A stretch of 64,000 bases of DNA, taken from Pseudomonas marvdashtae (GTDB lineage Bacteria; Pseudomonadota; Gammaproteobacteria; Pseudomonadales; Pseudomonadaceae). A program made the position numbers and the translations under genes. The stretch lies in assembly GCF_014268655.2 (NCBI RefSeq), contig NZ_JABWQX020000001.1, forward strand, positions 2,572,001 through 2,636,000. The letters are read 5' to 3'. The notes under the pieces are model-generated. The model was not told where the DNA came from and did no database searches. It worked only from the letters and a program-made list of their open reading frames with translations. Shown here in pieces: positions 1 through 64,000 of this stretch. Within the stretch, counting starts at the first letter, position 1. Each line of letters opens with the position of its first letter.

Positions 1-1255
1 TGCCATGCAACGAGTAACCGCCTACCAGTATTTTCCCATCGGCTTGTGCGGCCACGGACGTAGCGGTATCGAGACTGTAGCCGAGCCGAGTGCGGACCCA
101 GCCCTGGCCCTGGCCAAAATTCGGGTCGAGATGGCCGTCCGACAGATGTCGGGCCAGGACGAAATCGGCCTCGATACCCCCGATGGTTGCACCGGCGGTC
201 AGTACCTTTGCGTCCGGCTGGATCTGGGCTGCCATCCATTGACTGGCAGTGTTGCCAAACGCCAAGAGGCGGCACGGGTCCTCGTTGGCCCCATGGGCCG
301 GTTGGCCATCCTGTCGAATCTTCAGCGACAGGCAATGCATCGGGTCTCGGCTGCTGCCGAACGCCTGCAAATCACCGTTCCCGTGCTGGACGACTTGGCT
401 GATCATTACGCTGCGGCCCTGGGCCCCGATGGACAGGAAGCCGTCCTCAGCAAAGCTGTCATCGAGCTTGCCGGTGGAATCGTAGCGCACCACCAATCCG
501 CGCTGGGGCAAGTCGATGACACCCCCTGCGATGACGCTGCCGTCTGCTTGCAGGTTCAGGCAGCCCAACCAGGTATTCTTCAGCAGCCGCCGGACCATCA
601 CGAAACCGCGACTGTTGAACGAGCTGTCCAGCGAGCCGTCGGGCAATAGGCGGATCAGCACCCCGACATGATCGGACATCTGGAAATGGTGGTTGGCCAG
701 CAAGAGTATCCCGCCATCGGCCTGCACTCGGATGTCGCAAGCCTCCATCCCAGGCACGCCGGGCGGCAGCCAGGGATCACGCAACCCTTGGGAAAGATTG
801 CCGCACAGCCGGACGACCTGTTTCCCGGCCTCGCCGAAGCCTGGGACGGCACGGCCATGCGGGTCGAACAATGCCAGGGCGGGAAGGGTATGGTTGGTCT
901 CTTCGTAGTGCAGGCCCGACAACAGGATATTTCCGTCGGGCAGTTCAATGACTTTGCCCGCTGTGGCTTCGCAACCCTTTTCAAACGACCCGACGATATA
1001 GCCGTGGGCCGCAAAGCTCGTGTCGATCGAGCCGTCAGCAGTGAGTCGCGTCAGGCCGAAGCGGCAACCCTGGGGCGTATTGACGCGGGCTGCGAGCAAG
1101 ATCCGGCCAGCCTGGTCAATGGTCAGTCCGGTGGTGAGGCTTGAAGTGTCGTCGGCGAAACGAACCCAGGCTTTGCCGGCGTCGGCAAAGCCTGAATCGA
1201 GTTGACCGGGATAGGTCGCGGGTGTCGCAAGCATGAGTGCGGATTGATCGAACAT
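1..1255 (-). CDS. Delta-60 repeat protein, 5' part (C-terminus lies off the left edge)
   Basis: The minus-strand frame opens at the ATG at 1255, behind AAGGAGAGG, and stays open to base 1, giving about 418 residues. The product is a chain of roughly 50-60 residue units, each with an aspartate-rich D-x-S-F/G turn: DGSIDTSFAAHGYI, DGSLDSSFNSRGFV, GKLDDSFAEDGFL and DGHLDPNFGQGQGWV. Between them lie strands such as QADGKILVGGY. This is the delta-60 repeat pattern, predicted to form a beta-propeller-like fold. I see no N-terminal signal peptide (it begins MFDQSALMLATPATYPGQLD). Such proteins are common in Pseudomonas and their function is not established. The family call is firm; no role can be given. 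Confidence 0.8.
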   Translation of the reverse strand, partial: MFDQSALMLATPATYPGQLDSGFADAGKAWVRFADDTSSLTTGLTIDQAGRILLAARVNTPQGCRFGLTRLTADGSIDTSFAAHGYIVGSFEKGCEATAGKVIELPDGNILLSGLHYEETNHTLPALALFDPHGRAVPGFGEAGKQVVRLCGNLSQGLRDPWLPPGVPGMEACDIRVQADGGILLLANHHFQMSDHVGVLIRLLPDGSLDSSFNSRGFVMVRRLLKNTWLGCLNLQADGSVIAGGVIDLPQRGLVVRYDSTGKLDDSFAEDGFLSIGAQGRSVMISQVVQHGNGDLQAFGSSRDPMHCLSLKIRQDGQPAHGANEDPCRLLAFGNTASQWMAAQIQPDAKVLTAGATIGGIEADFVLARHLSDGHLDPNFGQGQGWVRTRLGYSLDTATSVAAQADGKILVGGYSLHG

Positions 1256-1339
1256 GCAGGCCTCTCCTTGCGCATCGACCGTCCCGAAGAGGGAGGTGAT
1301 TGCATGACGCCAGACATTCAATCCGCGAATCTGATAATG

Positions 1340-1364
1340 CACAACTGTCAGCTCTTCAGTTGTG
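1340..1364. repeat. Inverted repeat upstream of the delta-60 gene
   Basis: Perfect 8-bp arms CACAACTG (1340-1347) and CAGTTGTG (1357-1364) with a 9-base spacer. It lies 85 bp upstream of the minus-strand delta-60 start, so it could be an operator or a hairpin. No U-run follows on either strand, so it does not look like a terminator. Confidence 0.4.
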
Positions 1365-1441
1365 AGGACAATTCGTGCCGAAACAGTGGCTTTTCAATCC
1401 AGTACCAAGCCGGCAAATCATTACCGGCTGGCAGGAAGTGT

Positions 1442-1708
1442 TTATTCAGGCATGGACCAGGATTGCAGTTTGTAACCCTCCTGGCTCAATTCAGCGCGCG
1501 CCTGTTTCAACAGGTCGGCCAGTTGGGCCGGGTCGGTGTAGGCGCTGCTTGGAATCTGGGTGCGACCAATGTGCGTATTGGTGCGGTCGATGACGGTCAG
1601 GCTCAGTTCGCCGTTACCGTCTTGTGGAGCCCAGGCCACGCATTGGAAAGGACGGAATGCGCGGTCGGCAATCAAAAGAGCTTCGTTGATACGGAGCGGG
1701 GCGTTCAT
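1442..1708 (-). CDS. Conserved hypothetical protein, 88 aa
   Basis: An 88-residue protein starting MNAPLRINEALLIADRAF and ending LQSWSMPE. The frame continues upstream to a possible start at 1804, but those extra residues are low-quality and the ATG at 1708 has a GAGAG motif in front of it, so the shorter form is preferred. There is no signal peptide, membrane segment or motif that I recognise. The sequence looks like a compact soluble alpha/beta protein (strands around CVAWAPQDGNGELSLTVID, then a helix with LADLLKQARAEL). It is read in the same direction as the delta-60 gene, with a 186-bp gap, so it may or may not be cotranscribed. Function unknown. Confidence 0.6.
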   Translation of the reverse strand: MNAPLRINEALLIADRAFRPFQCVAWAPQDGNGELSLTVIDRTNTHIGRTQIPSSAYTDPAQLADLLKQARAELSQEGYKLQSWSMPE

Positions 1709-2049
1709 GGCGTTATCTCTCAAAAGTGCCCATTCAAATGATGTGCCGTCGGTTGGGCGTACCGTGCGGCTGGTTACTTGTACTGATGCCCCGAACCGGG
1801 GCACAGGTCACACAATCTACAAATAAATTTCGATTTTCTTTCAGACCTGGGTTTTGCGCTTTTGTTTGAAAGCTTCCTGAAAGATTCAAGTAAGCGGCAA
1901 CTAACGAAACCCCGCCTTATAACCACTTTCAGCGCTCTTCAATAATCAATTGATACAAGCCGCCGTCAACTTCTTGCTACTGTTACATGCAGGTTTGCCA
2001 AACGCCTGTTTCTACTCATATTTCTTATTTTTGGCGCCAAGGATCAGTC
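1709..2049. other. Intergenic region upstream of the sigma-54 activator gene
   Basis: 341 bp without a credible gene. It separates the divergent hypothetical gene and activator gene, so both promoters should lie here. It holds a tight palindrome, TGCCCCG-AAC-CGGGGCA, at 1787-1803 without a U-run. The stretch from about 1805 to 2045 is clearly AT-richer than its surroundings. I did not find a convincing -24/-12 element here, nor a full copy of the inverted repeat seen upstream of fapA. Confidence 0.5.
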
Positions 2050-3375
2050 ATGATCGAAGCCAGTACGTCACGTCGTCTGCTCGTGGTTGATCCCTGCGAT
2101 GATTGTCATCGCTTATTGCCCGGTCTGCGGACGGTGGGCTGGGACGTCGAGAGTTGCACCCTTGAGCATGCCGCGGACCGGACATGCGACGTCGGCCTGT
2201 TGCGCTTGCAACCGGCACATCTGGAGCGACCCGAAGCGGTCAAGGAACTGATCAGCCGCAGCGGCACCGAATGGATCGCCGTGCTCAACCAGGAAGTGCT
2301 GCGCCTGAAGAATGTCGGCGATTTTGTCTGCGAGTGGTTTTTCGATTTCCATACCTTGCCGTTCGACGTGTCTCGGGTCCAGGTGACGCTGGGCCGCGCA
2401 TTCGGCATGGCGCGCCTGCGGGGGCAGGGCTCGATTCACATTGATGAGCCTGAACACGAACTGCTGGGCGACAGCAAACCCATCCGCGAACTGCGAAAGT
2501 TATTGGCCAAGCTGGCGCCCGCCGAATCACCGGTATTGATTCGTGGTGAAAGCGGCACCGGCAAGGAACTGGTCGCCCACACGTTGCATCGCCAGTCCCA
2601 TCGGCGTAACAAGCCGTTCATTGCGATCAATTGCGGAGCGATCCCCGAGCACCTGATCCAGTCTGAATTGTTTGGCCACGAGAAGGGTGCTTTCACCGGC
2701 GCCCACCAGCGCAAGATCGGGCGAATCGAAGCAGCTCATGGCGGCACGCTGTTTCTCGACGAAGTCGGCGATCTGCCGCTGGAGCTGCAAGCCAATCTGC
2801 TGCGTTTCCTCCAGGAAAAACATATTGAGCGAGTCGGCGGCAGCCAGCCTATTCCGGTCGACGTGCGCATACTGGCCGCGACTCATGTGGATCTGGAAGC
2901 TGCGATCGAGCACAGGCGTTTTCGCGAGGATTTGTACTATCGCTTGAACGTCCTGCAAGTGGTCATGGCGCCATTGCGTGAACGCCATGGCGACCTGGCG
3001 ATGCTGGCCAGCCATTTTTCGCATTTCTACAGCCATGAAACCGGTCGCCGTTCTCGCAGCTTCAGCGAAGATGCGTTGGTGGCGATGGGCATGCACGACT
3101 GGCCCGGCAATGTGCGAGAGCTGGCCAACCGAGTTCGACGCGGCCTGGTGCTGGCGGAGGGGCGGCAGATCGAAGCCCGGGACCTGGGCCTGGCCAGCCG
3201 TCAAGGCGTGACGGCCCCGATGGGCACACTGGAAGACTACAAGACCCGCGCCGAGCGCCAGGCGCTGAGCGATGTGCTCAACCGCCACAGCGACAACTTG
3301 AGTGTGGCGGCCAAGGTGCTAGGCGTGTCACGACCGACTTTTTATCGGTTGTTGCACAAGCATCAGATCCGCTAG
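2050..3375 (+). CDS. Sigma-54-dependent enhancer-binding activator next to fap
   Basis: 441 residues from the ATG at 2050, which has AAGGAT eight bases upstream; an in-frame start at 1987 lacks this. Residues 1-125 form a degenerate receiver-like domain (LLVVDPCDDC start), which I think resembles the VpsR-type N-terminus. Then comes a full AAA+ core: Walker A GESGTGKE, the sigma-54 contact loop GAFTGA, Walker B GGTLFLDEVGDLP, and the arginine-finger region FREDLYYRLNVL. The C-terminus is a Fis-type helix-turn-helix (VAAKVLGVSRPTFYRLLHKH). The GAFTGA motif implies it opens RpoN promoters. The gene converges on fapF and shares a terminator with it. A sigma-54-type promoter with inverted repeats sits upstream of fapA, so fap is its most likely local target (inference). 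Confidence 0.9.
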   Translation: MIEASTSRRLLVVDPCDDCHRLLPGLRTVGWDVESCTLEHAADRTCDVGLLRLQPAHLERPEAVKELISRSGTEWIAVLNQEVLRLKNVGDFVCEWFFDFHTLPFDVSRVQVTLGRAFGMARLRGQGSIHIDEPEHELLGDSKPIRELRKLLAKLAPAESPVLIRGESGTGKELVAHTLHRQSHRRNKPFIAINCGAIPEHLIQSELFGHEKGAFTGAHQRKIGRIEAAHGGTLFLDEVGDLPLELQANLLRFLQEKHIERVGGSQPIPVDVRILAATHVDLEAAIEHRRFREDLYYRLNVLQVVMAPLRERHGDLAMLASHFSHFYSHETGRRSRSFSEDALVAMGMHDWPGNVRELANRVRRGLVLAEGRQIEARDLGLASRQGVTAPMGTLEDYKTRAERQALSDVLNRHSDNLSVAAKVLGVSRPTFYRLLHKHQIR

Positions 3376-3387
3376 AGCGTTCAATCA

Positions 3388-3430
3388 AACCTTGTGGCAG
3401 CGCGCTTGCCGGCCCCACAAGGTTTTTTTG
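3388..3430. terminator. Bidirectional intrinsic terminator between the activator gene and fapF
   Basis: Arms AACCTTGTGG (3388-3397) and CCACAAGGTT (3415-3424), perfectly complementary. A T7 run follows on the plus strand, and on the minus strand the hairpin is followed by TTTGATTG. It serves the activator gene and probably fapF as well. Confidence 0.8.
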
Positions 3431-3447
3431 CAAGATCATCCGCCGCG

Positions 3448-4731
3448 TTAGAAGTAATACGGAAATTTCAGGCTGAAGGTGAAGTCCGGCGCATCGTCGG
3501 TCAGCCCGATGGACAGGTTGGGCACGATGGTCAGGTTGTCGCTGGCGGCCACGGTCATGCCGATGTTGAAGTAGCCGGCATTGGCGTCGCTGGACACCAC
3601 CGATTCCCAATCCCCACCGTCCTGCTTGAGCTTGCTTTTTTTCTGGATCAGGTCAGAGACCGAGAACGACATGCTCATCTTTTCGTTCAAGGCAAACGCA
3701 ATGCCCGCGCCGATCTGGAAGCTGTCGCCGATCCGCACCTTGCCCGGCACTTCCTGGTTGACCGTGGAGCTGATGTCGTCGAAGGATTCTTCCAGGTTAT
3801 GGGTGTAGGAAAGGCTGCCGAACAGCACCGCCGGATCAAAGGTCTTGACCAGGGAAATCCCGGGTGTGATCGACCAGACGCCGTTGCCGGTGGGCAGGTC
3901 TTCAGGCACGAACAGGTTGGTATTGACCTGGGACTGGCGCAGCTTGATGCCGAACGGGTCCTTGCCGGTGGGGGCCTTGACCCGCAGGGTCAACACCGCA
4001 TCGGGGGAGTTGATCGATTCATCCATGAACTTGTAGGCGATGCCGAAATTGACGTCGCCGATGGTGGGGTCGCGGGTCACGGTTTCTTCGCTGGTGACGC
4101 CGGCCGCGCCGTTGTTCGCGCCACCGGACTGGTACGTGGATTCGCGGTAGATCACCGGCACGTTGAGGTCGAACTGCCAGCGGTTGTCGAAGTTGTAGCG
4201 GCCGGTCAGGTCCAGCGTCCAGGTGTCGGCCTTGATCCGGTCGAGATTGATGTTGCCCAGGAAAATCGAATCCAGCGCCAGGAAGCCGTTGAGGATCAAC
4301 TGCCGGGTGTCATAGCGTGAGTAGGTCACGCCGGTTTCGAAGCTGAACTTGCCGCCGCCGAAAAAGCCGCTGGCCTCGTCGTAGAGGTTGGAGACGCTCT
4401 GCGCCGGTTGCGAGTCGTCGGCGAGCGATTGCCCGTAGCCGCTGCCGCCGGCCGTTGCGGTGCCGCTGCCGGCCACGCCCTGGTTGCCCTTCATGTCGGC
4501 CGGGGACTTGGCCAGGCGCTTGGGCGGCGGTGCGGCGGGTTGATCTTCTACCTGGCGGACCCGTTGTTCGAGTACCGCCAGGGCTTTTTGCTGGACCTCG
4601 TAGCGTTGCCTGAGCTCGAGAAGTTCTTGTTTCAAGGCTTCGATGTCCGCGTCCGGTGCCGCTTGCAACACGGTTGCCGGGAACATCGAGGTCAAACACA
4701 TCACAGCGCGCAACGATACGGATCGATACAT
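3448..4731 (-). CDS. fapF: FapF, outer-membrane pore for functional amyloid export
   Basis: 427 residues. A signal peptide ([24 protein letters not shown]) is followed by a short coiled coil ([22 protein letters not shown]), a proline-rich linker (about residues 65-75), and a long beta-rich domain ending in aromatic residues ([11 protein letters not shown]), as expected for an outer-membrane barrel. In the Fap family FapF is a trimeric barrel whose coiled coil gates export of FapA, FapB, FapC and FapE. It is the last gene of the minus-strand operon fapABCDEF, 46 bp after fapE. Length and layout match the family, and the neighbours make the call secure. Confidence 0.95.
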
Positions 4732-4777
4732 GAAATATGCCGTCCCTATTTGCTCAATGATCGGAGATCAGCGTAGA

Positions 4778-5524
4778 TCAATATCCGAGGTTGCGAAGCC
4801 CGCGCAGTTGCGTGAGGTTGCAGTCCAACGCTCCGGCGCTGGGGCCGTTGCTGTTCAGCACCACGTTGAGCTGGGTCATGTTGTTGACCAGGTTGCTGTT
4901 GCCCAGCAGGCGAGTGTTTTGCAGCAAGCCGCCTTGGGCCACCTGGTGCAGTGTGCCGCCCTGGTTGTGGCTGGCCTGGATCGCCATCTGCACGCCGCTG
5001 CCTGTGGCCGTGACCGCGACACTGCCGGCGGCGTTGCTGCCGCTGATGGTCTGGCCTTTGCCAAGCAGTTGGCCTTGGGAGGGCGCCAACGCAGGTGCCT
5101 GGCTGCTTTCCTTCACGTTGATGCTGACGTTGTTGTAAGCGGTATTACCGTCGCCCGCGGCGCGCACGCTCTGGGTCACACCCTGGCCTGAGCCAAGGCC
5201 GGCACCGCCGGTAATCGTGCCATTGCCCTGCTGCGGGGCGCTGCCGTTACCGGTCTGTTTGATGGTGGAGACATAGAACTCGGGTTTGACCGTGGAGGCC
5301 TGGATCTGCATGGCACTGGAGGCGCCGATCAAGTCGCCACTGGCGTTGCGCCAAGTGCTGGTCATGACGATGCCAAAGCTGATCACCCGTCCGGGCATGA
5401 CGTAACGACCGCGCAGCTCGGCGAGCTCCTGGTCCTTGACTTCGATGGGTTTGAAACCGGCGTGGGCAAGACCCGACGTCGTTGCGGCCAGGCAGGCCAG
5501 CGTGAGCCAGTATGAGCTTTTCAT
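4778..5524 (-). CDS. fapE: FapE, Fap amyloid system component
   Basis: 248 residues from the ATG at 5524, behind GGGAG; the signal peptide begins MKSSYWLTLACLAATTSGLAHA. The middle is rich in Gly, Asn, Gln and Ser, with amyloid-like stretches (DGNTAYNNVSINV, GNSNLVNNMTQLNV). The C-terminus is conserved-looking (LDCNLTQLRGLRNLGY). In characterised Fap systems FapE is secreted through FapF and found as a minor part of mature fibrils; its exact role is not settled. It sits between fapD and fapF on the minus strand. Confidence 0.93.
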   Translation of the reverse strand: MKSSYWLTLACLAATTSGLAHAGFKPIEVKDQELAELRGRYVMPGRVISFGIVMTSTWRNASGDLIGASSAMQIQASTVKPEFYVSTIKQTGNGSAPQQGNGTITGGAGLGSGQGVTQSVRAAGDGNTAYNNVSINVKESSQAPALAPSQGQLLGKGQTISGSNAAGSVAVTATGSGVQMAIQASHNQGGTLHQVAQGGLLQNTRLLGNSNLVNNMTQLNVVLNSNGPSAGALDCNLTQLRGLRNLGY

Positions 5525-5581
5525 GTGTTGCTCCCGGAGCATCCTGCTCCTTTTGTATTTTTATTGGCAGTTGTTCGGCGA

Positions 5582-6262
5582 TTAGAAAAAGTCGCTCTGG
5601 ATGAAGCCGAAATCCATCAGTTCCGCGTCCTTGACCGGGTTGAAACCGTCCAGCTTGTTACGCGCCGTCAGCGGTTGCGGTGGGCTGCGCAAGGCGTTGG
5701 TCTTGTCGTAACCGGGGCCGACGATGGCAAAGACGATGCCGTTCCAGCCCTTGATGAACTCATCATGGGCGTAGCGTTTGTGCCCCAGCACCGGGTCAGC
5801 GATGTAGACCCATTGCTTGTCGGCCCGCTGCAGCACCACGAAATGCTTGTAGCCGCGTATCTCCATCAGGACCACGACCGGGATCGTCACCGCGGCGAGT
5901 TTTTCCGGCGGTATCCGATAGCCTCGAGCGCGCATGCCGATGGTTTCCACGTAGCGCTTCATGTCCAGCATGGAAAAACCCTGGGTGCGGACCAGGTCTT
6001 GGTCGGCATTTACCAGCATGCCCTTGATGACGTGCTCTTCATCGACGTCAAGCCAGTAGGCCTGGCGCAATACGGTGGCCAGTGCGGCGGCACCGCAACT
6101 GAAATCGGTTTTCTGCTCGACGATGTCGCTGAACTTGCGTTCGCGCACGCTTTGCACCGGTTTGTAGACCAGCATGCCGCCAGGCAGGGCAGCGACAGGC
6201 ATCTGCGCGGCTTCGGTCGCGCAGGCAAAGCAAATGCACAGGCAAAGGGCTGTCGCACGCAT
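5582..6262 (-). CDS. fapD: FapD, C39-type cysteine protease of the Fap system
   Basis: 226 residues with a signal peptide (MRATALCLCICFACATEAA). The C39 peptidase core shows the catalytic cysteine in TDFSCGAAALATVL, the histidine in GYKHFVVLQ and the aspartate in YIADPVLGH. The family is thought to process or assist Fap subunits in the periplasm before export. The gene follows fapC, with a strong hairpin in the 66-bp gap between them that may lower transcription from fapD onward. Confidence 0.95.
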   Translation of the reverse strand: MRATALCLCICFACATEAAQMPVAALPGGMLVYKPVQSVRERKFSDIVEQKTDFSCGAAALATVLRQAYWLDVDEEHVIKGMLVNADQDLVRTQGFSMLDMKRYVETIGMRARGYRIPPEKLAAVTIPVVVLMEIRGYKHFVVLQRADKQWVYIADPVLGHKRYAHDEFIKGWNGIVFAIVGPGYDKTNALRSPPQPLTARNKLDGFNPVKDAELMDFGFIQSDFF

Positions 6263-6293
6263 GATCGATACGCCTTGGATAAACCCAGGAAAT

Positions 6294-6315
6294 GAAGCCC
6301 CGTTGCCGGGGCTTC
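6294..6315 (-). terminator. Hairpin between fapC and fapD, possible attenuator
   Basis: Perfect 9-bp arms, GAAGCCCCG (6294-6302) and CGGGGCTTC (6307-6315), with a 4-base loop. On the transcribed minus strand it starts 13 bases after the fapC stop codon and is followed by ATTTCC, a weak U-tract. It could terminate part of the transcripts or shield the 3' end of fapABC mRNA from exonucleases. Confidence 0.6.
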
Positions 6316-6328
6316 GTTTCGTGCGCGC

Positions 6329-7312
6329 TTACATGCAGGCCTTGCAGCCGGCCGCAATGGACAGCGAATTGCTCTGCTGGTTGCCCACGCCCGCCGACAC
6401 GTTGGCGCCGCCGTTACCGGAGAAGCCATTCATGGAGTTGGTCATGGTGGCGTTGTTATAGACAGGGTTTTTCCAGCCGTCGCGCGTCAGCACTTGCTGG
6501 GTGTTGCTGCCGGCCAGTTCGAAGGTCCCCACGGCGGAGAACTTGAACTTGTCGTCATCGTGACCACCACCGTAGCCGCCTTTGTTGCCCCAGCCACCGT
6601 CGTCTTCGACGGTACCGTTGCCTTTGGCCTTGAAAGTGCCGGAAGCCTCGTAGCTGTTGGTAAGCGTAACGACCTTATCGGTCTTCACGCCTTTGTTGTC
6701 GACAACCAGGCCGGTGGAGGACTGGTCAGCCGCGGCAGAAGCCTGGGCGACACGGCCGCCCGATACAGCGATGGCCAGGTTGTTTTTCTGCTGGTTGAAA
6801 TTGCCGGCGGTCACGTTGATGCCGATGTTGCCGGAGCCGTCGTTGCCTGCATTGGTGAGAGAAGCGTTGTTTTGCGTGGAGTTGTTCTTCACGTAGTTGT
6901 TGTTATTGACCTGCGTGGCGCTAGAAGCCGCGACTGCCGAGCCAAAGATGAAGCTTTCATCGGCGGTGGCCAATGCGGCGGCGTTGTCTTGCTGGTTGCC
7001 GTCACCGGCGGCGATGTTGGCGCCCATGTTGCCGTTGCTGCCATTGAGCGAGTCAGTGGCTTCGGCGGTGTTGCGGGTTGCCTGGTTGGTCACGACGTTG
7101 CCGTCGCTGTTTTGCTCATCCAGCACCGTAGCCCCAGCGCCGGCACTGATAGAGAGCAATTGTTCCAGCGTCGGCCCCTTGGGACCCTGGTTGCCATGGC
7201 CATGGCCATGGCCATTGCCATGACCGTTGCCGTTTCCTCCAGCCTGTGCAGCCATTGCCATGACAGCGGCGAGAGCGAAAACCAATGGTTTGAGCGCCAT
7301 TGTAGGTTTCAT
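6329..7312 (-). CDS. fapC: FapC, major amyloid fibril subunit
   Basis: 327 residues. Signal peptide, then a Gly/Asn/His-rich run (about residues 26-45). The three imperfect amyloid repeats carry MGANIAAGDGNQQDN, NIGINVTAGNFNQQKN and GGANVSAGVGNQQSN, separated by long linkers; the second linker holds a charged Gly-rich piece (DDGGWGNKGGYGGGHDDD). The chain ends in a CxxC motif (CKACM), as is usual for FapC. Start chosen at 7312 with AAGGAGA just upstream. FapC forms the body of extracellular Fap fibrils that strengthen biofilms. The gene follows fapB after 60 bp. Confidence 0.97.
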   Translation of the reverse strand: MKPTMALKPLVFALAAVMAMAAQAGGNGNGHGNGHGHGHGNQGPKGPTLEQLLSISAGAGATVLDEQNSDGNVVTNQATRNTAEATDSLNGSNGNMGANIAAGDGNQQDNAAALATADESFIFGSAVAASSATQVNNNNYVKNNSTQNNASLTNAGNDGSGNIGINVTAGNFNQQKNNLAIAVSGGRVAQASAAADQSSTGLVVDNKGVKTDKVVTLTNSYEASGTFKAKGNGTVEDDGGWGNKGGYGGGHDDDKFKFSAVGTFELAGSNTQQVLTRDGWKNPVYNNATMTNSMNGFSGNGGANVSAGVGNQQSNSLSIAAGCKACM

Positions 7313-7367
7313 GGTGTTTCTCCTTGCGTGTCGTTGGTTAAGTGTCAGTACTTTCTTATGTGCTGCG

Positions 7368-7388
7368 CCGGGTCAGTCAGCGACCCGG
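7368..7388 (-). repeat. Hairpin across the fapB stop codon
   Basis: Perfect 7-bp arms CCGGGTC (7368-7374) and GACCCGG (7382-7388) with a 7-base loop. The hairpin includes the end of fapB. No U-run follows, so an effect on mRNA stability or on fapC translation is more likely than termination. Confidence 0.45.
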
Positions 7389-7951
7389 ATGCTCAGGGTG
7401 TTAGCCATGCGGTTGCCCACCCCGGCACTCTGGTTCACCTGGATCACCCCTCGGCTGCCGGTGAAGGCCTGGTCGCCGATGGCGACCTGGCGACTGCCGG
7501 TTGGGGTGTCAGTTGCTCCTGAGTTCGGTACCAGCGCCACGTTCTGTTGGGAAAGGGCGCTGTCGTCCATGCCTTGCGGACCGGCACTGATGCCTACCCG
7601 CATGACATTGGCCATCTGGTTGTTGGCCCCGGCGGACTGGTTGACACCCAGCACACCGTTACCGTTGCTGAAGGAGGTGCCGCCGATGCGCGCGCTTGCG
7701 TTCATCGACCGGCTGGCCGCCGTGTCGAGGCGTTGGCGCACGACAGTGGTGGCCTGGGCGCTGGTGCCGATGGCGATGGCGCGGGTATTGGTCTGCTGGA
7801 TCTGGTCACCAGCGGCCTGGTTGACGTTGAAATTGCCGGTATAGCGGCCACCGGAATTCTGCAGGTCGGCATGGCTGGTGACCGCCACGCCGGGATCGGC
7901 GAGCACGGTGGATGAGCCGAGCAGGGCGATCGCGAGCCAGGTCGGATTCAT
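7373..7951 (-). CDS. fapB: FapB, amyloid nucleator subunit
   Basis: 192 residues with a signal peptide (MNPTWLAIALLGSSTVLA). Three amyloid repeats are visible: GNFNVNQAAGDQIQQTN, GVLGVNQSAGANNQMAN and GVIQVNQSAGVGNRMAN. They match the FapC repeat pattern (V-N-x-x-A-G-x-x-N-Q/R-x-x-N). FapB is a minor fibril component believed to nucleate FapC. It lacks the C-terminal CxxC of FapC. The start lies one base after the fapA stop, so translation is probably coupled. Confidence 0.96.
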   Translation of the reverse strand: MNPTWLAIALLGSSTVLADPGVAVTSHADLQNSGGRYTGNFNVNQAAGDQIQQTNTRAIAIGTSAQATTVVRQRLDTAASRSMNASARIGGTSFSNGNGVLGVNQSAGANNQMANVMRVGISAGPQGMDDSALSQQNVALVPNSGATDTPTGSRQVAIGDQAFTGSRGVIQVNQSAGVGNRMANTLSIRVAD

Positions 7952-7952
7952 C

Positions 7953-8399
7953 TCACTGACCTCCCGCCAGCCGACCCAATGGGGCCAGGCCGGAACTCAG
8001 CGAGCGATTGATGGTGCCCGAGATCGCGCCGCCGCTTCCGCCACCATGACCGGCATTCATGCCGGGCATGCCGTTGGGGTTGGTCACGACATTGAGGCCT
8101 TGCACACCGGTATTCGGATTGACGGTGTTGCGGATCGTCGAACCGCTGGCGACCCCGGCGAAATCGCCATCGCTCAGCTCGGTGCTGGCAGTCGCCTGGT
8201 TGATTCGATCGGATGGATTGGCATTGACGGTGGTCGGGTAGGGGTCTTTACCGCCGTTACGCCCGATATGAACCGGTTGCACGTCGCGGTCGAGTACGAT
8301 GACGCCGTTGCCCTCGGCCTGCACCGGTAAGCTGAGCGTCGCACCGGCGGCGCAGCCAATCACTAACAGACAGGTCAAGCTTCTGTTGAAAGTCCCCAT
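7953..8399 (-). CDS. fapA: FapA, Fap amyloid system chaperone-like component
   Basis: 148 residues, first gene of the operon. Signal peptide MGTFNRSLTCLLVIGCAAGATLSLPVQA, then a Gly/Asn/Met-rich low-complexity tail (MPGMNAGHGGGSGG). AAGGAA lies about 9 bases before the ATG. In other Pseudomonas FapA is secreted and controls how much FapC versus FapB is found in fibrils; the mechanism is not fixed. A sigma-54-type promoter lies about 57 bp upstream. Confidence 0.93.
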   Translation of the reverse strand: MGTFNRSLTCLLVIGCAAGATLSLPVQAEGNGVIVLDRDVQPVHIGRNGGKDPYPTTVNANPSDRINQATASTELSDGDFAGVASGSTIRNTVNPNTGVQGLNVVTNPNGMPGMNAGHGGGSGGAISGTINRSLSSGLAPLGRLAGGQ

Positions 8400-8455
8400 G
8401 ACATCATTTCCTTCTTCACTGGACGCTGGCCCTAGTCAGCGTTGCGAAGGGAAAG

Positions 8456-8473
8456 AGCAGGTGTTGTGCCGGA
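8456..8473 (-). promoter_or_regulatory. Sigma-54 (-24/-12) promoter of the fap operon
   Basis: On the minus strand the sequence is TCCGGCACAACACCTGCT. GG and GC are separated by exactly 10 bases, as required for RpoN, and the element matches TGGCAC-N5-TTGC with one mismatch in each half (CGGCAC and CTGC). Transcription would start near 8446, giving a leader of about 47 bases before fapA. Confidence 0.75.
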
Positions 8474-8515
8474 TTCTGGAAAACCAATGGATTCAATGGC
8501 TTGGCTGATGGGTAA

Positions 8516-8533
8516 GGTTTCCATCGCGAAACC
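8516..8533. promoter_or_regulatory. Candidate activator site 1 upstream of fapA
   Basis: GGTTTC-N6-GAAACC, perfect 6-bp arms. It shares the TTTC-N6-GAAA core with the two sites further upstream and abuts site 2 (centres 18 bp apart). It sits about 80 bp upstream of the predicted transcription start, a normal place for a sigma-54 activator. Confidence 0.5.
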
Positions 8534-8553
8534 TGTTTCATCGTTGAGACAGG
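8532..8553. promoter_or_regulatory. Candidate activator site 2 upstream of fapA
   Basis: CCTGTTTCA-N4-TGAGACAGG, 9-bp arms with a single mismatch. Same TGTTTCA-N4-TGAAACA consensus as site 3. Confidence 0.55.
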
Positions 8554-8684
8554 CTCATGGGCTGCAAAGGGCCATCTGCTGTCGTTTGGCTATGATTTGA
8601 GCCCTGGGGCAGGGTGTTTCAGTGACTTGACAGTCAGGGCTGGAACGCCGCGAGGTGGCCCTGGATCCGGGTTTGAGGCAGTCG

Positions 8685-8708
8685 TGATGTTTCAGGGATG
8701 AAACATCA
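8685..8708. promoter_or_regulatory. Candidate activator site 3, perfect palindrome
   Basis: Arms TGATGTTTCA and TGAAACATCA, fully complementary over 10 bp around GGGA. It lies about 250 bp upstream of the predicted fap start and just overlaps the stop of the kinase gene. Confidence 0.6.
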
Positions 8709-9233
8709 TCGAGCCTGGAGGAGCTGCGACACCGCTGCAAACACCTGCTCGCGTCGCTGCGCCCAGTCGCCCTCGACTTTGAGGAACGCTTGCCGATGGC
8801 GCATCAGCCAGTGCTCTATCGCCTCGAAAAACGCCAGCCGTTCCGTCAGCGCTGGCTGGCAGCGCAGGCCATCGCCGACCCATTCGACCTGCTCGGGGCT
8901 GAGCAGCAGGTGCAGGTCGTATTGGCGCGCCAGCAAGGCCGGTTCGAGCCAGTCCGGGCAGTCGCCAAAGAGGGTCTGGCTCCAGAGAATATTGCTCAGC
9001 AGGTGGGTGTCGAGGATCAGCAATGCCGGCTGCCGGGCGCGGGCCGAGTCTTCCCAGGCCAGTTGCCCGGTGGCGATGTCGGTGATGTCGGCCAGGCAGG
9101 TATCACGCTGGGTTCGTTGCATGAAATGGCGCACGTACTCATCCACCCGCACGCCACCGAAGTGCGCCTCCAACTGCCCCGCCAACCAACTCTTGCCGCT
9201 GGATTCCGGGCCGGTCAGCACCACCACTTTCAT
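8706..9233 (-). CDS. NadR-like AAA ATPase, probable ribosylnicotinamide kinase
   Basis: 175 residues. Begins MKVVVLTGPESSGKSWLAGQLEAHF, where GPESSGKS is the P-loop typical of the kinase domain of NadR; ILDTHLL is the Walker B-like segment. No nucleotidyltransferase domain is present. The start ATG overlaps the pnuC stop by four bases (ATGA), so the two are translationally coupled. PnuC needs intracellular phosphorylation of nicotinamide riboside to trap it, and this enzyme is the obvious candidate. Kinase activity is inferred from family and context. Confidence 0.82.
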   Translation of the reverse strand: MKVVVLTGPESSGKSWLAGQLEAHFGGVRVDEYVRHFMQRTQRDTCLADITDIATGQLAWEDSARARQPALLILDTHLLSNILWSQTLFGDCPDWLEPALLARQYDLHLLLSPEQVEWVGDGLRCQPALTERLAFFEAIEHWLMRHRQAFLKVEGDWAQRREQVFAAVSQLLQAR

Positions 9234-9793
9234 GTGCGCAGTGCCGGGTCGGCGCGCCATTCCCGCCAGCCTTGCACGGCCAGCAGGGTGAACAGGGCAT
9301 AGAGCGCGGCGGTAAGGTGCAGGCCCTTGTAGATGAACAGGCCGACAAAAATCACATCCAGGACGATCCACAGCGGCCAGCACTGCACGCGTTTGCGCGC
9401 CATCCACCATTGGGCGACCAGGCTGAAACCGGTGAGCGCCGCGTCGAGCCAGGGTTGGGCGGCATCGGTCCAGTGCGCCATGGCGCCCCCCAGCAGCAAG
9501 CTGCCCGCCGCACCGATGGCCAGGCCGAGCAACACCGAGGGTCCGCCGAGGCGCGTCACCTGCCGCCCGTGATGGTTGCCGCCAGCGCGGGTCCACTGCC
9601 ACCAGCCGTACAGTTGCAGCACGGCATAGACCCCTTGCAACAGCATGTCGGAGTACAACTTCACCTCGAAGAAAATCCAGCTGTACAGCAGCACCATGAC
9701 CAGGCCGATCGGCCAGCACCAGGGATTCTGCTTGACGGTCAACCAGACAGCGATCACGCCGAGGGCCGCGGCAAACAGTTCAAGCCCGGACAT
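9230..9793 (-). CDS. pnuC: PnuC, nicotinamide riboside transporter
   Basis: 187 residues, almost all hydrophobic, with about seven membrane segments and the tryptophan-rich signature of PnuC: KQNPWCWPIGLVMVLLYSWIFFEVKLYSDM near the N-terminus and QWWMARKRVQCWPLWIVLDVIFVGLFIYKGL near the C-terminus. It imports nicotinamide riboside by facilitated diffusion, driven by phosphorylation inside. It has AAGGAAC before the ATG and forms a two-gene operon with the NadR-like kinase. Confidence 0.92.
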   Translation of the reverse strand: MSGLELFAAALGVIAVWLTVKQNPWCWPIGLVMVLLYSWIFFEVKLYSDMLLQGVYAVLQLYGWWQWTRAGGNHHGRQVTRLGGPSVLLGLAIGAAGSLLLGGAMAHWTDAAQPWLDAALTGFSLVAQWWMARKRVQCWPLWIVLDVIFVGLFIYKGLHLTAALYALFTLLAVQGWREWRADPALRT

Positions 9794-9901
9794 GGTTGTT
9801 CCTTGGGGAAGTCGGAGAGGGCGGGGATTGTAAACGTAATGGCGCGGACAGCTCCAATACCAATGTTGAATGGGCTGCCGCTATGGCGAGCAAGGGATTA
9901 C

Positions 9902-9961
9902 GATCGTTCCCACGCTCCTGCGTGGGAATGTCGCCAGGGGCGCTCCGCGTTCCGCTTCTGA
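9902..9961. repeat. Single REP-type palindrome copy
   Basis: The 60 bases share all but one position with 36687-36746. The core is a hairpin, TTCCCACG-CTCCTG-CGTGGGAA. It lies between pnuC and the chemoreceptor gene. Confidence 0.75.
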
Positions 9962-9983
9962 TCAATGCGGGCCCAAATAGTCC

Positions 9984-11618
9984 TTAGACCCGAAACTGCT
10001 TGAGCAGCCCGTTGAGCTGTTCGCTCAGCCCTTTTAGGCGCGCGCTGGCCAGGCTTGACTGTTCCGCCGCCATCGCGGTGCTGTGGGACAGGCCGGCGGC
10101 TTGGGTGACGTTCTGGTTGATGTCTTCCACGACGTGGGCCTGTTGCAGGGTGGCACTGGCGATGGAGGCGTTCAGGCTGTTGAGGTTGCGCAGGGCCTGG
10201 CCGATGGCGTTAAGGCTCGCGCCCGCAAGGCCGGCCTGCTCGATGGTCAGTTGCGAGGCGCGGCTGCTGTCACTGATGACTTTCACGGCGGCTTCGGAGT
10301 GATTTTGCAGGCGTTCGATCATGGCCTGGATTTCGGCGGTGGATTTTTGTGTGCGCTGGGCCAGCAGGCGCACTTCATCGGCCACCACGGCAAACCCGCG
10401 GCCCTGTTCACCGGCACGAGCGGCTTCGATGGCCGCGTTGAGCGCCAACAGGTTGGTCTGCTCGGCAATCGAGCGGATCACTTCCAGCACGCTGCCGATC
10501 TGGGTGCTTTCGCTGGCCAGGGTGCGGATCACTTCCACCGCCTGATCGATGGTCTGGGAGAGGCGGTCGATCTGCTGCAAGCTGCCATCGATATTGACCT
10601 GGCCTTGCTGGGCCTGGGATTCGGCGTCGCGCATTTCGCTGGCGGCGTGTTCGGCGTTTTTCGCCACGTCCTGCACGCCGTAGGTCACTTCGTTGATGGC
10701 GGTCGCCACCAGTTCCATTTGTTGCGACTGTTGTTGGCTGCGCTGCTGGGCTTGCGCGGCGTCGTTGCCCAGTTCGTTGGACGATTGCCCCAATTCACTG
10801 GCCGAAACCTGCAACTGGCTCACCACTTGGCGCAACTTGGCGGTAAAGGCATTGAAGTGCCGCGCCAGTTGGGTGACTTCGTCCTGGCCGTGAGTGTCGA
10901 GGGTGCGGGTCAGGTCGCTCTCGCCGCTGGCGATGTTGGCCATGGCGTTTACGGTTTCCTGTAGGGGCCGGACGATGCTGCGCACGATCAAGGTCAGGAA
11001 CAGGCCCATGATCAGCGTGATTGCCAGGCCGATCAACGAGGCCTTGATCAACTGGGACTGGAACTCGACCTGCACGTCATCCACGTAGACACCCGAGCCG
11101 ATGATCCAGCCCCAGGGCTCGAACAATTTGACGTAGGAAGTCTTGCCGACCGGCGCTTCGGCACCCGGTTTCGGCCAGAGGTAGTTGATCATGCCGGCGC
11201 CCTTGGCCTTGGCGATGGCGACCATTTCATTGAACAGCGCATAACCGTTCGGGTCACGGATCGCCGAGAGGTTCTGGCCTTCGAGTTTCGGGTTGGTCGG
11301 GTGCATGACCATGACTGGCGTCAGGTCGTTGATCCAGAAGTAGTCGCTCTGGTCATAACGCAGGCCGCGCACCGCGCTGAGGGCTTGCTTCTGTGCCGCC
11401 TCGCGGGTCAGGGTGCCGGCGGTTTCCAGCCCATGGTAATAGGTCAACACGCCACTGGCGGTCTGGACCACGTGCTCGGTTTTCTCATACTTGGCCTGAT
11501 ACAGATCCGTGTGGATCTGCTTGAGCATGAACGCGCCCAGCGTGAACAACATCACGATGGACACGATCAGGATGAGCCACAAGCGTCGGCTGATCGATAC
11601 ACTGCGCAAGCTATTCAT
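9984..11618 (-). CDS. Methyl-accepting chemotaxis protein with sCache_2-type sensor
   Basis: 544 residues. Membrane segments at about 12-30 and 190-212 frame a periplasmic single-Cache domain with family landmarks ([52 protein letters not shown]). A HAMP domain follows ([23 protein letters not shown]), then a long cytoplasmic coiled coil with the conserved hairpin tip [32 protein letters not shown]. sCache_2 receptors usually bind small organic acids; the layout recalls the Pseudomonas malate receptor CtpM, but I cannot assign a ligand. It is monocistronic. Confidence 0.9.
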
Positions 11619-11856
11619 ACGCTGTCACTCCGGTTTCTTATTCTTGTCATTATCGACGACGGCACTCTAACGCTCGGCGCCTGGACATGGTTGACCTGGG
11701 TCATGACGCGGCAGCGTTAGCAGGGCTTGTCTGATAGGATTTCGGCCCCGCAGCGCAAAACCTGAGCCCGTTCTGATTTTTCATTGGTTTTTTTTGAAAG
11801 GTCGCGGTTATCGTGCAGCCGCTGCGTGCACCTGCGTACCGCTTAAATATTGATAA

Positions 11857-11880
11857 GGCCCGAACGAACGGGTCTTTTTT
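11857..11880 (+). terminator. Terminator-like hairpin directly before the uppP ribosome binding site
   Basis: GGCCCG-AACGAA-CGGGTC (one G-U pair) followed by TTTTTT. The U-run ends one base before GGGGGA, the uppP ribosome binding site. It may end a short upstream transcript or act in the uppP leader. Confidence 0.45.
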
Positions 11881-11889
11881 GGGGGATGA

Positions 11890-12720
11890 ATGGATTTGTG
11901 GACTGCCTTTTCGGCACTGATTCTTGGCGTGGTCGAGGGCCTGACGGAGTTCTTGCCGATTTCCAGCACGGGGCACCAGATCGTTGTCGCTGACTTGCTG
12001 GAGTTTGGTGGCGAGCGTTCGATGGCGTTCAATATCATCATCCAGCTCGGGGCGATCCTGGCGGTGGTCTGGGAATTCCGGCGCAAGATCTTCGAGGTGG
12101 TGCTGGGCTTGCCGACCCAGCCCAGCGCCCGCCGGTTTACCGTCAATCTGCTGATCGCGTTTTTCCCCGCCGTGATACTCGGCGTACTGCTTGCCGACTG
12201 GATCCACCATTACCTGTTCAACCCGATCACCGTCGCCGCGGCGCTGGTGCTGGGTGGCTTCGTGATGCTCTGGGCCGAGAAGCGCCAACACCGCGTGCAC
12301 GCCGAAACCGTGGACGACATGACATGGAAGGATGCCCTGAAAGTCGGCCTGGCCCAGTGCATCGCGATGATTCCCGGCACTTCCCGCTCCGGGGCAACCA
12401 TCATCGGCGGCCTGCTGTTCGGCCTGTCGCGCAAGACGGCTACCGAGTTTTCGTTCTTCCTGGCGATGCCGACCATGGTCGGTGCCGCGGTTTATTCGGG
12501 CTACAAATACCGCGAACTGTTCGTCCCGGCGGACTTCCCGGTGTTCGCGATTGGCTTCGTCACGGCGTTCATCTTTGCCATGATCGCGGTCAAGGGGTTG
12601 CTGCGCTTCATCGCCAGCCACAGCTACGCGGTGTTCGCCTGGTATCGGATCGCGTTCGGCCTGTTGATCCTGGCGACCTGGCAATTTGGCTGGGTGGATT
12701 GGACATCGGTCAAGCCATGA
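11890..12720 (+). CDS. uppP: Undecaprenyl-diphosphatase UppP (BacA)
   Basis: 276 residues, integral membrane enzyme that hydrolyses undecaprenyl diphosphate to recycle the lipid carrier for peptidoglycan and other envelope polymers. Both catalytic signatures are clear: [15 protein letters not shown] near residue 16 and the P-loop-like [29 protein letters not shown]. Length is standard. The start at 11890 has GGGGGA just upstream; an out-of-frame ATG at 11886 is ignored. The last four bases overlap the next gene. Confidence 0.96.
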
Positions 12721-13139
12721 ACGATTCAGGCAGGCGCGCCGCGCGTCAAGCCGGCGGGCCCGTGCAGAACCTGCGATTGAAACTGGCTGTGTTTGCGTTG
12801 CTCTGCGCCTTGCCATTGTCCGGCTCGCTCTTGCTCGGGCTGCAAGGCGAATCGTGGGTGCCGATGGTCGCTTATGGCATCGTCAGTGTGGTGGCATTTT
12901 TGTTGTACTGGAGCGACAAGCGCAAGGCGCGTTCCGACGCCTGGCGCACGCCGGAGAACGTGCTGCATGCCGTGGAACTGGCGGGCGGCTGGCCCGGCGC
13001 GCTGCTCGCCCAGCAGCTGTTTCGCCACAAGACCCGCAAGGTGTCGTTCCAGGTGGTGTTCTGGTTCATTGTGTTGCTGCACCAGGGATTCTGGATCGAC
13101 CAATTGTTTTTGGGTGGTCATCTGTTGGCATGGGTCTAG
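12717..13139 (+). CDS. DUF1294 membrane protein
   Basis: 140 residues. Two hydrophobic segments (about 25-42 and 49-64), then a conserved cytosolic-looking stretch, [45 protein letters not shown], which is the DUF1294 signature, and a final membrane segment ([19 protein letters not shown]). Function unknown. Its ATG overlaps the uppP stop (ATGA), so it is translated with uppP, but no functional link is established. Confidence 0.85.
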
Positions 13140-13144
13140 GCCTC

Positions 13145-13164
13145 AAAAAAAGGGCCGGCTGCCC
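13145..13164 (-). terminator. Probable dnr terminator
   Basis: On the minus strand GGGC-AGCCG-GCCC is followed by TTTTTTT, directly after the dnr stop codon. The stem is short, so the call is moderate. Confidence 0.5.
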
Positions 13165-13166
13165 AG

Positions 13167-13844
13167 TTATTGCTGGTAATCCACCAGTTCATCCTCAGCC
13201 AGAATGCGAATATTACGTCGCTCCATGGCAATCAACCCGCCATCGACCAGACGATGGAGGATCCGTGAAAAGGTCTCCGGCTGGATGCCCAGCTTGGAGG
13301 CCACCAGGCGCTTGGACACTTGCAGCACCACCTGGCCGTCCCGTGGGTCGCGCTCCTGCAACAGGAAATTGATGACCCGTCGGCTGGCGCTGGCCAGGGT
13401 CAGGTTGTCGATGTCCTTGAGGCGTTGGTGCAAGTGGATGCTCATGCTGGCCAGGATTGCCAGGCAGACCTTGGGCTGGTCCTCCAGGGCCTTGCGGTAA
13501 TGGGTGCCTTCGATGCTCACCAGCACGCTGTCCTTGATCGCCGACGCGCTGACCGGGTAACAACGGGCCTGGCTGAACAGCAGGGCCTCGGCAAAGGTCT
13601 GGCCGGGCTGGATGATTTCCACCAGGTTTTCCTGGCCTTCGCCCGTGACACGGAACAATTTGATCTGGCCGCTGACCAGCAGGAAGAACCGCTTGGCCGG
13701 GTCGCCCTGATGCATGAGCGTGCTGTTGCAGGGCAGCCGCTTGAGTACGGCCAAGTTGCACACGTCTTCGAAAACCCGTTCTGGCAACTGGCTGAACAGG
13801 TGATGACGGCGCAACAGTAGAACGATGGAAGGGTGGGTCAGCAT
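13167..13844 (-). CDS. dnr: Dnr-type Crp/Fnr regulator of denitrification
   Basis: 225 residues. N-terminal cyclic-nucleotide-like sensory domain (LMHQGDPAKRFFLLVSGQIKLFR), a long dimerisation helix, and a C-terminal winged helix with recognition helix QPETFSRILHRL, which keeps the E-SR pattern that reads FNR-type TTGAT half sites. The N-terminal cysteine cluster of Anr/Fnr is absent, so it is not an oxygen-sensing Fe-S protein; Dnr in P. aeruginosa senses NO through haem. Length matches Dnr. Placed just downstream of narXL and facing the same way. A call of Dnr rather than another Fnr paralogue rests on lacking cysteines plus context. Confidence 0.85.
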   Translation of the reverse strand: MLTHPSIVLLLRRHHLFSQLPERVFEDVCNLAVLKRLPCNSTLMHQGDPAKRFFLLVSGQIKLFRVTGEGQENLVEIIQPGQTFAEALLFSQARCYPVSASAIKDSVLVSIEGTHYRKALEDQPKVCLAILASMSIHLHQRLKDIDNLTLASASRRVINFLLQERDPRDGQVVLQVSKRLVASKLGIQPETFSRILHRLVDGGLIAMERRNIRILAEDELVDYQQ

Positions 13845-13985
13845 GGCGTACCTCCGCGTGCCGTCATGGTAGGGCCCTGGGCCTCGCCGGCCTATGCCTC
13901 GGCAGGCTTACCTCGGAAGAGGGATGGGGTGTCACTGCCGACGCAATTCCCGTGGCGAGGGAGGTGCCTATCCATCAACCTCGGT

Positions 13986-14633
13986 TCAGCCCGCCCCACG
14001 CAAATGCTCCATCGCCCACACCGCCGCTTCGACCCGTGAGCGCAGGCCGAGCTTGTGCAGCAGGTTCTTGACGTGGACCTTGACCGTGCCTTCGGTGATG
14101 CCGAGTTTGTGGCCGATGACCTTGTTGCTGTAGCCGCTGGCGATGGTCCTGAGGACCTGGCGCTCGCGTTCGGTCAATTCCACGTCGGCTTGGCGCGGCG
14201 GCGAGCGCAGGGCCTGGGCCATGACGCGGGTCAGGCCGGGACTGATCACCAGGGCGCCGCCGAGCGCGTCGCGGATGTACTGGATCAGCAGTTCGGGTTC
14301 CATGTCCTTGAGCAGGTAGCCGTTGGCGTCCAGGCGCAGGGCGTCGCGGATATCGTCTTCGGCGTCCGATACGGTGAACAGCAGCACCTTGCCGGTGTAG
14401 TTCATGGCCCGCAGGCGGCGCAGGGTCTCGATGCCATTCATCTGCGGCATGTTGTTGTCCAGCAACACCAGGTCGGGCTTGAGCGGTTCGATCAGTGCCA
14501 GGGCTTCTTCGCCGTGGCTGGCCTCGCCGACGATCTGCAGATCGTCTTCGAGTTCGAGCATCTGGCGGATGCCGCGGCGCATCATCGGATGGTCGTCGAC
14601 CAGCAGCAAGGTGTGACGCAGGGGGGCGTTCAT
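13986..14633 (-). CDS. narL: NarL, nitrate-responsive response regulator
   Basis: 215 residues. Receiver domain with acidic pair at D13-D14, phospho-acceptor D59 (LVLLDNNMP) and lysine in YLLKDMEPE. LuxR-type DNA-binding domain follows (TERERQVLRTIASGYSNKVIGHKLGITEGTVKVHVKNLLHKLG). Together with NarX it activates nitrate reductase genes when nitrate is present. The start codon overlaps the narX stop (ATGA). Heptamer pairs matching NarL sites lie between narX and narK1. Confidence 0.95.
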   Translation of the reverse strand: MNAPLRHTLLLVDDHPMMRRGIRQMLELEDDLQIVGEASHGEEALALIEPLKPDLVLLDNNMPQMNGIETLRRLRAMNYTGKVLLFTVSDAEDDIRDALRLDANGYLLKDMEPELLIQYIRDALGGALVISPGLTRVMAQALRSPPRQADVELTERERQVLRTIASGYSNKVIGHKLGITEGTVKVHVKNLLHKLGLRSRVEAAVWAMEHLRGAG

Positions 14634-16429
14634 GTTGCGATGCCTTCGGGGTGGTGGCCCAGGAATTCCGGTTGGAAGCACACCTGGATACGGGTGCCCT
14701 GGGGCGTTCGGGAGAGAATTTGCAGTTCGCCGCGCAGGCTGCGGGCGCGTTCGTTCATGATGTTCAGGCCGTGGTGTTCGCGTTGGTCGACTTCGCCACT
14801 GAAGCCACGGCCATCGTCTTCGATGGACAGCCTCACGGTTTCGCCGTCCTGGCGCAGTTCGAGCCAGGCGTTTTCGGCGTGGGCGTGGCGCAGGCAGTTG
14901 GACAGCGCCTCGCGGGTGATCTGCAAGACGTGGATCTGCTCGCTGGCCGCCAACTCGAAGGCCAGGGTGTCGATGAACAGGTGGACTGTGAAATCGCCCC
15001 GGCTGGAGAATTCCTCGGCAGTGTCCTTGAGCTCCTGGACCAGCCCGTCGTCGCGAATCTGCAAGCGAAAGGTGGTCAGCAACTCCCGCAACTGGCGATA
15101 GGCGTTATTGAGGCCCTCGCGCAGCTCGCCAGTGACAGCCTCCAGGGTCTGCACCGGTTCGCCGCGACGCATCAGCGTCTGCATGCGGCTGACTTGCAGC
15201 TTCATGTACGACAGGGCCTGGGCGAGGGAGTCATGCAGTTCCCGGGCGATGATCGTGCGCTCGTCGAGCAGCAACAGGCGATGGTCCTGCTCACGCTGGC
15301 GCTTGAGCGACAGCGTGGTGCCGATCAGGTTGGCCAGGGCCTGGATCAATGCGGTTTCCCAGGGTTGCGCCGCATGACCGTCGACAAAATGCGCCTTGAG
15401 CTCACCCAGCTCGTTGCCCTGGTTGCTGATGCTGAAGGCCTGCGGACGCGCGGCGTTATGTTTATGGCAACTGGCGCAATCGCTGCTGGCGCACACCTGG
15501 CGGCTGGCGGCGCCATGCAGGGCCAACAGGTGCTTGGCCGGGGCCTGCAATTGCCCTTGCAGGCACAGCGTCAGGCGCAACCCCGGCAAGCGCTGCTGGA
15601 AGCGCCGGATCAATTCATCCAAGCCTTCGGCATTGGCCTGGCGCGTCGCCAGGCTGCGACTGCTCTGGTAGAGCAATTCGAGGGCGGCATTGGCCTGTTG
15701 CAGGTTCAGGGTCTTTTGTTGCACCTGGGCTTCCAGGGTGCGGTGGGATTGCTCGATGGTCTCGGCCATGGTGTTGAAACTGGTCGCCAACTGGCCCAGC
15801 TCATCCTCGGACTGATGGTTGACCCGCACCTGGAATTCGCCACGGCGAAAGCGCTGGGTGGCGTCCACCAGTTCCTGCAAGGGCGTGACCACCCCGTACT
15901 GCAATTCATACAGGCCGATCAGCAGGATGATCATGGTGCTGAACAACGCCATGCCCTGGATCGTCTGCTGCCAGCCTTGTTTGTGTTCGCTCTGACGTTG
16001 CAGCAGGGTGACGAACCGGTCCAACTGGTTGACGAAGGCGTTGGCATTGGCCTGGAAAAACGCCGAGTCACCGCCCTCGATGGCCGGGCGCAAGGTCTGG
16101 TTCCAGCGTTGCACAAGGTCGCGATAGCTCTTGTGCAGGGACGTTTCAGGTCCGTCTTCAAGCACCGCCCGCAGCGACGGGCTGTCGAGGCGCTGCTGCA
16201 GGCTGTCGATAATCGCCGGGATATCGTCGCTTGCCCCCGCCGCCAGTTTCCAGCTCAGGTGGTAGGTCTCCATGCGCACGGAACCGGCGGTGTTGATGGC
16301 GGCAGCGTCGCCCTGGCTGAACCAGGCGATCAAGCCGGCGCTCAAGGAACTGGCCAGGGCCAGGATGGCGATCAGGATCACCGCCAGCCCGGCGCGAGCG
16401 GGCAGGGAGCTGCGCAGCCAGCCCATCAT
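14630..16429 (-). CDS. narX: NarX, nitrate/nitrite sensor histidine kinase
   Basis: 599 residues. Membrane segments at about 13-36 and 163-185 enclose the periplasmic sensor, whose first helix contains the nitrate-binding P-box (AINTAGSVRMETYHLSWKL). HAMP follows, then a cysteine-containing central module (CASSDCASCHKHN), a HisKA_3 domain with the phosphorylated histidine in ARELHDSLAQALSYMK, and the ATPase (ALSNCLRHAHAENAWLEL; DDGRGF). It phosphorylates NarL. It is transcribed divergently from narK1 across a 307-bp control region. Confidence 0.95.
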   Translation of the reverse strand: MMGWLRSSLPARAGLAVILIAILALASSLSAGLIAWFSQGDAAAINTAGSVRMETYHLSWKLAAGASDDIPAIIDSLQQRLDSPSLRAVLEDGPETSLHKSYRDLVQRWNQTLRPAIEGGDSAFFQANANAFVNQLDRFVTLLQRQSEHKQGWQQTIQGMALFSTMIILLIGLYELQYGVVTPLQELVDATQRFRRGEFQVRVNHQSEDELGQLATSFNTMAETIEQSHRTLEAQVQQKTLNLQQANAALELLYQSSRSLATRQANAEGLDELIRRFQQRLPGLRLTLCLQGQLQAPAKHLLALHGAASRQVCASSDCASCHKHNAARPQAFSISNQGNELGELKAHFVDGHAAQPWETALIQALANLIGTTLSLKRQREQDHRLLLLDERTIIARELHDSLAQALSYMKLQVSRMQTLMRRGEPVQTLEAVTGELREGLNNAYRQLRELLTTFRLQIRDDGLVQELKDTAEEFSSRGDFTVHLFIDTLAFELAASEQIHVLQITREALSNCLRHAHAENAWLELRQDGETVRLSIEDDGRGFSGEVDQREHHGLNIMNERARSLRGELQILSRTPQGTRIQVCFQPEFLGHHPEGIAT

Positions 16430-16512
16430 TGAGGCTGACTGCGCATGAAAATCTGCAACACGAACATGAGCGACGCCTGGACCTGGGGCGTAGTCGCCGA
16501 TCCTGGGCGCAC

Positions 16513-16528
16513 TACCTCTAAAGAGTTG
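16513..16528. promoter_or_regulatory. NarL 7-2-7 site (weaker)
   Basis: TACCTCT-AA-AGAGTTG. The left heptamer fits the NarL consensus TACYYMT exactly; the right one departs at two positions from AKRRGTA. Confidence 0.5.
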
Positions 16529-16575
16529 TCGGCCGCTCCGTTTCGATAAAAGCTTCGGCAGACGTGTTCAATGCA

Positions 16576-16599
16576 TTGATAAATAAGGGGTCTTATCAA
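16576..16599. repeat. Spaced inverted repeat of Anr-like half sites
   Basis: TTGATAA (16576-16582) and TTATCAA (16593-16599) are perfectly complementary but 10 bases apart. Single Anr half sites are recognisable, yet the spacing does not fit one Anr dimer. Confidence 0.45.
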
Positions 16600-16609
16600 A
16601 TTCAGGCTC

Positions 16610-16625
16610 TACCCCCTTAGAGGTA
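16610..16625. promoter_or_regulatory. NarL 7-2-7 site
   Basis: TACCCCC-TT-AGAGGTA, an inverted pair of NarL heptamers with the required 2-base gap. It lies about 95 bp upstream of the inferred narK1 transcription start. Confidence 0.65.
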
Positions 16626-16663
16626 GACGGCCCCAGCATAGGCCAGTACCACCGGGGCGCACG

Positions 16664-16677
16664 TTGACCCAGGTCAA
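16664..16677 (+). promoter_or_regulatory. Anr/Dnr box of the narK1 promoter
   Basis: TTGAC-CCAG-GTCAA, a perfect dyad fitting the Fnr-family consensus TTGAY-N4-RTCAA. Centred at 16670.5, it predicts a class II start near 16712, leaving a short leader before narK1. Confidence 0.75.
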
Positions 16678-16736
16678 GTTTTAGCGGGGTTCGCGTCACT
16701 AGTCTGCGCTCAACGAATTGACTGGAGTGCAGCGTG

Positions 16737-18038
16737 ATGCGAGCGCAAGTGCAACAAGGGCTGGTGCTGGGGATGAGTACCCTGGCCTTCACCGTGTGCT
16801 TCATGGTCTGGATGATGTTTGCCGTGCTCGGCGTTCCGATCAAGGAACTGCTGGCCCTCAACGAAACCCAGTTCGGACTGTTGGCCGCCACGCCGGTGCT
16901 CACCGGTTCGCTGGTGCGCCTGCCCTTGGGTTTGCTCACCGATCGCTTCGGCGGGCGCATCGTGTTTTTCCTGCTGATGCTGTCCTGCGTGTTGCCGCTC
17001 TACCTGATCACCCTCGCCACGGCCTATTGGCAGTTCCTGGTGCTGGGCCTGTTCGTCGGCCTGGCCGGCGGGTCGTTCTCGGTGGGCATTGCCTACGTCG
17101 CCAAGTGGTTCGACAAGCAGAACCAGGGTTTCGCCATGGGCGTGTTCGGCGCCGGCAACGCTGGTGCCGCCGTGACCAAGTTCCTCGCCCCCGCGCTGAT
17201 CGCGCTCGGCACTTGGCACCTGGTGCCGAAGGTGTTCAGCGCCATCCTGTTCATCACTGCGCTGCTGTTCTGGTTTCTCACCAGCGAGAAAAAGGAACAC
17301 AGCGGTACTGGCGGCGCCACGTTGCGTGAGCAACTGAAATCCCTGAAAGACCCGGCCGTGTGGCGCTACTGCCAGTACTACTCGATCGTCTTCGGTGGCT
17401 ACGTCGCCTTGGCCCTGTGGATGACCAAATACTACGTGCAGGAATACGGCTTCAGCCTGCAAAGCGCGGCGCTGCTGGCGGCGTGTTTCTCCCTGCCCGG
17501 CGGCGTGTTGCGGGCCGTCGGTGGCTGGATGTCTGACCGTTGGGGCGCCCAGAGCGTGACTTGGTGGGTGTTGTGGGTGAGCTGGATCTGCCTGTTCCTG
17601 CTGTCCTATCCCCAGACCCAACTGCAGGTGCAAACCGTCAACGGCATCGTCGATTTTCACATCGGTCTCAACGCCACGCTGTTCACCGTGCTGCTGTTCG
17701 TGATGGGCATCGCCTTCGCGTTCGGCAAGGCCTCGGTCTTCAAATACATCGCCAATGACTACCCGCAGAACATGGGCGCGGTGTCCGGCATCGTCGGCCT
17801 GGCCGGCGGCCTGGGTGGTTTCGTGCTGCCGATCATGTTCGGCGCTCTGGTGGACCTCACCGGCGTGCGCTCGTCCTGCTTCATGTTGCTCTACGGCGTG
17901 GTCTGGGTCTCGTTGATCTGGATGTACCTCAGCGAAGTGCGCAAGCGCCCGCTGCTGGGTAAACAACCGCCGGCCGGCCAATCCCCGTTTTCCAGCATTG
18001 CCCAAGGAGAAGAACATGTCCGTTCTGCAAACGCCTGA
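16737..18038 (+). CDS. narK1: NarK1, nitrate/nitrite transporter (MFS)
   Basis: 433 residues, about 12 membrane segments. The two nitrate-signature regions are present: the glycine-rich GLFVGLAGGSFSVGIAYVAKWF and FGAGNAGAAVTKFLAPAL in the first half, and NMGAVSGIVGLAGGLGGFVLPIMFG in the second. NarK1-type proteins are thought to be nitrate/proton symporters, distinct from the NarK2 antiporter type. Start chosen at ATG 16737 with GGAG nine bases upstream; a GTG sits immediately before it. First gene of the narK1K2GHJI operon; it overlaps narK2 by 23 bases. Confidence 0.93.
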   Translation: MRAQVQQGLVLGMSTLAFTVCFMVWMMFAVLGVPIKELLALNETQFGLLAATPVLTGSLVRLPLGLLTDRFGGRIVFFLLMLSCVLPLYLITLATAYWQFLVLGLFVGLAGGSFSVGIAYVAKWFDKQNQGFAMGVFGAGNAGAAVTKFLAPALIALGTWHLVPKVFSAILFITALLFWFLTSEKKEHSGTGGATLREQLKSLKDPAVWRYCQYYSIVFGGYVALALWMTKYYVQEYGFSLQSAALLAACFSLPGGVLRAVGGWMSDRWGAQSVTWWVLWVSWICLFLLSYPQTQLQVQTVNGIVDFHIGLNATLFTVLLFVMGIAFAFGKASVFKYIANDYPQNMGAVSGIVGLAGGLGGFVLPIMFGALVDLTGVRSSCFMLLYGVVWVSLIWMYLSEVRKRPLLGKQPPAGQSPFSSIAQGEEHVRSANA

Positions 18039-19413
18039 AAAGGGCCCGGTCATTCATGACTGGCGCCCGGAAGACCCTGCATTCTGGGGGCGCAGCGGCA
18101 AACTGACGGCCCGGCGCAACCTGTGGATTTCGATCCCGGCGCTGCTGTTGGCCTTCGCCGTGTGGATGGTCTGGAGCACGGTGATCGTGCGCCTGAACGC
18201 CATCGGCTTCAGTTTCACCACCGACCAACTGTTCTGGCTCGCGGCGTTGCCGGGGTTGTCCGGCGCCACCTTGCGCATCTTCTATTCGTTCATGGTGCCG
18301 ATCTTCGGCGGCCGTCGCTGGACCGCGCTGAGCACCGCGTCGTTGCTGATACCGGCGTTGTGGATGGGCTTCGCCGTGCAGGATTCGAGCACGCCCTACA
18401 GCGTGTTCGTACTGATCGCATTGCTCTGCGGTTTCGGTGGCGGCAACTTCGCCTCAAGCATGTCCAACATCAGTTTTTTCTATCCCAAGTCCCAGCAAGG
18501 CACCGCCCTGGGCCTGAACGCCGGGCTGGGTAACCTGGGCGTATCGGTGATGCAATTCAGCGTGCCGCTGGTGATTTCCTTCGGTGTGTTCGGCTTCATG
18601 GGCGGCCAACCCCAAGTGTTGGCCGATGGCAGCTCGCTGTGGTTGCAGAACGCCGGTTTCATCTGGGTGCCATTCATCCTCGCCGTGACCCTGATTGCCT
18701 GGTTCGGCATGAACGATCTGTCCAGCGCCCGGGCTTCGTTCAGCGAACAGGCGGTGATCTTCAAACGCAAGCACAACTGGCTGATGTGCTGGTTGTACCT
18801 GGCGACCTTCGGTTCATTCATCGGTTTCTCCGCCGCGTTCCCGCTGCTGATCAAGACCTCGTTCCCGGAAGTCATTGCCCTGAAATTCGCCTTCCTTGGC
18901 CCGCTGGTGGGCGCGCTGGTACGGCCGCTGGGCGGCTGGCTGGCGGACAAGCTTGGCGGCGCGAAAGTCACCCTGTGGAACTTCGTGCTGATGATCGTGA
19001 TGGTGTTCGGCGTGTTGCACTTTCTACCCAAAGGCGGCGAGGGCGGCAGCTTCTACGGCTTCCTGGGCATGTTCATGTTGCTGTTCATCACCACTGGCGT
19101 GGGCAACGGTTCGACCTTCCGCATGATTCCGGTGATCTTCCGCACCCTGCACGAAAAATCCGCCCTGGGCAAAAAGCCCGAGGTGCGTGAGCAAGCACTC
19201 AAGAACGCCGGCAAGGAATCGGCCGCCGTGCTGGGTTTCAGCTCGGCCATGGGCGCCTTCGGAGCCTTCTTCATTCCCAAATCCTTCGGCACTTCGATGG
19301 CCCTGACCGGCGGCCCGGAGATGGCCTTCTACATGTTCGTCGGCTTCTACCTGAGCTGCATCGTGGTGACCTGGTGGTGGTACGCCCGCAAAGGCGCGGC
19401 GACACCCTGCTAA
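18016..19413 (+). CDS. narK2: NarK2, nitrate/nitrite antiporter (MFS)
   Basis: 465 residues, 12 predicted membrane segments. Signature stretches: LPGLSGATLRIFYSFMVPIFGGRRWTALS, CGFGGGNFASSMSNISFFYPKSQQGTALGLNAGLGNLG and, late in the chain, KNAGKESAAVLGFSSAMGAFGAFFIPK. Length and sequence style match the NarK2 nitrate/nitrite exchange group. AAGGAGA precedes the ATG. The start lies inside the end of narK1, so expression is coupled. It supplies nitrate to the cytoplasmic NarG site and removes nitrite. Confidence 0.93.
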   Translation: MSVLQTPEKGPVIHDWRPEDPAFWGRSGKLTARRNLWISIPALLLAFAVWMVWSTVIVRLNAIGFSFTTDQLFWLAALPGLSGATLRIFYSFMVPIFGGRRWTALSTASLLIPALWMGFAVQDSSTPYSVFVLIALLCGFGGGNFASSMSNISFFYPKSQQGTALGLNAGLGNLGVSVMQFSVPLVISFGVFGFMGGQPQVLADGSSLWLQNAGFIWVPFILAVTLIAWFGMNDLSSARASFSEQAVIFKRKHNWLMCWLYLATFGSFIGFSAAFPLLIKTSFPEVIALKFAFLGPLVGALVRPLGGWLADKLGGAKVTLWNFVLMIVMVFGVLHFLPKGGEGGSFYGFLGMFMLLFITTGVGNGSTFRMIPVIFRTLHEKSALGKKPEVREQALKNAGKESAAVLGFSSAMGAFGAFFIPKSFGTSMALTGGPEMAFYMFVGFYLSCIVVTWWWYARKGAATPC

Positions 19414-19476
19414 GACGAATTCAACTATTGCGTGGGCGGGGCGAAGACCCCGGAGCAAGCCTGAGAGGAAGACACT

Positions 19477-22400
19477 GTGAGTCATTTACTGGATCAACTG
19501 CGGTTTTTCAACCGCAAGCAAGGCGAGTTTTCAGACGGCCACGGCGAGACCCGCAAGGAGTCCCGCGACTGGGAGAACGTCTACCGTTCGCGCTGGCAGT
19601 ACGACAAGATCGTGCGGTCCACCCATGGGGTGAACTGCACCGGTTCGTGCTCGTGGAAAATCTACGTCAAGAACGGCCTGATCACCTGGGAAACCCAGCA
19701 GACCGACTACCCGCGCACCCGCAACGACCTGCCCAACCACGAACCACGCGGCTGCCCTCGCGGCGCGAGCTACAGCTGGTACATCTACAGCGCCAACCGG
19801 CTCAAGTACCCGAAGATCCGCAAGCCGCTGCTCAAACTGTGGCGTGAAGCCCGGCGGACCCTGGCGCCTGTCGAGGCCTGGGCCAGCATCGTCGAGGACA
19901 AGGCCAAGGCCGACTCGTACAAGAGCAAGCGCGGCATGGGCGGCTTCATCCGTTCCAACTGGGAAGAAGTCAACGAGATTATCGCCGCGGCCAACGTCTA
20001 CACCATCAAGGAACACGGCCCGGACCGGGTGGTGGGCTTTTCGCCGATCCCGGCCATGTCGATGGTCAGCTACGCCGCCGGCTCGCGTTACCTGTCGCTG
20101 ATCGGTGGCGTGTGCCTGAGCTTCTACGACTGGTACTGCGACTTGCCGCCAGCTTCGCCGATGGTCTGGGGCGAGCAGACCGACGTGCCGGAATCGGCCG
20201 ACTGGTACAACTCCAACTACATCATTGCCTGGGGTTCCAACGTCCCGCAGACCCGCACCCCCGACGCGCACTTCTTCACCGAGGTGCGCTACAAGGGCAC
20301 CAAGACCGTGGCGATCACCCCGGACTACTCGGAAGTCGCCAAGCTCACCGACCTGTGGCTCAACCCCAAGCAGGGCACCGACGCCGCGCTGGCCCAGGCC
20401 TTCAACCATGTGATCTTCAAAGAATTCCACCTGGACAAGCCGAGCGCCTATTTCACCGAATACGCCAAGCGCTACACCGACCTGCCGGTGCTGGTGATGC
20501 TCAAGCCGATGCTCGGCGCGGCCCCGGGCGCGGGTTATCAGCCGGACCGTTTCCTGCGGGCCAGCGACCTCACCGATAACCTCGGCCAGGAAAACAACCC
20601 GGAATGGAAAACCATTGCCCTGGACGCCAACGGCGAGCTGGTTTCGCCCCAAGGCTCCATCGGATATCGCTGGGGTGAGAAGGGCAAGTGGAACATCCTG
20701 CCTCGTGAAGGCGGCGAGGGGCGCGAGATCGACCTCAAGCTGAGCCTGATCGGTGGCGACGTCGCCGAGGTGGCATTCCCTTACTTCGCCGGCGAAGCCC
20801 AGGAATACTTCCAGCATGTGGCCGGTGACGCGGTGCAGTTCCGCCGCGTGCCGGTGCACAGTGTGGTGCTGGCCGATGGCAGCGTGGCGAAAGTCGCCAC
20901 CGTGTTCGACCTGTCGGCGGCCAACCTGGCGATCGACCGTGGCCTGGGCGGCGCCAACGTTGCCAAGGACTATGACGACGCCTCGGTGCCCGGCACTCCG
21001 GCCTGGCAGGAGCAGATTACCGGTGTGAGCCGCGAGAAGGCGATCCAGATCGCCCGCGAATTCGCCGACAACGCCGACAAGACCCGTGGACGCTCGATGA
21101 TCATCGTCGGTGCGGCGATGAACCACTGGTACCACATGGACATGAACTACCGTGGGCTGATCAACATGCTCATGCTCTGCGGTTGCGTCGGCCAGACCGG
21201 CGGCGGCTGGGCTCACTACGTTGGTCAGGAAAAACTTCGCCCGCAATGCGGCTGGCTGCCCCTGGCCTTTGGCCTGGACTGGAACCGTCCGCCACGGCAG
21301 ATGAACGGCACCAGCTTCTTCTACGGCCACAGTTCCCAATGGCGCCACGAGAAGATGAGCATGCACGACGTGCTCTCGCCACTGGCCGACAAGTCGCAGT
21401 TCCCCGAGCACGCCCTGGACTACAACATCCGCGCCGAACGGGCCGGTTGGTTGCCGAGCGCGCCGCAGCTCAACACCAACCCGCTGCACATCTGCCGCGA
21501 TGCCGCCGCCGCGGGCCTTGACCCCAAGGACTACGTGGTCAAATCGCTGCAGGACGGTTCCCTGCGCTTTGCCTGCGAGCAACCGGACAGCCCGGTGAAC
21601 TTCCCGCGCAACATGTTCATCTGGCGTTCCAACCTGCTGGGCTCCTCGGGCAAGGGCCACGAGTACATGCTCAAGTACCTGCTCGGCACCAAGAACGGCG
21701 TGATGAACGAAGACATCGGCCACAGCACCGAGTGCAAGCCCACGGAAGCCGAATGGGTCGATGAGGGTGCCATTGGCAAGCTCGACCTGGTGACCACCCT
21801 GGACTTCCGCATGTCCTCGACCTGCGTGTACTCCGACATCGTCTTGCCGACCGCCACCTGGTACGAAAAAGACGACATGAACACCTCGGACATGCACCCG
21901 TTCATTCACCCATTGTCCGCGGCCATCGATCCGGCCTGGGAATCGCGTTCGGACTGGGAAATCTACAAGGGCATCGCCAAGGCGTTTTCCGCCATGTCGG
22001 TCGGCCACCTGGGCGTCGAGAAAGATCTGGTCACGGTACCGTTGCTGCACGACAGCGTCGGCGAACTGGCCCAGCCGTTTGGCGGGACCGATTGGAAAAG
22101 TGCCGGGGTGGCACCGGTGCCGGGCAAGAACGCACCGAACCTGCACGTGGTGGAGCGCGACTACCCGAACATCTACAAGCAGTTCACCTCCCTGGGCCCG
22201 ATGCTGGAAAAACTCGGCAACGGCGGCAAGGGCATCAACTGGAACACCGACACCGAAGTGAAATTCCTCGGTGAGCTGAACCACAAGGAAGTCGAAGCGG
22301 GCATCAGCCAAGGCCGGCCAAAAATCGACAGCGCCATCGACGCCGCCGAAGTGATCCTGTCCCTGGCCCCGGAAACCAACGGCCATGTCGCGGTGAAGGC

Positions 22401-23250
22401 CTGGGCGGCGCTATCGGAATTCACCGGCATCGACCACAGCCACCTGGCGGTCTCGAAGGAGCACGAGGCGATTCGCTTCCGCGACATCCAGGCCCAGCCA
22501 CGCAAGATCATCTCCAGCCCGACCTGGTCCGGCCTGGAAGACGATCACGTGAGCTACAACGCCGGCTACACCAACGTCCATGAGTCGATCCCATGGCGCA
22601 CCATCACCGGTCGCCAGCAGTTCTACCAGGATCACCCGTGGATGCAGGCGTTCGGCGAGCAGCTGATGAGTTATCGGCCGCCGGTCAACACCCGCACCAT
22701 CGAAGGCGTGAAGGGCAAGCGCAGCAACGGCGAGACCGAGATCGTCCTGAACTGGATCACCCCGCACCAGAAATGGGGCATCCACAGCACCTACAGCGAC
22801 AACCTGCTGATGCTCACCTTGAGCCGTGGCGGGCCGATTGTCTGGCTCTCGGAAATCGACGCCAAGCGCGCCGGTATCGAAGACAACGACTGGATCGAGT
22901 GCTTCAACGTCAATGGCGCGCTGACCGCCCGTGCGGTGGTCAGCCAACGGGTCAAGGAAGGCATGGTGATGATGTACCACGCCCAGGAACGGATCGTGAA
23001 CGTGCCCGGTTCGGAAACCACCAAGACCCGTGGCGGCCACCACAACTCGGTGACCCGCGTGGTGCTCAAGCCTACCCACATGATTGGCGGCTACGCGCAA
23101 CAGGCGTATGGCTTCAACTATTACGGCACGGTCGGTTGCAACCGCGACGAATTCGTCGTGGTGCGCAAGATGTCCAAGGTCGATTGGCTCGACGGTTCCA
23201 GTGGCGATGATCTGCCGCGTCCACTGCCGACTGATATCGAGGAGAACTGA
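19477..23250 (+). CDS. narG: NarG, respiratory nitrate reductase alpha subunit
   Basis: 1257 residues starting at GTG 19477, preceded by AGAGGAAG. Bis-MGD molybdoenzyme that reduces nitrate to nitrite on the cytoplasmic side of the membrane. The FS0 cluster ligands sit at H50, C54, C58 and C93, numbered exactly as in E. coli NarG, and D222, the Mo ligand, lies in YDWYCDLPPASP. Full length with no interruption. Followed by narH after one base. A very long antisense reading frame exists here but is a GC-driven shadow. Confidence 0.98.
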   Translation: MSHLLDQLRFFNRKQGEFSDGHGETRKESRDWENVYRSRWQYDKIVRSTHGVNCTGSCSWKIYVKNGLITWETQQTDYPRTRNDLPNHEPRGCPRGASYSWYIYSANRLKYPKIRKPLLKLWREARRTLAPVEAWASIVEDKAKADSYKSKRGMGGFIRSNWEEVNEIIAAANVYTIKEHGPDRVVGFSPIPAMSMVSYAAGSRYLSLIGGVCLSFYDWYCDLPPASPMVWGEQTDVPESADWYNSNYIIAWGSNVPQTRTPDAHFFTEVRYKGTKTVAITPDYSEVAKLTDLWLNPKQGTDAALAQAFNHVIFKEFHLDKPSAYFTEYAKRYTDLPVLVMLKPMLGAAPGAGYQPDRFLRASDLTDNLGQENNPEWKTIALDANGELVSPQGSIGYRWGEKGKWNILPREGGEGREIDLKLSLIGGDVAEVAFPYFAGEAQEYFQHVAGDAVQFRRVPVHSVVLADGSVAKVATVFDLSAANLAIDRGLGGANVAKDYDDASVPGTPAWQEQITGVSREKAIQIAREFADNADKTRGRSMIIVGAAMNHWYHMDMNYRGLINMLMLCGCVGQTGGGWAHYVGQEKLRPQCGWLPLAFGLDWNRPPRQMNGTSFFYGHSSQWRHEKMSMHDVLSPLADKSQFPEHALDYNIRAERAGWLPSAPQLNTNPLHICRDAAAAGLDPKDYVVKSLQDGSLRFACEQPDSPVNFPRNMFIWRSNLLGSSGKGHEYMLKYLLGTKNGVMNEDIGHSTECKPTEAEWVDEGAIGKLDLVTTLDFRMSSTCVYSDIVLPTATWYEKDDMNTSDMHPFIHPLSAAIDPAWESRSDWEIYKGIAKAFSAMSVGHLGVEKDLVTVPLLHDSVGELAQPFGGTDWKSAGVAPVPGKNAPNLHVVERDYPNIYKQFTSLGPMLEKLGNGGKGINWNTDTEVKFLGELNHKEVEAGISQGRPKIDSAIDAAEVILSLAPETNGHVAVKAWAALSEFTGIDHSHLAVSKEHEAIRFRDIQAQPRKIISSPTWSGLEDDHVSYNAGYTNVHESIPWRTITGRQQFYQDHPWMQAFGEQLMSYRPPVNTRTIEGVKGKRSNGETEIVLNWITPHQKWGIHSTYSDNLLMLTLSRGGPIVWLSEIDAKRAGIEDNDWIECFNVNGALTARAVVSQRVKEGMVMMYHAQERIVNVPGSETTKTRGGHHNSVTRVVLKPTHMIGGYAQQAYGFNYYGTVGCNRDEFVVVRKMSKVDWLDGSSGDDLPRPLPTDIEEN

Positions 23251-23251
23251 G

Positions 23252-24790
23252 ATGAAGATCCGCTCACAAATCGGCATGGTCCTGAACCTGGACAAATGCA
23301 TCGGCTGCCACACCTGCTCGATTACCTGCAAGAACGTCTGGACCAGCCGTGAGGGCATGGAATACGCCTGGTTCAACAACGTCGAATCCAAGCCGGGCAT
23401 CGGCTATCCCAAGGAGTGGGAAAACCAAGACAAGTGGAAGGGCGGCTGGGTCCGCAACGCCGACGGTTCGATCAACCCGCGCATCGGCGGCAAGTTCCGC
23501 GTGCTGGCGAACATCTTCGCCAACCCGGACCTGCCGAGCCTGGACGATTACTACGAACCGTTCGACTTCGACTACCAGCACCTGCACACCGCGCCGCTGG
23601 GCGAGCACCAGCCCACCGCGCGACCTCGTTCGCTGGTGTCCGGCAAGCGCATGGAGAAGATCGAGTGGGGCCCGAACTGGGAGGAAATCCTCGGCACCGA
23701 GTTCGCCAAGCGCCGCAAGGACAAGAACTTCGACAAGATCCAGGCAGACATCTACGGCGAGTACGAAAACACTTTCATGATGTACCTGCCGCGCCTGTGC
23801 GAGCACTGCCTGAACCCGACGTGCGCGGCATCGTGCCCGAGCGGGGCGATCTACAAGCGCGAGGAGGACGGCATTGTCCTGATCGACCAGGAAAAATGCC
23901 GCGGCTGGCGCATGTGCATCAGCGGCTGCCCGTACAAGAAGATCTACTTCAACTGGAAGAGCGGCAAGTCGGAAAAATGCATCTTCTGCTACCCGCGCAT
24001 CGAAGCCGGCATGCCGACCGTGTGTGCCGAAACCTGCGTCGGACGGATTCGTTACCTCGGTGTGCTGCTGTATGACGCCGACCGCATCAGCGAAGTGGCA
24101 AGCACCGCCAACGAGCAGGACCTGTACGAGAAGCAACTGGAGATCTTCCTCGACCCGAACGACCCGGCGGTGATTCGCCAGGCGCTGGCCGATGGCGTGC
24201 CGCAGTCGGTGATCGATTCGGCCCAACGTTCGCCGGTCTACAAAATGGCCGTGGACTGGAAACTCGCACTGCCGCTGCACCCGGAATACCGCACCTTGCC
24301 GATGGTCTGGTACGTGCCGCCACTGTCACCGATCCAGAACGCTGCCACGGCCGGCACCGTGGGCATGAACGGAGTGATCCCGGACGTGGACAGCCTGCGC
24401 ATCCCGCTGCGCTACCTGGCGAACATGCTCACCGCCGGCGATGAAAAACCGGTCAAGCTTGCGCTGAAACGCCTGCTGGCGATGCGCGCCTACAAGCGTT
24501 CCGAGCAAGTCGACGGCGTGCAGGACCTGCAAGTGCTGGCCGACGTCGGCTTGAGCGTGAACCAGGTGGAAGAGATGTACCGCTACCTGGCCATCGCCAA
24601 CTACGAAGACCGCTTCGTGGTGCCGAGCGCCCACCGTGAAGACGCCATGAGCGATGCGTTCGCCGAACGCTCCGGTTGTGGTTTCAGCTTCGGCAGCGGC
24701 TGCAGCGGCAGCTCCGACACCAACATGTTCGGCGGCAAGAAGGCCAACCGCCGCGACGTGATCAAAACCGTGCAGTTGTGGGAGGAATGA
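23252..24790 (+). CDS. narH: NarH, nitrate reductase beta subunit (Fe-S)
   Basis: 512 residues. The first cluster ligands C16, C19, C22 and C26 (CIGCHTCSITC) are in place. Further groups are CEHCLNPTCAASCP, CRGWRMCISGCP (tryptophan where the fourth cysteine would be, giving the 3Fe-4S centre) and CIFCYP...CAETC. It carries electrons from NarI haem to NarG. The tail is Gly/Cys/Ser-rich (SGCGFSFGSGCSGSS). Its stop overlaps a possible earlier narJ ATG at 24787. Confidence 0.98.
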   Translation: MKIRSQIGMVLNLDKCIGCHTCSITCKNVWTSREGMEYAWFNNVESKPGIGYPKEWENQDKWKGGWVRNADGSINPRIGGKFRVLANIFANPDLPSLDDYYEPFDFDYQHLHTAPLGEHQPTARPRSLVSGKRMEKIEWGPNWEEILGTEFAKRRKDKNFDKIQADIYGEYENTFMMYLPRLCEHCLNPTCAASCPSGAIYKREEDGIVLIDQEKCRGWRMCISGCPYKKIYFNWKSGKSEKCIFCYPRIEAGMPTVCAETCVGRIRYLGVLLYDADRISEVASTANEQDLYEKQLEIFLDPNDPAVIRQALADGVPQSVIDSAQRSPVYKMAVDWKLALPLHPEYRTLPMVWYVPPLSPIQNAATAGTVGMNGVIPDVDSLRIPLRYLANMLTAGDEKPVKLALKRLLAMRAYKRSEQVDGVQDLQVLADVGLSVNQVEEMYRYLAIANYEDRFVVPSAHREDAMSDAFAERSGCGFSFGSGCSGSSDTNMFGGKKANRRDVIKTVQLWEE

Positions 24791-24792
24791 AC

Positions 24793-25548
24793 ATGCGCAT
24801 TCTCAAGGTGATTTCGTTGCTCCTCGACTACCCGACCGAGACCCTGGTGGCCGGTCGCGACGAGCTGGAACAGGCGATAGCGCAGGCGCGGGAAATCAGT
24901 CCCGCCCAACGCGCCGGGTTGTTCGAGCTGCTGGAGCTGGTTTGCGGCCAGGACCTGATGGACGGCCAGGAACACTACGGCGCGCTGTTCGGCCGCGGCC
25001 GGTCGCTGTCGCTGCTGTTGTTCGAACATGTCCATGGCGAGTCCCGCGACCGGGGCCAGGCCATGGTCGACATGATGGCCCAGTACGAAGAGGCCGGTTT
25101 CGCCATCGGCGTCAAGGAGCTGCCCGACTACATCCCGCTGTACCTGGAGTTCTTGTCCACCCGCGAAGACCTCGAGGCCCGCGAGGGCCTGGCCGATGTC
25201 GCGCACCTGCTGGCCTTGCTCGCGGCGCGCCTGGACGAGCGTGAAAGCGCCTACGCCAGTTGCTTCCGGGCCTTGCTGCAAATCGCCGGGGCCGAGCCCC
25301 AGGTGGCGGTAGCCGAGCTGCGTGAGCAAGTGAAGGCCGAACCACGGGATGACTCCCTCGAAGCCCTGGACAAGATCTGGGAAGAAGAGGCGGTGGATTT
25401 CATGCAGGCCGAACAGCAGGACCGTTGCAGTTCACTGCCGAGCGCACCGGGCAAGGGCCGAGAGGAAAGTGCGGTGCCGCTGCACTGGGTGGATTTTCAG
25501 CATGAAGGGCGGGCCGCAGCGCCGGCCGGGGAGGTGGGCAATGTCTAA
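24793..25548 (+). CDS. narJ: NarJ, nitrate reductase assembly chaperone
   Basis: 251 residues. NarJ/TorD-type helical chaperone with the conserved LSLLLFEHVHGESRDRGQAMVDM and LPDYIPLYLEFLS motifs. It binds the NarG N-terminus and coordinates Fe-S and molybdenum cofactor insertion before NarGH joins NarI. Start 24793 is preferred because GGAGGA lies seven bases before it; the ATG at 24787 would touch that sequence. The 3' end overlaps narI by eight bases. Confidence 0.95.
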   Translation: MRILKVISLLLDYPTETLVAGRDELEQAIAQAREISPAQRAGLFELLELVCGQDLMDGQEHYGALFGRGRSLSLLLFEHVHGESRDRGQAMVDMMAQYEEAGFAIGVKELPDYIPLYLEFLSTREDLEAREGLADVAHLLALLAARLDERESAYASCFRALLQIAGAEPQVAVAELREQVKAEPRDDSLEALDKIWEEEAVDFMQAEQQDRCSSLPSAPGKGREESAVPLHWVDFQHEGRAAAPAGEVGNV

Positions 25549-26221
25549 ATGGGATCTGTTGTTGTTCGGGGTCTACCCCTACGTCGCCCTGGCGATCTGT
25601 TTGATTGGCAGTTGGGCGCGGTTCGATCTGGCCCAGTACACCTGGAAGGCCGGTTCCAGCCAGATGCTGAGCAATCGCGGCATGCGCCTGGCCAGCAACC
25701 TGTTTCACATCGGTGTGCTGTTCGTGCTGGCCGGGCACTTCGTCGGGCTGTTGACGCCTTCGGCGGTGTATCACCACTTCCTGAGCACCGAGAACAAGCA
25801 ATTGCTGGCGATGGTTTCCGGTGGTTTCTTCGGCGTGCTCGGCCTGGTCGGTTTGCTGATGCTGCTCAACCGGCGCCTGACCGACCCACGAGTGCGTGCC
25901 ACCTCCAATGCGTCGGACATCCTGGTGCTGGTGGTGTTGCTGGTGCAACTGGTGCTGGGGCTGATGACCATCGTCGCCTCGACCGCCCACATGGACGGTT
26001 CGGTGATGGTGATGCTGGCCGACTGGGCGCAGAACACCGTGATGTTGAAACCGGTGGAAGCTGCCACGGCGATGGCACCGGTGGGCCTGGTCTACAAGCT
26101 TCATGTGCTGCTGGGCCTGACCCTGTTCGTGTTGTTCCCCTTCACCCGTCTCGTCCACATCGTCAGTGCGCCGGTCTGGTACCTGGGACGTCGTTATCAA
26201 ATCGTTCGGCAGAAGTTCTGA
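25541..26221 (+). CDS. narI: NarI, nitrate reductase cytochrome b subunit
   Basis: 226 residues with five membrane segments. The four haem-ligand histidines are H56, H66, H188 and H206, at or one residue from their E. coli positions. It oxidises quinol at the periplasmic side and anchors NarGH. The start ATG lies within the last codons of narJ. Last structural subunit gene; followed closely by the PpiC-type gene. Confidence 0.97.
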   Translation: MSKWDLLLFGVYPYVALAICLIGSWARFDLAQYTWKAGSSQMLSNRGMRLASNLFHIGVLFVLAGHFVGLLTPSAVYHHFLSTENKQLLAMVSGGFFGVLGLVGLLMLLNRRLTDPRVRATSNASDILVLVVLLVQLVLGLMTIVASTAHMDGSVMVMLADWAQNTVMLKPVEAATAMAPVGLVYKLHVLLGLTLFVLFPFTRLVHIVSAPVWYLGRRYQIVRQKF

Positions 26222-26231
26222 GGAGAAGATC

Positions 26232-27185
26232 ATGGCGAGTGGATGCGGATGTGGTGGCGGTAGTGGTGGCGGCGGTTGCGGTTCCTCGGCGAAAGCAGCA
26301 CCCGTTGTCGATGTGGAACCCGCTGGGGCGGTGCAGTTCGAGCCGGCCCAGGTCGGGACAGCAGCGGAAGATGAAACACCTCAGTTGATCGCCAGCAGCG
26401 AGCAGGAGTGGCCGATCATCAGCGTCAACGGGGTGTCGATCTCCCCGCAGGCGATGGCTCAGGAGTTGCAATATCACCCGGCTGACAGCCGCGAGGAGGC
26501 GGTCTATCAAGCCGCCCGGGCTTTGGTGATTCGTGAACTGCTCCAGCAACGTATCGCCGAACTGGGCCTGGCGTTGCAGGTCGGTGCCGGTGAAAACGAA
26601 GAAGAAGCGGCCACGCGGTTGTTGCTCGAACGCGAGGTGCAGGTGCCGCAGTGCGACGAGGCGACTTGCCTGCGTTATTACGAAAGCAACCGCGCGCGCT
26701 TTCACAGCGCGCCGTTGCTGGCGGTGCGGCACATCCTGCTCGAATGCGCGCCGGACGATGCCGAGGCGCGCAGCCTGACCCATGTCCAGGCCGAGTTGCT
26801 GCTGGAACGGCTGGACCAGTTCCCGGGCAGTTTCGCCGAGCTGGCGCTGAAGTATTCGGCGTGTCCGTCCAAGGAGCAGGGCGGTTCGCTGGGACAGATC
26901 AGCAAGGGCCAGACCGTGCCGGAGCTGGAGCGCCAGTTGTTCACCTTGCCGGCGGGCCTGGCCAGCAAACCGCTGGAAAGTCGCTATGGCTGGCACGTAA
27001 TCAGCATCGACCAGCGCATCGAGGGTCAGGCGTTGCCTTACGAGGCCGTGGCGACGGCAATTCGCACCCAGTTGCAGCAGGGTGTTTGGCAAAAGGCGCT
27101 GGTGCAATACCTGCAAACCCTGATCGGTGCGGCGGACATCCGTGGCATTCATCTTCAGGGCGCCGACTCGCCGCTGGTGCAGTGA
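26232..27185 (+). CDS. PpiC-type peptidyl-prolyl isomerase of the nar operon
   Basis: 317 residues. The N-terminus is a Cys/Gly-rich tag ([19 protein letters not shown]), followed by a linker, an all-helical SurA/NifM-like segment and a parvulin domain ([18 protein letters not shown]...[26 protein letters not shown]...[12 protein letters not shown]). There is no signal peptide, so it should be cytoplasmic. It sits 10 bases after narI behind GAGGAGAAG. Pseudomonas nar operons commonly carry such a gene, and a role in nitrate reductase folding is the natural guess by analogy with NifM, but it is not proven. Confidence 0.88.
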
Positions 27186-27210
27186 GCACGGGCTCAATCG
27201 GGAGATCTCC

Positions 27211-28203
27211 ATGAACGCGGTGTTGCAGGACGGGTTTGGGCGCCAGATCGATTATTTGCGGATGTCGGTGACCGATCGTTGTGATTTTCGTTGTGTGTAC
27301 TGCATGGCGAAAAACATGACCTTCCTGCCGCGTCAGCAAGTGTTGACCCTGGAGGAGTTGCAGCGCCTGGCGCGGTTGTTCGTCGGGCTGGGGGTGAAGA
27401 AGATCCGCCTGACCGGTGGCGAGCCGCTGATCCGTCCGGGCATCGTCGGGCTGTGTCGCGACATCGCGGCATTGCCCGGCCTGCGGGAACTGGTGATGAC
27501 CAGCAACGGTTCGCAGCTGGCGCGGTTGGCCCGGCCGTTGGTGGATGCCGGCGTAAAGCGCATGAACATCAGCCTCGACAGCCTCGACGGCGCGCGGTTT
27601 CGGGCCATCACCCGTAACGGTGACCTGGACCGGGTGCTGGACGGGATCGAGGCGGCGAAGGTCGCCGGGTTCGAGCGGATCAAGCTCAACTGCGTGGTGA
27701 TGAAGGGGCGCAACTTCGATGAAGTCCCGGCGCTGGTGCAATACGCCATTGAGCAACGCATCGACATCAGTTTCATCGAGGAAATGCCCTTGGGGGACGT
27801 CGGTCGTTCCCGAGGCGAGTCGTTCTGTTCCAGCGATGAAGTAAGGGCGGCCATCGCCCGCCATCACCGCCTGCTCGACAGTACCGAAAACAGCGGTGGT
27901 CCGGCGCGCTACGTGCGCCTGGAACGCCACGCGGATACTCGGATCGGTTTCATTTCACCCAATACCCATAACTTCTGCGCCAGTTGCAACCGCGTGCGCA
28001 TGACTGTCGAAGGGCGTTTGCTGTTGTGCCTGGGCCAAGAGAATTCCCTCGATTTACGTGGCTTGCTGCGGCGCTATCCGCTGGATGACCAGCCGATCAT
28101 TCAATCGATCAAACAGGCACTCAAGGGCAAGCCCTTGCAGCATGACTTCAGCCCTGGCGGGGAAGTGCAGATCGTGCGGTTCATGAACATGAGCGGTGGC
28201 TGA
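27211..28203 (+). CDS. moaA: MoaA, GTP 3',8-cyclase for molybdenum cofactor synthesis
   Basis: 330 residues. Radical SAM enzyme making the first committed intermediate of molybdopterin. N-terminal cluster C24-x3-C28-x2-C31 ([10 protein letters not shown]), SAM-binding GGEP motif ([11 protein letters not shown]), second cluster in [18 protein letters not shown], and the conserved C-terminal Gly-Gly (NMSGG). It is the last gene of the nar operon and corresponds to the moaA1 of P. aeruginosa nar clusters, providing cofactor when NarG is made. Most pseudomonads have another moaA elsewhere. Confidence 0.95.
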
Positions 28204-28217
28204 GGATGGCGGCTTTT

Positions 28218-28348
28218 GTGGCGAGGGGATTTATCCCCGCTGGGGCGCGCAGCGGCCCTAAATGCAGTCAACCCAGTGTGTCAGGCAGGTTAAAGTTGAC
28301 TGCTTGGGGGCTGCTGCGCAGCCCAGCGGGGATAAATCCCCTCGCCAC
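28218..28348. repeat. REPIN-like paired palindrome downstream of moaA
   Basis: Two perfect 27-bp inverted arms (28218-28244 and 28322-28348), each containing GGGGATTTATCCCC, the common P. fluorescens REP core. An inner inverted pair, GCAGTCAAC and GTTGACTGC, makes the whole element a long hairpin. It lies between the moaA stop and the nrdD promoter and may protect the nar mRNA 3' end. Confidence 0.85.
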
Positions 28349-28392
28349 GGTTTTCGGTGTTCACGAAACAGCTTTCCGAGCCGTGGTCCTTC

Positions 28393-28406
28393 TTGACATC
28401 GATCAA
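28393..28406 (+). promoter_or_regulatory. Anr/Dnr-like box upstream of nrdD
   Basis: TTGAC-ATCG-ATCAA, one base from the symmetrical TTGAT-N4-ATCAA. It is centred 92 bp before the nrdD start codon. Confidence 0.65.
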
Positions 28407-28433
28407 TTTCAATCAGCCTGATGCGACGTACCC

Positions 28434-28480
28434 TGCCTGCATATTGTGTCTTTAATACTTAAAACACCTATATGTAGTGT
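28434..28480 (+). promoter_or_regulatory. Twin NrdR boxes upstream of nrdD
   Basis: Two 16-base sequences end in GTGT at 28449 and 28480, exactly 31 bp apart. The second (28465-28480, CACCTATATGTAGTGT) fits acaCwAtATaTwGtgt at 12 of 16 positions, the first (28434-28449) at 11. A pair about three helical turns apart is the standard arrangement for the NrdR repressor. Confidence 0.75.
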
Positions 28481-28491
28481 CTGGAGCCAAA

Positions 28492-30507
28492 ATGCAGAGC
28501 ATGTTGATCTCAGTAGGCCGTAACCGCTTGCACAAGCGCGACGGCAGTGTGGTTGCCTTTGATGCGGACAAGATCCGCCAGGCGCTGATTGCCGCCGGCA
28601 AGGCCACCGGCGAGTACGCCGAAGCCGAGGCCGAGGTGTTGCTTGAGGCGGTGCTGGCGCGGTTGGAAGGGCAGACGCGGTTGAACGTCGAGCAGATCCA
28701 GGACCGGGTCGAGCGGGTGTTGATGGACGCCGGGTATTTCCTGTCCATGCGTGCCTACATCGTCTATCGCGAGCAACACGGACGCCTGCGTCGGGATCGC
28801 CGCACGTTGGTGGAAGTCGCCACGTCGATGAACGAATACCTGGACCGTGAAGACTGGCGCGTACAAGCCAACGCCAACCAGGGTTATTCCCTCGGCGGGC
28901 TGATCCTCAACGTGTCCGGCAAGGTCACCGCCAACTACTGGCTCGACGAGGTCTACAGCCAAGCCATCGGCCAGGCACACCGCGAGGCTGATCTGCATAT
29001 CCACGACCTGGACATGCTCGCCGGCTACTGTGCCGGCTGGTCCCTGCGCACGCTGCTGCACGAAGGCCTCAACGGCGTGCCTGGGCGGGTCGAGGCCGGG
29101 CCGCCCAAGCATTTGAGCAGTGCCCTGGGACAGATGGTGAATTTCCTCGGCACCCTGCAAAACGAATGGGCCGGCGCCCAGGCGTTCAGCTCGTTCGACA
29201 CCTACCTGGCGCCCTATGTGCGCAAGGACAATCTCAGCTACGACGAGGTTCGCCAATCGCTGCAGGAGTTCATCTACAACCTCAATGTGCCGTCGCGCTG
29301 GGGCACGCAAACGCCGTTCACCAACCTGACCTTCGACTGGGTGTGCCCGGAGGATCTGCGTGAACAGATCCCGGTCATTGGAGGCCAGGAGATGCCGTTC
29401 GCCTACGGTGACCTGCAAGTGGAGATGGAGCTGATCAACCGCGCCTACATCGAGGTGATGCAGGCTGGCGACGCGAAAGGCCGGGTCTTCACCTTCCCAA
29501 TCCCGACCTACAACATTACCCATGACTTTCCGTGGGACAGCGAAAACGCCGACCGTTTGTTCGAAATGACTGCCCGCTACGGCTTGCCGTACTTCCAGAA
29601 CTTCCTCAATTCGGACATGCAACCCAATCAGGTGCGATCGATGTGCTGTCGCTTGCAACTGGACGTGCGCGAACTGCTCAAGCGCGGTGGTGGCCTGTTC
29701 GGCTCGGCGGAGCAAACCGGCTCCCTGGGCGTGGTGACGATCAACTGCGCGCGCCTGGGCTATTTGTACAAGGGCGATACCAGCGCGTTGTTGCAGCGCC
29801 TCGACGCCTTGATGGAGCTGGCGATGGAAAGCCTGGAGGTCAAGCGCAAGGTGATCCAGCATCACATGGACGCCGGTTTGTACCCTTACACCAAGCGTTA
29901 CCTGGGCACCTTGCGCAATCACTTTTCCACCATCGGCGTGAACGGCCTGCACGAGATGCTGCGCAATTTCACGGGTGATAAGGAGGGCTTGCACACCGAG
30001 CAGGGCCGGGCATTCGCCTTGAAACTGCTGGACCACGTGCGGGCCACGCTGCTGCGTTTCCAGGAAGAAACCGGCCACCTCTACAACCTCGAAGCGACCC
30101 CCGCCGAAGGCACCACGTACCGCTTCGCCAAGGAAGACCTCAAGCGCTACCCGGATATCTTGCAGGCCGGCAGTCCGGTCGCGCCGTACTACACCAACTC
30201 GTCACAACTGCCGGTGGGCTTCACTGACGATCCGTTCGAAGCCCTGGAGCTGCAGGACGAACTGCAATGCAAGTACACCGGCGGCACGGTGCTGCACCTG
30301 TACATGGCCGAGCAGATTTCCTCCGCCCAGGCCTGCAAGCAGCTGGTGCGCAAGGCCCTGGGGCGCTTCCGCCTGCCGTACCTGACCATCACGCCAACCT
30401 TTTCCATCTGTCCGGTGCACGGCTACCTGGCTGGCGAACACGAGTTCTGCCCGAAATGCGACGAGGCCTTGCTGCTGAAACAGCAACTGGCAGGCAGCGT
30501 CCACTGA
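28492..30507 (+). CDS. nrdD: NrdD, anaerobic (class III) ribonucleotide reductase, catalytic part without glycyl-radical tail
   Basis: 671 residues from ATG 28492 (GGAG six bases upstream; a GTG at 28477 is less likely). N-terminal ATP-cone (VGRNRLHKRDGSVVAFDADKIRQAL), then the ten-stranded barrel (LHIHDLDMLAGYCAGWSLRTLL; GTQTPFTNLTFDW). It ends with the zinc site as CPVHGYLAGEHEFCPKC, where the first pair is Cys-x-x-His rather than Cys-x-x-Cys. The RVxGY glycine-radical motif that should follow is missing; it is encoded by the next small gene. Reduces NTPs to dNTPs without oxygen. Confidence 0.95.
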   Translation: MQSMLISVGRNRLHKRDGSVVAFDADKIRQALIAAGKATGEYAEAEAEVLLEAVLARLEGQTRLNVEQIQDRVERVLMDAGYFLSMRAYIVYREQHGRLRRDRRTLVEVATSMNEYLDREDWRVQANANQGYSLGGLILNVSGKVTANYWLDEVYSQAIGQAHREADLHIHDLDMLAGYCAGWSLRTLLHEGLNGVPGRVEAGPPKHLSSALGQMVNFLGTLQNEWAGAQAFSSFDTYLAPYVRKDNLSYDEVRQSLQEFIYNLNVPSRWGTQTPFTNLTFDWVCPEDLREQIPVIGGQEMPFAYGDLQVEMELINRAYIEVMQAGDAKGRVFTFPIPTYNITHDFPWDSENADRLFEMTARYGLPYFQNFLNSDMQPNQVRSMCCRLQLDVRELLKRGGGLFGSAEQTGSLGVVTINCARLGYLYKGDTSALLQRLDALMELAMESLEVKRKVIQHHMDAGLYPYTKRYLGTLRNHFSTIGVNGLHEMLRNFTGDKEGLHTEQGRAFALKLLDHVRATLLRFQEETGHLYNLEATPAEGTTYRFAKEDLKRYPDILQAGSPVAPYYTNSSQLPVGFTDDPFEALELQDELQCKYTGGTVLHLYMAEQISSAQACKQLVRKALGRFRLPYLTITPTFSICPVHGYLAGEHEFCPKCDEALLLKQQLAGSVH

Positions 30508-30538
30508 TCCGATCCATTGACCGCAAGGAGCTTCACCC

Positions 30539-30700
30539 ATGAATGCATCGCAAAGCCTTCCCCCCGCACAGCGTCAACGTTGCGAAGTCTGGACCCGAGT
30601 AATGGGGTACCACCGTCCGGTAGCGGCATTCAACCCGGGCAAGCAGTCCGAGCACCGCGAGCGGGTGCACTTCACCGAAAGCGCGGCCGGGCGTCCATGA
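30539..30700 (+). CDS. Detached glycyl-radical C-terminus of NrdD, 53 aa
   Basis: A 53-residue protein, MNASQSLPPAQRQRCEVWTR followed by VMGYHRPVAAFNPGKQ. RVMGY matches the RVxGY glycyl-radical motif of class III reductases (radical glycine would be G23), and FNPGKQxExxxRV matches the extreme C-terminus of E. coli NrdD. It has its own AAGGAG eight bases before the ATG, begins 31 bases after the nrdD stop and is in another frame, so it is a separate gene and not a sequencing slip. Its stop overlaps the nrdG start. Together with NrdD it totals about 724 residues, close to the 712 of E. coli. Confidence 0.85.
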   Translation: MNASQSLPPAQRQRCEVWTRVMGYHRPVAAFNPGKQSEHRERVHFTESAAGRP

Positions 30701-31392
30701 GTCGAGTGCTTCGGGTCGGGGGCATGGTGCCCCTGACCACCCTCGATTACCCGGGCCAACTGGCGTGTGTACTGTTTTGCCAGGGTTGCGCCTGGCGTTG
30801 CCGTTACTGTCATAACCCGCAGCTGATCCCGCCGCGCGGCAGCGAGGAAGTGGATTGGTGCCGGGTACTGGCGTTCCTGCAACGCCGCCAGGATCTGCTC
30901 GACGCCGTGGTGTTCAGCGGCGGCGAACCAACCTTGCAGGACGGCCTGGCGCCAGCCATGGAAGAAGTGCGGCAGATGGGCTTTCGTATCGGCCTGCACA
31001 GCGCCGGTATCAAGCCGGCGGCTTTCGCCAAAGTGGTCGGGCTCGCTGACTGGGTGGGCTTCGACGTCAAGGCTCTGCCCGAAGATGCCCTGGAGGTGAC
31101 CCGCGTCGAAGGCAGTGGCGCAGCGAACTGGCGCAGCCTCGACCATCTGCTGGACAGCGGCGTGGACTACGAATGCCGCACCACCGTCCATTGGCACCTG
31201 TTCGACCCCGACCGACTGCTGACCCTGGCCCGACGCCTGAGCGAGCGGGGCGTCAAGCGTTTTGCCGTGCAGCTGGTGCGCACCGCCCGGATGCTCGACC
31301 CCCATCTTTCCAGCGTTTCGGCACAGGCCTTGCAGCCAGAGCTGTGGGCCGCGATGCGCGAGTTGTTCCCTTCGTTCGTGTTGCGCAGTTGA
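30697..31392 (+). CDS. nrdG: NrdG, radical SAM activase of anaerobic ribonucleotide reductase
   Basis: 231 residues. Radical SAM cluster C31-x3-C35-x2-C38 (CAWRCRYC), with two further nearby cysteines (C24 and C28), and SAM motif SGGEPTLQ. It abstracts hydrogen from the NrdD glycine, here located on a separate polypeptide. It resembles the longer NrdG2/PFL-activase-like group (about 230 residues) more than the roughly 154-residue E. coli NrdG. The start overlaps the stop of the small radical-domain gene (ATGA), coupling the three genes nrdD, tail and nrdG. Confidence 0.92.
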   Translation: MSRVLRVGGMVPLTTLDYPGQLACVLFCQGCAWRCRYCHNPQLIPPRGSEEVDWCRVLAFLQRRQDLLDAVVFSGGEPTLQDGLAPAMEEVRQMGFRIGLHSAGIKPAAFAKVVGLADWVGFDVKALPEDALEVTRVEGSGAANWRSLDHLLDSGVDYECRTTVHWHLFDPDRLLTLARRLSERGVKRFAVQLVRTARMLDPHLSSVSAQALQPELWAAMRELFPSFVLRS

Positions 31393-31420
31393 CCGACCGC
31401 AGGGCCCCGTCCTCGACAGC

Positions 31421-31449
31421 GGCCCGGAATCACCGGGCCACACTTTTTT
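31421..31449 (+). terminator. Intrinsic terminator after nrdG
   Basis: GGCCCGG-AATCA-CCGGGCC followed by ACACTTTTTT. A clear Rho-independent terminator between nrdG and the next chemoreceptor gene. Confidence 0.9.
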
Positions 31450-31503
31450 ATGGTTTTCAAATGCGCTGCCAATCGGCAGGTAGTTGAACAGGGAGCATTT
31501 GAC

Positions 31504-33123
31504 ATGACCAGATTCACCACTGCCCAACGTATCGTGATGGGCTTTGCCATCGCGCCTTTGGCATTGATCGCCCTGGCGCTGTATGCCCTGAACGATTTGG
31601 CAACGCTGCGTGACCAGGCGGTGCAGATCGTCCAGCAGGATTGGCCCAGGATCAATCCGATCATGGTCATCGCCACGGGCGTGCGCGACAACGCCAGGAA
31701 CACCCGCGACCTGTTGATCGACAAGAACAATACGCAGGTCCAGCAGTCCATCGACACTACCCGGCAACGCATCACCCAGGCCTTCGCAACGCTCGAACCG
31801 CTGTTCGACCAGCCTGAAGGCAAGGCCGCCTACGCTGAGCTGAAGAAGCGCCGAGAGGCCTACGTGGCGGCGTTTGTCCAGGTCCAGGCGCTGATCCGCC
31901 AGGGCGCTACGGATGAGGCGATGACGCAGCTCAAGCAAGGCGTGATTCCGGCGGAGCTTGAGGTGTACAAGAGCCTCGAAACGATGATGGCCCTGCAGGG
32001 CAGGATTTTTATCGAGCGTGAGCAACTGGCCCAGGCACGCTACAGCGACGCGCGACGCAACATGCTTGCACTGGTGCTGGCTTGCCTGGCCGTGGTAAGT
32101 ACCGTCGCGTTGCTGGTGACCCGCAGCGTGACCCGTCCGCTGGGCGGCGAGCCCAACGACGCGGCGCGGGTGCTGAGCCACATCGCCCGGGGCGATTTGA
32201 CGATCCGGGTGCCCGTCGGCGTCGGTGCGAACGACAGCGTCATGGGCAACATGCACGAGATGCAACAGAGCCTCAACACCATGGTCCGGCAGATTGCGGC
32301 TTCGGTGGATCGGGTCGCCAGTTCCTCCGAAGAACTGAGCGCCGTGAGCAGCCAGACCAACAGCACCTTGCAGTTGCAAGGACAGGAAATCGAACAGGCC
32401 GCGGCGGCGGTGAACCAGATGACGGCGGCGGTGGATGAAGTGGCGCGCAACGCGGTGAGTGCCAGCGAAGCTTCGCGGTTGTCCGAGCAAACTGCCCAGC
32501 GTGGCCGTGATCAGGTGCAGGAAACCGTCGCCTCGATTCACGCACTGGCCGACGGGGTCACAGACACCTCGGGCCGAATCCAGCAACTGGCCGGACGCGT
32601 GCAGGACATCAGTTCGGTGCTGGAGGTGATCCGCAGCATTGCCGACCAAACCAACCTGCTGGCATTGAATGCAGCCATCGAAGCCGCCCGGGCCGGCGAT
32701 GCCGGACGTGGGTTCGCGGTAGTGGCCGACGAGGTGCGGGCCTTGGCCCATCGCACACAGGATTCGACCCGGGAAATCGAAGACATGATCGGCAATATCC
32801 GCCAGGACAGCGAACAGGCCGTCACCGCGATGCAAGGCAACAGCGAACGGGTGCGGATCACCCTGTTAGTCGCCCAGCGCTCCGGAGACGCGCTGGATGA
32901 AATTGCCCTGTCGATCGGGCAGATCAACGAGCGCAACTTGATGATCGCCAGCGCCACGGAGCAGCAAGCGCTGGTGGCCCGCGAGGTGGACCGCAACCTG
33001 GTGGGCATCCGCAACCTGTCCGAGCAGGTATTGCTGGGAGCCCGGCACACCGACACGGCCGGCCAGGACCTGGCGCAGATGGCCGGGGCACTGCATCAGA
33101 CGGTAGCGCGATTCAAGGTGTAG
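31504..33123 (+). CDS. Methyl-accepting chemotaxis protein with four-helix-bundle sensor
   Basis: 539 residues. Membrane segments at about 10-30 and 185-205 enclose an all-helical periplasmic domain of the 4HB_MCP type (helices rich in Gln, Ala and Leu; [14 protein letters not shown]). HAMP follows, then the signalling domain with the conserved tip [33 protein letters not shown] see no CheR-binding pentapeptide at the C-terminus (ARFKV). The ligand is unknown. GGGAG precedes the ATG at 31504. It stands alone between terminators. Confidence 0.9.
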
Positions 33124-33152
33124 GTATTAGGGGAAAGCCTGGAGGTCCGGGC

Positions 33153-34520
33153 TTACCACCCCCAGAACTGCAACCACCAGCCATACCCGACCAAACCGCT
33201 GGCCAGGGCCATGCAGGCCATCGCAAGCAGCCGCCGAATCGACGCCGCGCCTTCACGGCCGAGCATTCTCCAGCCCAGCAGCATGCTCCAGCCGATGGCC
33301 ATCACCAGCAGGATCGCCCGGGCCGGCTGCACCCATTCCAATAACAATCCTTCATAGCGCAGCAGCTTGACCGTGGTGGCCGATAACCCCAGGAACAACC
33401 CTGCACCGCCGAGGGGCACGAGAGTGATGGCTAAGGGCCGATATCGTGCAGGCGCACCTGCCAGTCTTGCGGCCAGGCGCACGATGAGCATCAGCGATGT
33501 GCCTAACAGCAAAGCGCTGGACCCAAGATAGACAACGATGCAAAACCCATCCAGCCAACTGAAGCTGTCATTGAGTTGCGGATAGTGAGTGAGCAGCCAC
33601 CACGGGGCGTTATCCTCCAAGGGCCAGGTCACATCATGCACCACCAAGTAGTGGGCCAGTGCCTGTTTCAGGGCGATGAACCAGGGGCTGACGGTCCACT
33701 GGAAGGCGCCCATTGCCAACCCGATCACCCCAAAGAGCAACAAGCGAACGTCCCAAGGCGAGACCGTCGTCGGCGTGGATTCAAGGATTTCCTGATTGCT
33801 GGAGCGGGCGATCAGGCGCACCGCGTCGCGCTGACCGCTGCAACGGCCACAGGCGTGGCAATCGGCAGCGCCGCGCAGGCGACGGATGTCGAGCAAGGGC
33901 GCGCAATTGGGCGGTGGGCGACGTGGCCCGGAGTTTTCCAGCCAGCGTTGCTCGTCGACTCGAAAGTGCACGGGGGCGAGGCGGGCGAGCAGGGCGAAGA
34001 CGCCGCTGACCGGGCACAGGTAGCGGCACCAGACCCGCTTGCCCCGGGCGAACAGCAACCCGACGGCGACGGCCGCGACGGTCGATCCACCAAGGATCAG
34101 CAGCGCGGCCTGGGCGTAATCGTAGACGCTGATCAGTTGGCCATAGAGCGTGGTCAGGCAGAACGCCAGGGTCGGCCAGCCGGCCCAACGCAACCCGCGC
34201 GGCACGCCCAGGCCACGGCCGTACTGACTGGCCCATTCGCTCAAGGCGCCCTCGGGGCAAAGTACGCCACACCAGAGCCGGCCGAACAACACGATCGAGA
34301 GCAAGACGAAGGGCCACCAGAGCCCCCAGAACAGAAACTGGGCGAACAGCGTCAAGTTGTTCAACAGGCGTGCCTGGCTGTCCGGCAACGGCAGCATGGC
34401 CGGTATCACCAACAGCACCGCATAGAACGACACCACCGCCCATTGCACGGCGCGGATGGTCGCGCCATGGCGCCGCAGGCCGTCGCCCAGGCGCTGGAGC
34501 CAGGGATTCAGCTCGGGCAT
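33153..34520 (-). CDS. ftrD: FtrD-like polyferredoxin membrane protein of an iron uptake system
   Basis: 455 residues from the ATG at 34520, which overlaps ftrC by 13 bases. NapH/CcoG-like membrane protein with two CxxxCP motifs (LWCGVLCPEGALSEW; VWCRYLCPVSGVFALL) and a partial ferredoxin motif (DCHACGRCSG). In the Ftr systems of Bordetella and Brucella this subunit is thought to move electrons for iron oxidation/reduction during permeation. Last gene of the minus-strand operon ftrABCD. The identity rests on the operon as much as on the sequence. Confidence 0.87.
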   Translation of the reverse strand: MPELNPWLQRLGDGLRRHGATIRAVQWAVVSFYAVLLVIPAMLPLPDSQARLLNNLTLFAQFLFWGLWWPFVLLSIVLFGRLWCGVLCPEGALSEWASQYGRGLGVPRGLRWAGWPTLAFCLTTLYGQLISVYDYAQAALLILGGSTVAAVAVGLLFARGKRVWCRYLCPVSGVFALLARLAPVHFRVDEQRWLENSGPRRPPPNCAPLLDIRRLRGAADCHACGRCSGQRDAVRLIARSSNQEILESTPTTVSPWDVRLLLFGVIGLAMGAFQWTVSPWFIALKQALAHYLVVHDVTWPLEDNAPWWLLTHYPQLNDSFSWLDGFCIVVYLGSSALLLGTSLMLIVRLAARLAGAPARYRPLAITLVPLGGAGLFLGLSATTVKLLRYEGLLLEWVQPARAILLVMAIGWSMLLGWRMLGREGAASIRRLLAMACMALASGLVGYGWWLQFWGW

Positions 34521-35362
34521 GGCAGCTTTTCCGCTTTGGCTGGTCGCAACCAGCCAGCGACCGCCCACCAGTAGCCGAGCCACGCCAGCAGTATCAGCAG
34601 GCTTGGGCTGGCTCGGTAACCGGTGAAGTCGGCGATGAAACCGCCGAGCCCGTGACCGTCATCCAGTATTACGCTGCTGTCCCACAGCGCATCGCCGATG
34701 CCGCGATACACCGCCTCGGGCCAATCCATTGCCAGCAACTGGCCGGCGATCCGCTCGACGCCACTGACCAGCAGCGCCGCGCCCAAGAGCAGCAGGATCG
34801 CTTCGCTGATGGCAAAAAAACGGGTCCACGAGATGAATCGGCGACTGCCGTGCAGCAAGGAAACGGTAAGCAGCGAGAGCACCAACCCGGCTATTGCGCC
34901 GACGGCGAACAAACCCAGTGACGGTCCTTGCAGACGGGCCCCGGCGCCATACAGGAACACCACGGTTTCGCTGCCCTCACGGCTGACCGCCAATAACGCC
35001 AGCACCAGCAATCCCATGCCGCCCTGACGCCCCAGGCGCTGGTCGGCACGGCGCGTCAGGTCATGCCTGAGGGTGCCGGCGTTGCGATGCATCCAGCCGA
35101 CCATCTGCACGATCAGCAGGCTGGCGAGCAACGCCAATGAAGCCTGGAACCATTCGTTGGCAGCGCCGCTCATGGCTTCGCCGGCGATCAGGATCAGTCC
35201 GGCCAGCACGCCCGAGAGCAGCAAGCCCAGGGCCGCGCCACTCCACACGTAACGGCGCAGCCGTTCGGCCTGTTGCTGGCGGCTCACCCAAGCCTGGAGA
35301 ATGCCGATCACCAATAGCGCCTCGACGCTTTCGCGCCAGACGATGAACATCGATTGCGTCAT
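34508..35362 (-). CDS. ftrC: FtrC, Ftr1/EfeU-type iron permease
   Basis: 284 residues, seven predicted membrane segments. Both REXXE iron-binding motifs of the Ftr1 family are visible: WRESVEALLVIGIL near the N-terminus and SREGSETVVFLYG in the middle. It carries iron across the inner membrane. ATG 35362 has AGGAGG upstream, deciding the start over an in-frame ATG at 35428. It lies 19 bp after ftrB. Confidence 0.92.
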   Translation of the reverse strand: MTQSMFIVWRESVEALLVIGILQAWVSRQQQAERLRRYVWSGAALGLLLSGVLAGLILIAGEAMSGAANEWFQASLALLASLLIVQMVGWMHRNAGTLRHDLTRRADQRLGRQGGMGLLVLALLAVSREGSETVVFLYGAGARLQGPSLGLFAVGAIAGLVLSLLTVSLLHGSRRFISWTRFFAISEAILLLLGAALLVSGVERIAGQLLAMDWPEAVYRGIGDALWDSSVILDDGHGLGGFIADFTGYRASPSLLILLAWLGYWWAVAGWLRPAKAEKLPCPS

Positions 35363-35381
35363 GCAAACGCCTCCTGGACGA

Positions 35382-35711
35382 TTACCGGGCGAGAATGCCG
35401 CCCTCGGGCAGTTGCGGATTGAATTCATCGAAGAATGGGTACTGGCCGGGGCGCAACGGGTGGATCACCACGAACGTGGTCACTCCGGGAGACAGGACCT
35501 TTTCGACGCGCAGGGGCGTGCTTTCAAATTCCGCCGGGCCTTGGCCGACGTTCTTCAGCACGATCTTGAAGCGCTGGCCAGCCGGGACCTCCAGCAGCGG
35601 CGGAGTGAAATGCCCATCGCGCATACTCAGCTCGTAGGTAAGCAATTCAGCCCGGGCGATTGATGGCAGTAGCAGGCCGGTCAACATCAGCCAGAAAAAT
35701 CGGCGGCTCAT
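35382..35711 (-). CDS. ftrB: FtrB-like periplasmic cupredoxin
   Basis: 109 residues with a signal peptide (MSRRFFWLMLTGLLLPSIARA). A small beta-sandwich follows (YELSMRDGHFTPPLLEVPAGQRFKIVLKNVG...GQYPFFDEFNP), typical of the Cupredoxin_1 proteins coupled to P19/FtrA. It has no cysteine ligand, as in this subgroup. It probably helps oxidise ferrous iron or copper in the periplasm before FtrC transport. The start lies two bases after the ftrA stop. Confidence 0.88.
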   Translation of the reverse strand: MSRRFFWLMLTGLLLPSIARAELLTYELSMRDGHFTPPLLEVPAGQRFKIVLKNVGQGPAEFESTPLRVEKVLSPGVTTFVVIHPLRPGQYPFFDEFNPQLPEGGILAR

Positions 35712-35713
35712 CT

Positions 35714-36244
35714 TCAGTACCCGCCTTTTTTCCCGATCCCTGCGTAGACAAATTCGTAATGCAATTCACAGCGCTCGAACCACGGTGCTACGCCGGTTTC
35801 CTTGTCGGTATGGCGACCGAGAGACGCGTGGCCACCCGGCGGCAGAACAGTGAAAGTCAATTGGTATTTGCCCGGGCCAAGCAGCTTGACGTTGTCGCCG
35901 TAGTGCGGCCCGTCATTGGCGACCATGGCATGGAAATCGCCTTTGAGCTGGGTGTCGTCGCCTTGTTTTTTCAGCTGGAACGATACGTTGAGATAAGGCA
36001 CGAAACTGCCTTCCTGGAAGCCCTGCCGGTTATCCGCCGTGGCGCGGATGTCAGCTTCCAGGTGCACGTCGGAATCGGCGGTCGCGCGCATCATGCCGGC
36101 GGGCGCCATTTCGATCGGTTGCAGATACACCGCGCCGACTTCAAGCCCAGGGCACAGTTGCGGTTCGCCGATCGGATACTCCTTGGCCTGGGCCAGCGGA
36201 GCGAGAAAGAGCAGGGCGAGAGGCAGGGGAAAAAGCGCGCGCAT
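35714..36244 (-). CDS. ftrA: FtrA/P19-family periplasmic iron-binding protein
   Basis: 176 residues, signal peptide MRALFPLPLALLFLAPLAQA. The P19 family signature is strong: YPIGEPQLCPGLEVGAVYLQPIEMAPAGMM near the N-terminus (with the Glu and Met copper/iron ligands), ADSDVHLEADIRA, and a C-terminal beta sheet with PPGGHASLGRHTDKETGVAPWF. It binds ferrous iron (and copper) in the periplasm. First gene of ftrABCD; a Fur-like site and a TTGACA -35 lie just upstream. Confidence 0.92.
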   Translation of the reverse strand: MRALFPLPLALLFLAPLAQAKEYPIGEPQLCPGLEVGAVYLQPIEMAPAGMMRATADSDVHLEADIRATADNRQGFQEGSFVPYLNVSFQLKKQGDDTQLKGDFHAMVANDGPHYGDNVKLLGPGKYQLTFTVLPPGGHASLGRHTDKETGVAPWFERCELHYEFVYAGIGKKGGY

Positions 36245-36298
36245 GATGACTTCCTGGTTGGCTATTTGATGGCGCCGAGTCTAGGAAGCTTCGCTGCG

Positions 36299-36319
36299 AA
36301 TAATAATGATTCTTGTCAA
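36299..36319 (-). promoter_or_regulatory. Fur-like box and -35 of the ftrA promoter
   Basis: On the minus strand TTGACA (36314-36319) is followed by AGAATCATTATTATTCG. AATCATTAT agrees with one half of the Fur 19-mer; the other half is poor. Iron repression of ftrABCD would fit the operon's function. Confidence 0.55.
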
Positions 36320-36447
36320 TTTTCAGTGCGAATATTTGGGCGGTCCGTACGGCTGGTGTCGGCGGCGCTGTTCTTGATCGGAATCAAGGGGCATCGCGCA
36401 CAGACACGCTAGGGTGGGGATACACCCATTTGGTCAGCGGGGTCGTC

Positions 36448-36675
36448 ATGGCAAAGCCCTTTCCCATCAGCCCGAAACATCCCGAGCGCATCTGCTGGGG
36501 CTGCGACCGCTATTGTGCAGCGACCGCGTTGGCCTGCGGCAACGGCGCCGACCGCACCATGCACCCGGCCGAGATGATCGGCGAAGATTGGTACCTGCAT
36601 GGGGATTGGGGGGTGGAGCTGGTCGACATTACGGCCAAGCTTATCGATCCAAGTGCAACTCAGCTGAAGGAATAA
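36448..36675 (+). CDS. DUF3079 small protein
   Basis: 75 residues, MAKPFPISPKHPERICWGCD at the start, then RYCAATALACGNGADRTMHPAE. The conserved cysteines in CWGCDRYCAATALACGNG look like a metal-binding knuckle. This matches the DUF3079 pattern of short proteins widely found in pseudomonads; function unknown. Preceded by AGCGGGGTCGTC, with no strong ribosome binding site. It is isolated between the ftr promoter and a REP pair. Confidence 0.75.
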   Translation: MAKPFPISPKHPERICWGCDRYCAATALACGNGADRTMHPAEMIGEDWYLHGDWGVELVDITAKLIDPSATQLKE

Positions 36676-36686
36676 GGCCACATATC

Positions 36687-36800
36687 GATCGTTCCCACGC
36701 TCCTGCGTGGGAATGTCGCCAGGGACGCTCCGCGTTCCGCTTCTGGGAGGTGACGCAGAGCGTCACGGGATGCATTCCCACGCGGAGCGTGGGAACGATC
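36687..36800. repeat. REP pair (inverted)
   Basis: Begins GATCGTTCCCACGC and ends GCGTGGGAACGATC, with small hairpins inside. The first 60 bases recur at 9902-9961 with one mismatch. It lies between the DUF3079 gene and the 3' end of the M20 peptidase gene. Confidence 0.85.
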
Positions 36801-36832
36801 CAACTTCAAACAGCTTTGCTGGGCAGGAATAT

Positions 36833-38572
36833 CTAGAGCTTCGGCAACTGCCCGATCCGTCCCATCATCTCGGTCACGATCTGCAAATCCAGCAGGAACT
36901 GCTCGACCGTCTTGAACTCGTTGTCGTTGTGGCCGGTGTACTTGAGGTTGGGCATGGCCAGGCCGAACTGCACGCCGTTGGGCAAGTCATGGACCGACGT
37001 GGCGCCGGCCGAGGTGCCGAACGTGTGTTCCATGCCGAGATTCTCGGTGGCGACGGCCAGCAGCGCCTTGACCCATTCACCTTCGGGGTTGCGGTACATC
37101 GGTTCGTCGATGGAAAAATCGAAAGCAACCGCAACCTTGGATTTACGGGTCCAGGCGGCCAGCTTGTCGGTGATTTCAGTCTTCAGCACCTCGGTCGGCT
37201 TGCCGACGGGAACCCGCAGGTTGACCGCCAGCTTGAAGACTTTTTCATCCATGCCGACGTAAGTCAGCGACGCGGTCAGCGGGCCCATGAACGCGTCGGA
37301 AAAGCCAATGCCCAGGTTCTTGCCCAGGTAATCCAGGCCCCAGTTGTCGGCGGCATAGCGGGCGGCGTCGGTGATGTGGTTGTGCTTGAGCGCGACCTTG
37401 CCGTCGAGGCCGTGGATGAAATCCAGCATCCGGGCGACCGGGTTGACGCCTGATTCGGGTTCGGAGGAATGGGCGGAAACGCCGGTGAAGGTCAGCTTGA
37501 CCGCGTTGTCGACGACCGCGCTGGTCACTTCGAAGTTGCTGCCGTTGGCCTTGGCATAGTCGGTGCCGGCCTTGAGCAGGCTGGCGGCCAGCTCGGCAGG
37601 CTTGTCGGCAACGAACGTGGCGACCGAGGTGGAGGGAATCTGGTTGGTCGCCATGCCGCCGGTCAGCGCAGTGACTTGCGCACCCTTGCCTTGGGCCGCG
37701 CGCCGGGGAAAGTTGGCCATGACCGTGCCGTAGCCTTTCTCGGCGATCACGACGGGGTAGCTGCCGTCCAGCGCCAGGTTGTAGTTAGGCGTCGGATTGC
37801 GTTCGAAATAATAGGGGATGGCGTCGCCGGTGGTTTCCTCGGTCGTGTCGACCAACAGCTTGAAGTCTCTCGCCAACGGCAGTTTTTCTTCCTTGATGAT
37901 CTTCATGGCATACAGCGCCACGACGATGGCGTTCTTGTCATCCTCGGTGCCGCGGCCATACATCCGGTCGCCAATCAGGGTGACCTTGAATGGATCGAGC
38001 TTGGTGCCGTCCTTGAGCACCCAGTTCTCCGGCGTGACTGGCACTACATCGGCGTGAGCGTGAATACCCACGACTTCGTCGCCGCTGCCGTCGAGGGAAA
38101 TCTCATAGACACGGTTGTCGACGTTACGGAAGTTCAGGTTGAAGCCTTCCGCCAGGTTTTTGATCTTGTCGGCGATTTTCAGGAATTCAGGGTTTTCATG
38201 CTGGGCCACCCCGTCCTTGCGATACGTCGGGATTTCAACCAGCTCGCGCAAGGTCTCGGTCGCGGCTTTGCCGTATTTCACCCGGGCATAAATCCCCAAC
38301 AGTCGATGGATTTCGTTCTGCTGTTCTGCCGACAGGGTTTTGTTGCCCTGGAAGGCGCTGATGGCCGGGCCGAGGTTGGCGCTCTTGGCCAGGTCGCTCT
38401 TGGCAACGCTGGCCAGGAACTGCCGGAAATCGCTGACCGATGTATCGGCGAACGTCTTGACGAGGGTCGCGCTCTGTTGCGCGGTGATGTTGGCGTTGGC
38501 CGGCATCGAAAATGCCGAGAGGCTGGACAGGACAAGGGTGGCTATAGCAAGACGCTTGAACGGAAAGTTCAT
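36833..38572 (-). CDS. Secreted M20-family dipeptidase/carboxypeptidase
   Basis: 579 residues with a signal peptide (MNFPFKRLAIATLVLSSLSA...ANA) and about 100 extra N-terminal residues that are helical. The M20 metal site is complete: GIHAHADVVP, MYGRGTEDDK and TTEETTGD, with GHNDNEF near the C-terminus. PepV/PepD-like zinc peptidases of this kind cleave short peptides. The signal peptide suggests a periplasmic role. Start at 38572 is chosen for the best signal peptide; ATG 38584 is an alternative. Monocistronic. Confidence 0.85.
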   Translation of the reverse strand: MNFPFKRLAIATLVLSSLSAFSMPANANITAQQSATLVKTFADTSVSDFRQFLASVAKSDLAKSANLGPAISAFQGNKTLSAEQQNEIHRLLGIYARVKYGKAATETLRELVEIPTYRKDGVAQHENPEFLKIADKIKNLAEGFNLNFRNVDNRVYEISLDGSGDEVVGIHAHADVVPVTPENWVLKDGTKLDPFKVTLIGDRMYGRGTEDDKNAIVVALYAMKIIKEEKLPLARDFKLLVDTTEETTGDAIPYYFERNPTPNYNLALDGSYPVVIAEKGYGTVMANFPRRAAQGKGAQVTALTGGMATNQIPSTSVATFVADKPAELAASLLKAGTDYAKANGSNFEVTSAVVDNAVKLTFTGVSAHSSEPESGVNPVARMLDFIHGLDGKVALKHNHITDAARYAADNWGLDYLGKNLGIGFSDAFMGPLTASLTYVGMDEKVFKLAVNLRVPVGKPTEVLKTEITDKLAAWTRKSKVAVAFDFSIDEPMYRNPEGEWVKALLAVATENLGMEHTFGTSAGATSVHDLPNGVQFGLAMPNLKYTGHNDNEFKTVEQFLLDLQIVTEMMGRIGQLPKL

Positions 38573-38759
38573 GGTGAGAGGCATTCCTTTGCAGGGAAAA
38601 AAGTGACGGTATGAAACAATCACTTACAACCTAGCATCATGAACGCGCGGTGGGGGAGCCCTTTGACAGAATCTGTCGCCGGTAAAAGCAAAAACGGCGC
38701 AGAAATGAAACTCCCCAGAACGTTATCCCCAATGGGACGACGTTCATGGGGCGCCGGGC

Positions 38760-40763
38760 TCAATGCGTTCCGCGAGGAATCGTCTTGAGCAGGTCTTCCG
38801 CGCTGATGTAGCCGACCACCGGCTGCGCTGTACTGCCGGGCAGCGGCAGGTCAAGAATATGCCCCTTGATCTTGCCGACCACGTGCATCTCGCAGGGCTT
38901 GCAGTCGAATTTCAGCGTCAGCACTTCATCGCCGTGGATCAGTTGCATCGGTGCGACTTTGGTGCGCACGCCGGTGACGCCCTTGGCCTGTTTGGGGCAG
39001 AGGTTGAACGAGAAACGCAGGCAATGCTTGGTGATCATCACCGGCACCTCGCCGGTTTCCTCGTGGGCCTCGAACGCAGCGTCAATCAGCTTGACCCCGT
39101 GGCGGTGGTAGAAGTCGCGGGCCTTCTGGTTGTAGACGTTGGCCAGGAACGACAGGTGCGACTCCGGGTACACCGGCGGCGGGGTGGTTTCTGCCTTGCG
39201 CCCGCCCCGCGGATGGGCCTCGACGCGGGCGGCGGTCAGGGCTTCGATGACCTCGCGACGCAACGCCTTGAGCTGGGAGTTGGGGATGAAGTACGCCTGG
39301 GGCGCATCCAGCTTGATCGACGTGGCGTGGTATTCGGTGGTGCCCAGTTGGCCAAGCAGGTCTTGCAGTTGCTCCAGGGCCTGCTCCGGTTTGTTCGCCA
39401 GGCCGAAGGGACCGTCGAGGGCAACGCTGGCGCTGATGCCTTCTTCGCTGGTGGCGGTCAGCTCCAGACGCTCCTCGCGCAGCCGAGCGACCCAGGCCAG
39501 GCCTACACGGCGCTCGGCGGAAGTCTTGAGCAGCGCCTGCTGCCAGTTGTGATCCAGGTTGCGATTGAGCGGATGGTTGGGGCGCAACTGATACATGCCG
39601 GCCGGCATCTCGTTGGGCTCGACGCGGTAGCGGTAGCGCTGCTTGCCGTCCTCATCGAGAAATTCGCCCTTGGGCTCGGCGATGTTGGCGCGGAACCCGA
39701 CGACTTCGCGCTTGACCAGCACGTTGAGACCATCGCCGTTGGACAGCGGATCAAAGGTCACCACCTGCAAGTCGCGCTTGCCGACTTTCTCCACCACGCC
39801 CACCGGTACGCCGGTGAAGGTCGGCGAATCGAAGGCGCCGATGTCGATCTTGCGTTCACTGACGAAGTAATCGGTGCTGCCACGGTGGAAGGTCTTGTCC
39901 GGGTCCGGCACGAAGAAGTGCGCGGTGCGGCCGCTCGAGGCGCGGGCCAGGTCCGGGCGGTCTTCGAGCACGTCGTCCAGGCGCTGGCGATAGTAGGCAG
40001 TGATGTTCTTCACATAGCCCATGTCCTTGTAGCGTCCTTCGATCTTGAAGGAACGTACGCCGGCCTCGACCAGGGCGCGGATGTTGGCGCTCTGGTTGTT
40101 GTCCTTCATCGACAGCAGGTGTTTTTCGTAGGCAACGACCCGGCCCTGGTCATCCTTGAGGGTGTACGGCAGGCGACAAGCCTGGGAGCAATCGCCACGG
40201 TTGGCGCTGCGCCCGTTTTGCGCGTGGGAGATGTTGCACTGGCCGGAGAACGCCACGCACAACGCACCGTGGATGAAGAACTCGATGGCCGCGTCGGTCT
40301 CGTCGGCGATGGCGCGGATTTCCTGCAGGTTCAGCTCGCGAGCCAGGACCAACTGGGAGAAGCCGGCCTGGTCGAGGAATTTCGCCCGGGCCAGGGTGCG
40401 AATGTCGGTCTGGGTGCTGGCGTGCAGTTCGATGGGTGGGATGTCCAGTTCCATTACCCCGAGGTCCTGGACGATCAACGCATCGACGCCAGCGTCGTAC
40501 AGCTGGTGGATCAGCTGGCGGGCCGGCTCCAGCTCGTTGTCGTGCAGGATCGTGTTGATCGTGGTGAACACCCGGGCGTGGTAACGATGGGCGAATTCCA
40601 CCAGCCCGGCGATATCGCTCACCTCGTTGCAGGCGTTGTGACGCGCGCCGAAACTCGGGCCACCGATGTACACGGCATCGGCGCCATGCAGGATGGCCTC
40701 GCGGGCGATGGTCACGTCGCGGGCGGGGCTGAGCAATTCCAGATGATGTTTAGGCAAGGACAT
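38760..40763 (-). CDS. rlhA: RlhA-type U32 family 23S rRNA hydroxylase
   Basis: 667 residues, the length of E. coli RlhA (YdcP) rather than the shorter TrhP. The U32 core begins with ELLSPARDVTIAREAILHGADAVYIGG and contains the cysteine set in GALCVAFSGQCNISHAQNG...RGDCSQACRLPY, expected to hold an iron-sulfur cluster. A DUF3656 region and a C-terminal CKPCE follow. RlhA hydroxylates C2501 of 23S rRNA, using prephenate as a source. Older annotations call it a collagenase-like peptidase. Monocistronic. Confidence 0.88.
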   Translation of the reverse strand: MSLPKHHLELLSPARDVTIAREAILHGADAVYIGGPSFGARHNACNEVSDIAGLVEFAHRYHARVFTTINTILHDNELEPARQLIHQLYDAGVDALIVQDLGVMELDIPPIELHASTQTDIRTLARAKFLDQAGFSQLVLARELNLQEIRAIADETDAAIEFFIHGALCVAFSGQCNISHAQNGRSANRGDCSQACRLPYTLKDDQGRVVAYEKHLLSMKDNNQSANIRALVEAGVRSFKIEGRYKDMGYVKNITAYYRQRLDDVLEDRPDLARASSGRTAHFFVPDPDKTFHRGSTDYFVSERKIDIGAFDSPTFTGVPVGVVEKVGKRDLQVVTFDPLSNGDGLNVLVKREVVGFRANIAEPKGEFLDEDGKQRYRYRVEPNEMPAGMYQLRPNHPLNRNLDHNWQQALLKTSAERRVGLAWVARLREERLELTATSEEGISASVALDGPFGLANKPEQALEQLQDLLGQLGTTEYHATSIKLDAPQAYFIPNSQLKALRREVIEALTAARVEAHPRGGRKAETTPPPVYPESHLSFLANVYNQKARDFYHRHGVKLIDAAFEAHEETGEVPVMITKHCLRFSFNLCPKQAKGVTGVRTKVAPMQLIHGDEVLTLKFDCKPCEMHVVGKIKGHILDLPLPGSTAQPVVGYISAEDLLKTIPRGTH

Positions 40764-40882
40764 GTTTTTTTATTCAGGCTGGTCACGGTCGAAGCGCGCA
40801 TTGTAGCTGCGTGGCGGCCGGTCGGCACCTGCGCAAGCCCACGCAGGGCGTAATCAACCGATATGCGGTCAATCCGACCGCA

Positions 40883-42457
40883 TCAGCCTTGCGATGCGTC
40901 GGCACTGCACCAACGATTGCGCCCGGTGTTCTTCGCCAGGTACAAAAACGCGTCCGCGGCCTTGATCAACATGGCGGGCGTCGCGTCCTCGCTGTTCGGC
41001 TGACAGGTGGTGATGCCGGCGCTGATGGTCACGATTCCCAAGGGATGGTCGCCGTGTTCGATGTTCAAGGCCCTGACGGCTTCGAGGATCTGCTGCGCGA
41101 CCTTGGTGGCACCGGCGCTGTCGGTGTTGGGAAGCAACACGGTGAACTCTTCGCCGCCATAGCGGACCGCGAGGTCGCCCGGTCTCTTGATGGTCTGCCC
41201 GATCGCGCCAGCGATCGCCCGCAGGCAATCGTCGCCGGCGGCGTGGCCGTATCTGTCGTTGAAGCGCTTGAAGTAATCGACATCCAGCATGATCAGCGCC
41301 AGGGAAGAACCCTGGCGCTTTGCCAGGCGCAGCTCATCGGCCAGGGCGATGTCCAGCCGCCGACGATTGCCAAGGCCGGTCAGGCTGTCGGTCAGCGCCA
41401 TGTCCCGCATGGCCTGGTGGGCGCTGCGGAGCTGCTTTTCCATGGTCATGCGGTAGCGCAACTGGCTCAGCACGATAAGGCCGAAACCCACCAGTATCGC
41501 GATGAGGAAAACCAGCACCAGGCTGGTCTTGAGCAAGTCGCGGCGCCAGGGTGCGATGATCGACTCACGGGACAAGCCGGCTTCCACCACCAGTGGATAA
41601 GTGGTCAGGGCTCGAAAACCATAGAGGCGTTCGGTGTCGTCGACGACGGCCCTGGCTTCGGCAACGCCCTGGTTGGATGTGGGCAAATGCTCCCGGAAGA
41701 TCACGCTGTTGACCAGGCTCTTGCCGATCACCGAAGCGACGAAGGGTCGGCGCACCAGGATCGTTCCGCTGCGCATGGCCAGGACCAGCGCGCCTTTATC
41801 GTCGATCTTGAAATCGCCGTAATAGTCGACGAAATAGCTGACCTTGACCGTCCCGAGCATCACCCCGGCAAAGGAGCCGTCGGGATTGTTCAGGCGTCGC
41901 GAGACAGGAATGATCAAGTCTTCGGTGGACCGACTCTTGATCACTTCGCCAATGCGTACGCTTCGGTCCTCGTGGCTGCGGTGATATTGGAAATAGTCGC
42001 GGTCGGCGTTGTTGGCCATTTCTGGAATGACTTTTTTGTCGGTCGCCAGCCACTGGCCGTCCGGGCCATAGATGAACAAGCCGTGCAGTTGCGGCATGAT
42101 CGCGGCCTGTTGCGCCAGCAGCTTATGGATGCGCGGGATGTTCATGTTCTGCAGCCCGTCGCCTTCCACGCGTTCGGCGAGGGCCGCGGTGACCACGTCG
42201 ACCTGGCGGATGGCGTCCTCGGCGTGTTGCGCCGTTGCCCTGGCCAGGTTCGTCACCGAATCCCGGGCAGACGCAAAGGCTGCGCGGTAATCGCGCCAGG
42301 TGCGCCAGCCTTCAACGGCCAGGAAGGCGATGACAACCACGAGCATGAAGCTCACGGTCAGCCGAAATGCAGCGCCGGCTCGCACAGTTTGCTGGGAGAA
42401 CGCGTCATCGGGGCTTTCGATCTTGGGCTCTGGCTGTTTGCGTCCGAGCATTGACAT
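40883..42457 (-). CDS. Membrane diguanylate cyclase with Cache-type sensor
   Basis: 524 residues. Membrane segments at about 30-50 and 310-330 bound a periplasmic double-Cache-like sensor (MPQLHGLFIYGPDGQWLATDK; NADRDYFQYHRSHEDRSVRIGEV). The GGDEF domain has an intact active motif, RYGGEEF, and an inhibitory RxxD site (RPGD) five residues before it, so it should make c-di-GMP and be product-inhibited. There is no EAL domain. Ligand unknown; PDC sensors of this form often bind amino acids or organic acids. Monocistronic. Confidence 0.92.
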   Translation of the reverse strand: MSMLGRKQPEPKIESPDDAFSQQTVRAGAAFRLTVSFMLVVVIAFLAVEGWRTWRDYRAAFASARDSVTNLARATAQHAEDAIRQVDVVTAALAERVEGDGLQNMNIPRIHKLLAQQAAIMPQLHGLFIYGPDGQWLATDKKVIPEMANNADRDYFQYHRSHEDRSVRIGEVIKSRSTEDLIIPVSRRLNNPDGSFAGVMLGTVKVSYFVDYYGDFKIDDKGALVLAMRSGTILVRRPFVASVIGKSLVNSVIFREHLPTSNQGVAEARAVVDDTERLYGFRALTTYPLVVEAGLSRESIIAPWRRDLLKTSLVLVFLIAILVGFGLIVLSQLRYRMTMEKQLRSAHQAMRDMALTDSLTGLGNRRRLDIALADELRLAKRQGSSLALIMLDVDYFKRFNDRYGHAAGDDCLRAIAGAIGQTIKRPGDLAVRYGGEEFTVLLPNTDSAGATKVAQQILEAVRALNIEHGDHPLGIVTISAGITTCQPNSEDATPAMLIKAADAFLYLAKNTGRNRWCSADASQG

Positions 42458-42578
42458 ATCCTTTGCGCGACGGGTCAGCGCGTTTCAGCGCGCAGCCTAT
42501 CCTATTCGATTTCAGTACGTTAGCTAACTGCGACGAGACAGGTACAACCGACGACACACGGTTGGGGAGGAAGGTTTC

Positions 42579-43037
42579 ATGAAAGTTGGCGTTATTTCCG
42601 ACACCCACGGTTTGCTGCGCCCCGAGGCGCTGGTGGCGCTGCAAGGTTGCGAGCGGATTATTCATGCCGGTGATATTGGCAGTCCTGGCATCCTGGAGGC
42701 ACTGGCGTCCATCGGCGAACTGCACGTGGTGCGGGGAAACAACGACCTGGACGCCGATTGGGCGGCGGGCATCGCTGATTGCCTTCAGTTCGACCTGGCG
42801 GGATGGCAAGTGCTGCTGGTCCATGACATGGCCGATGTGCCCAGCGCCCTCGACCCGCAAGTAAAACTGGTGATCACCGGCCATTCCCACAAACCGCTGA
42901 TCGACTGGCGCGGGGAACGGCTTTACTTGAACCCCGGCAGCGCCGGCCGGCGACGCTTCAAACTGCCGGTGACGCTGGCGCTGCTCGAGGTCAGCGAGCG
43001 GGGAGTCGAGCCGCGGATCGTTCCGCTGCTGCCGTGA
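42579..43037 (+). CDS. YfcE/MJ0936-type metallophosphoesterase
   Basis: 152 residues with the whole calcineurin-like motif set: GVISDTHG, HAGDIG, RGNNDLD, LLVHDM and ITGHSHKP, binding two metal ions. Small bacterial enzymes of this group hydrolyse phosphodiesters in vitro; physiological substrates are uncertain. GGGAGGAAGG precedes the ATG. The next gene converges on it. Confidence 0.9.
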   Translation: MKVGVISDTHGLLRPEALVALQGCERIIHAGDIGSPGILEALASIGELHVVRGNNDLDADWAAGIADCLQFDLAGWQVLLVHDMADVPSALDPQVKLVITGHSHKPLIDWRGERLYLNPGSAGRRRFKLPVTLALLEVSERGVEPRIVPLLP

Positions 43038-43046
43038 CGTACGCGG

Positions 43047-43949
43047 TCATCGGAAGTACTTGTCGACGTAAGCCTGGATTTCCTGACGCATGAACCGCCC
43101 CGACTCATCCGCCCGTTCTTCCCAGCCGAACACGCAGGCGGTGACGATGCCGTCGAACCCGGTCTTGGCCAACTCGCCGAAGAACAGGTCCCAGTCGATC
43201 TCGCCCTGGTGCATGTCCATGTGCTGGTGCACGGTCACTTTCGCCCCCGGCGGATTGACGATGTAACGCAGGCCGGACGAGGCCTTGTGGTTGTAGGTGT
43301 CGGCAATGTGCACATGGGCGATCATCGACCCTGCGTCGGCGATCATGGCTTTCATGTCGTCGCCAAAGTAGAAGGTGTGGGGCGTGCAATAGAGGAACTT
43401 GACGTTGTCCGAACCGAGGGTCTTGAGCATGTCCAGGGCCGGGTGCAACGTCTCGCACCAGTCTTCCGGATGAGGCTCGACGTTCAACATGACGCCTTCG
43501 GATTCGAGAATCGGCACCAGTTCTTCCATGCTCCGCCACCAGGCCGCTTCGCTGGACTCATGGCTGTGCAAGCCCCCGCAGCAACTGACCTTGTGCCCGC
43601 GATCAGGCGACGGCCCGCGACCGAACTCCGAGTTCATCGTCGTGCAGCCCATCTCCACGGCGACCTGGATCGCTTCCTTCCAATAATTCACCGCCGCGCG
43701 ACGTTCGTCCTCGTGGGGGCTGGCCCAGCGGTACATCGGCAGCAGCGAAGCCAGTTGCAGGTTGTGGTCACGCAGGGCTTTCTTGAATTCGGCGATGCGC
43801 GCCTTGTGAGCGCGCGGGCGAACCCACCACGGCAAAAAATCTTCCCGTGGCGACAACTCCAGGTATTCGTAGCCGAGCTCGGCGGTCTTGCGGCACAGGT
43901 CCGGCAGGCTCAGGTGGCGGTGCATGTAGGGATCAAGGGCGATTTTCAT
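43047..43949 (-). CDS. Sugar phosphate isomerase/epimerase-type TIM barrel
   Basis: 300 residues of the xylose-isomerase-like (AP_endonuc_2) superfamily. Probable metal ligands lie in LNVEPHPEDW, TPHTF, HVHIADTYN and VHQHMDMHQGEIDW. The start at 43949 (MKIALDPYMH) is preferred to one nine codons earlier. Last of three minus-strand genes with a dehydrogenase and a second isomerase-like barrel, divergent from a LacI regulator. The set recalls inositol or related cyclitol/keto-sugar pathways; the substrate cannot be named. Confidence 0.82.
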   Translation of the reverse strand: MKIALDPYMHRHLSLPDLCRKTAELGYEYLELSPREDFLPWWVRPRAHKARIAEFKKALRDHNLQLASLLPMYRWASPHEDERRAAVNYWKEAIQVAVEMGCTTMNSEFGRGPSPDRGHKVSCCGGLHSHESSEAAWWRSMEELVPILESEGVMLNVEPHPEDWCETLHPALDMLKTLGSDNVKFLYCTPHTFYFGDDMKAMIADAGSMIAHVHIADTYNHKASSGLRYIVNPPGAKVTVHQHMDMHQGEIDWDLFFGELAKTGFDGIVTACVFGWEERADESGRFMRQEIQAYVDKYFR

Positions 43950-43988
43950 TGTTGTTCTCCATGGTGCGACACTCATTGCTGTGGGAGG

Positions 43989-45158
43989 TCAGTAGGCGAC
44001 CCAGGCTGAATCCTGGTTGGCCGATTCAACGCAGCGCTCGACCCAGCGCACGCCTTCCACGCCAGCATCGATATCCGGAAAGCGCAGGGCGGCCAGGGCC
44101 TCGCTGTCGCCACGGTCGGCGGCGTCCATGGCCAGGGCGAAGCGGCGATAAAGGTTGGACCAGGCTTCGAACAAGCCTTCGGGATGACCGCCGCCGATGC
44201 GGTCGTCCACCAAGGCCCCTGCGTGCAGGTAACCCATGCCGCGTTCCAGGGTTTGCGCCGGTTGGCCCTGGACCTCGAAAGTGAGTTGGTTGGGGCGCTC
44301 GTCCCACCATTCCAGGCTGGCCCGCGAGCCGATCACACGGATTTTCTGGCCGTGCATGGAGCCGGCATTCACCGCGCTCGACCAGACCATGCCCATGGCG
44401 CCGCCTTCGTATTCCATCAGCGTGTAGGCGTTGTCCTCGAGCGGGGCGCGGCTGGCGATGAAGCTTTGGCGGCTGCACATCAAGCGCTTGATCTTGAGGT
44501 CGGGCAGCATCACTTCGCACAGGTACAACGGATGGGTGCCGACGTCCCCGAGCACGTAACTCGGCCCGGCCTGGCGCGGGTCGACGCGCCACTGGGTCGC
44601 CGGGTTCTGCGACTCGACCGGTGCGCTGTGGAAGCCATGGGCGAACTGCATGTGCACCATGCGAATCTCCCCCAGCTCCTGGGCGGCAATCATCGACCGG
44701 GCCTGCTCGATCAACTGATGCCCGGCGTAGCCATAGGTGAGGCCGACGATGCGTCCCCTGGATTTGGCCAACGTGCGCAAGGTTTCGGCTTCCTCCAGGG
44801 TGAAGCACAGCGGTTTCTCGCAAACCACATGCAAACCGGCCTCCAGGGCGGCGCGGGTGATGGCGTAGTGCGTGCCGTTGGGCGTGGCGATCGACACCGC
44901 CTGGATGCCGTCGGGCCGTTGCGCTTCCAGCTCGAACAGGCTGAGGTAGTCCGCGTAGCAGCGCGACGGGTCGATGCCCAGTTGTTCGCCAAAGGCCCGG
45001 CCCCGATCCGGGTCGATGTCCAGCGCGGCGGCGACCAGCTCGAAGTTGCGGTCGCGCAGGGCGGCCGAGCGGTGGATGTAGCCGATCTGGCTGTGCTCGC
45101 CGCCGCCGACCATGGCCCAGCGGATAGGGTGTGCGAGCGATTTACTGCCGTTGATCAT
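43989..45158 (-). CDS. Gfo/Idh/MocA-family oxidoreductase
   Basis: 389 residues. Rossmann fold at the N-terminus (RWAMVGGGEHSQIGYIHRSA), the family's EKP motif (HVVCEKPLCFTLEEAE), and the catalytic region GPSYVLGDVGTHPLYL with the usual Asp-x-x-x-His arrangement. NAD(P)-dependent dehydrogenase of a sugar or polyol. It is the middle gene of the cluster, 39 bp from the first barrel gene and 20 bp from the second. Confidence 0.88.
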   Translation of the reverse strand: MINGSKSLAHPIRWAMVGGGEHSQIGYIHRSAALRDRNFELVAAALDIDPDRGRAFGEQLGIDPSRCYADYLSLFELEAQRPDGIQAVSIATPNGTHYAITRAALEAGLHVVCEKPLCFTLEEAETLRTLAKSRGRIVGLTYGYAGHQLIEQARSMIAAQELGEIRMVHMQFAHGFHSAPVESQNPATQWRVDPRQAGPSYVLGDVGTHPLYLCEVMLPDLKIKRLMCSRQSFIASRAPLEDNAYTLMEYEGGAMGMVWSSAVNAGSMHGQKIRVIGSRASLEWWDERPNQLTFEVQGQPAQTLERGMGYLHAGALVDDRIGGGHPEGLFEAWSNLYRRFALAMDAADRGDSEALAALRFPDIDAGVEGVRWVERCVESANQDSAWVAY

Positions 45159-45178
45159 GGGAAAAGTCCTTATGCGGG

Positions 45179-46102
45179 TCAGAAACCGATGCGGGCGAGG
45201 TAGGCGCGACTGGCCGCCACGTCGTCCAGGCTGGCCCCGGCGTTGCGCGGGTCACGTTCCTGTTCGACGGTGATGCAGCCTTGATAACCGAGTTCGTGCA
45301 CGAGACGGTGCAGCGCCGGGTAATCGATGACCCCACGCCCGATGGGACACATCACGCCCCGGCCGCACGCCGCGAAGAAACGGATGCGCTCGTTCAGCAC
45401 CTGGTCGAAAACCACCGGGTCGATGTCCTTGAAGTGCAGGTAGTCCAGGCGATGGGCGTAGGTGCGCAGCGACGCGACCGGGTCCATGCCGGCGTAATAG
45501 AGATGCCCGGTGTCAAGGCACAACCCGGCGACTTCGTATGGGATGTCGTCGACCAGGCGCGCCAGCTCATCGGCGAATTCGATATAGCCGCCAGCGTGGG
45601 GATGGATGACGGCGCGGATGCCGTAGGCGTGCCAGGCGATGTCGGCGATGGCGCGGATGTGCGCCATCATTGCGTTCCAGCGGGCATCGTCCAGGCGTGG
45701 CGCGCGGTCCGAGTGGCCAGCGGCGTAGTCGCGCTCCTCGTGGCCCCAGTCGATGATCACCAGATAGGGCCCGGCAAAGCGCTGGCCGGCTTGCTGTTCC
45801 ATGGGCGGCAATTGTGTGAGCAAGCCGCAGATCGCATGGGTCTGGCGCAGCAGCTCGGCCAGGTTGGCCGGGCTCACCAGGTCGTCGAAAATCGTCCCGG
45901 CGACGACCTGCAAGGCGTTGTCCGACAAGGCCGGGTCGAGGACCCCGGCGTCCAGCGGCAAGTACCCGTAAGGCCCCAGCTCGATGCCGCGATAGCCGGC
46001 TTCGGCAGCTTCGGCGAGCACGTGCTGCCAGGGTGGCAGGAAAGGGTTCGCGACGTCATCGACGCCCCAGCAGCAGGGCGCGGTACAAATGTGGATCGCC
46101 AT
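45179..46102 (-). CDS. IolE-like sugar isomerase/dehydratase TIM barrel
   Basis: 307 residues, AP_endonuc_2 superfamily. Metal-ligand candidates are in VIHPHAGGYIE, GLCLDTGHLYYAG, YLHFKDID and ITVEQERDP, an arrangement close to inosose dehydratase IolE and related epimerases. It begins with a cysteine-bearing TAPCCWGVDD, where IolE-type proteins often have a Trp/Asp-rich opening. First gene of the minus-strand cluster, so probably the first to be induced when the LacI regulator is released. Confidence 0.82.
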   Translation of the reverse strand: MAIHICTAPCCWGVDDVANPFLPPWQHVLAEAAEAGYRGIELGPYGYLPLDAGVLDPALSDNALQVVAGTIFDDLVSPANLAELLRQTHAICGLLTQLPPMEQQAGQRFAGPYLVIIDWGHEERDYAAGHSDRAPRLDDARWNAMMAHIRAIADIAWHAYGIRAVIHPHAGGYIEFADELARLVDDIPYEVAGLCLDTGHLYYAGMDPVASLRTYAHRLDYLHFKDIDPVVFDQVLNERIRFFAACGRGVMCPIGRGVIDYPALHRLVHELGYQGCITVEQERDPRNAGASLDDVAASRAYLARIGF

Positions 46103-46187
46103 GGAAGCACTCCGGCTGTGTTGTTGTTATGGCCTGGCTCGATGCTATTGCGTCGGCGCGGAACGGGCCATGGACTAATGGCTTAAT

Positions 46188-46228
46188 GTGTCAAAACCCC
46201 TCATGATGCCCGGAGGAGGTGTCAAGAC
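46188..46228. promoter_or_regulatory. Direct repeat in the LacI gene promoter
   Basis: GTGTCAAAAC (46188-46197) recurs as GTGTCAAGAC (46219-46228), 31 bp apart, the second copy touching the start codon. A GACATGTC palindrome overlaps the ATG. Either could be an operator. Confidence 0.35.
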
Positions 46229-47284
46229 ATGTCAGAACAGTCGCGCCGAAAACTTCGTCCCACCATGGCGGACGTCGCCCGGGAAGCGGGCGTCAGCCTG
46301 TCGACGGTCGACCGCGTGCTCAACCTGCGCGCGGACGTGCGAGCCGACACGGCTCAGCGGATCGCCGCAGCGGCGGGGCGGTTGGGTTTCCATGCCAAGG
46401 GCGTGATCGAACAGCGGGTGCTCAACGACCGTCCCACTTTGCGGCTGGGCTTCCTGTTGCAGAAAAGTGGCGTGCCGTTCTACCAGGGCCTCGCCCACGC
46501 CTTGGCAAACGCCGCCGCCACGTGCACGCGGGCACGGATTCGCGTGGTCATCGGTTATTTGGACGACCTCGACCCCGCCAACGTGGCGCAACGCATCCTT
46601 GCCCTGCGGGATCAGGTCGATGGCCTGGGCGTGGTGGCAGTCGATCATCCCCGGGTCCGCGAGGCGGTCGCGCAGTTGCGCGCGACCGGTGTTTCGGTGG
46701 TGGCGCTGCTGTCGGAATTGTCCAGCGCTGCCGGCACCGGTTACGCCGGCCTCGACAATCGCCTCACGGGACGCACCGCCGGTTGGTTCATCAGTCGCCT
46801 CGCCCAGCAGCCCGGGCCTGCGGTGGTCATGCTCAGCAGCCAGCGCTTCCAATGCCAGGAACTCTGTGAACTGAGCTTTCGCAGCTACCTGGCGGAGCAT
46901 TCGAGCGAGTGGGAACTGCTCGCCTCGCGACTGACCCTGGAAGATGATGAGTTCGCCTATGGCAATACCCTCGACCTGCTTACGGCAGAGCCCGATCTGG
47001 CGGGGCTGTACGTGGCGGGTGGCGGCATCGCCGGGGTGCTGAAGGCCTTGAGCAGCCTCAAGGAAAAACAGCTGCGCCTGCCCGTCGTGGTGTGCCACGA
47101 CCTGACTCCGTTGACGCGTGACGCGTTGAAGAGCGGATTGGTCCAGGCGGTGCTATCCCATCCGATCGTGAACCTGGCCGAGCAGGCCGTCGATGCCTTG
47201 GTCGAGGCTGCGATTGCCTCGCCGCCGGGACCTGTGGCGCGGCGAGTGGTGGCGCTTCAGATCGATGTCTCGGAAAGTGTCTAG
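46229..47284 (+). CDS. LacI-family transcriptional regulator
   Basis: 351 residues. LacI helix-turn-helix and hinge at the N-terminus (TMADVAREAGVSLSTVDRVLNLRADVRADTAQRI), followed by a periplasmic-binding-like sensor domain (LRLGFLLQKSGVPFYQGLAHAL). The STVDRVLN variant of the recognition helix is typical of regulators of inositol and sugar-alcohol genes. It is divergent from the isomerase/dehydrogenase cluster and probably represses it. GGAGGAG lies about ten bases before the ATG. Confidence 0.88.
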   Translation: MSEQSRRKLRPTMADVAREAGVSLSTVDRVLNLRADVRADTAQRIAAAAGRLGFHAKGVIEQRVLNDRPTLRLGFLLQKSGVPFYQGLAHALANAAATCTRARIRVVIGYLDDLDPANVAQRILALRDQVDGLGVVAVDHPRVREAVAQLRATGVSVVALLSELSSAAGTGYAGLDNRLTGRTAGWFISRLAQQPGPAVVMLSSQRFQCQELCELSFRSYLAEHSSEWELLASRLTLEDDEFAYGNTLDLLTAEPDLAGLYVAGGGIAGVLKALSSLKEKQLRLPVVVCHDLTPLTRDALKSGLVQAVLSHPIVNLAEQAVDALVEAAIASPPGPVARRVVALQIDVSESV

Positions 47285-47318
47285 GGGCGACTGGATCCGT
47301 AGAATTTTCCTGAAAAAG

Positions 47319-47344
47319 CTGTACAAAATAGAATTTCTGTACAA
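47319..47344 (+). promoter_or_regulatory. Paired CTGTACAA boxes upstream of the chalcone-isomerase-like gene
   Basis: CTGTACAA at 47319-47326 and again at 47337-47344, 18 bp apart. The second overlaps TACAAT, a plausible -10. The same 18-bp spacing recurs at the head of the opposing operon. Confidence 0.6.
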
Positions 47345-47380
47345 TTATCGGATTGCCTTCGGTAATCGGTAATTCGTCCA

Positions 47381-47947
47381 ATGCCCGAATCCCTCGCTGC
47401 CCATATCCGCTTGATCGGCGCCCTGATCCTCGCGTTGGTGTTGTACGCCAGCCAGGCCGTTGCGGATTGGCGGGTTGCGTTACCTGGGGCTCACTTGGTG
47501 GGTGAGGCAGATTTTCGCTGGTTCGGTTTGGATATCTACCAGGCACGGCTGTGGAGCACCGAGCCCACGCCGAGCCTGGACAGCCCGTTTGCACTTGAAT
47601 TGAACTACCACCGCAAAATCTCTCGGCAAGCCTTGGTTCAAACCAGTCTCGAAGAAATGCAGCGGGTCGCCGATACCCCTGTTGACGCCGCGCGCCTTGA
47701 TGCCTGGGCGGCTGAAATGCGCCGTGCCTTCGTTGATGTCAAGCCCGGTACTCAAATTACCGGGGTATACCTCCCTGGCCAGGGCTGTCGCTTCTATGTC
47801 GATGGCCGCCTGTCCCACGAAGTCACCGACCCGTTATTTGCCCGACAATTCTTCGCCATCTGGCTCGATCCGCGTACGCGGGAACCGGCGTTGCGGAAGC
47901 GATTGCTGGGGCTCGCTGCATCAAGTGAAAGAAGGAGTGCGCCATGA
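47381..47947 (+). CDS. Chalcone-isomerase-like periplasmic protein
   Basis: 188 residues, signal peptide MPESLAAHIRLIGALILALVLYASQAVA. The mature part (DWRVALPGAHLVGEADFRWFGLDIYQARLW...FALELNYHRKISRQALVQTSLEEM...YLPGQGCRFYVDG) fits the bacterial chalcone isomerase-like family, which keeps the fold but whose function is unknown. No clear ribosome binding site. First of three plus-strand genes; overlaps the DUF3833 gene by four bases. The cluster context suggests lipid or envelope chemistry. Confidence 0.8.
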   Translation: MPESLAAHIRLIGALILALVLYASQAVADWRVALPGAHLVGEADFRWFGLDIYQARLWSTEPTPSLDSPFALELNYHRKISRQALVQTSLEEMQRVADTPVDAARLDAWAAEMRRAFVDVKPGTQITGVYLPGQGCRFYVDGRLSHEVTDPLFARQFFAIWLDPRTREPALRKRLLGLAASSERRSAP

Positions 47948-48483
47948 CCCGTCTGCTGGTGACGTTGCTGTTGCTGTTAGGCCTGACCAGTTGCGGCAAT
48001 GTGAATGTCGGTCGTTATGCGGACCAGCAACCGCAGCTCGATCTGGTGCGCTTTTTCAGCCAGCCCGTCAAGGCCTGGGGCATTTATCAGACGCGTTCGG
48101 GCGAGGTCATCAAGCGCTTTGAAGTGGATATTTCCAGTCGCCGCGAAGGCGATCGGTTGATTCTCGACGAGCGCTTTCTCTACAGCGACGGCAGTCGGCA
48201 GCGGCGGGTCTGGACATTGACGCCGACCGGCCCGGGGCTCTGGAGCGGCCGCGCTGACGACGTGATTGGCGAGGCGCTGGGCGAGGTGGCCGGCAATGCG
48301 TTGCGCTGGCGCTATCGATTGAACCTGCCAGTGGATGATTCGACGTACGAGGTGACCTTCGATGACTGGATGTACTTGATGGATGAGGACACGCTGATCA
48401 ACCGTTCCAGCATGAGTAAGGCCGGCATTGAGCTGGGGCAGGTGACGTTGTTCTTCCGCCGTCAGCCGGTGAGCACGCCATGA
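47944..48483 (+). CDS. DUF3833 lipoprotein
   Basis: 179 residues. N-terminus MTRLLVTLLLLLGLTSCGNVNV carries a lipobox (LTSC) ending at Cys18, so it should be lipid-anchored. The rest is a lipocalin-like beta-rich domain (VKAWGIYQTRSGEVIKRFEVDI; RRVWTLTPTGPGLWSGRADDVIGEA) of the DUF3833 type. Such proteins accompany cyclopropane-synthase/DUF1365 clusters in many proteobacteria. A role in moving or shielding a lipid is a guess. Overlaps its neighbours at both ends. Confidence 0.83.
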   Translation: MTRLLVTLLLLLGLTSCGNVNVGRYADQQPQLDLVRFFSQPVKAWGIYQTRSGEVIKRFEVDISSRREGDRLILDERFLYSDGSRQRRVWTLTPTGPGLWSGRADDVIGEALGEVAGNALRWRYRLNLPVDDSTYEVTFDDWMYLMDEDTLINRSSMSKAGIELGQVTLFFRRQPVSTP

Positions 48484-48785
48484 CCCTGAAAGACCTGGCC
48501 GACCTGGCCATCGAGGGACGAATCGTCGGACTGGAACTGCTGTCCCTGGAGGGCGGGATCTACCTGCTGCGGGCGCAACTGGATCGGGGCGTGCGAACGT
48601 TGCTTGACGAGTCGGGGCGTACACTCCAAGTGCGTTCCACCACCCACTTGCGCGAGCTGCTGCGTGACGTTCCGAGGTTGCCTTGTGTGCTGGTGCAGCA
48701 GGTGGTCCACGACGAGATGTGCGGCCAGCGCGAAGAGCCAATCGAGCCATTGCGCCTGCCGCTGTTCCTGGACGAGCCGTGGTAA
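48480..48785 (+). CDS. DUF6482-like small protein
   Basis: 101 residues, MTLKDLADLAIEGRIVGLEL at the start, no signal peptide. Pattern of beta strands around LEGGIYLLRAQLDRGVRTLLDESGRTLQVRS, ending LRLPLFLDEPW. I believe it belongs to the DUF6482 family common in Pseudomonas; function unknown. Start overlaps the DUF3833 stop (ATGA). Last gene of the plus-strand operon, converging on the DUF2878 gene. Confidence 0.7.
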   Translation: MTLKDLADLAIEGRIVGLELLSLEGGIYLLRAQLDRGVRTLLDESGRTLQVRSTTHLRELLRDVPRLPCVLVQQVVHDEMCGQREEPIEPLRLPLFLDEPW

Positions 48786-48801
48786 CGGCCCCGTGCGCCG
48801 A

Positions 48802-49290
48802 TCAGCGGGAGTCGGCCAGGCGCGCGGCCAGTGGCAGCCATATCGCCCATAGCGGCGCCAGGACCAGCGCGGTGCCGGCCACACCCAGCGGCAGCGTCAC
48901 GCCCGCCAGGGGCGCGCCCGCGCAATAGGCGAGGGGGCCGCCGATCATTCCCGCCAGCGCCCCGAGCCACGGACGGCTGCCGGCCCAGGCCATGCTGTGC
49001 CGAAAGCCTGTGGCAAAAACCAGCCAGAGCAGGGCCAGCCACAGCGGCAACGGGCTATCGCCGAAGCCGAACAGGCCCAGGGCTCCCAGGCTCCAATCCA
49101 ATAACATGCCACTCACGCCGACACGCAACACCGCTTGGCACTCGGCCTTCGGTTCGGGGCAGTTCGTCAGGTGCAGCAGTAATCCGCCGACCACCGCTAC
49201 CAGCCAGGCGGGCTGGTGCGCGCCCAGTACACAGCCCCACCAGCCTAGTTGCAGCCAGAGCGCATTGACGATCAGACCGGTGCGGCCCAT
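48802..49290 (-). CDS. DUF2878 membrane protein
   Basis: 162 residues, about five membrane segments. Opens with NALWLQLGWWGCVLGAHQPAW and includes FATGFRHSMAW and GGPLAYCAGAPLAG, typical of DUF2878. Function unknown; the family co-occurs with cyclopropane-fatty-acid synthases and DUF1365. The TGATG overlap with the cyclopropane synthase gene implies coupled translation. Last gene of the minus-strand operon. Confidence 0.83.
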   Translation of the reverse strand: MGRTGLIVNALWLQLGWWGCVLGAHQPAWLVAVVGGLLLHLTNCPEPKAECQAVLRVGVSGMLLDWSLGALGLFGFGDSPLPLWLALLWLVFATGFRHSMAWAGSRPWLGALAGMIGGPLAYCAGAPLAGVTLPLGVAGTALVLAPLWAIWLPLAARLADSR

Positions 49291-50558
49291 CACGCTTGCC
49301 GCTGTTCCAGCAAGGGCACGGGACGGGCGCCTGGTGCGGCGAACAACAATTGCGCGACACCGATGGCGCGTTCCTGGAATCCACCCTCGCAATAGCACAA
49401 GTAAAACTCCCACAAGCGCTGGAAGGTCTCGTCGTAACCCAGCTCAAGCAACGCCTGGCTCGATTGCCGGAAGTTGTCGTGCCAGTGGCGCAGCGTGCGG
49501 GCGTAGTGCGCCCCGAAATCCTCCAGGTGCACCAGGTTGAGTGGCGTCTGGCTGCTGGCGGTCTGCAGCAGCACCGTCAGCGAAGGCAACGCGCCGCCGG
49601 GAAAAATGTAGCGTTGGATGAAATCCACCGAGCGTCGGGCCTGATCGTAACGTTGGTCGCGGATGGTGATGGCTTGCAGCAACATCAAGCCGTCATCCTT
49701 GAGCAGGGCGGCGCAGCGGCGGAAGTACTCAGGGAGGAAGCGATGGCCGACGGCTTCGATCATCTCGATAGACACCAGCTTGTCGAAGGACCCCTCCAGG
49801 TCACGGTAGTCCTTGCGCAGCACTTCGATACGCTGTTGCAGGCCAAGCTCCTCGACACGCCGGCAGGTGTGGGAGTATTGCTCTTCGGACAGCGTCGTGG
49901 TGGTGACGCGGCAGCCGAAATGGCTGGCTGCATGGATGGCCAGGCTGCCCCAACCGGTGCCGATCTCCAGCAAATGGTCGCCGGGCCGCAGGTCGAGCTT
50001 TTCGCAGATACGTTGCAGCTTATGGACCTGAGCGTCTTCGAGGCTTTGTTCGGCACTGACGAACATCGCCGCCGAATACATCATCGTGGGGTCGAGCAAG
50101 CGTTCGAACAGTCTGTTGCCGAGGTCGTAATGGGCCATGATGTTGCGCCGCGAGCCCTTGCGGTTGTTGCGGTTGAGCCAGTGCAATCCCCGCAGCAACG
50201 GTCGGCCCAGGCGCGCGAGGCCGCTGTCCATGGCATCGAGCACGTCCAGGTTGGCAACGAAGAGGCGGGTCACGGCGGTCAGGTCGTCGCTGCGCCAGTA
50301 GCCTTGGATGTAGGCCTCGCCGGCACCGATCGAGCCATTGCCGGCGATCATGCCCCAGGCGGCGTTGTCGAGTATCTCGACCTCGGCCAAGAGTGAGCTG
50401 TCTGCGTCGCCGAAGCTCAAGGAGCCGCCCTCAAGCTTGAGGCGCAGATGGCCGTGACACAGGCGGCGCAATTGCGACAGTACGGCTTGCTTGAAAAGTC
50501 CGCCGCTGAACGGACAGAAACCGACGGCCTTAGTGACGCTCAGGGTGGGTTCGGGCAT
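49290..50558 (-). CDS. Cyclopropane-fatty-acyl-phospholipid synthase family protein
   Basis: 422 residues. SAM-binding motif LLEIGTGWGSLAIHAA, and the CFA core (NIMAHYDLGNRLFERLLDPTMMYSAAMF; SIEMIEAVGHRFLPEYF; QRYIFPGGALPS; FYLCYCEGGFQERAIG). It uses SAM to alkylate unsaturated fatty acyl chains. Clustering with DUF1365 and an FAD oxidoreductase marks it as the UfaA-like branch rather than the housekeeping Cfa, so the product may be a cyclopropane, methyl-branched or furan-type acyl chain; the sequence alone does not decide. Overlaps the DUF1365 gene by 29 bases. Confidence 0.88.
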   Translation of the reverse strand: MPEPTLSVTKAVGFCPFSGGLFKQAVLSQLRRLCHGHLRLKLEGGSLSFGDADSSLLAEVEILDNAAWGMIAGNGSIGAGEAYIQGYWRSDDLTAVTRLFVANLDVLDAMDSGLARLGRPLLRGLHWLNRNNRKGSRRNIMAHYDLGNRLFERLLDPTMMYSAAMFVSAEQSLEDAQVHKLQRICEKLDLRPGDHLLEIGTGWGSLAIHAASHFGCRVTTTTLSEEQYSHTCRRVEELGLQQRIEVLRKDYRDLEGSFDKLVSIEMIEAVGHRFLPEYFRRCAALLKDDGLMLLQAITIRDQRYDQARRSVDFIQRYIFPGGALPSLTVLLQTASSQTPLNLVHLEDFGAHYARTLRHWHDNFRQSSQALLELGYDETFQRLWEFYLCYCEGGFQERAIGVAQLLFAAPGARPVPLLEQRQA

Positions 50559-51345
50559 GGACTGGATCCTTTTGAACAGTTTCGCCGACGCTCAGGTCGC
50601 TTTGGCTGGCCTGGTGATCGTGCAGGGACGTGCGTTTGAAAAGCAGGCGCAGTGCCTGCCAGTAAATGGCGCTCAAGGTGCGCAGGCTCATCCACGGGAA
50701 GGCCAGGAAATAGCGGCGCAACGCCGGCGCGTCCAAGGGGCGACGTTGCAATGCAAGGTCGGCCTCGAACACTTTGTGACCGGCGCGCCAGTTCTCCATG
50801 CGCACGCGGATGTGCGAGTCCTGGATCAGGAAACGCATGTGATAGTCCATGTCCCGTGGCAGGAAGGGCGAAACATGGAACGACTTGGCCACCCGGAATG
50901 TGTGGGGCTCGCCGGCAAGCACCGGCAGCACGTAATGGTGGCGCTCACGCCAGGGCGTGTTACGCACTTCGCAGAGGATTGCCGCCAGGCGCCCGTCGAG
51001 CTCATGACAGAAATAGAAACTCACCGGATTGAATGAAAGGCCCCAGCTGCGCGGTTGGGTCAGCAGATGGATCGCGCCTTGGGGGGCGGATCCCAGGGCT
51101 TGCTGGAGCGTGTCCCGCACCGCTTGAGTCAATGCCATACCCTGGCGTGTCAGGGCCGGCAGGTAATCCCTTTCGCGCCAGCACAACGGCGCCGCGCGCC
51201 AGGGCCGCAGCAGGCGCGACAGGCCCAGCACTTGCTCCTGCTCGGCGAGGTCCAGGTAGAACATGCCGATCGGATATCGGAACGCGTGGGCGCGTGGCGC
51301 CTGGCGCCGATGATCGATCCAGCCGTAGCACAGGCTGCTGTTCAA
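50530..51345 (-). CDS. DUF1365 protein
   Basis: 271 residues. The start is a TTG at 51345 (NSSLCYGWIDHRRQAPRAHAF), overlapping the stop of the FAD gene (TTGA) with GGAG seven bases upstream; no ATG fits. Signature stretches RSWGLSFNPVSFYFCHELDG, HVSPFLPRDMDYHMRF and the tail WQALRLLFKRTSLHDHQ match DUF1365. In many bacteria it is encoded between an FAD amine oxidase-like protein and a cyclopropane synthase, and is presumed to act on lipids. Function not established. Confidence 0.85.
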   Translation of the reverse strand: MNSSLCYGWIDHRRQAPRAHAFRYPIGMFYLDLAEQEQVLGLSRLLRPWRAAPLCWRERDYLPALTRQGMALTQAVRDTLQQALGSAPQGAIHLLTQPRSWGLSFNPVSFYFCHELDGRLAAILCEVRNTPWRERHHYVLPVLAGEPHTFRVAKSFHVSPFLPRDMDYHMRFLIQDSHIRVRMENWRAGHKVFEADLALQRRPLDAPALRRYFLAFPWMSLRTLSAIYWQALRLLFKRTSLHDHQASQSDLSVGETVQKDPVHARTHPERH

Positions 51346-52589
51346 AGCGTTTCTCCGAAATGCTTCGCGACGGCAAGCGCGCTCACCACGCCATCCTCGT
51401 GGAAACCATTGGCCCAATACGCACCGCAGAAATAGCTGTGCTGGCGTCCTTGCAGATTCTCTTGCCGGGCCTGGGCGGCGATGCCGGCGAGGCTGTATTG
51501 CGGATGGGCGTAGTCGAACCGGGCGAGCACCTTGGCCGGGTCGACAAACTCGCTTTGGTTGAGGCTCACGCAGAACGTCACGGGGGCATCCAAACCCTGG
51601 AGGATGTTCATGTTGTAGGTCAGTGCGGCCGGCGCCTGGAGCGGGCCGCCCAACCGGTAGTTCCAGCTCGCCCAAGCCTTTTGCCGTTGCGGCAACAACC
51701 GGGTATCGGTATGCAGCAGCACCTCGTTATGGGCATAAGCCAGGGCGCCGAGCACGTCGGCTTCAGCGGCACTCGGGGTTTCCAGCAACGCCAGGGCCTG
51801 GTCGCTGTGGCAGGCGAACACCACCTTGTCGAACCGCTCGATGCCACGGCGGCTGTGGACGCTGACGCCTTCGTGGTCACGGCTGACGCGCCGCACCGGA
51901 CAATCGAGATGAATATGCTGGCGGAAATCGGCACACAGCGGGTCGATGTAACCGCGCGAGCCGCCTTCGATCACCCGCCATTGCGGGCGCTGGTTCACCG
52001 ACAGCAAGCCGTGGTTGTGGCAGAAACGCACGAAGAACTGCAGCGGGAATTCCATCATTCCGGCCGGTGACATCGACCAGATCGCCGACCCCATGGGCAC
52101 GATGTAATGCTCGGTGAACCGTCGACCGTAACCTCGATCGCGGAGGTAATCCCCGAGCCGGGTCGTGGCATCGATGCGGTGCGCCAGCAGGTCGGCGGTT
52201 GCCTGCCGGTTGAACCGGAGAATGTCCAACAGCATGCCCCAGAACCCCGGCGACAGCAGGTTGCGGCGTCGAGCAAACAGGCTGTTCAGGGTGTGGCCCT
52301 TGTATTCCTGGCCGCAGGCGGGGTCGTGCACCGAAAAACTCATTTCCGTCGGGCGCGACGCAACGCCCAGCTGGTCCATCAAGCGAATGAAATTCGGATA
52401 GGTCCAGTCGTTGTACACGATGAAACCGGTGTCCACGGCGTAGCGCCGGCCCTGCCATTCGACATCCACGGTATGGGTGTGGCCGCCGATCCTGTCGTCG
52501 GCTTCGAACAAGGTGATCTGGTGCTGGCGGGACAACAGATAAGCGCACGTCAGTCCCGAGATACCGCTGCCAATGATCGCAATGCGCAT
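51342..52589 (-). CDS. NAD(P)/FAD-dependent amine oxidase-like protein
   Basis: 415 residues. FAD-binding dinucleotide fold at the N-terminus (IAIIGSGISGLTCAYLLSRQHQITLFEADDRIGGHTHTVDVE), GFIVYN and a C-terminal FAD contact region (YFCGAYWANGFHEDGVVSAL). It resembles phytoene-desaturase/amine-oxidase flavoproteins found beside DUF1365 and CFA synthases. It may oxidise or desaturate an acyl chain. The start is four bases after the SDR stop. Confidence 0.87.
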   Translation of the reverse strand: MRIAIIGSGISGLTCAYLLSRQHQITLFEADDRIGGHTHTVDVEWQGRRYAVDTGFIVYNDWTYPNFIRLMDQLGVASRPTEMSFSVHDPACGQEYKGHTLNSLFARRRNLLSPGFWGMLLDILRFNRQATADLLAHRIDATTRLGDYLRDRGYGRRFTEHYIVPMGSAIWSMSPAGMMEFPLQFFVRFCHNHGLLSVNQRPQWRVIEGGSRGYIDPLCADFRQHIHLDCPVRRVSRDHEGVSVHSRRGIERFDKVVFACHSDQALALLETPSAAEADVLGALAYAHNEVLLHTDTRLLPQRQKAWASWNYRLGGPLQAPAALTYNMNILQGLDAPVTFCVSLNQSEFVDPAKVLARFDYAHPQYSLAGIAAQARQENLQGRQHSYFCGAYWANGFHEDGVVSALAVAKHFGETL

Positions 52590-52592
52590 GGC

Positions 52593-53348
52593 TCAAGCCT
52601 CCCCGGCGTCGCGTGACAGGCGCCGACCCAGCGCCAGGCGCCAGCGTGCGGGCAGGCGTCCGAGCAGACGCATCACAGCAATGAACAACCAGGGGAAAGC
52701 GATCTCCAGCGGTCGCGCCGGCAACCGCCGCGTGATGTGCCGGGCGGCCCGTTGCGCCGACCAGCGCATGGGCATGGGGAAGTCGTTGCGCCGGGTCAGT
52801 GGCGTGTCGACGAAACCCGGGCTCACCAGCGTCACGTCGATGCCTTCGGCGGCCAGGTCGATGCGCAGGGATTCGACCAGATAACGCAACGCTGCCTTGG
52901 ATGCGCCATAGGCACCGGCGCGGGGCAGGGCCAGCCAGGTCACCGCGCTGCAAACCGCCACCAAGTGTGGATTGCGGCCTCGGCGCAACAGCGGCAGAGC
53001 TGCTTCCAGGCAATGGCAGGTGCCCAGCAGGTTGATATTCAGGACTCGTTCCACCAGGCGCGTGTCGAAGTGCCCGGGCTCGAGGTATTCACAGGTGCCG
53101 GCATTAAGGATCACCTGATCGAGCGCGCCCCATTCGACGTCAATGCGTTCGATGATGGCCGCCACTTGGCCCGGGTCGGTCAGGTCCCCGGGCAACACCA
53201 ACACTTGGTCCCCATAGCGTTCCGCCCAGACTCGCAGCGGGGTGGCCTGGCGGGCACTCAACGCCAGGCGATGGCCTTGCTCCAGGAGCACCGCCGCCAG
53301 CTCAGCGCCGATGCCGCTGCTGGCACCGGTCAACCAGACGCGGCTCAT
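52593..53348 (-). CDS. Short-chain dehydrogenase/reductase
   Basis: 251 residues from ATG 53348. Classical SDR: cofactor motif TGASSGIGAELA, NAG (LNAGTCEYL), and active-site YxxxK (AYGASKAALRYL) preceded by a serine region (AVCSAVTWLALPRAG). NAD(P)-dependent oxidation or reduction of a hydroxyl/keto group, probably on the cluster's lipid substrate. ATGA overlap with the SnoaL-like gene. Confidence 0.87.
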   Translation of the reverse strand: MSRVWLTGASSGIGAELAAVLLEQGHRLALSARQATPLRVWAERYGDQVLVLPGDLTDPGQVAAIIERIDVEWGALDQVILNAGTCEYLEPGHFDTRLVERVLNINLLGTCHCLEAALPLLRRGRNPHLVAVCSAVTWLALPRAGAYGASKAALRYLVESLRIDLAAEGIDVTLVSPGFVDTPLTRRNDFPMPMRWSAQRAARHITRRLPARPLEIAFPWLFIAVMRLLGRLPARWRLALGRRLSRDAGEA

Positions 53349-53767
53349 GCCAGCCTCCGCTTCAGCCAGCGGATGACCGGGCCAAACAGCGGCAAGTGCT
53401 CGTAGAGCAGGGCGCCGGCGTCGAAAAAGTCGCGGTGCAGGTAGATCCGATCGTTCCAGCGCAGATAGCTGCAACCTTGCACTTCGATCGGCGCGCCGCC
53501 GGCCAGGCGCGGGTGCCTGAAACGCAGCGTCCAACGCAGGTAACCCTCGCCGGAGCCAACTTCGTCGTAGCCATGGAAGTCGTAGTGCACGTCGCTGGCA
53601 TTGGCGTAGAGCTGCGCAAAATAATTGTGCAGCGCGGGCAGGCCTACGACTCGGTGCAGAGGATCCTGAAAGACCACATCGTCGCTGTAAAGCCTGTCCA
53701 GCTCAGCCAGGCGATTGGCATCCAGTTCGGCGAACGAGCGGGCGAAACCCTTTAGGAAGGCGGACAT
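53345..53767 (-). CDS. SnoaL/NTF2-like protein
   Basis: 140 residues. Cone-shaped NTF2-like fold suggested by the N-terminal helices (FAELDANRLAELDRLYSDDVVFQDPLHRVVGL) and a curved sheet (VHYDFHGYDEVGSGEGYLRWTLRF; EVQGCSYLRWNDRIYLHRDFFDAGALLYEHLPLFG). Such proteins bind or isomerise small hydrophobic molecules. First gene of the six-gene minus-strand operon, so TGTACA boxes just upstream probably control all six. Confidence 0.82.
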   Translation of the reverse strand: MSAFLKGFARSFAELDANRLAELDRLYSDDVVFQDPLHRVVGLPALHNYFAQLYANASDVHYDFHGYDEVGSGEGYLRWTLRFRHPRLAGGAPIEVQGCSYLRWNDRIYLHRDFFDAGALLYEHLPLFGPVIRWLKRRLA

Positions 53768-53783
53768 GGCAGGCTCCGAAAGC

Positions 53784-53878
53784 TGTACATTACATTTTTC
53801 GTGTACAAGTTTTCGGAGCGTACTGGATGAGTTGTACGAGATAAAGCATTTTGTATAAGTATTTTACAGTTTTGTACA
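53784..53878 (-). promoter_or_regulatory. Array of TGTACA-type boxes upstream of the SnoaL operon
   Basis: TGTACA at 53784-53789 and 53802-53807 (18 bp apart, as at 47319-47344). Variants follow at 53833 (TGTACG), 53852 (TGTATA) and 53873 (TGTACA). The region is also AT-rich. Looks like a multi-site operator/promoter. Confidence 0.6.
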
Positions 53879-53935
53879 ATTCGGCGAGGCGAGCGGGAAG
53901 CGGTGATTCATTCCATCAACCTCGCTATGGCAAAT

Positions 53936-55012
53936 CTAGTGCGCGGCAAGCACCGGATAATCCGTATAGCCGCGCTCCTCGCCTTGGTAGAAGGTGGACG
54001 GATCAGCCTCATTCAAGGTCTCGCCCAACCTGAAACGCTCCACCAAGTCTGGATTCGCCAGAAACGGCGTACCGAACGCCACCAGGTCCGCAGTCCCCTG
54101 GCTGATGGCCGCGCCCGCGCGCGCGGCGCCGTAGCCGCCGTTGGCGATATAGGGCCCGGCAAAGCGGCGCTTGAGCTCCAGGAAGTCGAACGGGCCTTCG
54201 CCCAGTTCCACGATGTGCAAATACGCCAGGCCATAGCGGCTGAGCATCCGGGCGGTGTATTCGAAAGTCGCTTGGGGGTTGCTGTCGCTCATCGAGAAGT
54301 AGCTGAAGATCGGCGACAGGCGAACACCCACGCGGCTGGCGCCGAAGACTTCAATCACCGACTCGACCACTTCCTTGAGGAAGCGCGCGCGGTTTTCGAT
54401 CGAGCCGCCATACGCATCGGTGCGTTTGTTGGTGCCGTCGCGCAGGAACTGGTCGATCAGGTAGCCGTTGGCGCCATGGATCTCCACGCCGTCGAAGCCG
54501 GCTAGCTTCGCGTTGCGGGCTGCTTGGTGGAAGTCGGCGACCACGCCCTGGATTTCCTCCAGCTCCAACGCCCGTGGCAGCTCGTAGGGCTTGAGCCCCT
54601 CGGGGGTGTAGATTTCACCGTCGGCCTTGATCGCCGAAGGCGCCACGGGCAGGGCGCCGTCAACCTGCACCAGGGGATGAGACAAGCGGCCGACATGCCA
54701 GAGTTGCAAGTAGACCTGCCCACCCTGGGCGTGAACCGCGTCGGTAACCTGCCTCCAGCCCGCGATCTGTTCAGTGGTAAAGATCCCGGGCGTGCGCAGA
54801 TACCCCTTGCCCTGGGCCGAGACTTGCGAGCCCTCGGTGACAATCAGGCCGGCGCTGGCCCGCTGGCTGTAGTACTCGGCCATGAGCGGTGTCGCTACGT
54901 CGCCGGCACCGGCCCGGCTGCGGGTCATGGGGGCCATGATCATGCGGTTTTTCAGGGACAGCTTGCCGACCTGGGCGCGAGACAGCAGAAGATCGAGACC
55001 GATGTGGGGCAT
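53936..55012 (-). CDS. Old yellow enzyme, alkene reductase
   Basis: 358 residues. FMN-dependent reductase of electrophilic C=C bonds or nitro compounds, NemA/XenB type. Signatures: KNRMIMAPMTRSRAG, EGSQVSAQGKGYLRTPGIFT, QLWHVGR, EIHGANGYLIDQFLRDGTNKRTDAYGGSIENRARF (active-site HGAN and arginine) and ANGGYGAARA...VAFGTPFLANPDLVERF. Follows the pirin gene on the minus strand with a 51-bp gap, and both are divergent from a LysR regulator. A redox or electrophile-stress module is likely. Confidence 0.92.
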   Translation of the reverse strand: MPHIGLDLLLSRAQVGKLSLKNRMIMAPMTRSRAGAGDVATPLMAEYYSQRASAGLIVTEGSQVSAQGKGYLRTPGIFTTEQIAGWRQVTDAVHAQGGQVYLQLWHVGRLSHPLVQVDGALPVAPSAIKADGEIYTPEGLKPYELPRALELEEIQGVVADFHQAARNAKLAGFDGVEIHGANGYLIDQFLRDGTNKRTDAYGGSIENRARFLKEVVESVIEVFGASRVGVRLSPIFSYFSMSDSNPQATFEYTARMLSRYGLAYLHIVELGEGPFDFLELKRRFAGPYIANGGYGAARAGAAISQGTADLVAFGTPFLANPDLVERFRLGETLNEADPSTFYQGEERGYTDYPVLAAH

Positions 55013-55063
55013 GGTTAACCTCTAGACAATGAAAGGATAAAAATGGATGGAATCGAAGGGCGG

Positions 55064-55903
55064 CTAGGCCAGCCGTCCTTGTTGTTTCAAAAGCGCGCCG
55101 ATGCGCTGGATTTCCTTTTCGCCTTGTTCCAGCGCCGCCTCGCTGGTGTGCACCGAGTAGTAGCCCATCACCAGATCGTGGGGGTGCTTGATGGCGGAAC
55201 CGAGCACGAACGAGGTCGCGCCCCGGGCAACAATGTCGATGGACTGGCGGGATTGCTCGAAGATCACCATCTCCCCGGCCTCGACGCTTGCGCCCGCGTC
55301 GAGGCGGCCGCTGTTGACGGCCAGCCATGCGACGTCGTGCCCGGCCGGCGGCGTGTAGCGCCAGCGTTCGTTGTCCTTGAGCTGCACGCCCAGGTAGTTC
55401 ATGCCGGCCGGTGCGGCAACCGGGCTGCGTGCGGCGCCGTATTCGCCGAGCATGACCAGCGCCGGGCCGTCCCGAGGGATGTCCGTTGGGGCGAGGTAGA
55501 CGCTGGTCGCCGGGGCGTTTTCCTGGTCGGGCGGCAGCGCCACCCACAGCTGGAAGCCACGAATCGGCGATCCGCCGACGGGCTGGCCGGTATGCCAGAC
55601 GCCGTTGCCGGCTTGCATCCACTCCATGCCGCCGCTGGGCAGCACGCCGGATTTACCGGTGGTGTCTTCGTAGGTCACTTCGCCTTCGATCATGTAGGTC
55701 AGCGTCGCGATCCCGGAATGAGGGTGCATGTCGAAGCCGCGTGGCACGGCCTTGGCGTTGAAATCGAACAGATCGAGAAACACGAAGGGCTTGCACAATT
55801 GGCCCAGGTCGCCGGGGCTCATCAGCCGCGTGATGGGACCGTGGCTGCTGCCGCGGGTGCGGTGTACGACGGTGCGCGGTGGCGCTGCGACGATGCTGTT
55901 CAT
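55064..55903 (-). CDS. Pirin-family protein
   Basis: 279 residues from ATG 55903 with GGAT upstream. Bicupin with the N-terminal metal site (FDMHPHSGIATLTYMIEGEVTYEDT) and later Gln/His residues (MEWMQAGNGVWHTGQP). Bacterial pirins bind iron and some degrade quercetin-like flavonols or regulate enzymes; activity cannot be predicted here. Cotranscribed with the old yellow enzyme gene. Confidence 0.9.
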   Translation of the reverse strand: MNSIVAAPPRTVVHRTRGSSHGPITRLMSPGDLGQLCKPFVFLDLFDFNAKAVPRGFDMHPHSGIATLTYMIEGEVTYEDTTGKSGVLPSGGMEWMQAGNGVWHTGQPVGGSPIRGFQLWVALPPDQENAPATSVYLAPTDIPRDGPALVMLGEYGAARSPVAAPAGMNYLGVQLKDNERWRYTPPAGHDVAWLAVNSGRLDAGASVEAGEMVIFEQSRQSIDIVARGATSFVLGSAIKHPHDLVMGYYSVHTSEAALEQGEKEIQRIGALLKQQGRLA

Positions 55904-55977
55904 GGAGATCCTCGGGGTTCTGGAGCGCGGGGGCTTCGATGGGGAAGAGAATAAGCGGCTTCCAATAGATTGATTAG

Positions 55978-55990
55978 CCGATAGAATCGG
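55978..55990. promoter_or_regulatory. Palindrome in the pirin-LysR divergent promoter
   Basis: CCGAT-AGA-ATCGG, perfect 5-3-5 dyad, between divergently transcribed genes and 38 bp before the LysR start codon. Probable LysR operator. CCAATA repeats flank it. Confidence 0.5.
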
Positions 55991-56027
55991 ATTGAACTCA
56001 TCCAATAAACGAAGGAATCAAGGCGCT

Positions 56028-56942
56028 ATGCTCGACCTCAATGACGTGGCGCTATTTGTCCAAGTGGTGCGCAGCGGCAGTTTTGCCGAAGCGGCTCGGC
56101 GGCTGGGCATGCCTTCGAACACCGTGAGCCGGCGCGTCCAGCAACTGGAGGCGCAGTTGGGAGCACGCCTGCTGCAACGCTCCACCCGCAAGCTGACGCT
56201 GACGAATGTGGGCGAGGGGTTCTATGAGCGTTGCGTGGTTGCCGTGGACAGCCTGTTGGACGCCGGCCAGGCACTGATGCAGGGCAGCGACGAGCCCTCG
56301 GGCCTCGTGCGGATTGCCGCGATGGCGGACTTCTTCGACTTTTTTCCGATGGAATGGATCGCCGACTTTCTCGCCGCTCACCCGCGGGTGCAACTCGACT
56401 TCGTACTCAGCGATGCCCGCGTCGACCTGATCGCCGACCGCATCGATGTGGCCTTTCGGGGCGGCGCATTGCTGGACTCGGGGTACGTCGGTCGCCAACT
56501 GCTCGGCAACGTGGGCGACGGCCTGGTCGCCAGTCCCGCCTACATCGCTGCGCGGGGCATGCCGGCGTCGCTGGACGACCTGGCGCATCACCACGCCGTG
56601 ACCTTTGCGCACCCCAGTGGCTTGAGTCACTGGCGTCTTGTCGGCCCGGACGGCGTCGAAGCGGAGGTGCAGATACCCAGCCGCTTCAACGCCAACACCG
56701 CCCAGGCCTTGCGCAAGGCAACAGTGGCGGGCCTGGGCATCGCCGTGCTGCCGTCAGCGCTGAGCCGTATGGATCTGGACGCCGGCCGATTGGTGCGAGT
56801 ATTGCCGCACTACCAACGCCACGGGTTTGGCCTGAACGTGCTCTATCCAAGTCGGCGACAACTGCCGCTGGCGGTCTCGGCGTTCATCGCGCTGGTGATG
56901 GAAAAGCTTGAGCTCAAGGCATTTCCGGCTCAGCCGGCGTAA
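56028..56942 (+). CDS. LysR-family regulator beside pirin/old yellow enzyme
   Basis: 304 residues. N-terminal winged helix (DVALFVQVVRSGSFAEAARRLGMPSNTVSRRVQQLEAQLGARLLQRSTRKLTLT) and a type 2 periplasmic-binding-like sensor domain. Cysteines are few (one in YERCVV). ATG 56028 is used; AAGGAATCAAGG precedes it. Divergent from pirin, which it probably controls together with the old yellow enzyme. Confidence 0.9.
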   Translation: MLDLNDVALFVQVVRSGSFAEAARRLGMPSNTVSRRVQQLEAQLGARLLQRSTRKLTLTNVGEGFYERCVVAVDSLLDAGQALMQGSDEPSGLVRIAAMADFFDFFPMEWIADFLAAHPRVQLDFVLSDARVDLIADRIDVAFRGGALLDSGYVGRQLLGNVGDGLVASPAYIAARGMPASLDDLAHHHAVTFAHPSGLSHWRLVGPDGVEAEVQIPSRFNANTAQALRKATVAGLGIAVLPSALSRMDLDAGRLVRVLPHYQRHGFGLNVLYPSRRQLPLAVSAFIALVMEKLELKAFPAQPA

Positions 56943-57183
56943 ATTCTCCTACCCATTTTTTGAGCCATAAGCCTGTGGCACCCAGGCCTGGCTGACGCAA
57001 ATCTGCCACCCAGTTTTTTCCTTCCCAGCCACAACATAAAGCCTCGTTTCGCAAATTCCCGCCTGCCAACACAATCGCCTCGACACCTCCTCTCGATAGT
57101 CGCAACCGCAGAACAACAAGAAATCAGAACCCGAGGCGGCACCGCGCCGACCTGAACCAAACCCACTGCCGGAAGTGCCCGAT

Positions 57184-58512
57184 ATGCCCGTTGAAACAAT
57201 ACGCATAGATACGCTCGTTATAGGTGCCGGCCAGGCCGGCGTGGCGATGAGTGAACATTTGAGCCGCCAAGGCGTGCCGCACCTTGTGGTGGAGCGCAAC
57301 CGCATTGCCGAGGCCTGGCGCACGGCGCGCTGGGATTCGCTGGTTGCCAACGGCCCGGCCTGGCATGACCGTTTTCCAGGGCTGGAATTCGAGGGCCTGG
57401 ACCCCGATGCCTTCGCCTCCAAGGACCAGGTGGCCGATTACTTCGAAGCCTATGCCAACAAGTTCAAGGCGCCGATCCGTACCGGCGTGGACGTGCGCCG
57501 CGTCGAGCGCAATACCGGTCGCCCCGGCTTCACCGTCGATACGTCCGAGGGCTTGATCGAGGCCATCAACGTGGTGGTCGCCACCGGCCCGTTTCAGCGC
57601 CCGGTGATCCCGCCGATTGCGCCTGACATGGCCACGGTGAGGCAAATTCATTCGGCGCAATATCGCAACCCCGCGCATCTGGCCGACGGCGCGGTGCTGG
57701 TGGTGGGCGCCGGGTCGTCGGGGGTGCAGATCGCCGATGAATTGCAGCGCGCCGGCAAGCAGGTCTACCTCTCGGTGGGTGCCCATGACCGGCCGCCGCG
57801 AGCGTATCGCAACCGTGATTTCTGCTGGTGGCTGGGGGTGCTGGGCGAGTGGGATGCCGAAGCGGTCAAGCCGGGCAAGGAGCACGTCACCATCGCCGTG
57901 AGCGGCGCGCGCGGCGGGCACACCGTGGATTTTCGCCGGCTGGCCCATGAAGGCATCACGCTGGTGGGCCTGACCCGGTCGTTCAACGGCAGCGTGGTGA
58001 GTTTTGAATCGAACCTGGCCGAAAACATTGCCAGGGGCGATGAAAACTACCTGGCGTTGTTGGATGCCGCCGACGCCTATATCGAGCGCAACGGCCTGGA
58101 TCTTCCGCCGGAACCGGAGGCGCGTCGCCTATTGCCGGATCCCGAATGCCTGACCCAACCGATCCTGGAATTGGACCTGGCCGAGGCGGGTGTCAGCAGC
58201 ATCATCTGGGCGACCGGGTATTCGGTGGATTACAGCTGGCTAAAAGTCGATGCCCTCAATGCCAGCGGCAAACCCCGGCACCAACGCGGCGTGTCCAGCG
58301 AGCCAGGGTTGTATTTCGTCGGCCTGCCTTGGCTGTCGCGCCGGGGCTCGGCGTTCATCTGGGGCGTGTGGCACGACGCCCGGCATATCACCGAGCACAT
58401 CGTCAAACAGCGCACGTACCTCGACTACCGGGACGCCTCCCAGCGCGTTGCCCAATCGCCAGCGCCGGGCAGCACGCAACCTTCGAAAACCAGCCTCATG
58501 GGAGTCCGCTGA
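57184..58512 (+). CDS. FAD/NAD(P)-dependent monooxygenase of the flavin-containing group
   Basis: 442 residues from ATG 57184, with GGAAG eight bases upstream. FAD site GAGQAGVAMSEHL, second nucleotide site VGAGSSGVQIADEL, and an FMO-like ATG motif (IIWATGYSVDYSWL). CzcO/YUCCA-like flavoproteins of this size oxygenate amines, sulfur compounds or ketones. First gene of a seven-gene catabolic operon; its stop overlaps the RidA start. The 241 bp upstream contain no gene and no terminator that I could recognise. Confidence 0.87.
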   Translation: MPVETIRIDTLVIGAGQAGVAMSEHLSRQGVPHLVVERNRIAEAWRTARWDSLVANGPAWHDRFPGLEFEGLDPDAFASKDQVADYFEAYANKFKAPIRTGVDVRRVERNTGRPGFTVDTSEGLIEAINVVVATGPFQRPVIPPIAPDMATVRQIHSAQYRNPAHLADGAVLVVGAGSSGVQIADELQRAGKQVYLSVGAHDRPPRAYRNRDFCWWLGVLGEWDAEAVKPGKEHVTIAVSGARGGHTVDFRRLAHEGITLVGLTRSFNGSVVSFESNLAENIARGDENYLALLDAADAYIERNGLDLPPEPEARRLLPDPECLTQPILELDLAEAGVSSIIWATGYSVDYSWLKVDALNASGKPRHQRGVSSEPGLYFVGLPWLSRRGSAFIWGVWHDARHITEHIVKQRTYLDYRDASQRVAQSPAPGSTQPSKTSLMGVR

Positions 58513-58922
58513 TGCCTACTCACACTCGCATCCGCATGTTCAACACCAAAGACACCTACCCGAACCAGACGCTGGACAACGACCTGTGCCAAGCCGTCCG
58601 CGCCGGCAATACCGTCTATGTGCGCGGCCAGGTCGGCACCGATTTCAACGGCCAATTGGTGGGCCTCGGCGATCCGCGTGCCCAGGCCGAGCAGGCCATG
58701 CGCAACGTCAAGCAACTGCTGGAAGAAGCCGGCAGCGACCTGAGCCACATCGTCAAGACCACCACCTACCTGATCGACCCGCGTTACCGCGAGCCGGTGT
58801 ATCAGGAAGTCGGCAAATGGCTCAAAGGCGTATTTCCGATTTCCACCGGGCTGGTGGTCAGCGCCCTGGGCCAGCCGCAGTGGCTGATGGAAATCGACGT
58901 GATTGCGGTCATTCCCGAATAA
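58512..58922 (+). CDS. RidA (YjgF/YER057c/UK114) family protein
   Basis: 136 residues. YjgF-type trimer-forming fold: LCQAVRAGNTVYVRGQVGTDF, QAEQAMRNVKQLLEEAGSDLSHIVKTTTYLIDPRYREPVYQEV. The active-site arginine region is replaced by DPRYREPVY, so it may not be a canonical imine deaminase. RidA proteins hydrolyse reactive enamines/imines, and pathway-linked copies often remove intermediates. TGATG overlap with the monooxygenase gene. Confidence 0.88.
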   Translation: MPTHTRIRMFNTKDTYPNQTLDNDLCQAVRAGNTVYVRGQVGTDFNGQLVGLGDPRAQAEQAMRNVKQLLEEAGSDLSHIVKTTTYLIDPRYREPVYQEVGKWLKGVFPISTGLVVSALGQPQWLMEIDVIAVIPE

Positions 58923-58932
58923 GGAGCACGAC

Positions 58933-59607
58933 ATGACGTTTTCCATCGTCGGACGCTGCGCCGAAACCGGCCAGTTGGGCATTGCCATCAGTTCTTCCAG
59001 CATCGCCGTCGGCGCCCGATGCCCGTGGCTGCGAGCCGGTGTCGGCGCGGTGTCGAGCCAGAACATCACGCTGCCGGCCCTCGGGCCGCAGATTCTCGAT
59101 GATTTGTCGTTCGGTTCGAACGCCCAGGCAGCGTTGGACAAGGCCTTGGCGCGTAACGGCTATGGCGAGTATCGCCAGGTGGCGGTGATCGACGCCCAAG
59201 GACGCACGGCAGTTTTCAGCGGCCGCCATGCCTTGGGCATCCACGGCGCTCAAGCAGGTGAGCAATGCGTGGCGGCCGGCAATCTGTTGGCGGGTGAGGG
59301 CGTCATCGAAGCCATGGTGACGGCTTTCGAGCAGGGCGAAGGCAGCCTCGCGTCCCGCCTGCTGAATGCCCTGCAGGCCGGGCAGACGGCGGGCGGAGAA
59401 GCCGGGGCCGTGCACTCGGCGGCGCTGTCGGTGGTGGATGACCTGACCTGGCCCATCGTCGATCTGCGGGTCGACTGGGCGGATGAAAACCCCATCGGCG
59501 AACTGGAAAAGCTCTGGCTCGCGTATCAGCCGCAACTGCGCGATTACCTGACCCGTGCCCTCGATCCGACCCAGGCGCCGAGTTACGGAGTGCCGGGCGA
59601 TGAGTGA
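58933..59607 (+). CDS. DUF1028 protein
   Basis: 224 residues. Starts MTFSIVGRCAETGQLGIAIS, with SSSIAVGARCPWLRAGVGAVSSQN, which is the DUF1028 signature. The fold is Ntn-hydrolase-like and a role as an amidohydrolase is often proposed, though not proven. It sits behind AAGGAG and overlaps the ArgE-like gene by eight bases. Its steady partnership with RidA proteins and deacylases suggests a step on an amide or imine. Confidence 0.87.
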   Translation: MTFSIVGRCAETGQLGIAISSSSIAVGARCPWLRAGVGAVSSQNITLPALGPQILDDLSFGSNAQAALDKALARNGYGEYRQVAVIDAQGRTAVFSGRHALGIHGAQAGEQCVAAGNLLAGEGVIEAMVTAFEQGEGSLASRLLNALQAGQTAGGEAGAVHSAALSVVDDLTWPIVDLRVDWADENPIGELEKLWLAYQPQLRDYLTRALDPTQAPSYGVPGDE

Positions 59608-60769
59608 GCTGCGCAGTCGCGCACTGCTGGCCGAATTGGTGGGCTTTGCCACGGTGAGCCGCGACTCGAACCTGGCGTTGATCGAGTTCGTGCGCGACTA
59701 CCTCCATGGGCTGGGCGTCGAGAGTGAGCTGATCTACAACGCCGACCGCACCAAGGCCAACCTGCTGGCGAGCATAGGCCCGGCGGTGCCCGGCGGCGTC
59801 GTGTTGTCCGGGCACACCGACGTGGTGCCGGTGGACGGCCAGGCCTGGACGGTCGATCCGTTCCGACTCACCGAAGCGGACGGCAAGCTGTTCGGACGTG
59901 GCACGGCGGACATGAAGGGCTACCTCGCTTGCGCGCTGGCGGCGGTGCCGATGTTCCTGTCGAGCCCGCTGCGTCGTCCGCTGCACTTGGCGTTTTCCTA
60001 TGACGAAGAGGTCGGTTGCCTCGGCGTGCGCAGTCTGCTGGAAGCGTTGCCGCAACGCATTCCCCGACCGGCCCTGTGCTTGATCGGCGAGCCCACCGAG
60101 CTGCAGCCGGTGCTGGGCCACAAAGGCAAGTTGGCGATGCGTTGCCACGTCAAAGGCGCGGCTTGCCATTCCGCCTACGCGCCTGACGGAGTGAACGCCA
60201 TCGAACAGGCGGCGCGCCTGATCGGCCGGTTGGGGGAAATCGGCGCGGCGCTGGCCGAGCCGTCACGGCACGACAAGCGCTTCGACCCGGCGTATTCGAC
60301 GGTGCAGGTCGGGGTGATCCACGGCGGCACGGCATTGAACATCGTCCCGGCCGATTGTCGTTTTGACTTTGAAGTGCGCGCTCTGCCGGATTTTGTCCCG
60401 CAGCGAGTCGTGGACCAGTTGCAGGACTACGCCGAGCATGCGCTGCTGCCCAGGATGCGTGCGGTCAATGCCGACACCGCGATCCGTTTTGAACACGTGT
60501 CTGCCTACCCCGGCCTGGCAACGTCGCCGGACAGTGAAGCCGCGCGCCTGATCGCCCGGCTGTGTGGCAGCGACGCCTTCGGCACCGTGGCGTTCGGCAC
60601 CGAGGGCGGGCTGTTTCACCAGGCCGGCATCCCTTCGGTGGTCTGCGGCCCCGGCAGCATGGACCAGGGGCACAAACCCGACGAATACGTGAGCGTTGAA
60701 CAAATGGCAGCTTGCGACCGGTTGATGGATCGCCTGGCGATTTACCTCAGCGAAGCCAACGACGTCTGA
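59600..60769 (+). CDS. ArgE-like M20 deacylase
   Basis: 389 residues from ATG 59600. M20 metal site: LSGHTDVVPVDG, FGRGTADMKGY, SYDEEVGCLG and a late GPGSMDQGHKPDEYV with the final histidine. Closest in form to acetylornithine deacetylase, but the operon is catabolic and arginine genes are absent, so an N-acyl amino acid or N-acyl amine is a likelier substrate. Follows the DUF1028 gene by overlap. Confidence 0.87.
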   Translation: MSELRSRALLAELVGFATVSRDSNLALIEFVRDYLHGLGVESELIYNADRTKANLLASIGPAVPGGVVLSGHTDVVPVDGQAWTVDPFRLTEADGKLFGRGTADMKGYLACALAAVPMFLSSPLRRPLHLAFSYDEEVGCLGVRSLLEALPQRIPRPALCLIGEPTELQPVLGHKGKLAMRCHVKGAACHSAYAPDGVNAIEQAARLIGRLGEIGAALAEPSRHDKRFDPAYSTVQVGVIHGGTALNIVPADCRFDFEVRALPDFVPQRVVDQLQDYAEHALLPRMRAVNADTAIRFEHVSAYPGLATSPDSEAARLIARLCGSDAFGTVAFGTEGGLFHQAGIPSVVCGPGSMDQGHKPDEYVSVEQMAACDRLMDRLAIYLSEANDV

Positions 60770-60784
60770 TTCAAGGAATTACCT

Positions 60785-62278
60785 GTGAACGAATTGAATG
60801 ATTGGAAGGCGCGGGCCGCTCAATTGCGCCTGCGCGACAGCGCCCTGATTGACGGCGAACCATGCGAGGCTCTCGACGGCGCCCGGCTGGAAGTGATCAA
60901 CCCGGCCAACGGCAAGTTGCTGGCCAATGTGGTGGCCTGCGCTGGGCCGGAAGTCGACCTCGCCGTACTCAGCGCCCGCAGGGCTTTTGAGCATGGCCCG
61001 TGGGCGCGGATGGCGCCGACCGAACGCAAGGCGGTGTTGTTGCGCCTGTCGCAATTGATGCTGGCCCATCGCGAAGAACTGGCGCTGCTTGACTCCCTGA
61101 GCATGGGCAAGCCGGTCATGGACGCCTGGAACATTGACGTGCCGGGGGCCGCCCATGTGTTTGCCTGGTACGGCGAAAGCCTCGACAAACTCTACGATCA
61201 GGTCGCGCCATCGGCAGCCAACGTCCTTGCCACCATTACCCGTGTTCCGCTCGGGGTGATCGCGGCGGTGGTGCCGTGGAATTTCCCCCTGGACATGGCG
61301 GCCTGGAAGCTCGCACCGGCCTTGGCGGCGGGCAACAGTGTGGTGCTCAAACCCGCCGAGCAATCGCCGTTCTCGGCGCTGCGCCTGGCCGAACTCGCCC
61401 TGGAAGCGGGCGTGCCACCGGGCGTACTCAACGTTGTGCCGGGCCTGGGCGAGCAGGCGGGAAGGGCGCTCGGCTTGCACCCGGACGTCGATTCACTGGT
61501 GTTCACCGGCTCGACCGAGGTCGGCAAGTACTTCATGCAGTACTCGGCCCAATCGAACCTCAAGCAGGTCTGGCTGGAGTGCGGTGGCAAGAGCCCGAAC
61601 CTGGTGTTCGCCGACTGCCAGGACCTGGACCTGGCGGCGCAGAAGGCCGCGTTCGCAATCTTCTTCAACCAGGGCGAAGTCTGCTCGGCCAACTCGCGGC
61701 TGCTGGTGCAGCGTTCGATCCACGACGAATTCGTCGAACGCCTGATCGATCAAGCGCGGCTGTGGCAGCCCGGCAATCCCCTGGAACCGTCGAGCCGGGC
61801 CGGGGCCATCGTTGATGCGCGCCAGACCGCACGGATCATGCAGTACATCCAGCAGGCCCAGGCCGAAGGCGCGAGCCTGGTCTGCGGTGGTCGCCAGTTG
61901 AGCATCGACGGATCGAACAATTTCATTGAGCCGACGATTTTCACCGATGTGCTTGCGGCCATGCAGTTGGCCCGTGAAGAGGTGTTCGGGCCGGTGTTGG
62001 CGGTCAGCGTTTTCGACGACGAAGAACAGGCCATCGCCATGGCCAACGCGCACATCTATGGGCTGGCGGCCTCGTTGTGGACCGACGATTTGAATCGCGC
62101 TCACCGGGTGGCGCGGCGGTTGAACGCCGGCACGGTGTCGGTCAACACCGTGGACGCCCTGGACGTCACCGTGCCGTTTGGCGGCGGCAAGCAATCGGGC
62201 TTCGGTCGCGATCTGTCGCTGCATGCATTCGACAAATACACGCAACTCAAGACCACCTGGATCCAGCTGCGCGACTGA
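60785..62278 (+). CDS. Aldehyde dehydrogenase (gamma-aminobutyraldehyde-type)
   Basis: 497 residues, starting at GTG 60785. NAD-dependent ALDH: VPWNFPLDMAAWKLAPALAAGN, catalytic glutamate in WLECGGKSPN, catalytic cysteine in FNQGEVCSANSR, and GGGKQSGFGRD at the C-terminus. The sequence resembles PuuC/KauB-like amino-aldehyde dehydrogenases. With the downstream aminotransferase it would convert an amine via an aldehyde to an acid. Confidence 0.92.
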   Translation: MNELNDWKARAAQLRLRDSALIDGEPCEALDGARLEVINPANGKLLANVVACAGPEVDLAVLSARRAFEHGPWARMAPTERKAVLLRLSQLMLAHREELALLDSLSMGKPVMDAWNIDVPGAAHVFAWYGESLDKLYDQVAPSAANVLATITRVPLGVIAAVVPWNFPLDMAAWKLAPALAAGNSVVLKPAEQSPFSALRLAELALEAGVPPGVLNVVPGLGEQAGRALGLHPDVDSLVFTGSTEVGKYFMQYSAQSNLKQVWLECGGKSPNLVFADCQDLDLAAQKAAFAIFFNQGEVCSANSRLLVQRSIHDEFVERLIDQARLWQPGNPLEPSSRAGAIVDARQTARIMQYIQQAQAEGASLVCGGRQLSIDGSNNFIEPTIFTDVLAAMQLAREEVFGPVLAVSVFDDEEQAIAMANAHIYGLAASLWTDDLNRAHRVARRLNAGTVSVNTVDALDVTVPFGGGKQSGFGRDLSLHAFDKYTQLKTTWIQLRD

Positions 62279-62342
62279 CCGCGGCTCAAGCTTCTACCCG
62301 CAATCGTTTTGTTCTTCATAAAACAAGAAAACGGAGCAACCG

Positions 62343-63779
62343 ATGGACAGTTCCTCAAGCGTGCCGCTACAAACCGTTACCCCATCCCGGGCAGGCCCAC
62401 GTCGACGCCTGGGCCTGAGCGCCCTGTTGGCGGTCGCCGTGGGCCTGGTGGTTTCCCAGGGTGTCATGGTGCTGATGCTGCAAGGCGCCGGGATCGCCGG
62501 CATGGGCTTTGTCATACCGCTGGCATTGGCCTGGCTGCTGGCGCTGAGTTACGCCTGTTCGTTCTCAGAACTGGCGCTGATGATTCCTCGCGCCGGCAGC
62601 CTGAGCAGCTACACCGAAGTCGCTATCGGCCAGTTCCCGGCGATCCTGGCGACCTTTTCCGGCTATGTCGTGGTGGCGATGTTTGCCTTGTCGGCAGAAC
62701 TGCTGCTGATGGAATTCATCATCGACAAGGTCTACCCGCACTCGATGCCGCCGCTGAGCGTGGCGCTGGGGGTGCTGTGCCTGTTCACCGTGCTCAACCT
62801 GTTCAACATCGACATTTTCTCGCGCCTGCAAACCGTGCTGGCCTTGGTCATGACCGTCATGCTGTTGGTCATGGGCCTCGGTGCCTTGGCCAGCGACGGG
62901 GCCAGCAGCGTCTCGACGCTGGTGGCGAGTTCCGGCTGGAATCCCATGGGGCTCGGTGTCATCGCCTTGACCGCGATGGCGGTGTGGGGCTTCGTCGGGG
63001 CCGAGTTCGTCTGCCCTCTGGTGGAGGAGACACGGCGCCCGGAGCGCAACATACCGGCCTCGATGATGATTGGCCTGACGGTGATTTTCGTCATCATCTG
63101 CCTGTACTGCCTGGGTGCGTTGTTGACCATTCCCCAGGCTGAGCTGGCCAGCAACGGCCTGCCGCATTATCTGTTCGCGACCACGGTGTTCGGTGAAGCC
63201 GGGCAGGTGTTCCTGGTGACCGCCGCCATCACCGCGACGTGCAGCACGCTCAACAGTTCGCTTGCGGCCATCCCGCGCATGTTGCTGGGCATGGCCCGCA
63301 GCGGCCAGGCGTTCGGCATCTTCAAGCGCCAGGGCAAGCGCAGCGGCGCGCCGTGGGTCGCGGTGCTGTTCGTGGCGCTGGTCACCGGCCTGCCGTTGTT
63401 GCTGATGCACGACAGCCCCGACGCTATCAACCTCTTGCTGCTGGCGGCTGCGCTGGCCTGGTTGCTGGCCTACATCATCACCCACATCAACGTGATTGCC
63501 CTGCGTCGTCGTTACCCCGATGCGCATCGGCCTTTCCGTACGCCGTTCTACCCGCTGCCCCAGCTGTTCGGTATCGCCGGCATGGTCTTTGCCATCTGGC
63601 ATGTATCCCCCAGCCCGGAAATGACGGTGCCGATCTTCGCCAGCGCCGGTGCGGTGCTGGCCATCGTTTCGCTGATCGCGCTGGTGTGGGTCAAGTGCGT
63701 GATGGGCAAGCCGCTGTTCAAGCCCGAGCCACTGGCGCCTACCGATTCCGACAATTTCAATAAGCAAGGAGACCTGTAA
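62343..63779 (+). CDS. APC-family amino acid/amine permease
   Basis: 478 residues, 12 predicted membrane segments, including the family's N-terminal GLSALLAVAVGLVVSQGVMVLMLQGAG and the conserved IPRAGSLSSYTEVAIG, GAEFVCPLVEETRRPERNIP. Likely imports the pathway substrate. Its stop overlaps the aminotransferase start (TAATG). GGAGCAACCG precedes the ATG. Confidence 0.9.
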   Translation: MDSSSSVPLQTVTPSRAGPRRRLGLSALLAVAVGLVVSQGVMVLMLQGAGIAGMGFVIPLALAWLLALSYACSFSELALMIPRAGSLSSYTEVAIGQFPAILATFSGYVVVAMFALSAELLLMEFIIDKVYPHSMPPLSVALGVLCLFTVLNLFNIDIFSRLQTVLALVMTVMLLVMGLGALASDGASSVSTLVASSGWNPMGLGVIALTAMAVWGFVGAEFVCPLVEETRRPERNIPASMMIGLTVIFVIICLYCLGALLTIPQAELASNGLPHYLFATTVFGEAGQVFLVTAAITATCSTLNSSLAAIPRMLLGMARSGQAFGIFKRQGKRSGAPWVAVLFVALVTGLPLLLMHDSPDAINLLLLAAALAWLLAYIITHINVIALRRRYPDAHRPFRTPFYPLPQLFGIAGMVFAIWHVSPSPEMTVPIFASAGAVLAIVSLIALVWVKCVMGKPLFKPEPLAPTDSDNFNKQGDL

Positions 63780-64000
63780 TGAGCGCATCACCCAAGCCAA
63801 CACGCAGCACCCGTGAATACCAGGCGCTGGATGCCGCGCACCATATTCATGCGTTTCTCGACCAGAAGGCCCTCAACGCCGAGGGGCCGCGGGTCATCGT
63901 TCGTGGCGAAGGCCTGGCGCTCTGGGACAACGATGGCAAGCGTTACCTGGACGGCATGTCCGGGCTGTGGTGCACCAACCTGGGTTACGGCCGCCAGGAC
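63779..64000 (+). CDS. Class III aminotransferase, 5' part (runs off right edge)
   Basis: 74 codons visible: MSASPKPTRSTREYQALDAA and onward through VRGEGLALWDNDGKRYLDGMSGLWCTNLGYGRQD. DxxGKRYLDGxSGLWC is the hallmark of omega-amino acid:pyruvate and diamine aminotransferases (PLP-dependent). The catalytic lysine lies beyond the window. It completes the picture of an amine catabolic operon. TAATG overlap with the permease gene. Confidence 0.88.
   Translation, partial: MSASPKPTRSTREYQALDAAHHIHAFLDQKALNAEGPRVIVRGEGLALWDNDGKRYLDGMSGLWCTNLGYGRQD

Follow-up and report, generated by a model that had tools for sequence, protein, structure and literature searches.

A probable sigma-54 promoter with an enhancer array for BrfA upstream of the fap amyloid operon in Pseudomonas marvdashtae

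In Pseudomonas marvdashtae, the region in front of fapA very probably combines a sigma-54 promoter with an array of enhancer sites, lying further upstream, for the activator BrfA. It lies in a 64,000-nucleotide stretch of DNA that we analyzed (the window), in which a complete fapA-F operon, with all six genes scoring above the NCBIfam cut-offs, runs on the minus strand (Table 1). The GAFTGA-containing activator gene that an earlier note on this DNA had placed convergent with fapF is indeed there and is brfA, which gives the locus the arrangement of a BrfA-RpoN-fap module. Pfam and alignment show that BrfA consists of a VpsR-type N-terminal domain, an AAA+ domain with GAFTGA and a Fis-type helix-turn-helix (Sigma54_activat, 9e-73; VpsR, 4e-10; HTH_8, 2e-5). 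The query was the frame from 2047, one codon longer than the protein from its ATG. The VpsR N-terminal domain (PF20161) scored 39.9 bits with an E value of 3.9e-10, the gathering score being 23.7, and the protein carries GESGTGKE, GAFTGA, GGTLFLDE and HTH_8, as expected of a sigma-54 enhancer-binding protein.

Table 1. Coordinates of the fap locus, counted from the first nucleotide of the window.
Feature	Position	Strand	Description
brfA	2050-3375	+	sigma-54 enhancer-binding protein, 441 aa, start at ATG 2050; 1326 bp including the stop
fapF	3448-4731	-	amyloid transporter; NCBIfam NF058560
fapE	4778-5542	-	NF058559
fapD	5582-6262	-	C39 peptidase family; NF058616
fapC	6329-7312	-	fibril subunit; NF058558
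fapB	7373-7951	-	fibril subunit; NF058557
fapA	7953-8399	-	chaperone, first gene of the operon; NF058617
sigma-54-type -24/-12 promoter	8456-8471	-	CGGCACAACACCTGCT; GG-N10-GC; 72 nt before the fapA ATG
IHF-like element	8491-8503	-	CAAGCCATTGAAT; between site 1 and the promoter
putative BrfA site 1	8534-8551	-	TGTCTCAACGATGAAACA (TGTTTCATCGTTGAGACA as the repeat of the earlier note); 80 nt above the -24 box
putative BrfA site 2	8615-8632	-	TGTCAAG-N4-TGAAACA; left arm degenerate; 81 nt above site 1
putative BrfA site 3	8685-8708 (core 8688-8705)		TGATGTTTCA-N4-TGAAACATCA; 154 nt above site 1

The RpoN-BrfA-fap module is already published for Pseudomonas fluorescens PF07. As excerpted here, PMC9207406 (2022) reports that the RpoN -24/-12 promoter of fapA was mapped by 5'-RACE, that the activator, encoded by an ORF of 1,326 bp, was named BrfA, and that both RpoN and BrfA are needed, fap expression being lost in a brfA mutant. 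The excerpted part of PMC13101488 (2026) places fapA under direct BrfA regulation and describes BrfA as sensing c-di-GMP, and that of PMC8202526 reports that fapABCDEF are down in a P. fluorescens rpoN mutant. The window has the same circuit as PF07 in its operon, in the RpoN promoter before fapA, in the convergence of brfA with fapF and in the length of brfA. The site array, its spacing and the IHF-like element do not appear in the excerpted parts of PMC9207406 and PMC13101488, on a literature basis that excludes Guo 2024 (Microbiol Res 287:127864).

An RpoN-type promoter with GG-N10-GC geometry had been proposed in front of fapA, and it is present there. FapA was found in 142 and FapB in 142 of the 199 Pseudomonas genomes of our genus sample, and fapA upstream regions were taken from 86 of the 142 fap-positive genomes (85 relatives and the window). 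The best-scoring promoter element in the last 140 nt was of the form GGCA[CT]...GC in all 86 regions, and the fap promoter scored 10.8 with an assumed sigma-54 matrix. The IHF consensus, taken to be YAANNNNTTGATW, is likewise an assumed one.

A palindromic site of the form TGTnTCA-N4-TGAnACA (site 1) stands at a fixed distance from this promoter. It precedes the -24 box by 80-82 nt in 84 of the 86 regions, starting at 81 nt in 65 of them, at 80 nt in 11 (the window included) and at 82 nt in 8. The best site 1 had three or fewer mismatches out of 14 in 72 regions, four in 10 and five in 4, and the 14 regions with four or five mismatches count against an enhancer array. Among the 67 distinct sequences of the 72 better regions, with the 14 poorer rows excluded, the information is 1.4-2 bits at 12 of the 14 positions of the arms, 0.6-0.7 bits at positions 4 and 15, and 0.1-0.4 bits in the spacer. 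GT-n-TC, and G..ACA of the other arm, are invariant in these sequences, and the N4 spacer is near random.

Further sites stand above site 1. Within 330 nt above it, we counted 43 distal sites with two or fewer mismatches, compared with 0.2 in shuffles. Their distances from site 1 are 47, 58-59, 69-70, 79-82 and 153-156 nt, apart from one site at 94 nt and one at 244 nt, and the steps of 11-12 nt, in kin genomes, would be near one turn of DNA. Site 3 of the window is among the 12 of 43 at 153-156 nt; its core reads TGTTTCA-N4-TGAAACA in either direction, and the extended site is the perfect palindrome with 10-bp arms that the earlier note had described. Site 2 has four mismatches and hence falls outside the 43, and relatives carry better versions at its place. 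The half site TGTTTCA that had been regarded as lone is present at 8615-8621, but it is the right arm of site 2. All sequences of the proposed three-repeat family are likewise present, but AGGTTTC-N6-GAAACCT (8515-8534) does not belong to the family and was rejected as a site, being found with three or fewer mismatches 60-200 nt before fapA in only 1 of 86 regions, that of the window. The 5.9-Mb genome has one exact TGTTTCA-N4-TGAAACA, the core of site 3. Allowing up to one mismatch gives four sites, of which two are in the fapA upstream region. That the sole exact palindrome of the genome sits here indicates that the repeats are beyond chance.

Between site 1 and the promoter there is an IHF-like element that had been overlooked. 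We assessed its conservation in 64 dereplicated sequences of the 66 with 81-nt spacing, the window excluded. The conserved element, cAAccc-tTGaat, has a mean of 0.78 bits compared with 0.17 bits in the gap before it; its two A are conserved at 97-98%, and its T and G at 100%. The A-rich stretch from the element to the -24 box is conserved too (0.70 bits). One mismatch or none to the presumed IHF consensus was found in 60 of 86 regions, where shuffled gaps expect 0.3 of 86.

The layout of these elements suggests how the operon may be switched on. At high c-di-GMP, BrfA would bind the TGTnTCA-N4-TGAnACA sites 1-3, of which it is the presumptive reader, and assemble an AAA+ ring. An IHF-type bend at 8491-8503, where IHF is the candidate protein, would then bring BrfA onto the RpoN-polymerase waiting at 8456-8471. 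The GAFTGA loop of BrfA would remodel sigma-54, and fapABCDE would be transcribed (fapF follows another pattern in PF07).

The palindrome tracks brfA across the genus. BrfA (E <=1e-120) was found in 164 of 199 genomes, and the exact palindrome was found in 60 of these 164 but in 0 of the 35 genomes without brfA (reversed control, 1 of 199). The association has a Fisher p of 1e-6 with related genomes counted as independent, and because the genomes are related the counts are not independent. The earlier note had suggested checking whether the repeat follows the activator gene, and it does; together with the orthologous circuit in PF07, this supports the self-contained module of RpoN and a local activator that the note had put forward. 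The composite of a site, 50-80 nt and GGCA-N8-GC was found in 97 of 199 genomes (reversed control, 0), by hand comparison at fapA in 94 of the 97 and solely elsewhere in G049, G087 and G149. Hand comparison also placed brfA in 141 of the 142 fap-positive genomes. In the one exception (G196, L179:2252-3598) fapA is present, the fapB match ends at residue 175 and the fap locus is adjoined by a brfA fragment of residues 1-129, which is probably the remains of a deletion. With fapB cut short and brfA reduced to a fragment, fap itself looks broken there.

Two genomes (G052 and G125; loci L170 and L171) have fapA and site 1, yet brfA has an in-frame stop in the former and a match that ends early, as with a frame shift, in the latter. 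No site with two or fewer mismatches was found in up to 400 nt before brfA at any of the loci examined for it. Autoregulation of brfA through the same palindrome was rejected, with matches of three mismatches in three loci only.

A protein other than BrfA might read the palindromes, either another enhancer-binding protein, for example the c-di-GMP-responsive FleQ, or an unrelated regulator, with BrfA acting elsewhere or indirectly. The genome of the window has 23 places with a BrfA-like AAA+ domain, brfA counted in. Of the 71 exact palindromes in the genus, 43 are found elsewhere than at fapA; they come from 38 genomes, and some are near type I secretion genes. At 36 of 40 off-fap loci (two one-mismatch sites of the own genome included), no sigma-54 element scoring >=9 was found within 260 nt. 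We rejected the off-fap palindromes as further sigma-54 targets on this count, and as most of them lack such an element, another protein may read the same motif. Against such a reader at fapA stands the absence of the exact palindrome from the 35 brfA-negative genomes, to which the off-fap sites conform (38 of 164 genomes with brfA vs 0 of 35 without). In addition, fap and the sigma-54 loop of BrfA go together, as described below, and in the excerpted reports on PF07 the brfA mutant loses fap expression (PMC9207406) and BrfA acts directly (PMC13101488). We therefore consider another binder unlikely.

Several off-fap palindromes precede chemoreceptor genes, two kinds of which were confirmed by Pfam. 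One group of exact palindromes in fap-positive genomes (L038, L039, L046, L047, L060-L062, L064, L065, L067 and L068) is flanked on one side by a glycerate-kinase-like gene, recognized by eye, and on the other by a chemoreceptor gene, identified by Pfam in the L046 copy; no sigma-54 element was found towards the chemoreceptor gene in this group. The few composite matches off fap sit near heterogeneous genes. TGTTTCATATATGAAACA and a -24/-12-like element precede an ABC transporter operon at L173:3050 and L174:3036 (G186, G087), and the operon at L173 encodes an NMT1-like binding protein. At L175 (~3000, G049), a site and a -24/-12-like element precede a beta-barrel porin 2 gene, a possible polysaccharide target, whose product has a weak likeness to PEP-CTERM/EpsL outer membrane proteins. 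For SfnR as a sharer of the palindrome motif, we found no usable literature support.

The palindrome at 8685-8708 could also be a terminator or RNA hairpin of the upstream kinase gene rather than an operator, as it overlaps the stop codon of this NadR-like kinase (8706-8708, minus strand) and its RNA would form a good hairpin (z -3.5, equalled by 0 of 200 shuffles). We rejected a terminator despite the hairpin because a simple scan showed no terminator-like site or T-run, and the similar sites at 153-156 nt above site 1 elsewhere (12 of 43) also speak for an operator, which leaves this explanation highly improbable. That the repeats are a chance similarity kept through shared ancestry is barely credible, even in one genus with some close kin, since the spacer (0.1-0.4 bits) and the neighboring DNA (0.15-0.17 bits) vary freely and the arms do not, the spacing is fixed, and the distal sites far outnumber those in shuffles (43 vs 0.2).

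Genomes that have brfA but lack fap bear on the sigma-54 function of BrfA. Profile searches revealed 23 genomes with brfA and without FapA or FapB. At 15 such loci, brfA is accompanied by the kinase gene and uppP in 15 and by pnuC in 12, as in the window, and no fap genes were found beside it. We compared the GAFTGA loop in BrfA from 79 of the 141 fap-positive genomes (the own genome excluded), from all 23 fap-less genomes and from G043, a more distant relative below the E 1e-120 cut-off. The loop G[AS]FTGA was present in 79 of 79 fap-positive BrfA (77 GAFTGA and 2 GSFTGA), whereas GAFTGA was kept in 1 of 24 fap-less BrfA and lost in 23, which have GAFNGA, GAFNGS, GAFEGA, GAFDGA or sequences less alike (Fisher 4e-22, related genomes counted as independent). 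In the exception, G137, a FapF tail (residues 385-427) is still found next to brfA, which points to a recent loss of fap. In Pseudomonas sp. CFII64, BrfA (77%) reads AFEGA, and fap matches are lacking within 7 kb. The loop goes with fap across genomes, an independent argument for fap being the main sigma-54 job of BrfA.

In a quick tree of 58 BrfA proteins, with the loop masked and the fap-positive proteins thinned, the fap state changes 6 times (5 of them forced by well-supported branches) and the loop state changes 5 times. One of the loop changes covers a group of 18 genomes, and G093, G116, G144 and G194 account for one each; these four have long branches whose placement is unsure, and support is weak at 22 of the 55 inner branches. 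Of the independent pairs drawn on supported branches, 4 agreed in direction, 0 opposed it and one showed no difference (p 0.125), so that the paired test of fap loss against loop loss is, taken alone, only suggestive.

At the DNA-reading end of BrfA, 72 of 79 fap-positive and 20 of 24 fap-less proteins share the same final 14 residues (RPTFYRLLHKHQIR). In the loop-less group dN/dS was 0.02-0.13 for the whole gene (eight pairs) and 0-0.03 for the C-terminal part (seven pairs), rough values with dS >1 in several pairs. The loop-less G116, G144 and G194 gave 0.10-0.23 against a fap-positive neighbor, and three fap-positive pairs gave 0.04-0.08. The loop was thus apparently lost several times among fap-less genomes and the DNA-reading helix mostly kept, suggesting that BrfA outlives its operon. 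The fap-less BrfA is thus maintained as a DNA-binding protein and has most likely given up sigma-54.

The palindrome persists in these genomes as well. With at most one mismatch, it was found in 18 of the 23 fap-less genomes with brfA (35 sites vs 2 in the reversed control). In seven fap-less genomes with loop-less BrfA, it stands 56-60 nt before the start of a protein of 382-390 aa (L034:3056, L069:3044, L049:3019, L244, L250, L252 and L254). It is exact in three of them and has one mismatch in four, in the form TGTTTCATTAT[TC]GAAACA and variants. The protein, of which one copy was examined, had no Pfam or NCBIfam match, and its N-terminus reads as that of a seemingly exported protein.

We lean towards the view that, after fap loss, BrfA often stays in the genome, sheds its sigma-54 contact loop (about 5 times on the tree), keeps its DNA-reading helix and the palindrome, and turns into a sigma-54-independent, VpsR-like regulator of other genes, for example that of the 382-390 aa protein. 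The off-fap sites, the BrfA-like protein of locus L234 outside the genus and the unsure long branches slightly temper our confidence in this view and in the sigma-54 module itself. VpsR of Vibrio cholerae shares the family of its N-terminal domain with BrfA (structure 7y19, E 0.001). The excerpts that we used describe VpsR as a bEBP without GAFTGA that regulates sigma-70 promoters (PMC10274813) and as RpoN-independent (PMC5552954). The loop-less BrfA resembles VpsR in the absence of GAFTGA; BrfA of the window differs from VpsR in that it retains GAFTGA and that the promoter of its target is of the sigma-54 type. A precedent for the loop-less BrfA is NtrC of Caulobacter and Rhodobacter, which has lost GAFTGA and works at sigma-70 promoters (PMC10274813, excerpt); the same excerpt draws no link to the loss of a target operon.

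Other c-di-GMP-responsive regulators of the biofilm matrix are comparable to BrfA. BerB of Burkholderia cenocepacia is, as excerpted from PMC5552954, also a c-di-GMP-binding enhancer-binding protein with GAFTGA that acts on matrix genes through RpoN, but its targets are exopolysaccharide genes, reached through berA, and not an amyloid; no BerB binding motif is given in that excerpt. FleQ, a c-di-GMP-responsive matrix regulator of Pseudomonas in the excerpted literature, is the best solved-structure match to BrfA, over the AAA+ domain. The N-terminal domain of FleQ had no Pfam match in BrfA at E 0.001, and the VpsR domain was found instead.

To look outside Pseudomonas, we searched 369 genomes of the class. 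FapF-like proteins (E <=1e-30) occur in 33 of them, counting the own genome, which alone among the 33 has a FapF above the curated cut-off. We followed the 16 other genomes with the strongest FapF-like matches and fetched 17 loci. In 16 of the 17 loci, one of them cut by a contig end, the fap-like genes have a BrfA-like neighbor; the remaining locus is an additional one from a genome already represented among the 16. GAFTGA or GSFTGA is seen in 14 of these 16 BrfA-like proteins, and one was not covered; that of L234 (38% identity) has no match to the G[AS]FTGA pattern, and its loop is unreadable in the alignment. Their helix-turn-helix ends differ from that of Pseudomonas BrfA. Of the 17 loci, 9 have a strong -24/-12 element, either in the interval separating brfA from fap or upstream of the leading fap gene, and the palindrome with two or fewer mismatches was found in 5 of 17 (a raw count), lying 83 nt above the -24 box in L222 and being exact in L237. 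A scan of genome contigs gave BrfA of >=77% identity in at least three named genomes; among the matches listed, BrfA-like matches occur together with weak Fap-like ones in Duganella qianjiadongensis and in a Thermodesulfobacteriaceae assembly. These results suggest that fap has long been accompanied by a BrfA-like activator outside the genus too.

Taken together, the sites, their spacing and the bend offer a concrete and testable DNA code by which c-di-GMP may turn on Fap amyloid production in Pseudomonas. The genomes without fap amount to a natural experiment, as a transcription factor that has lost its target operon there seems to have moved to another polymerase partner.
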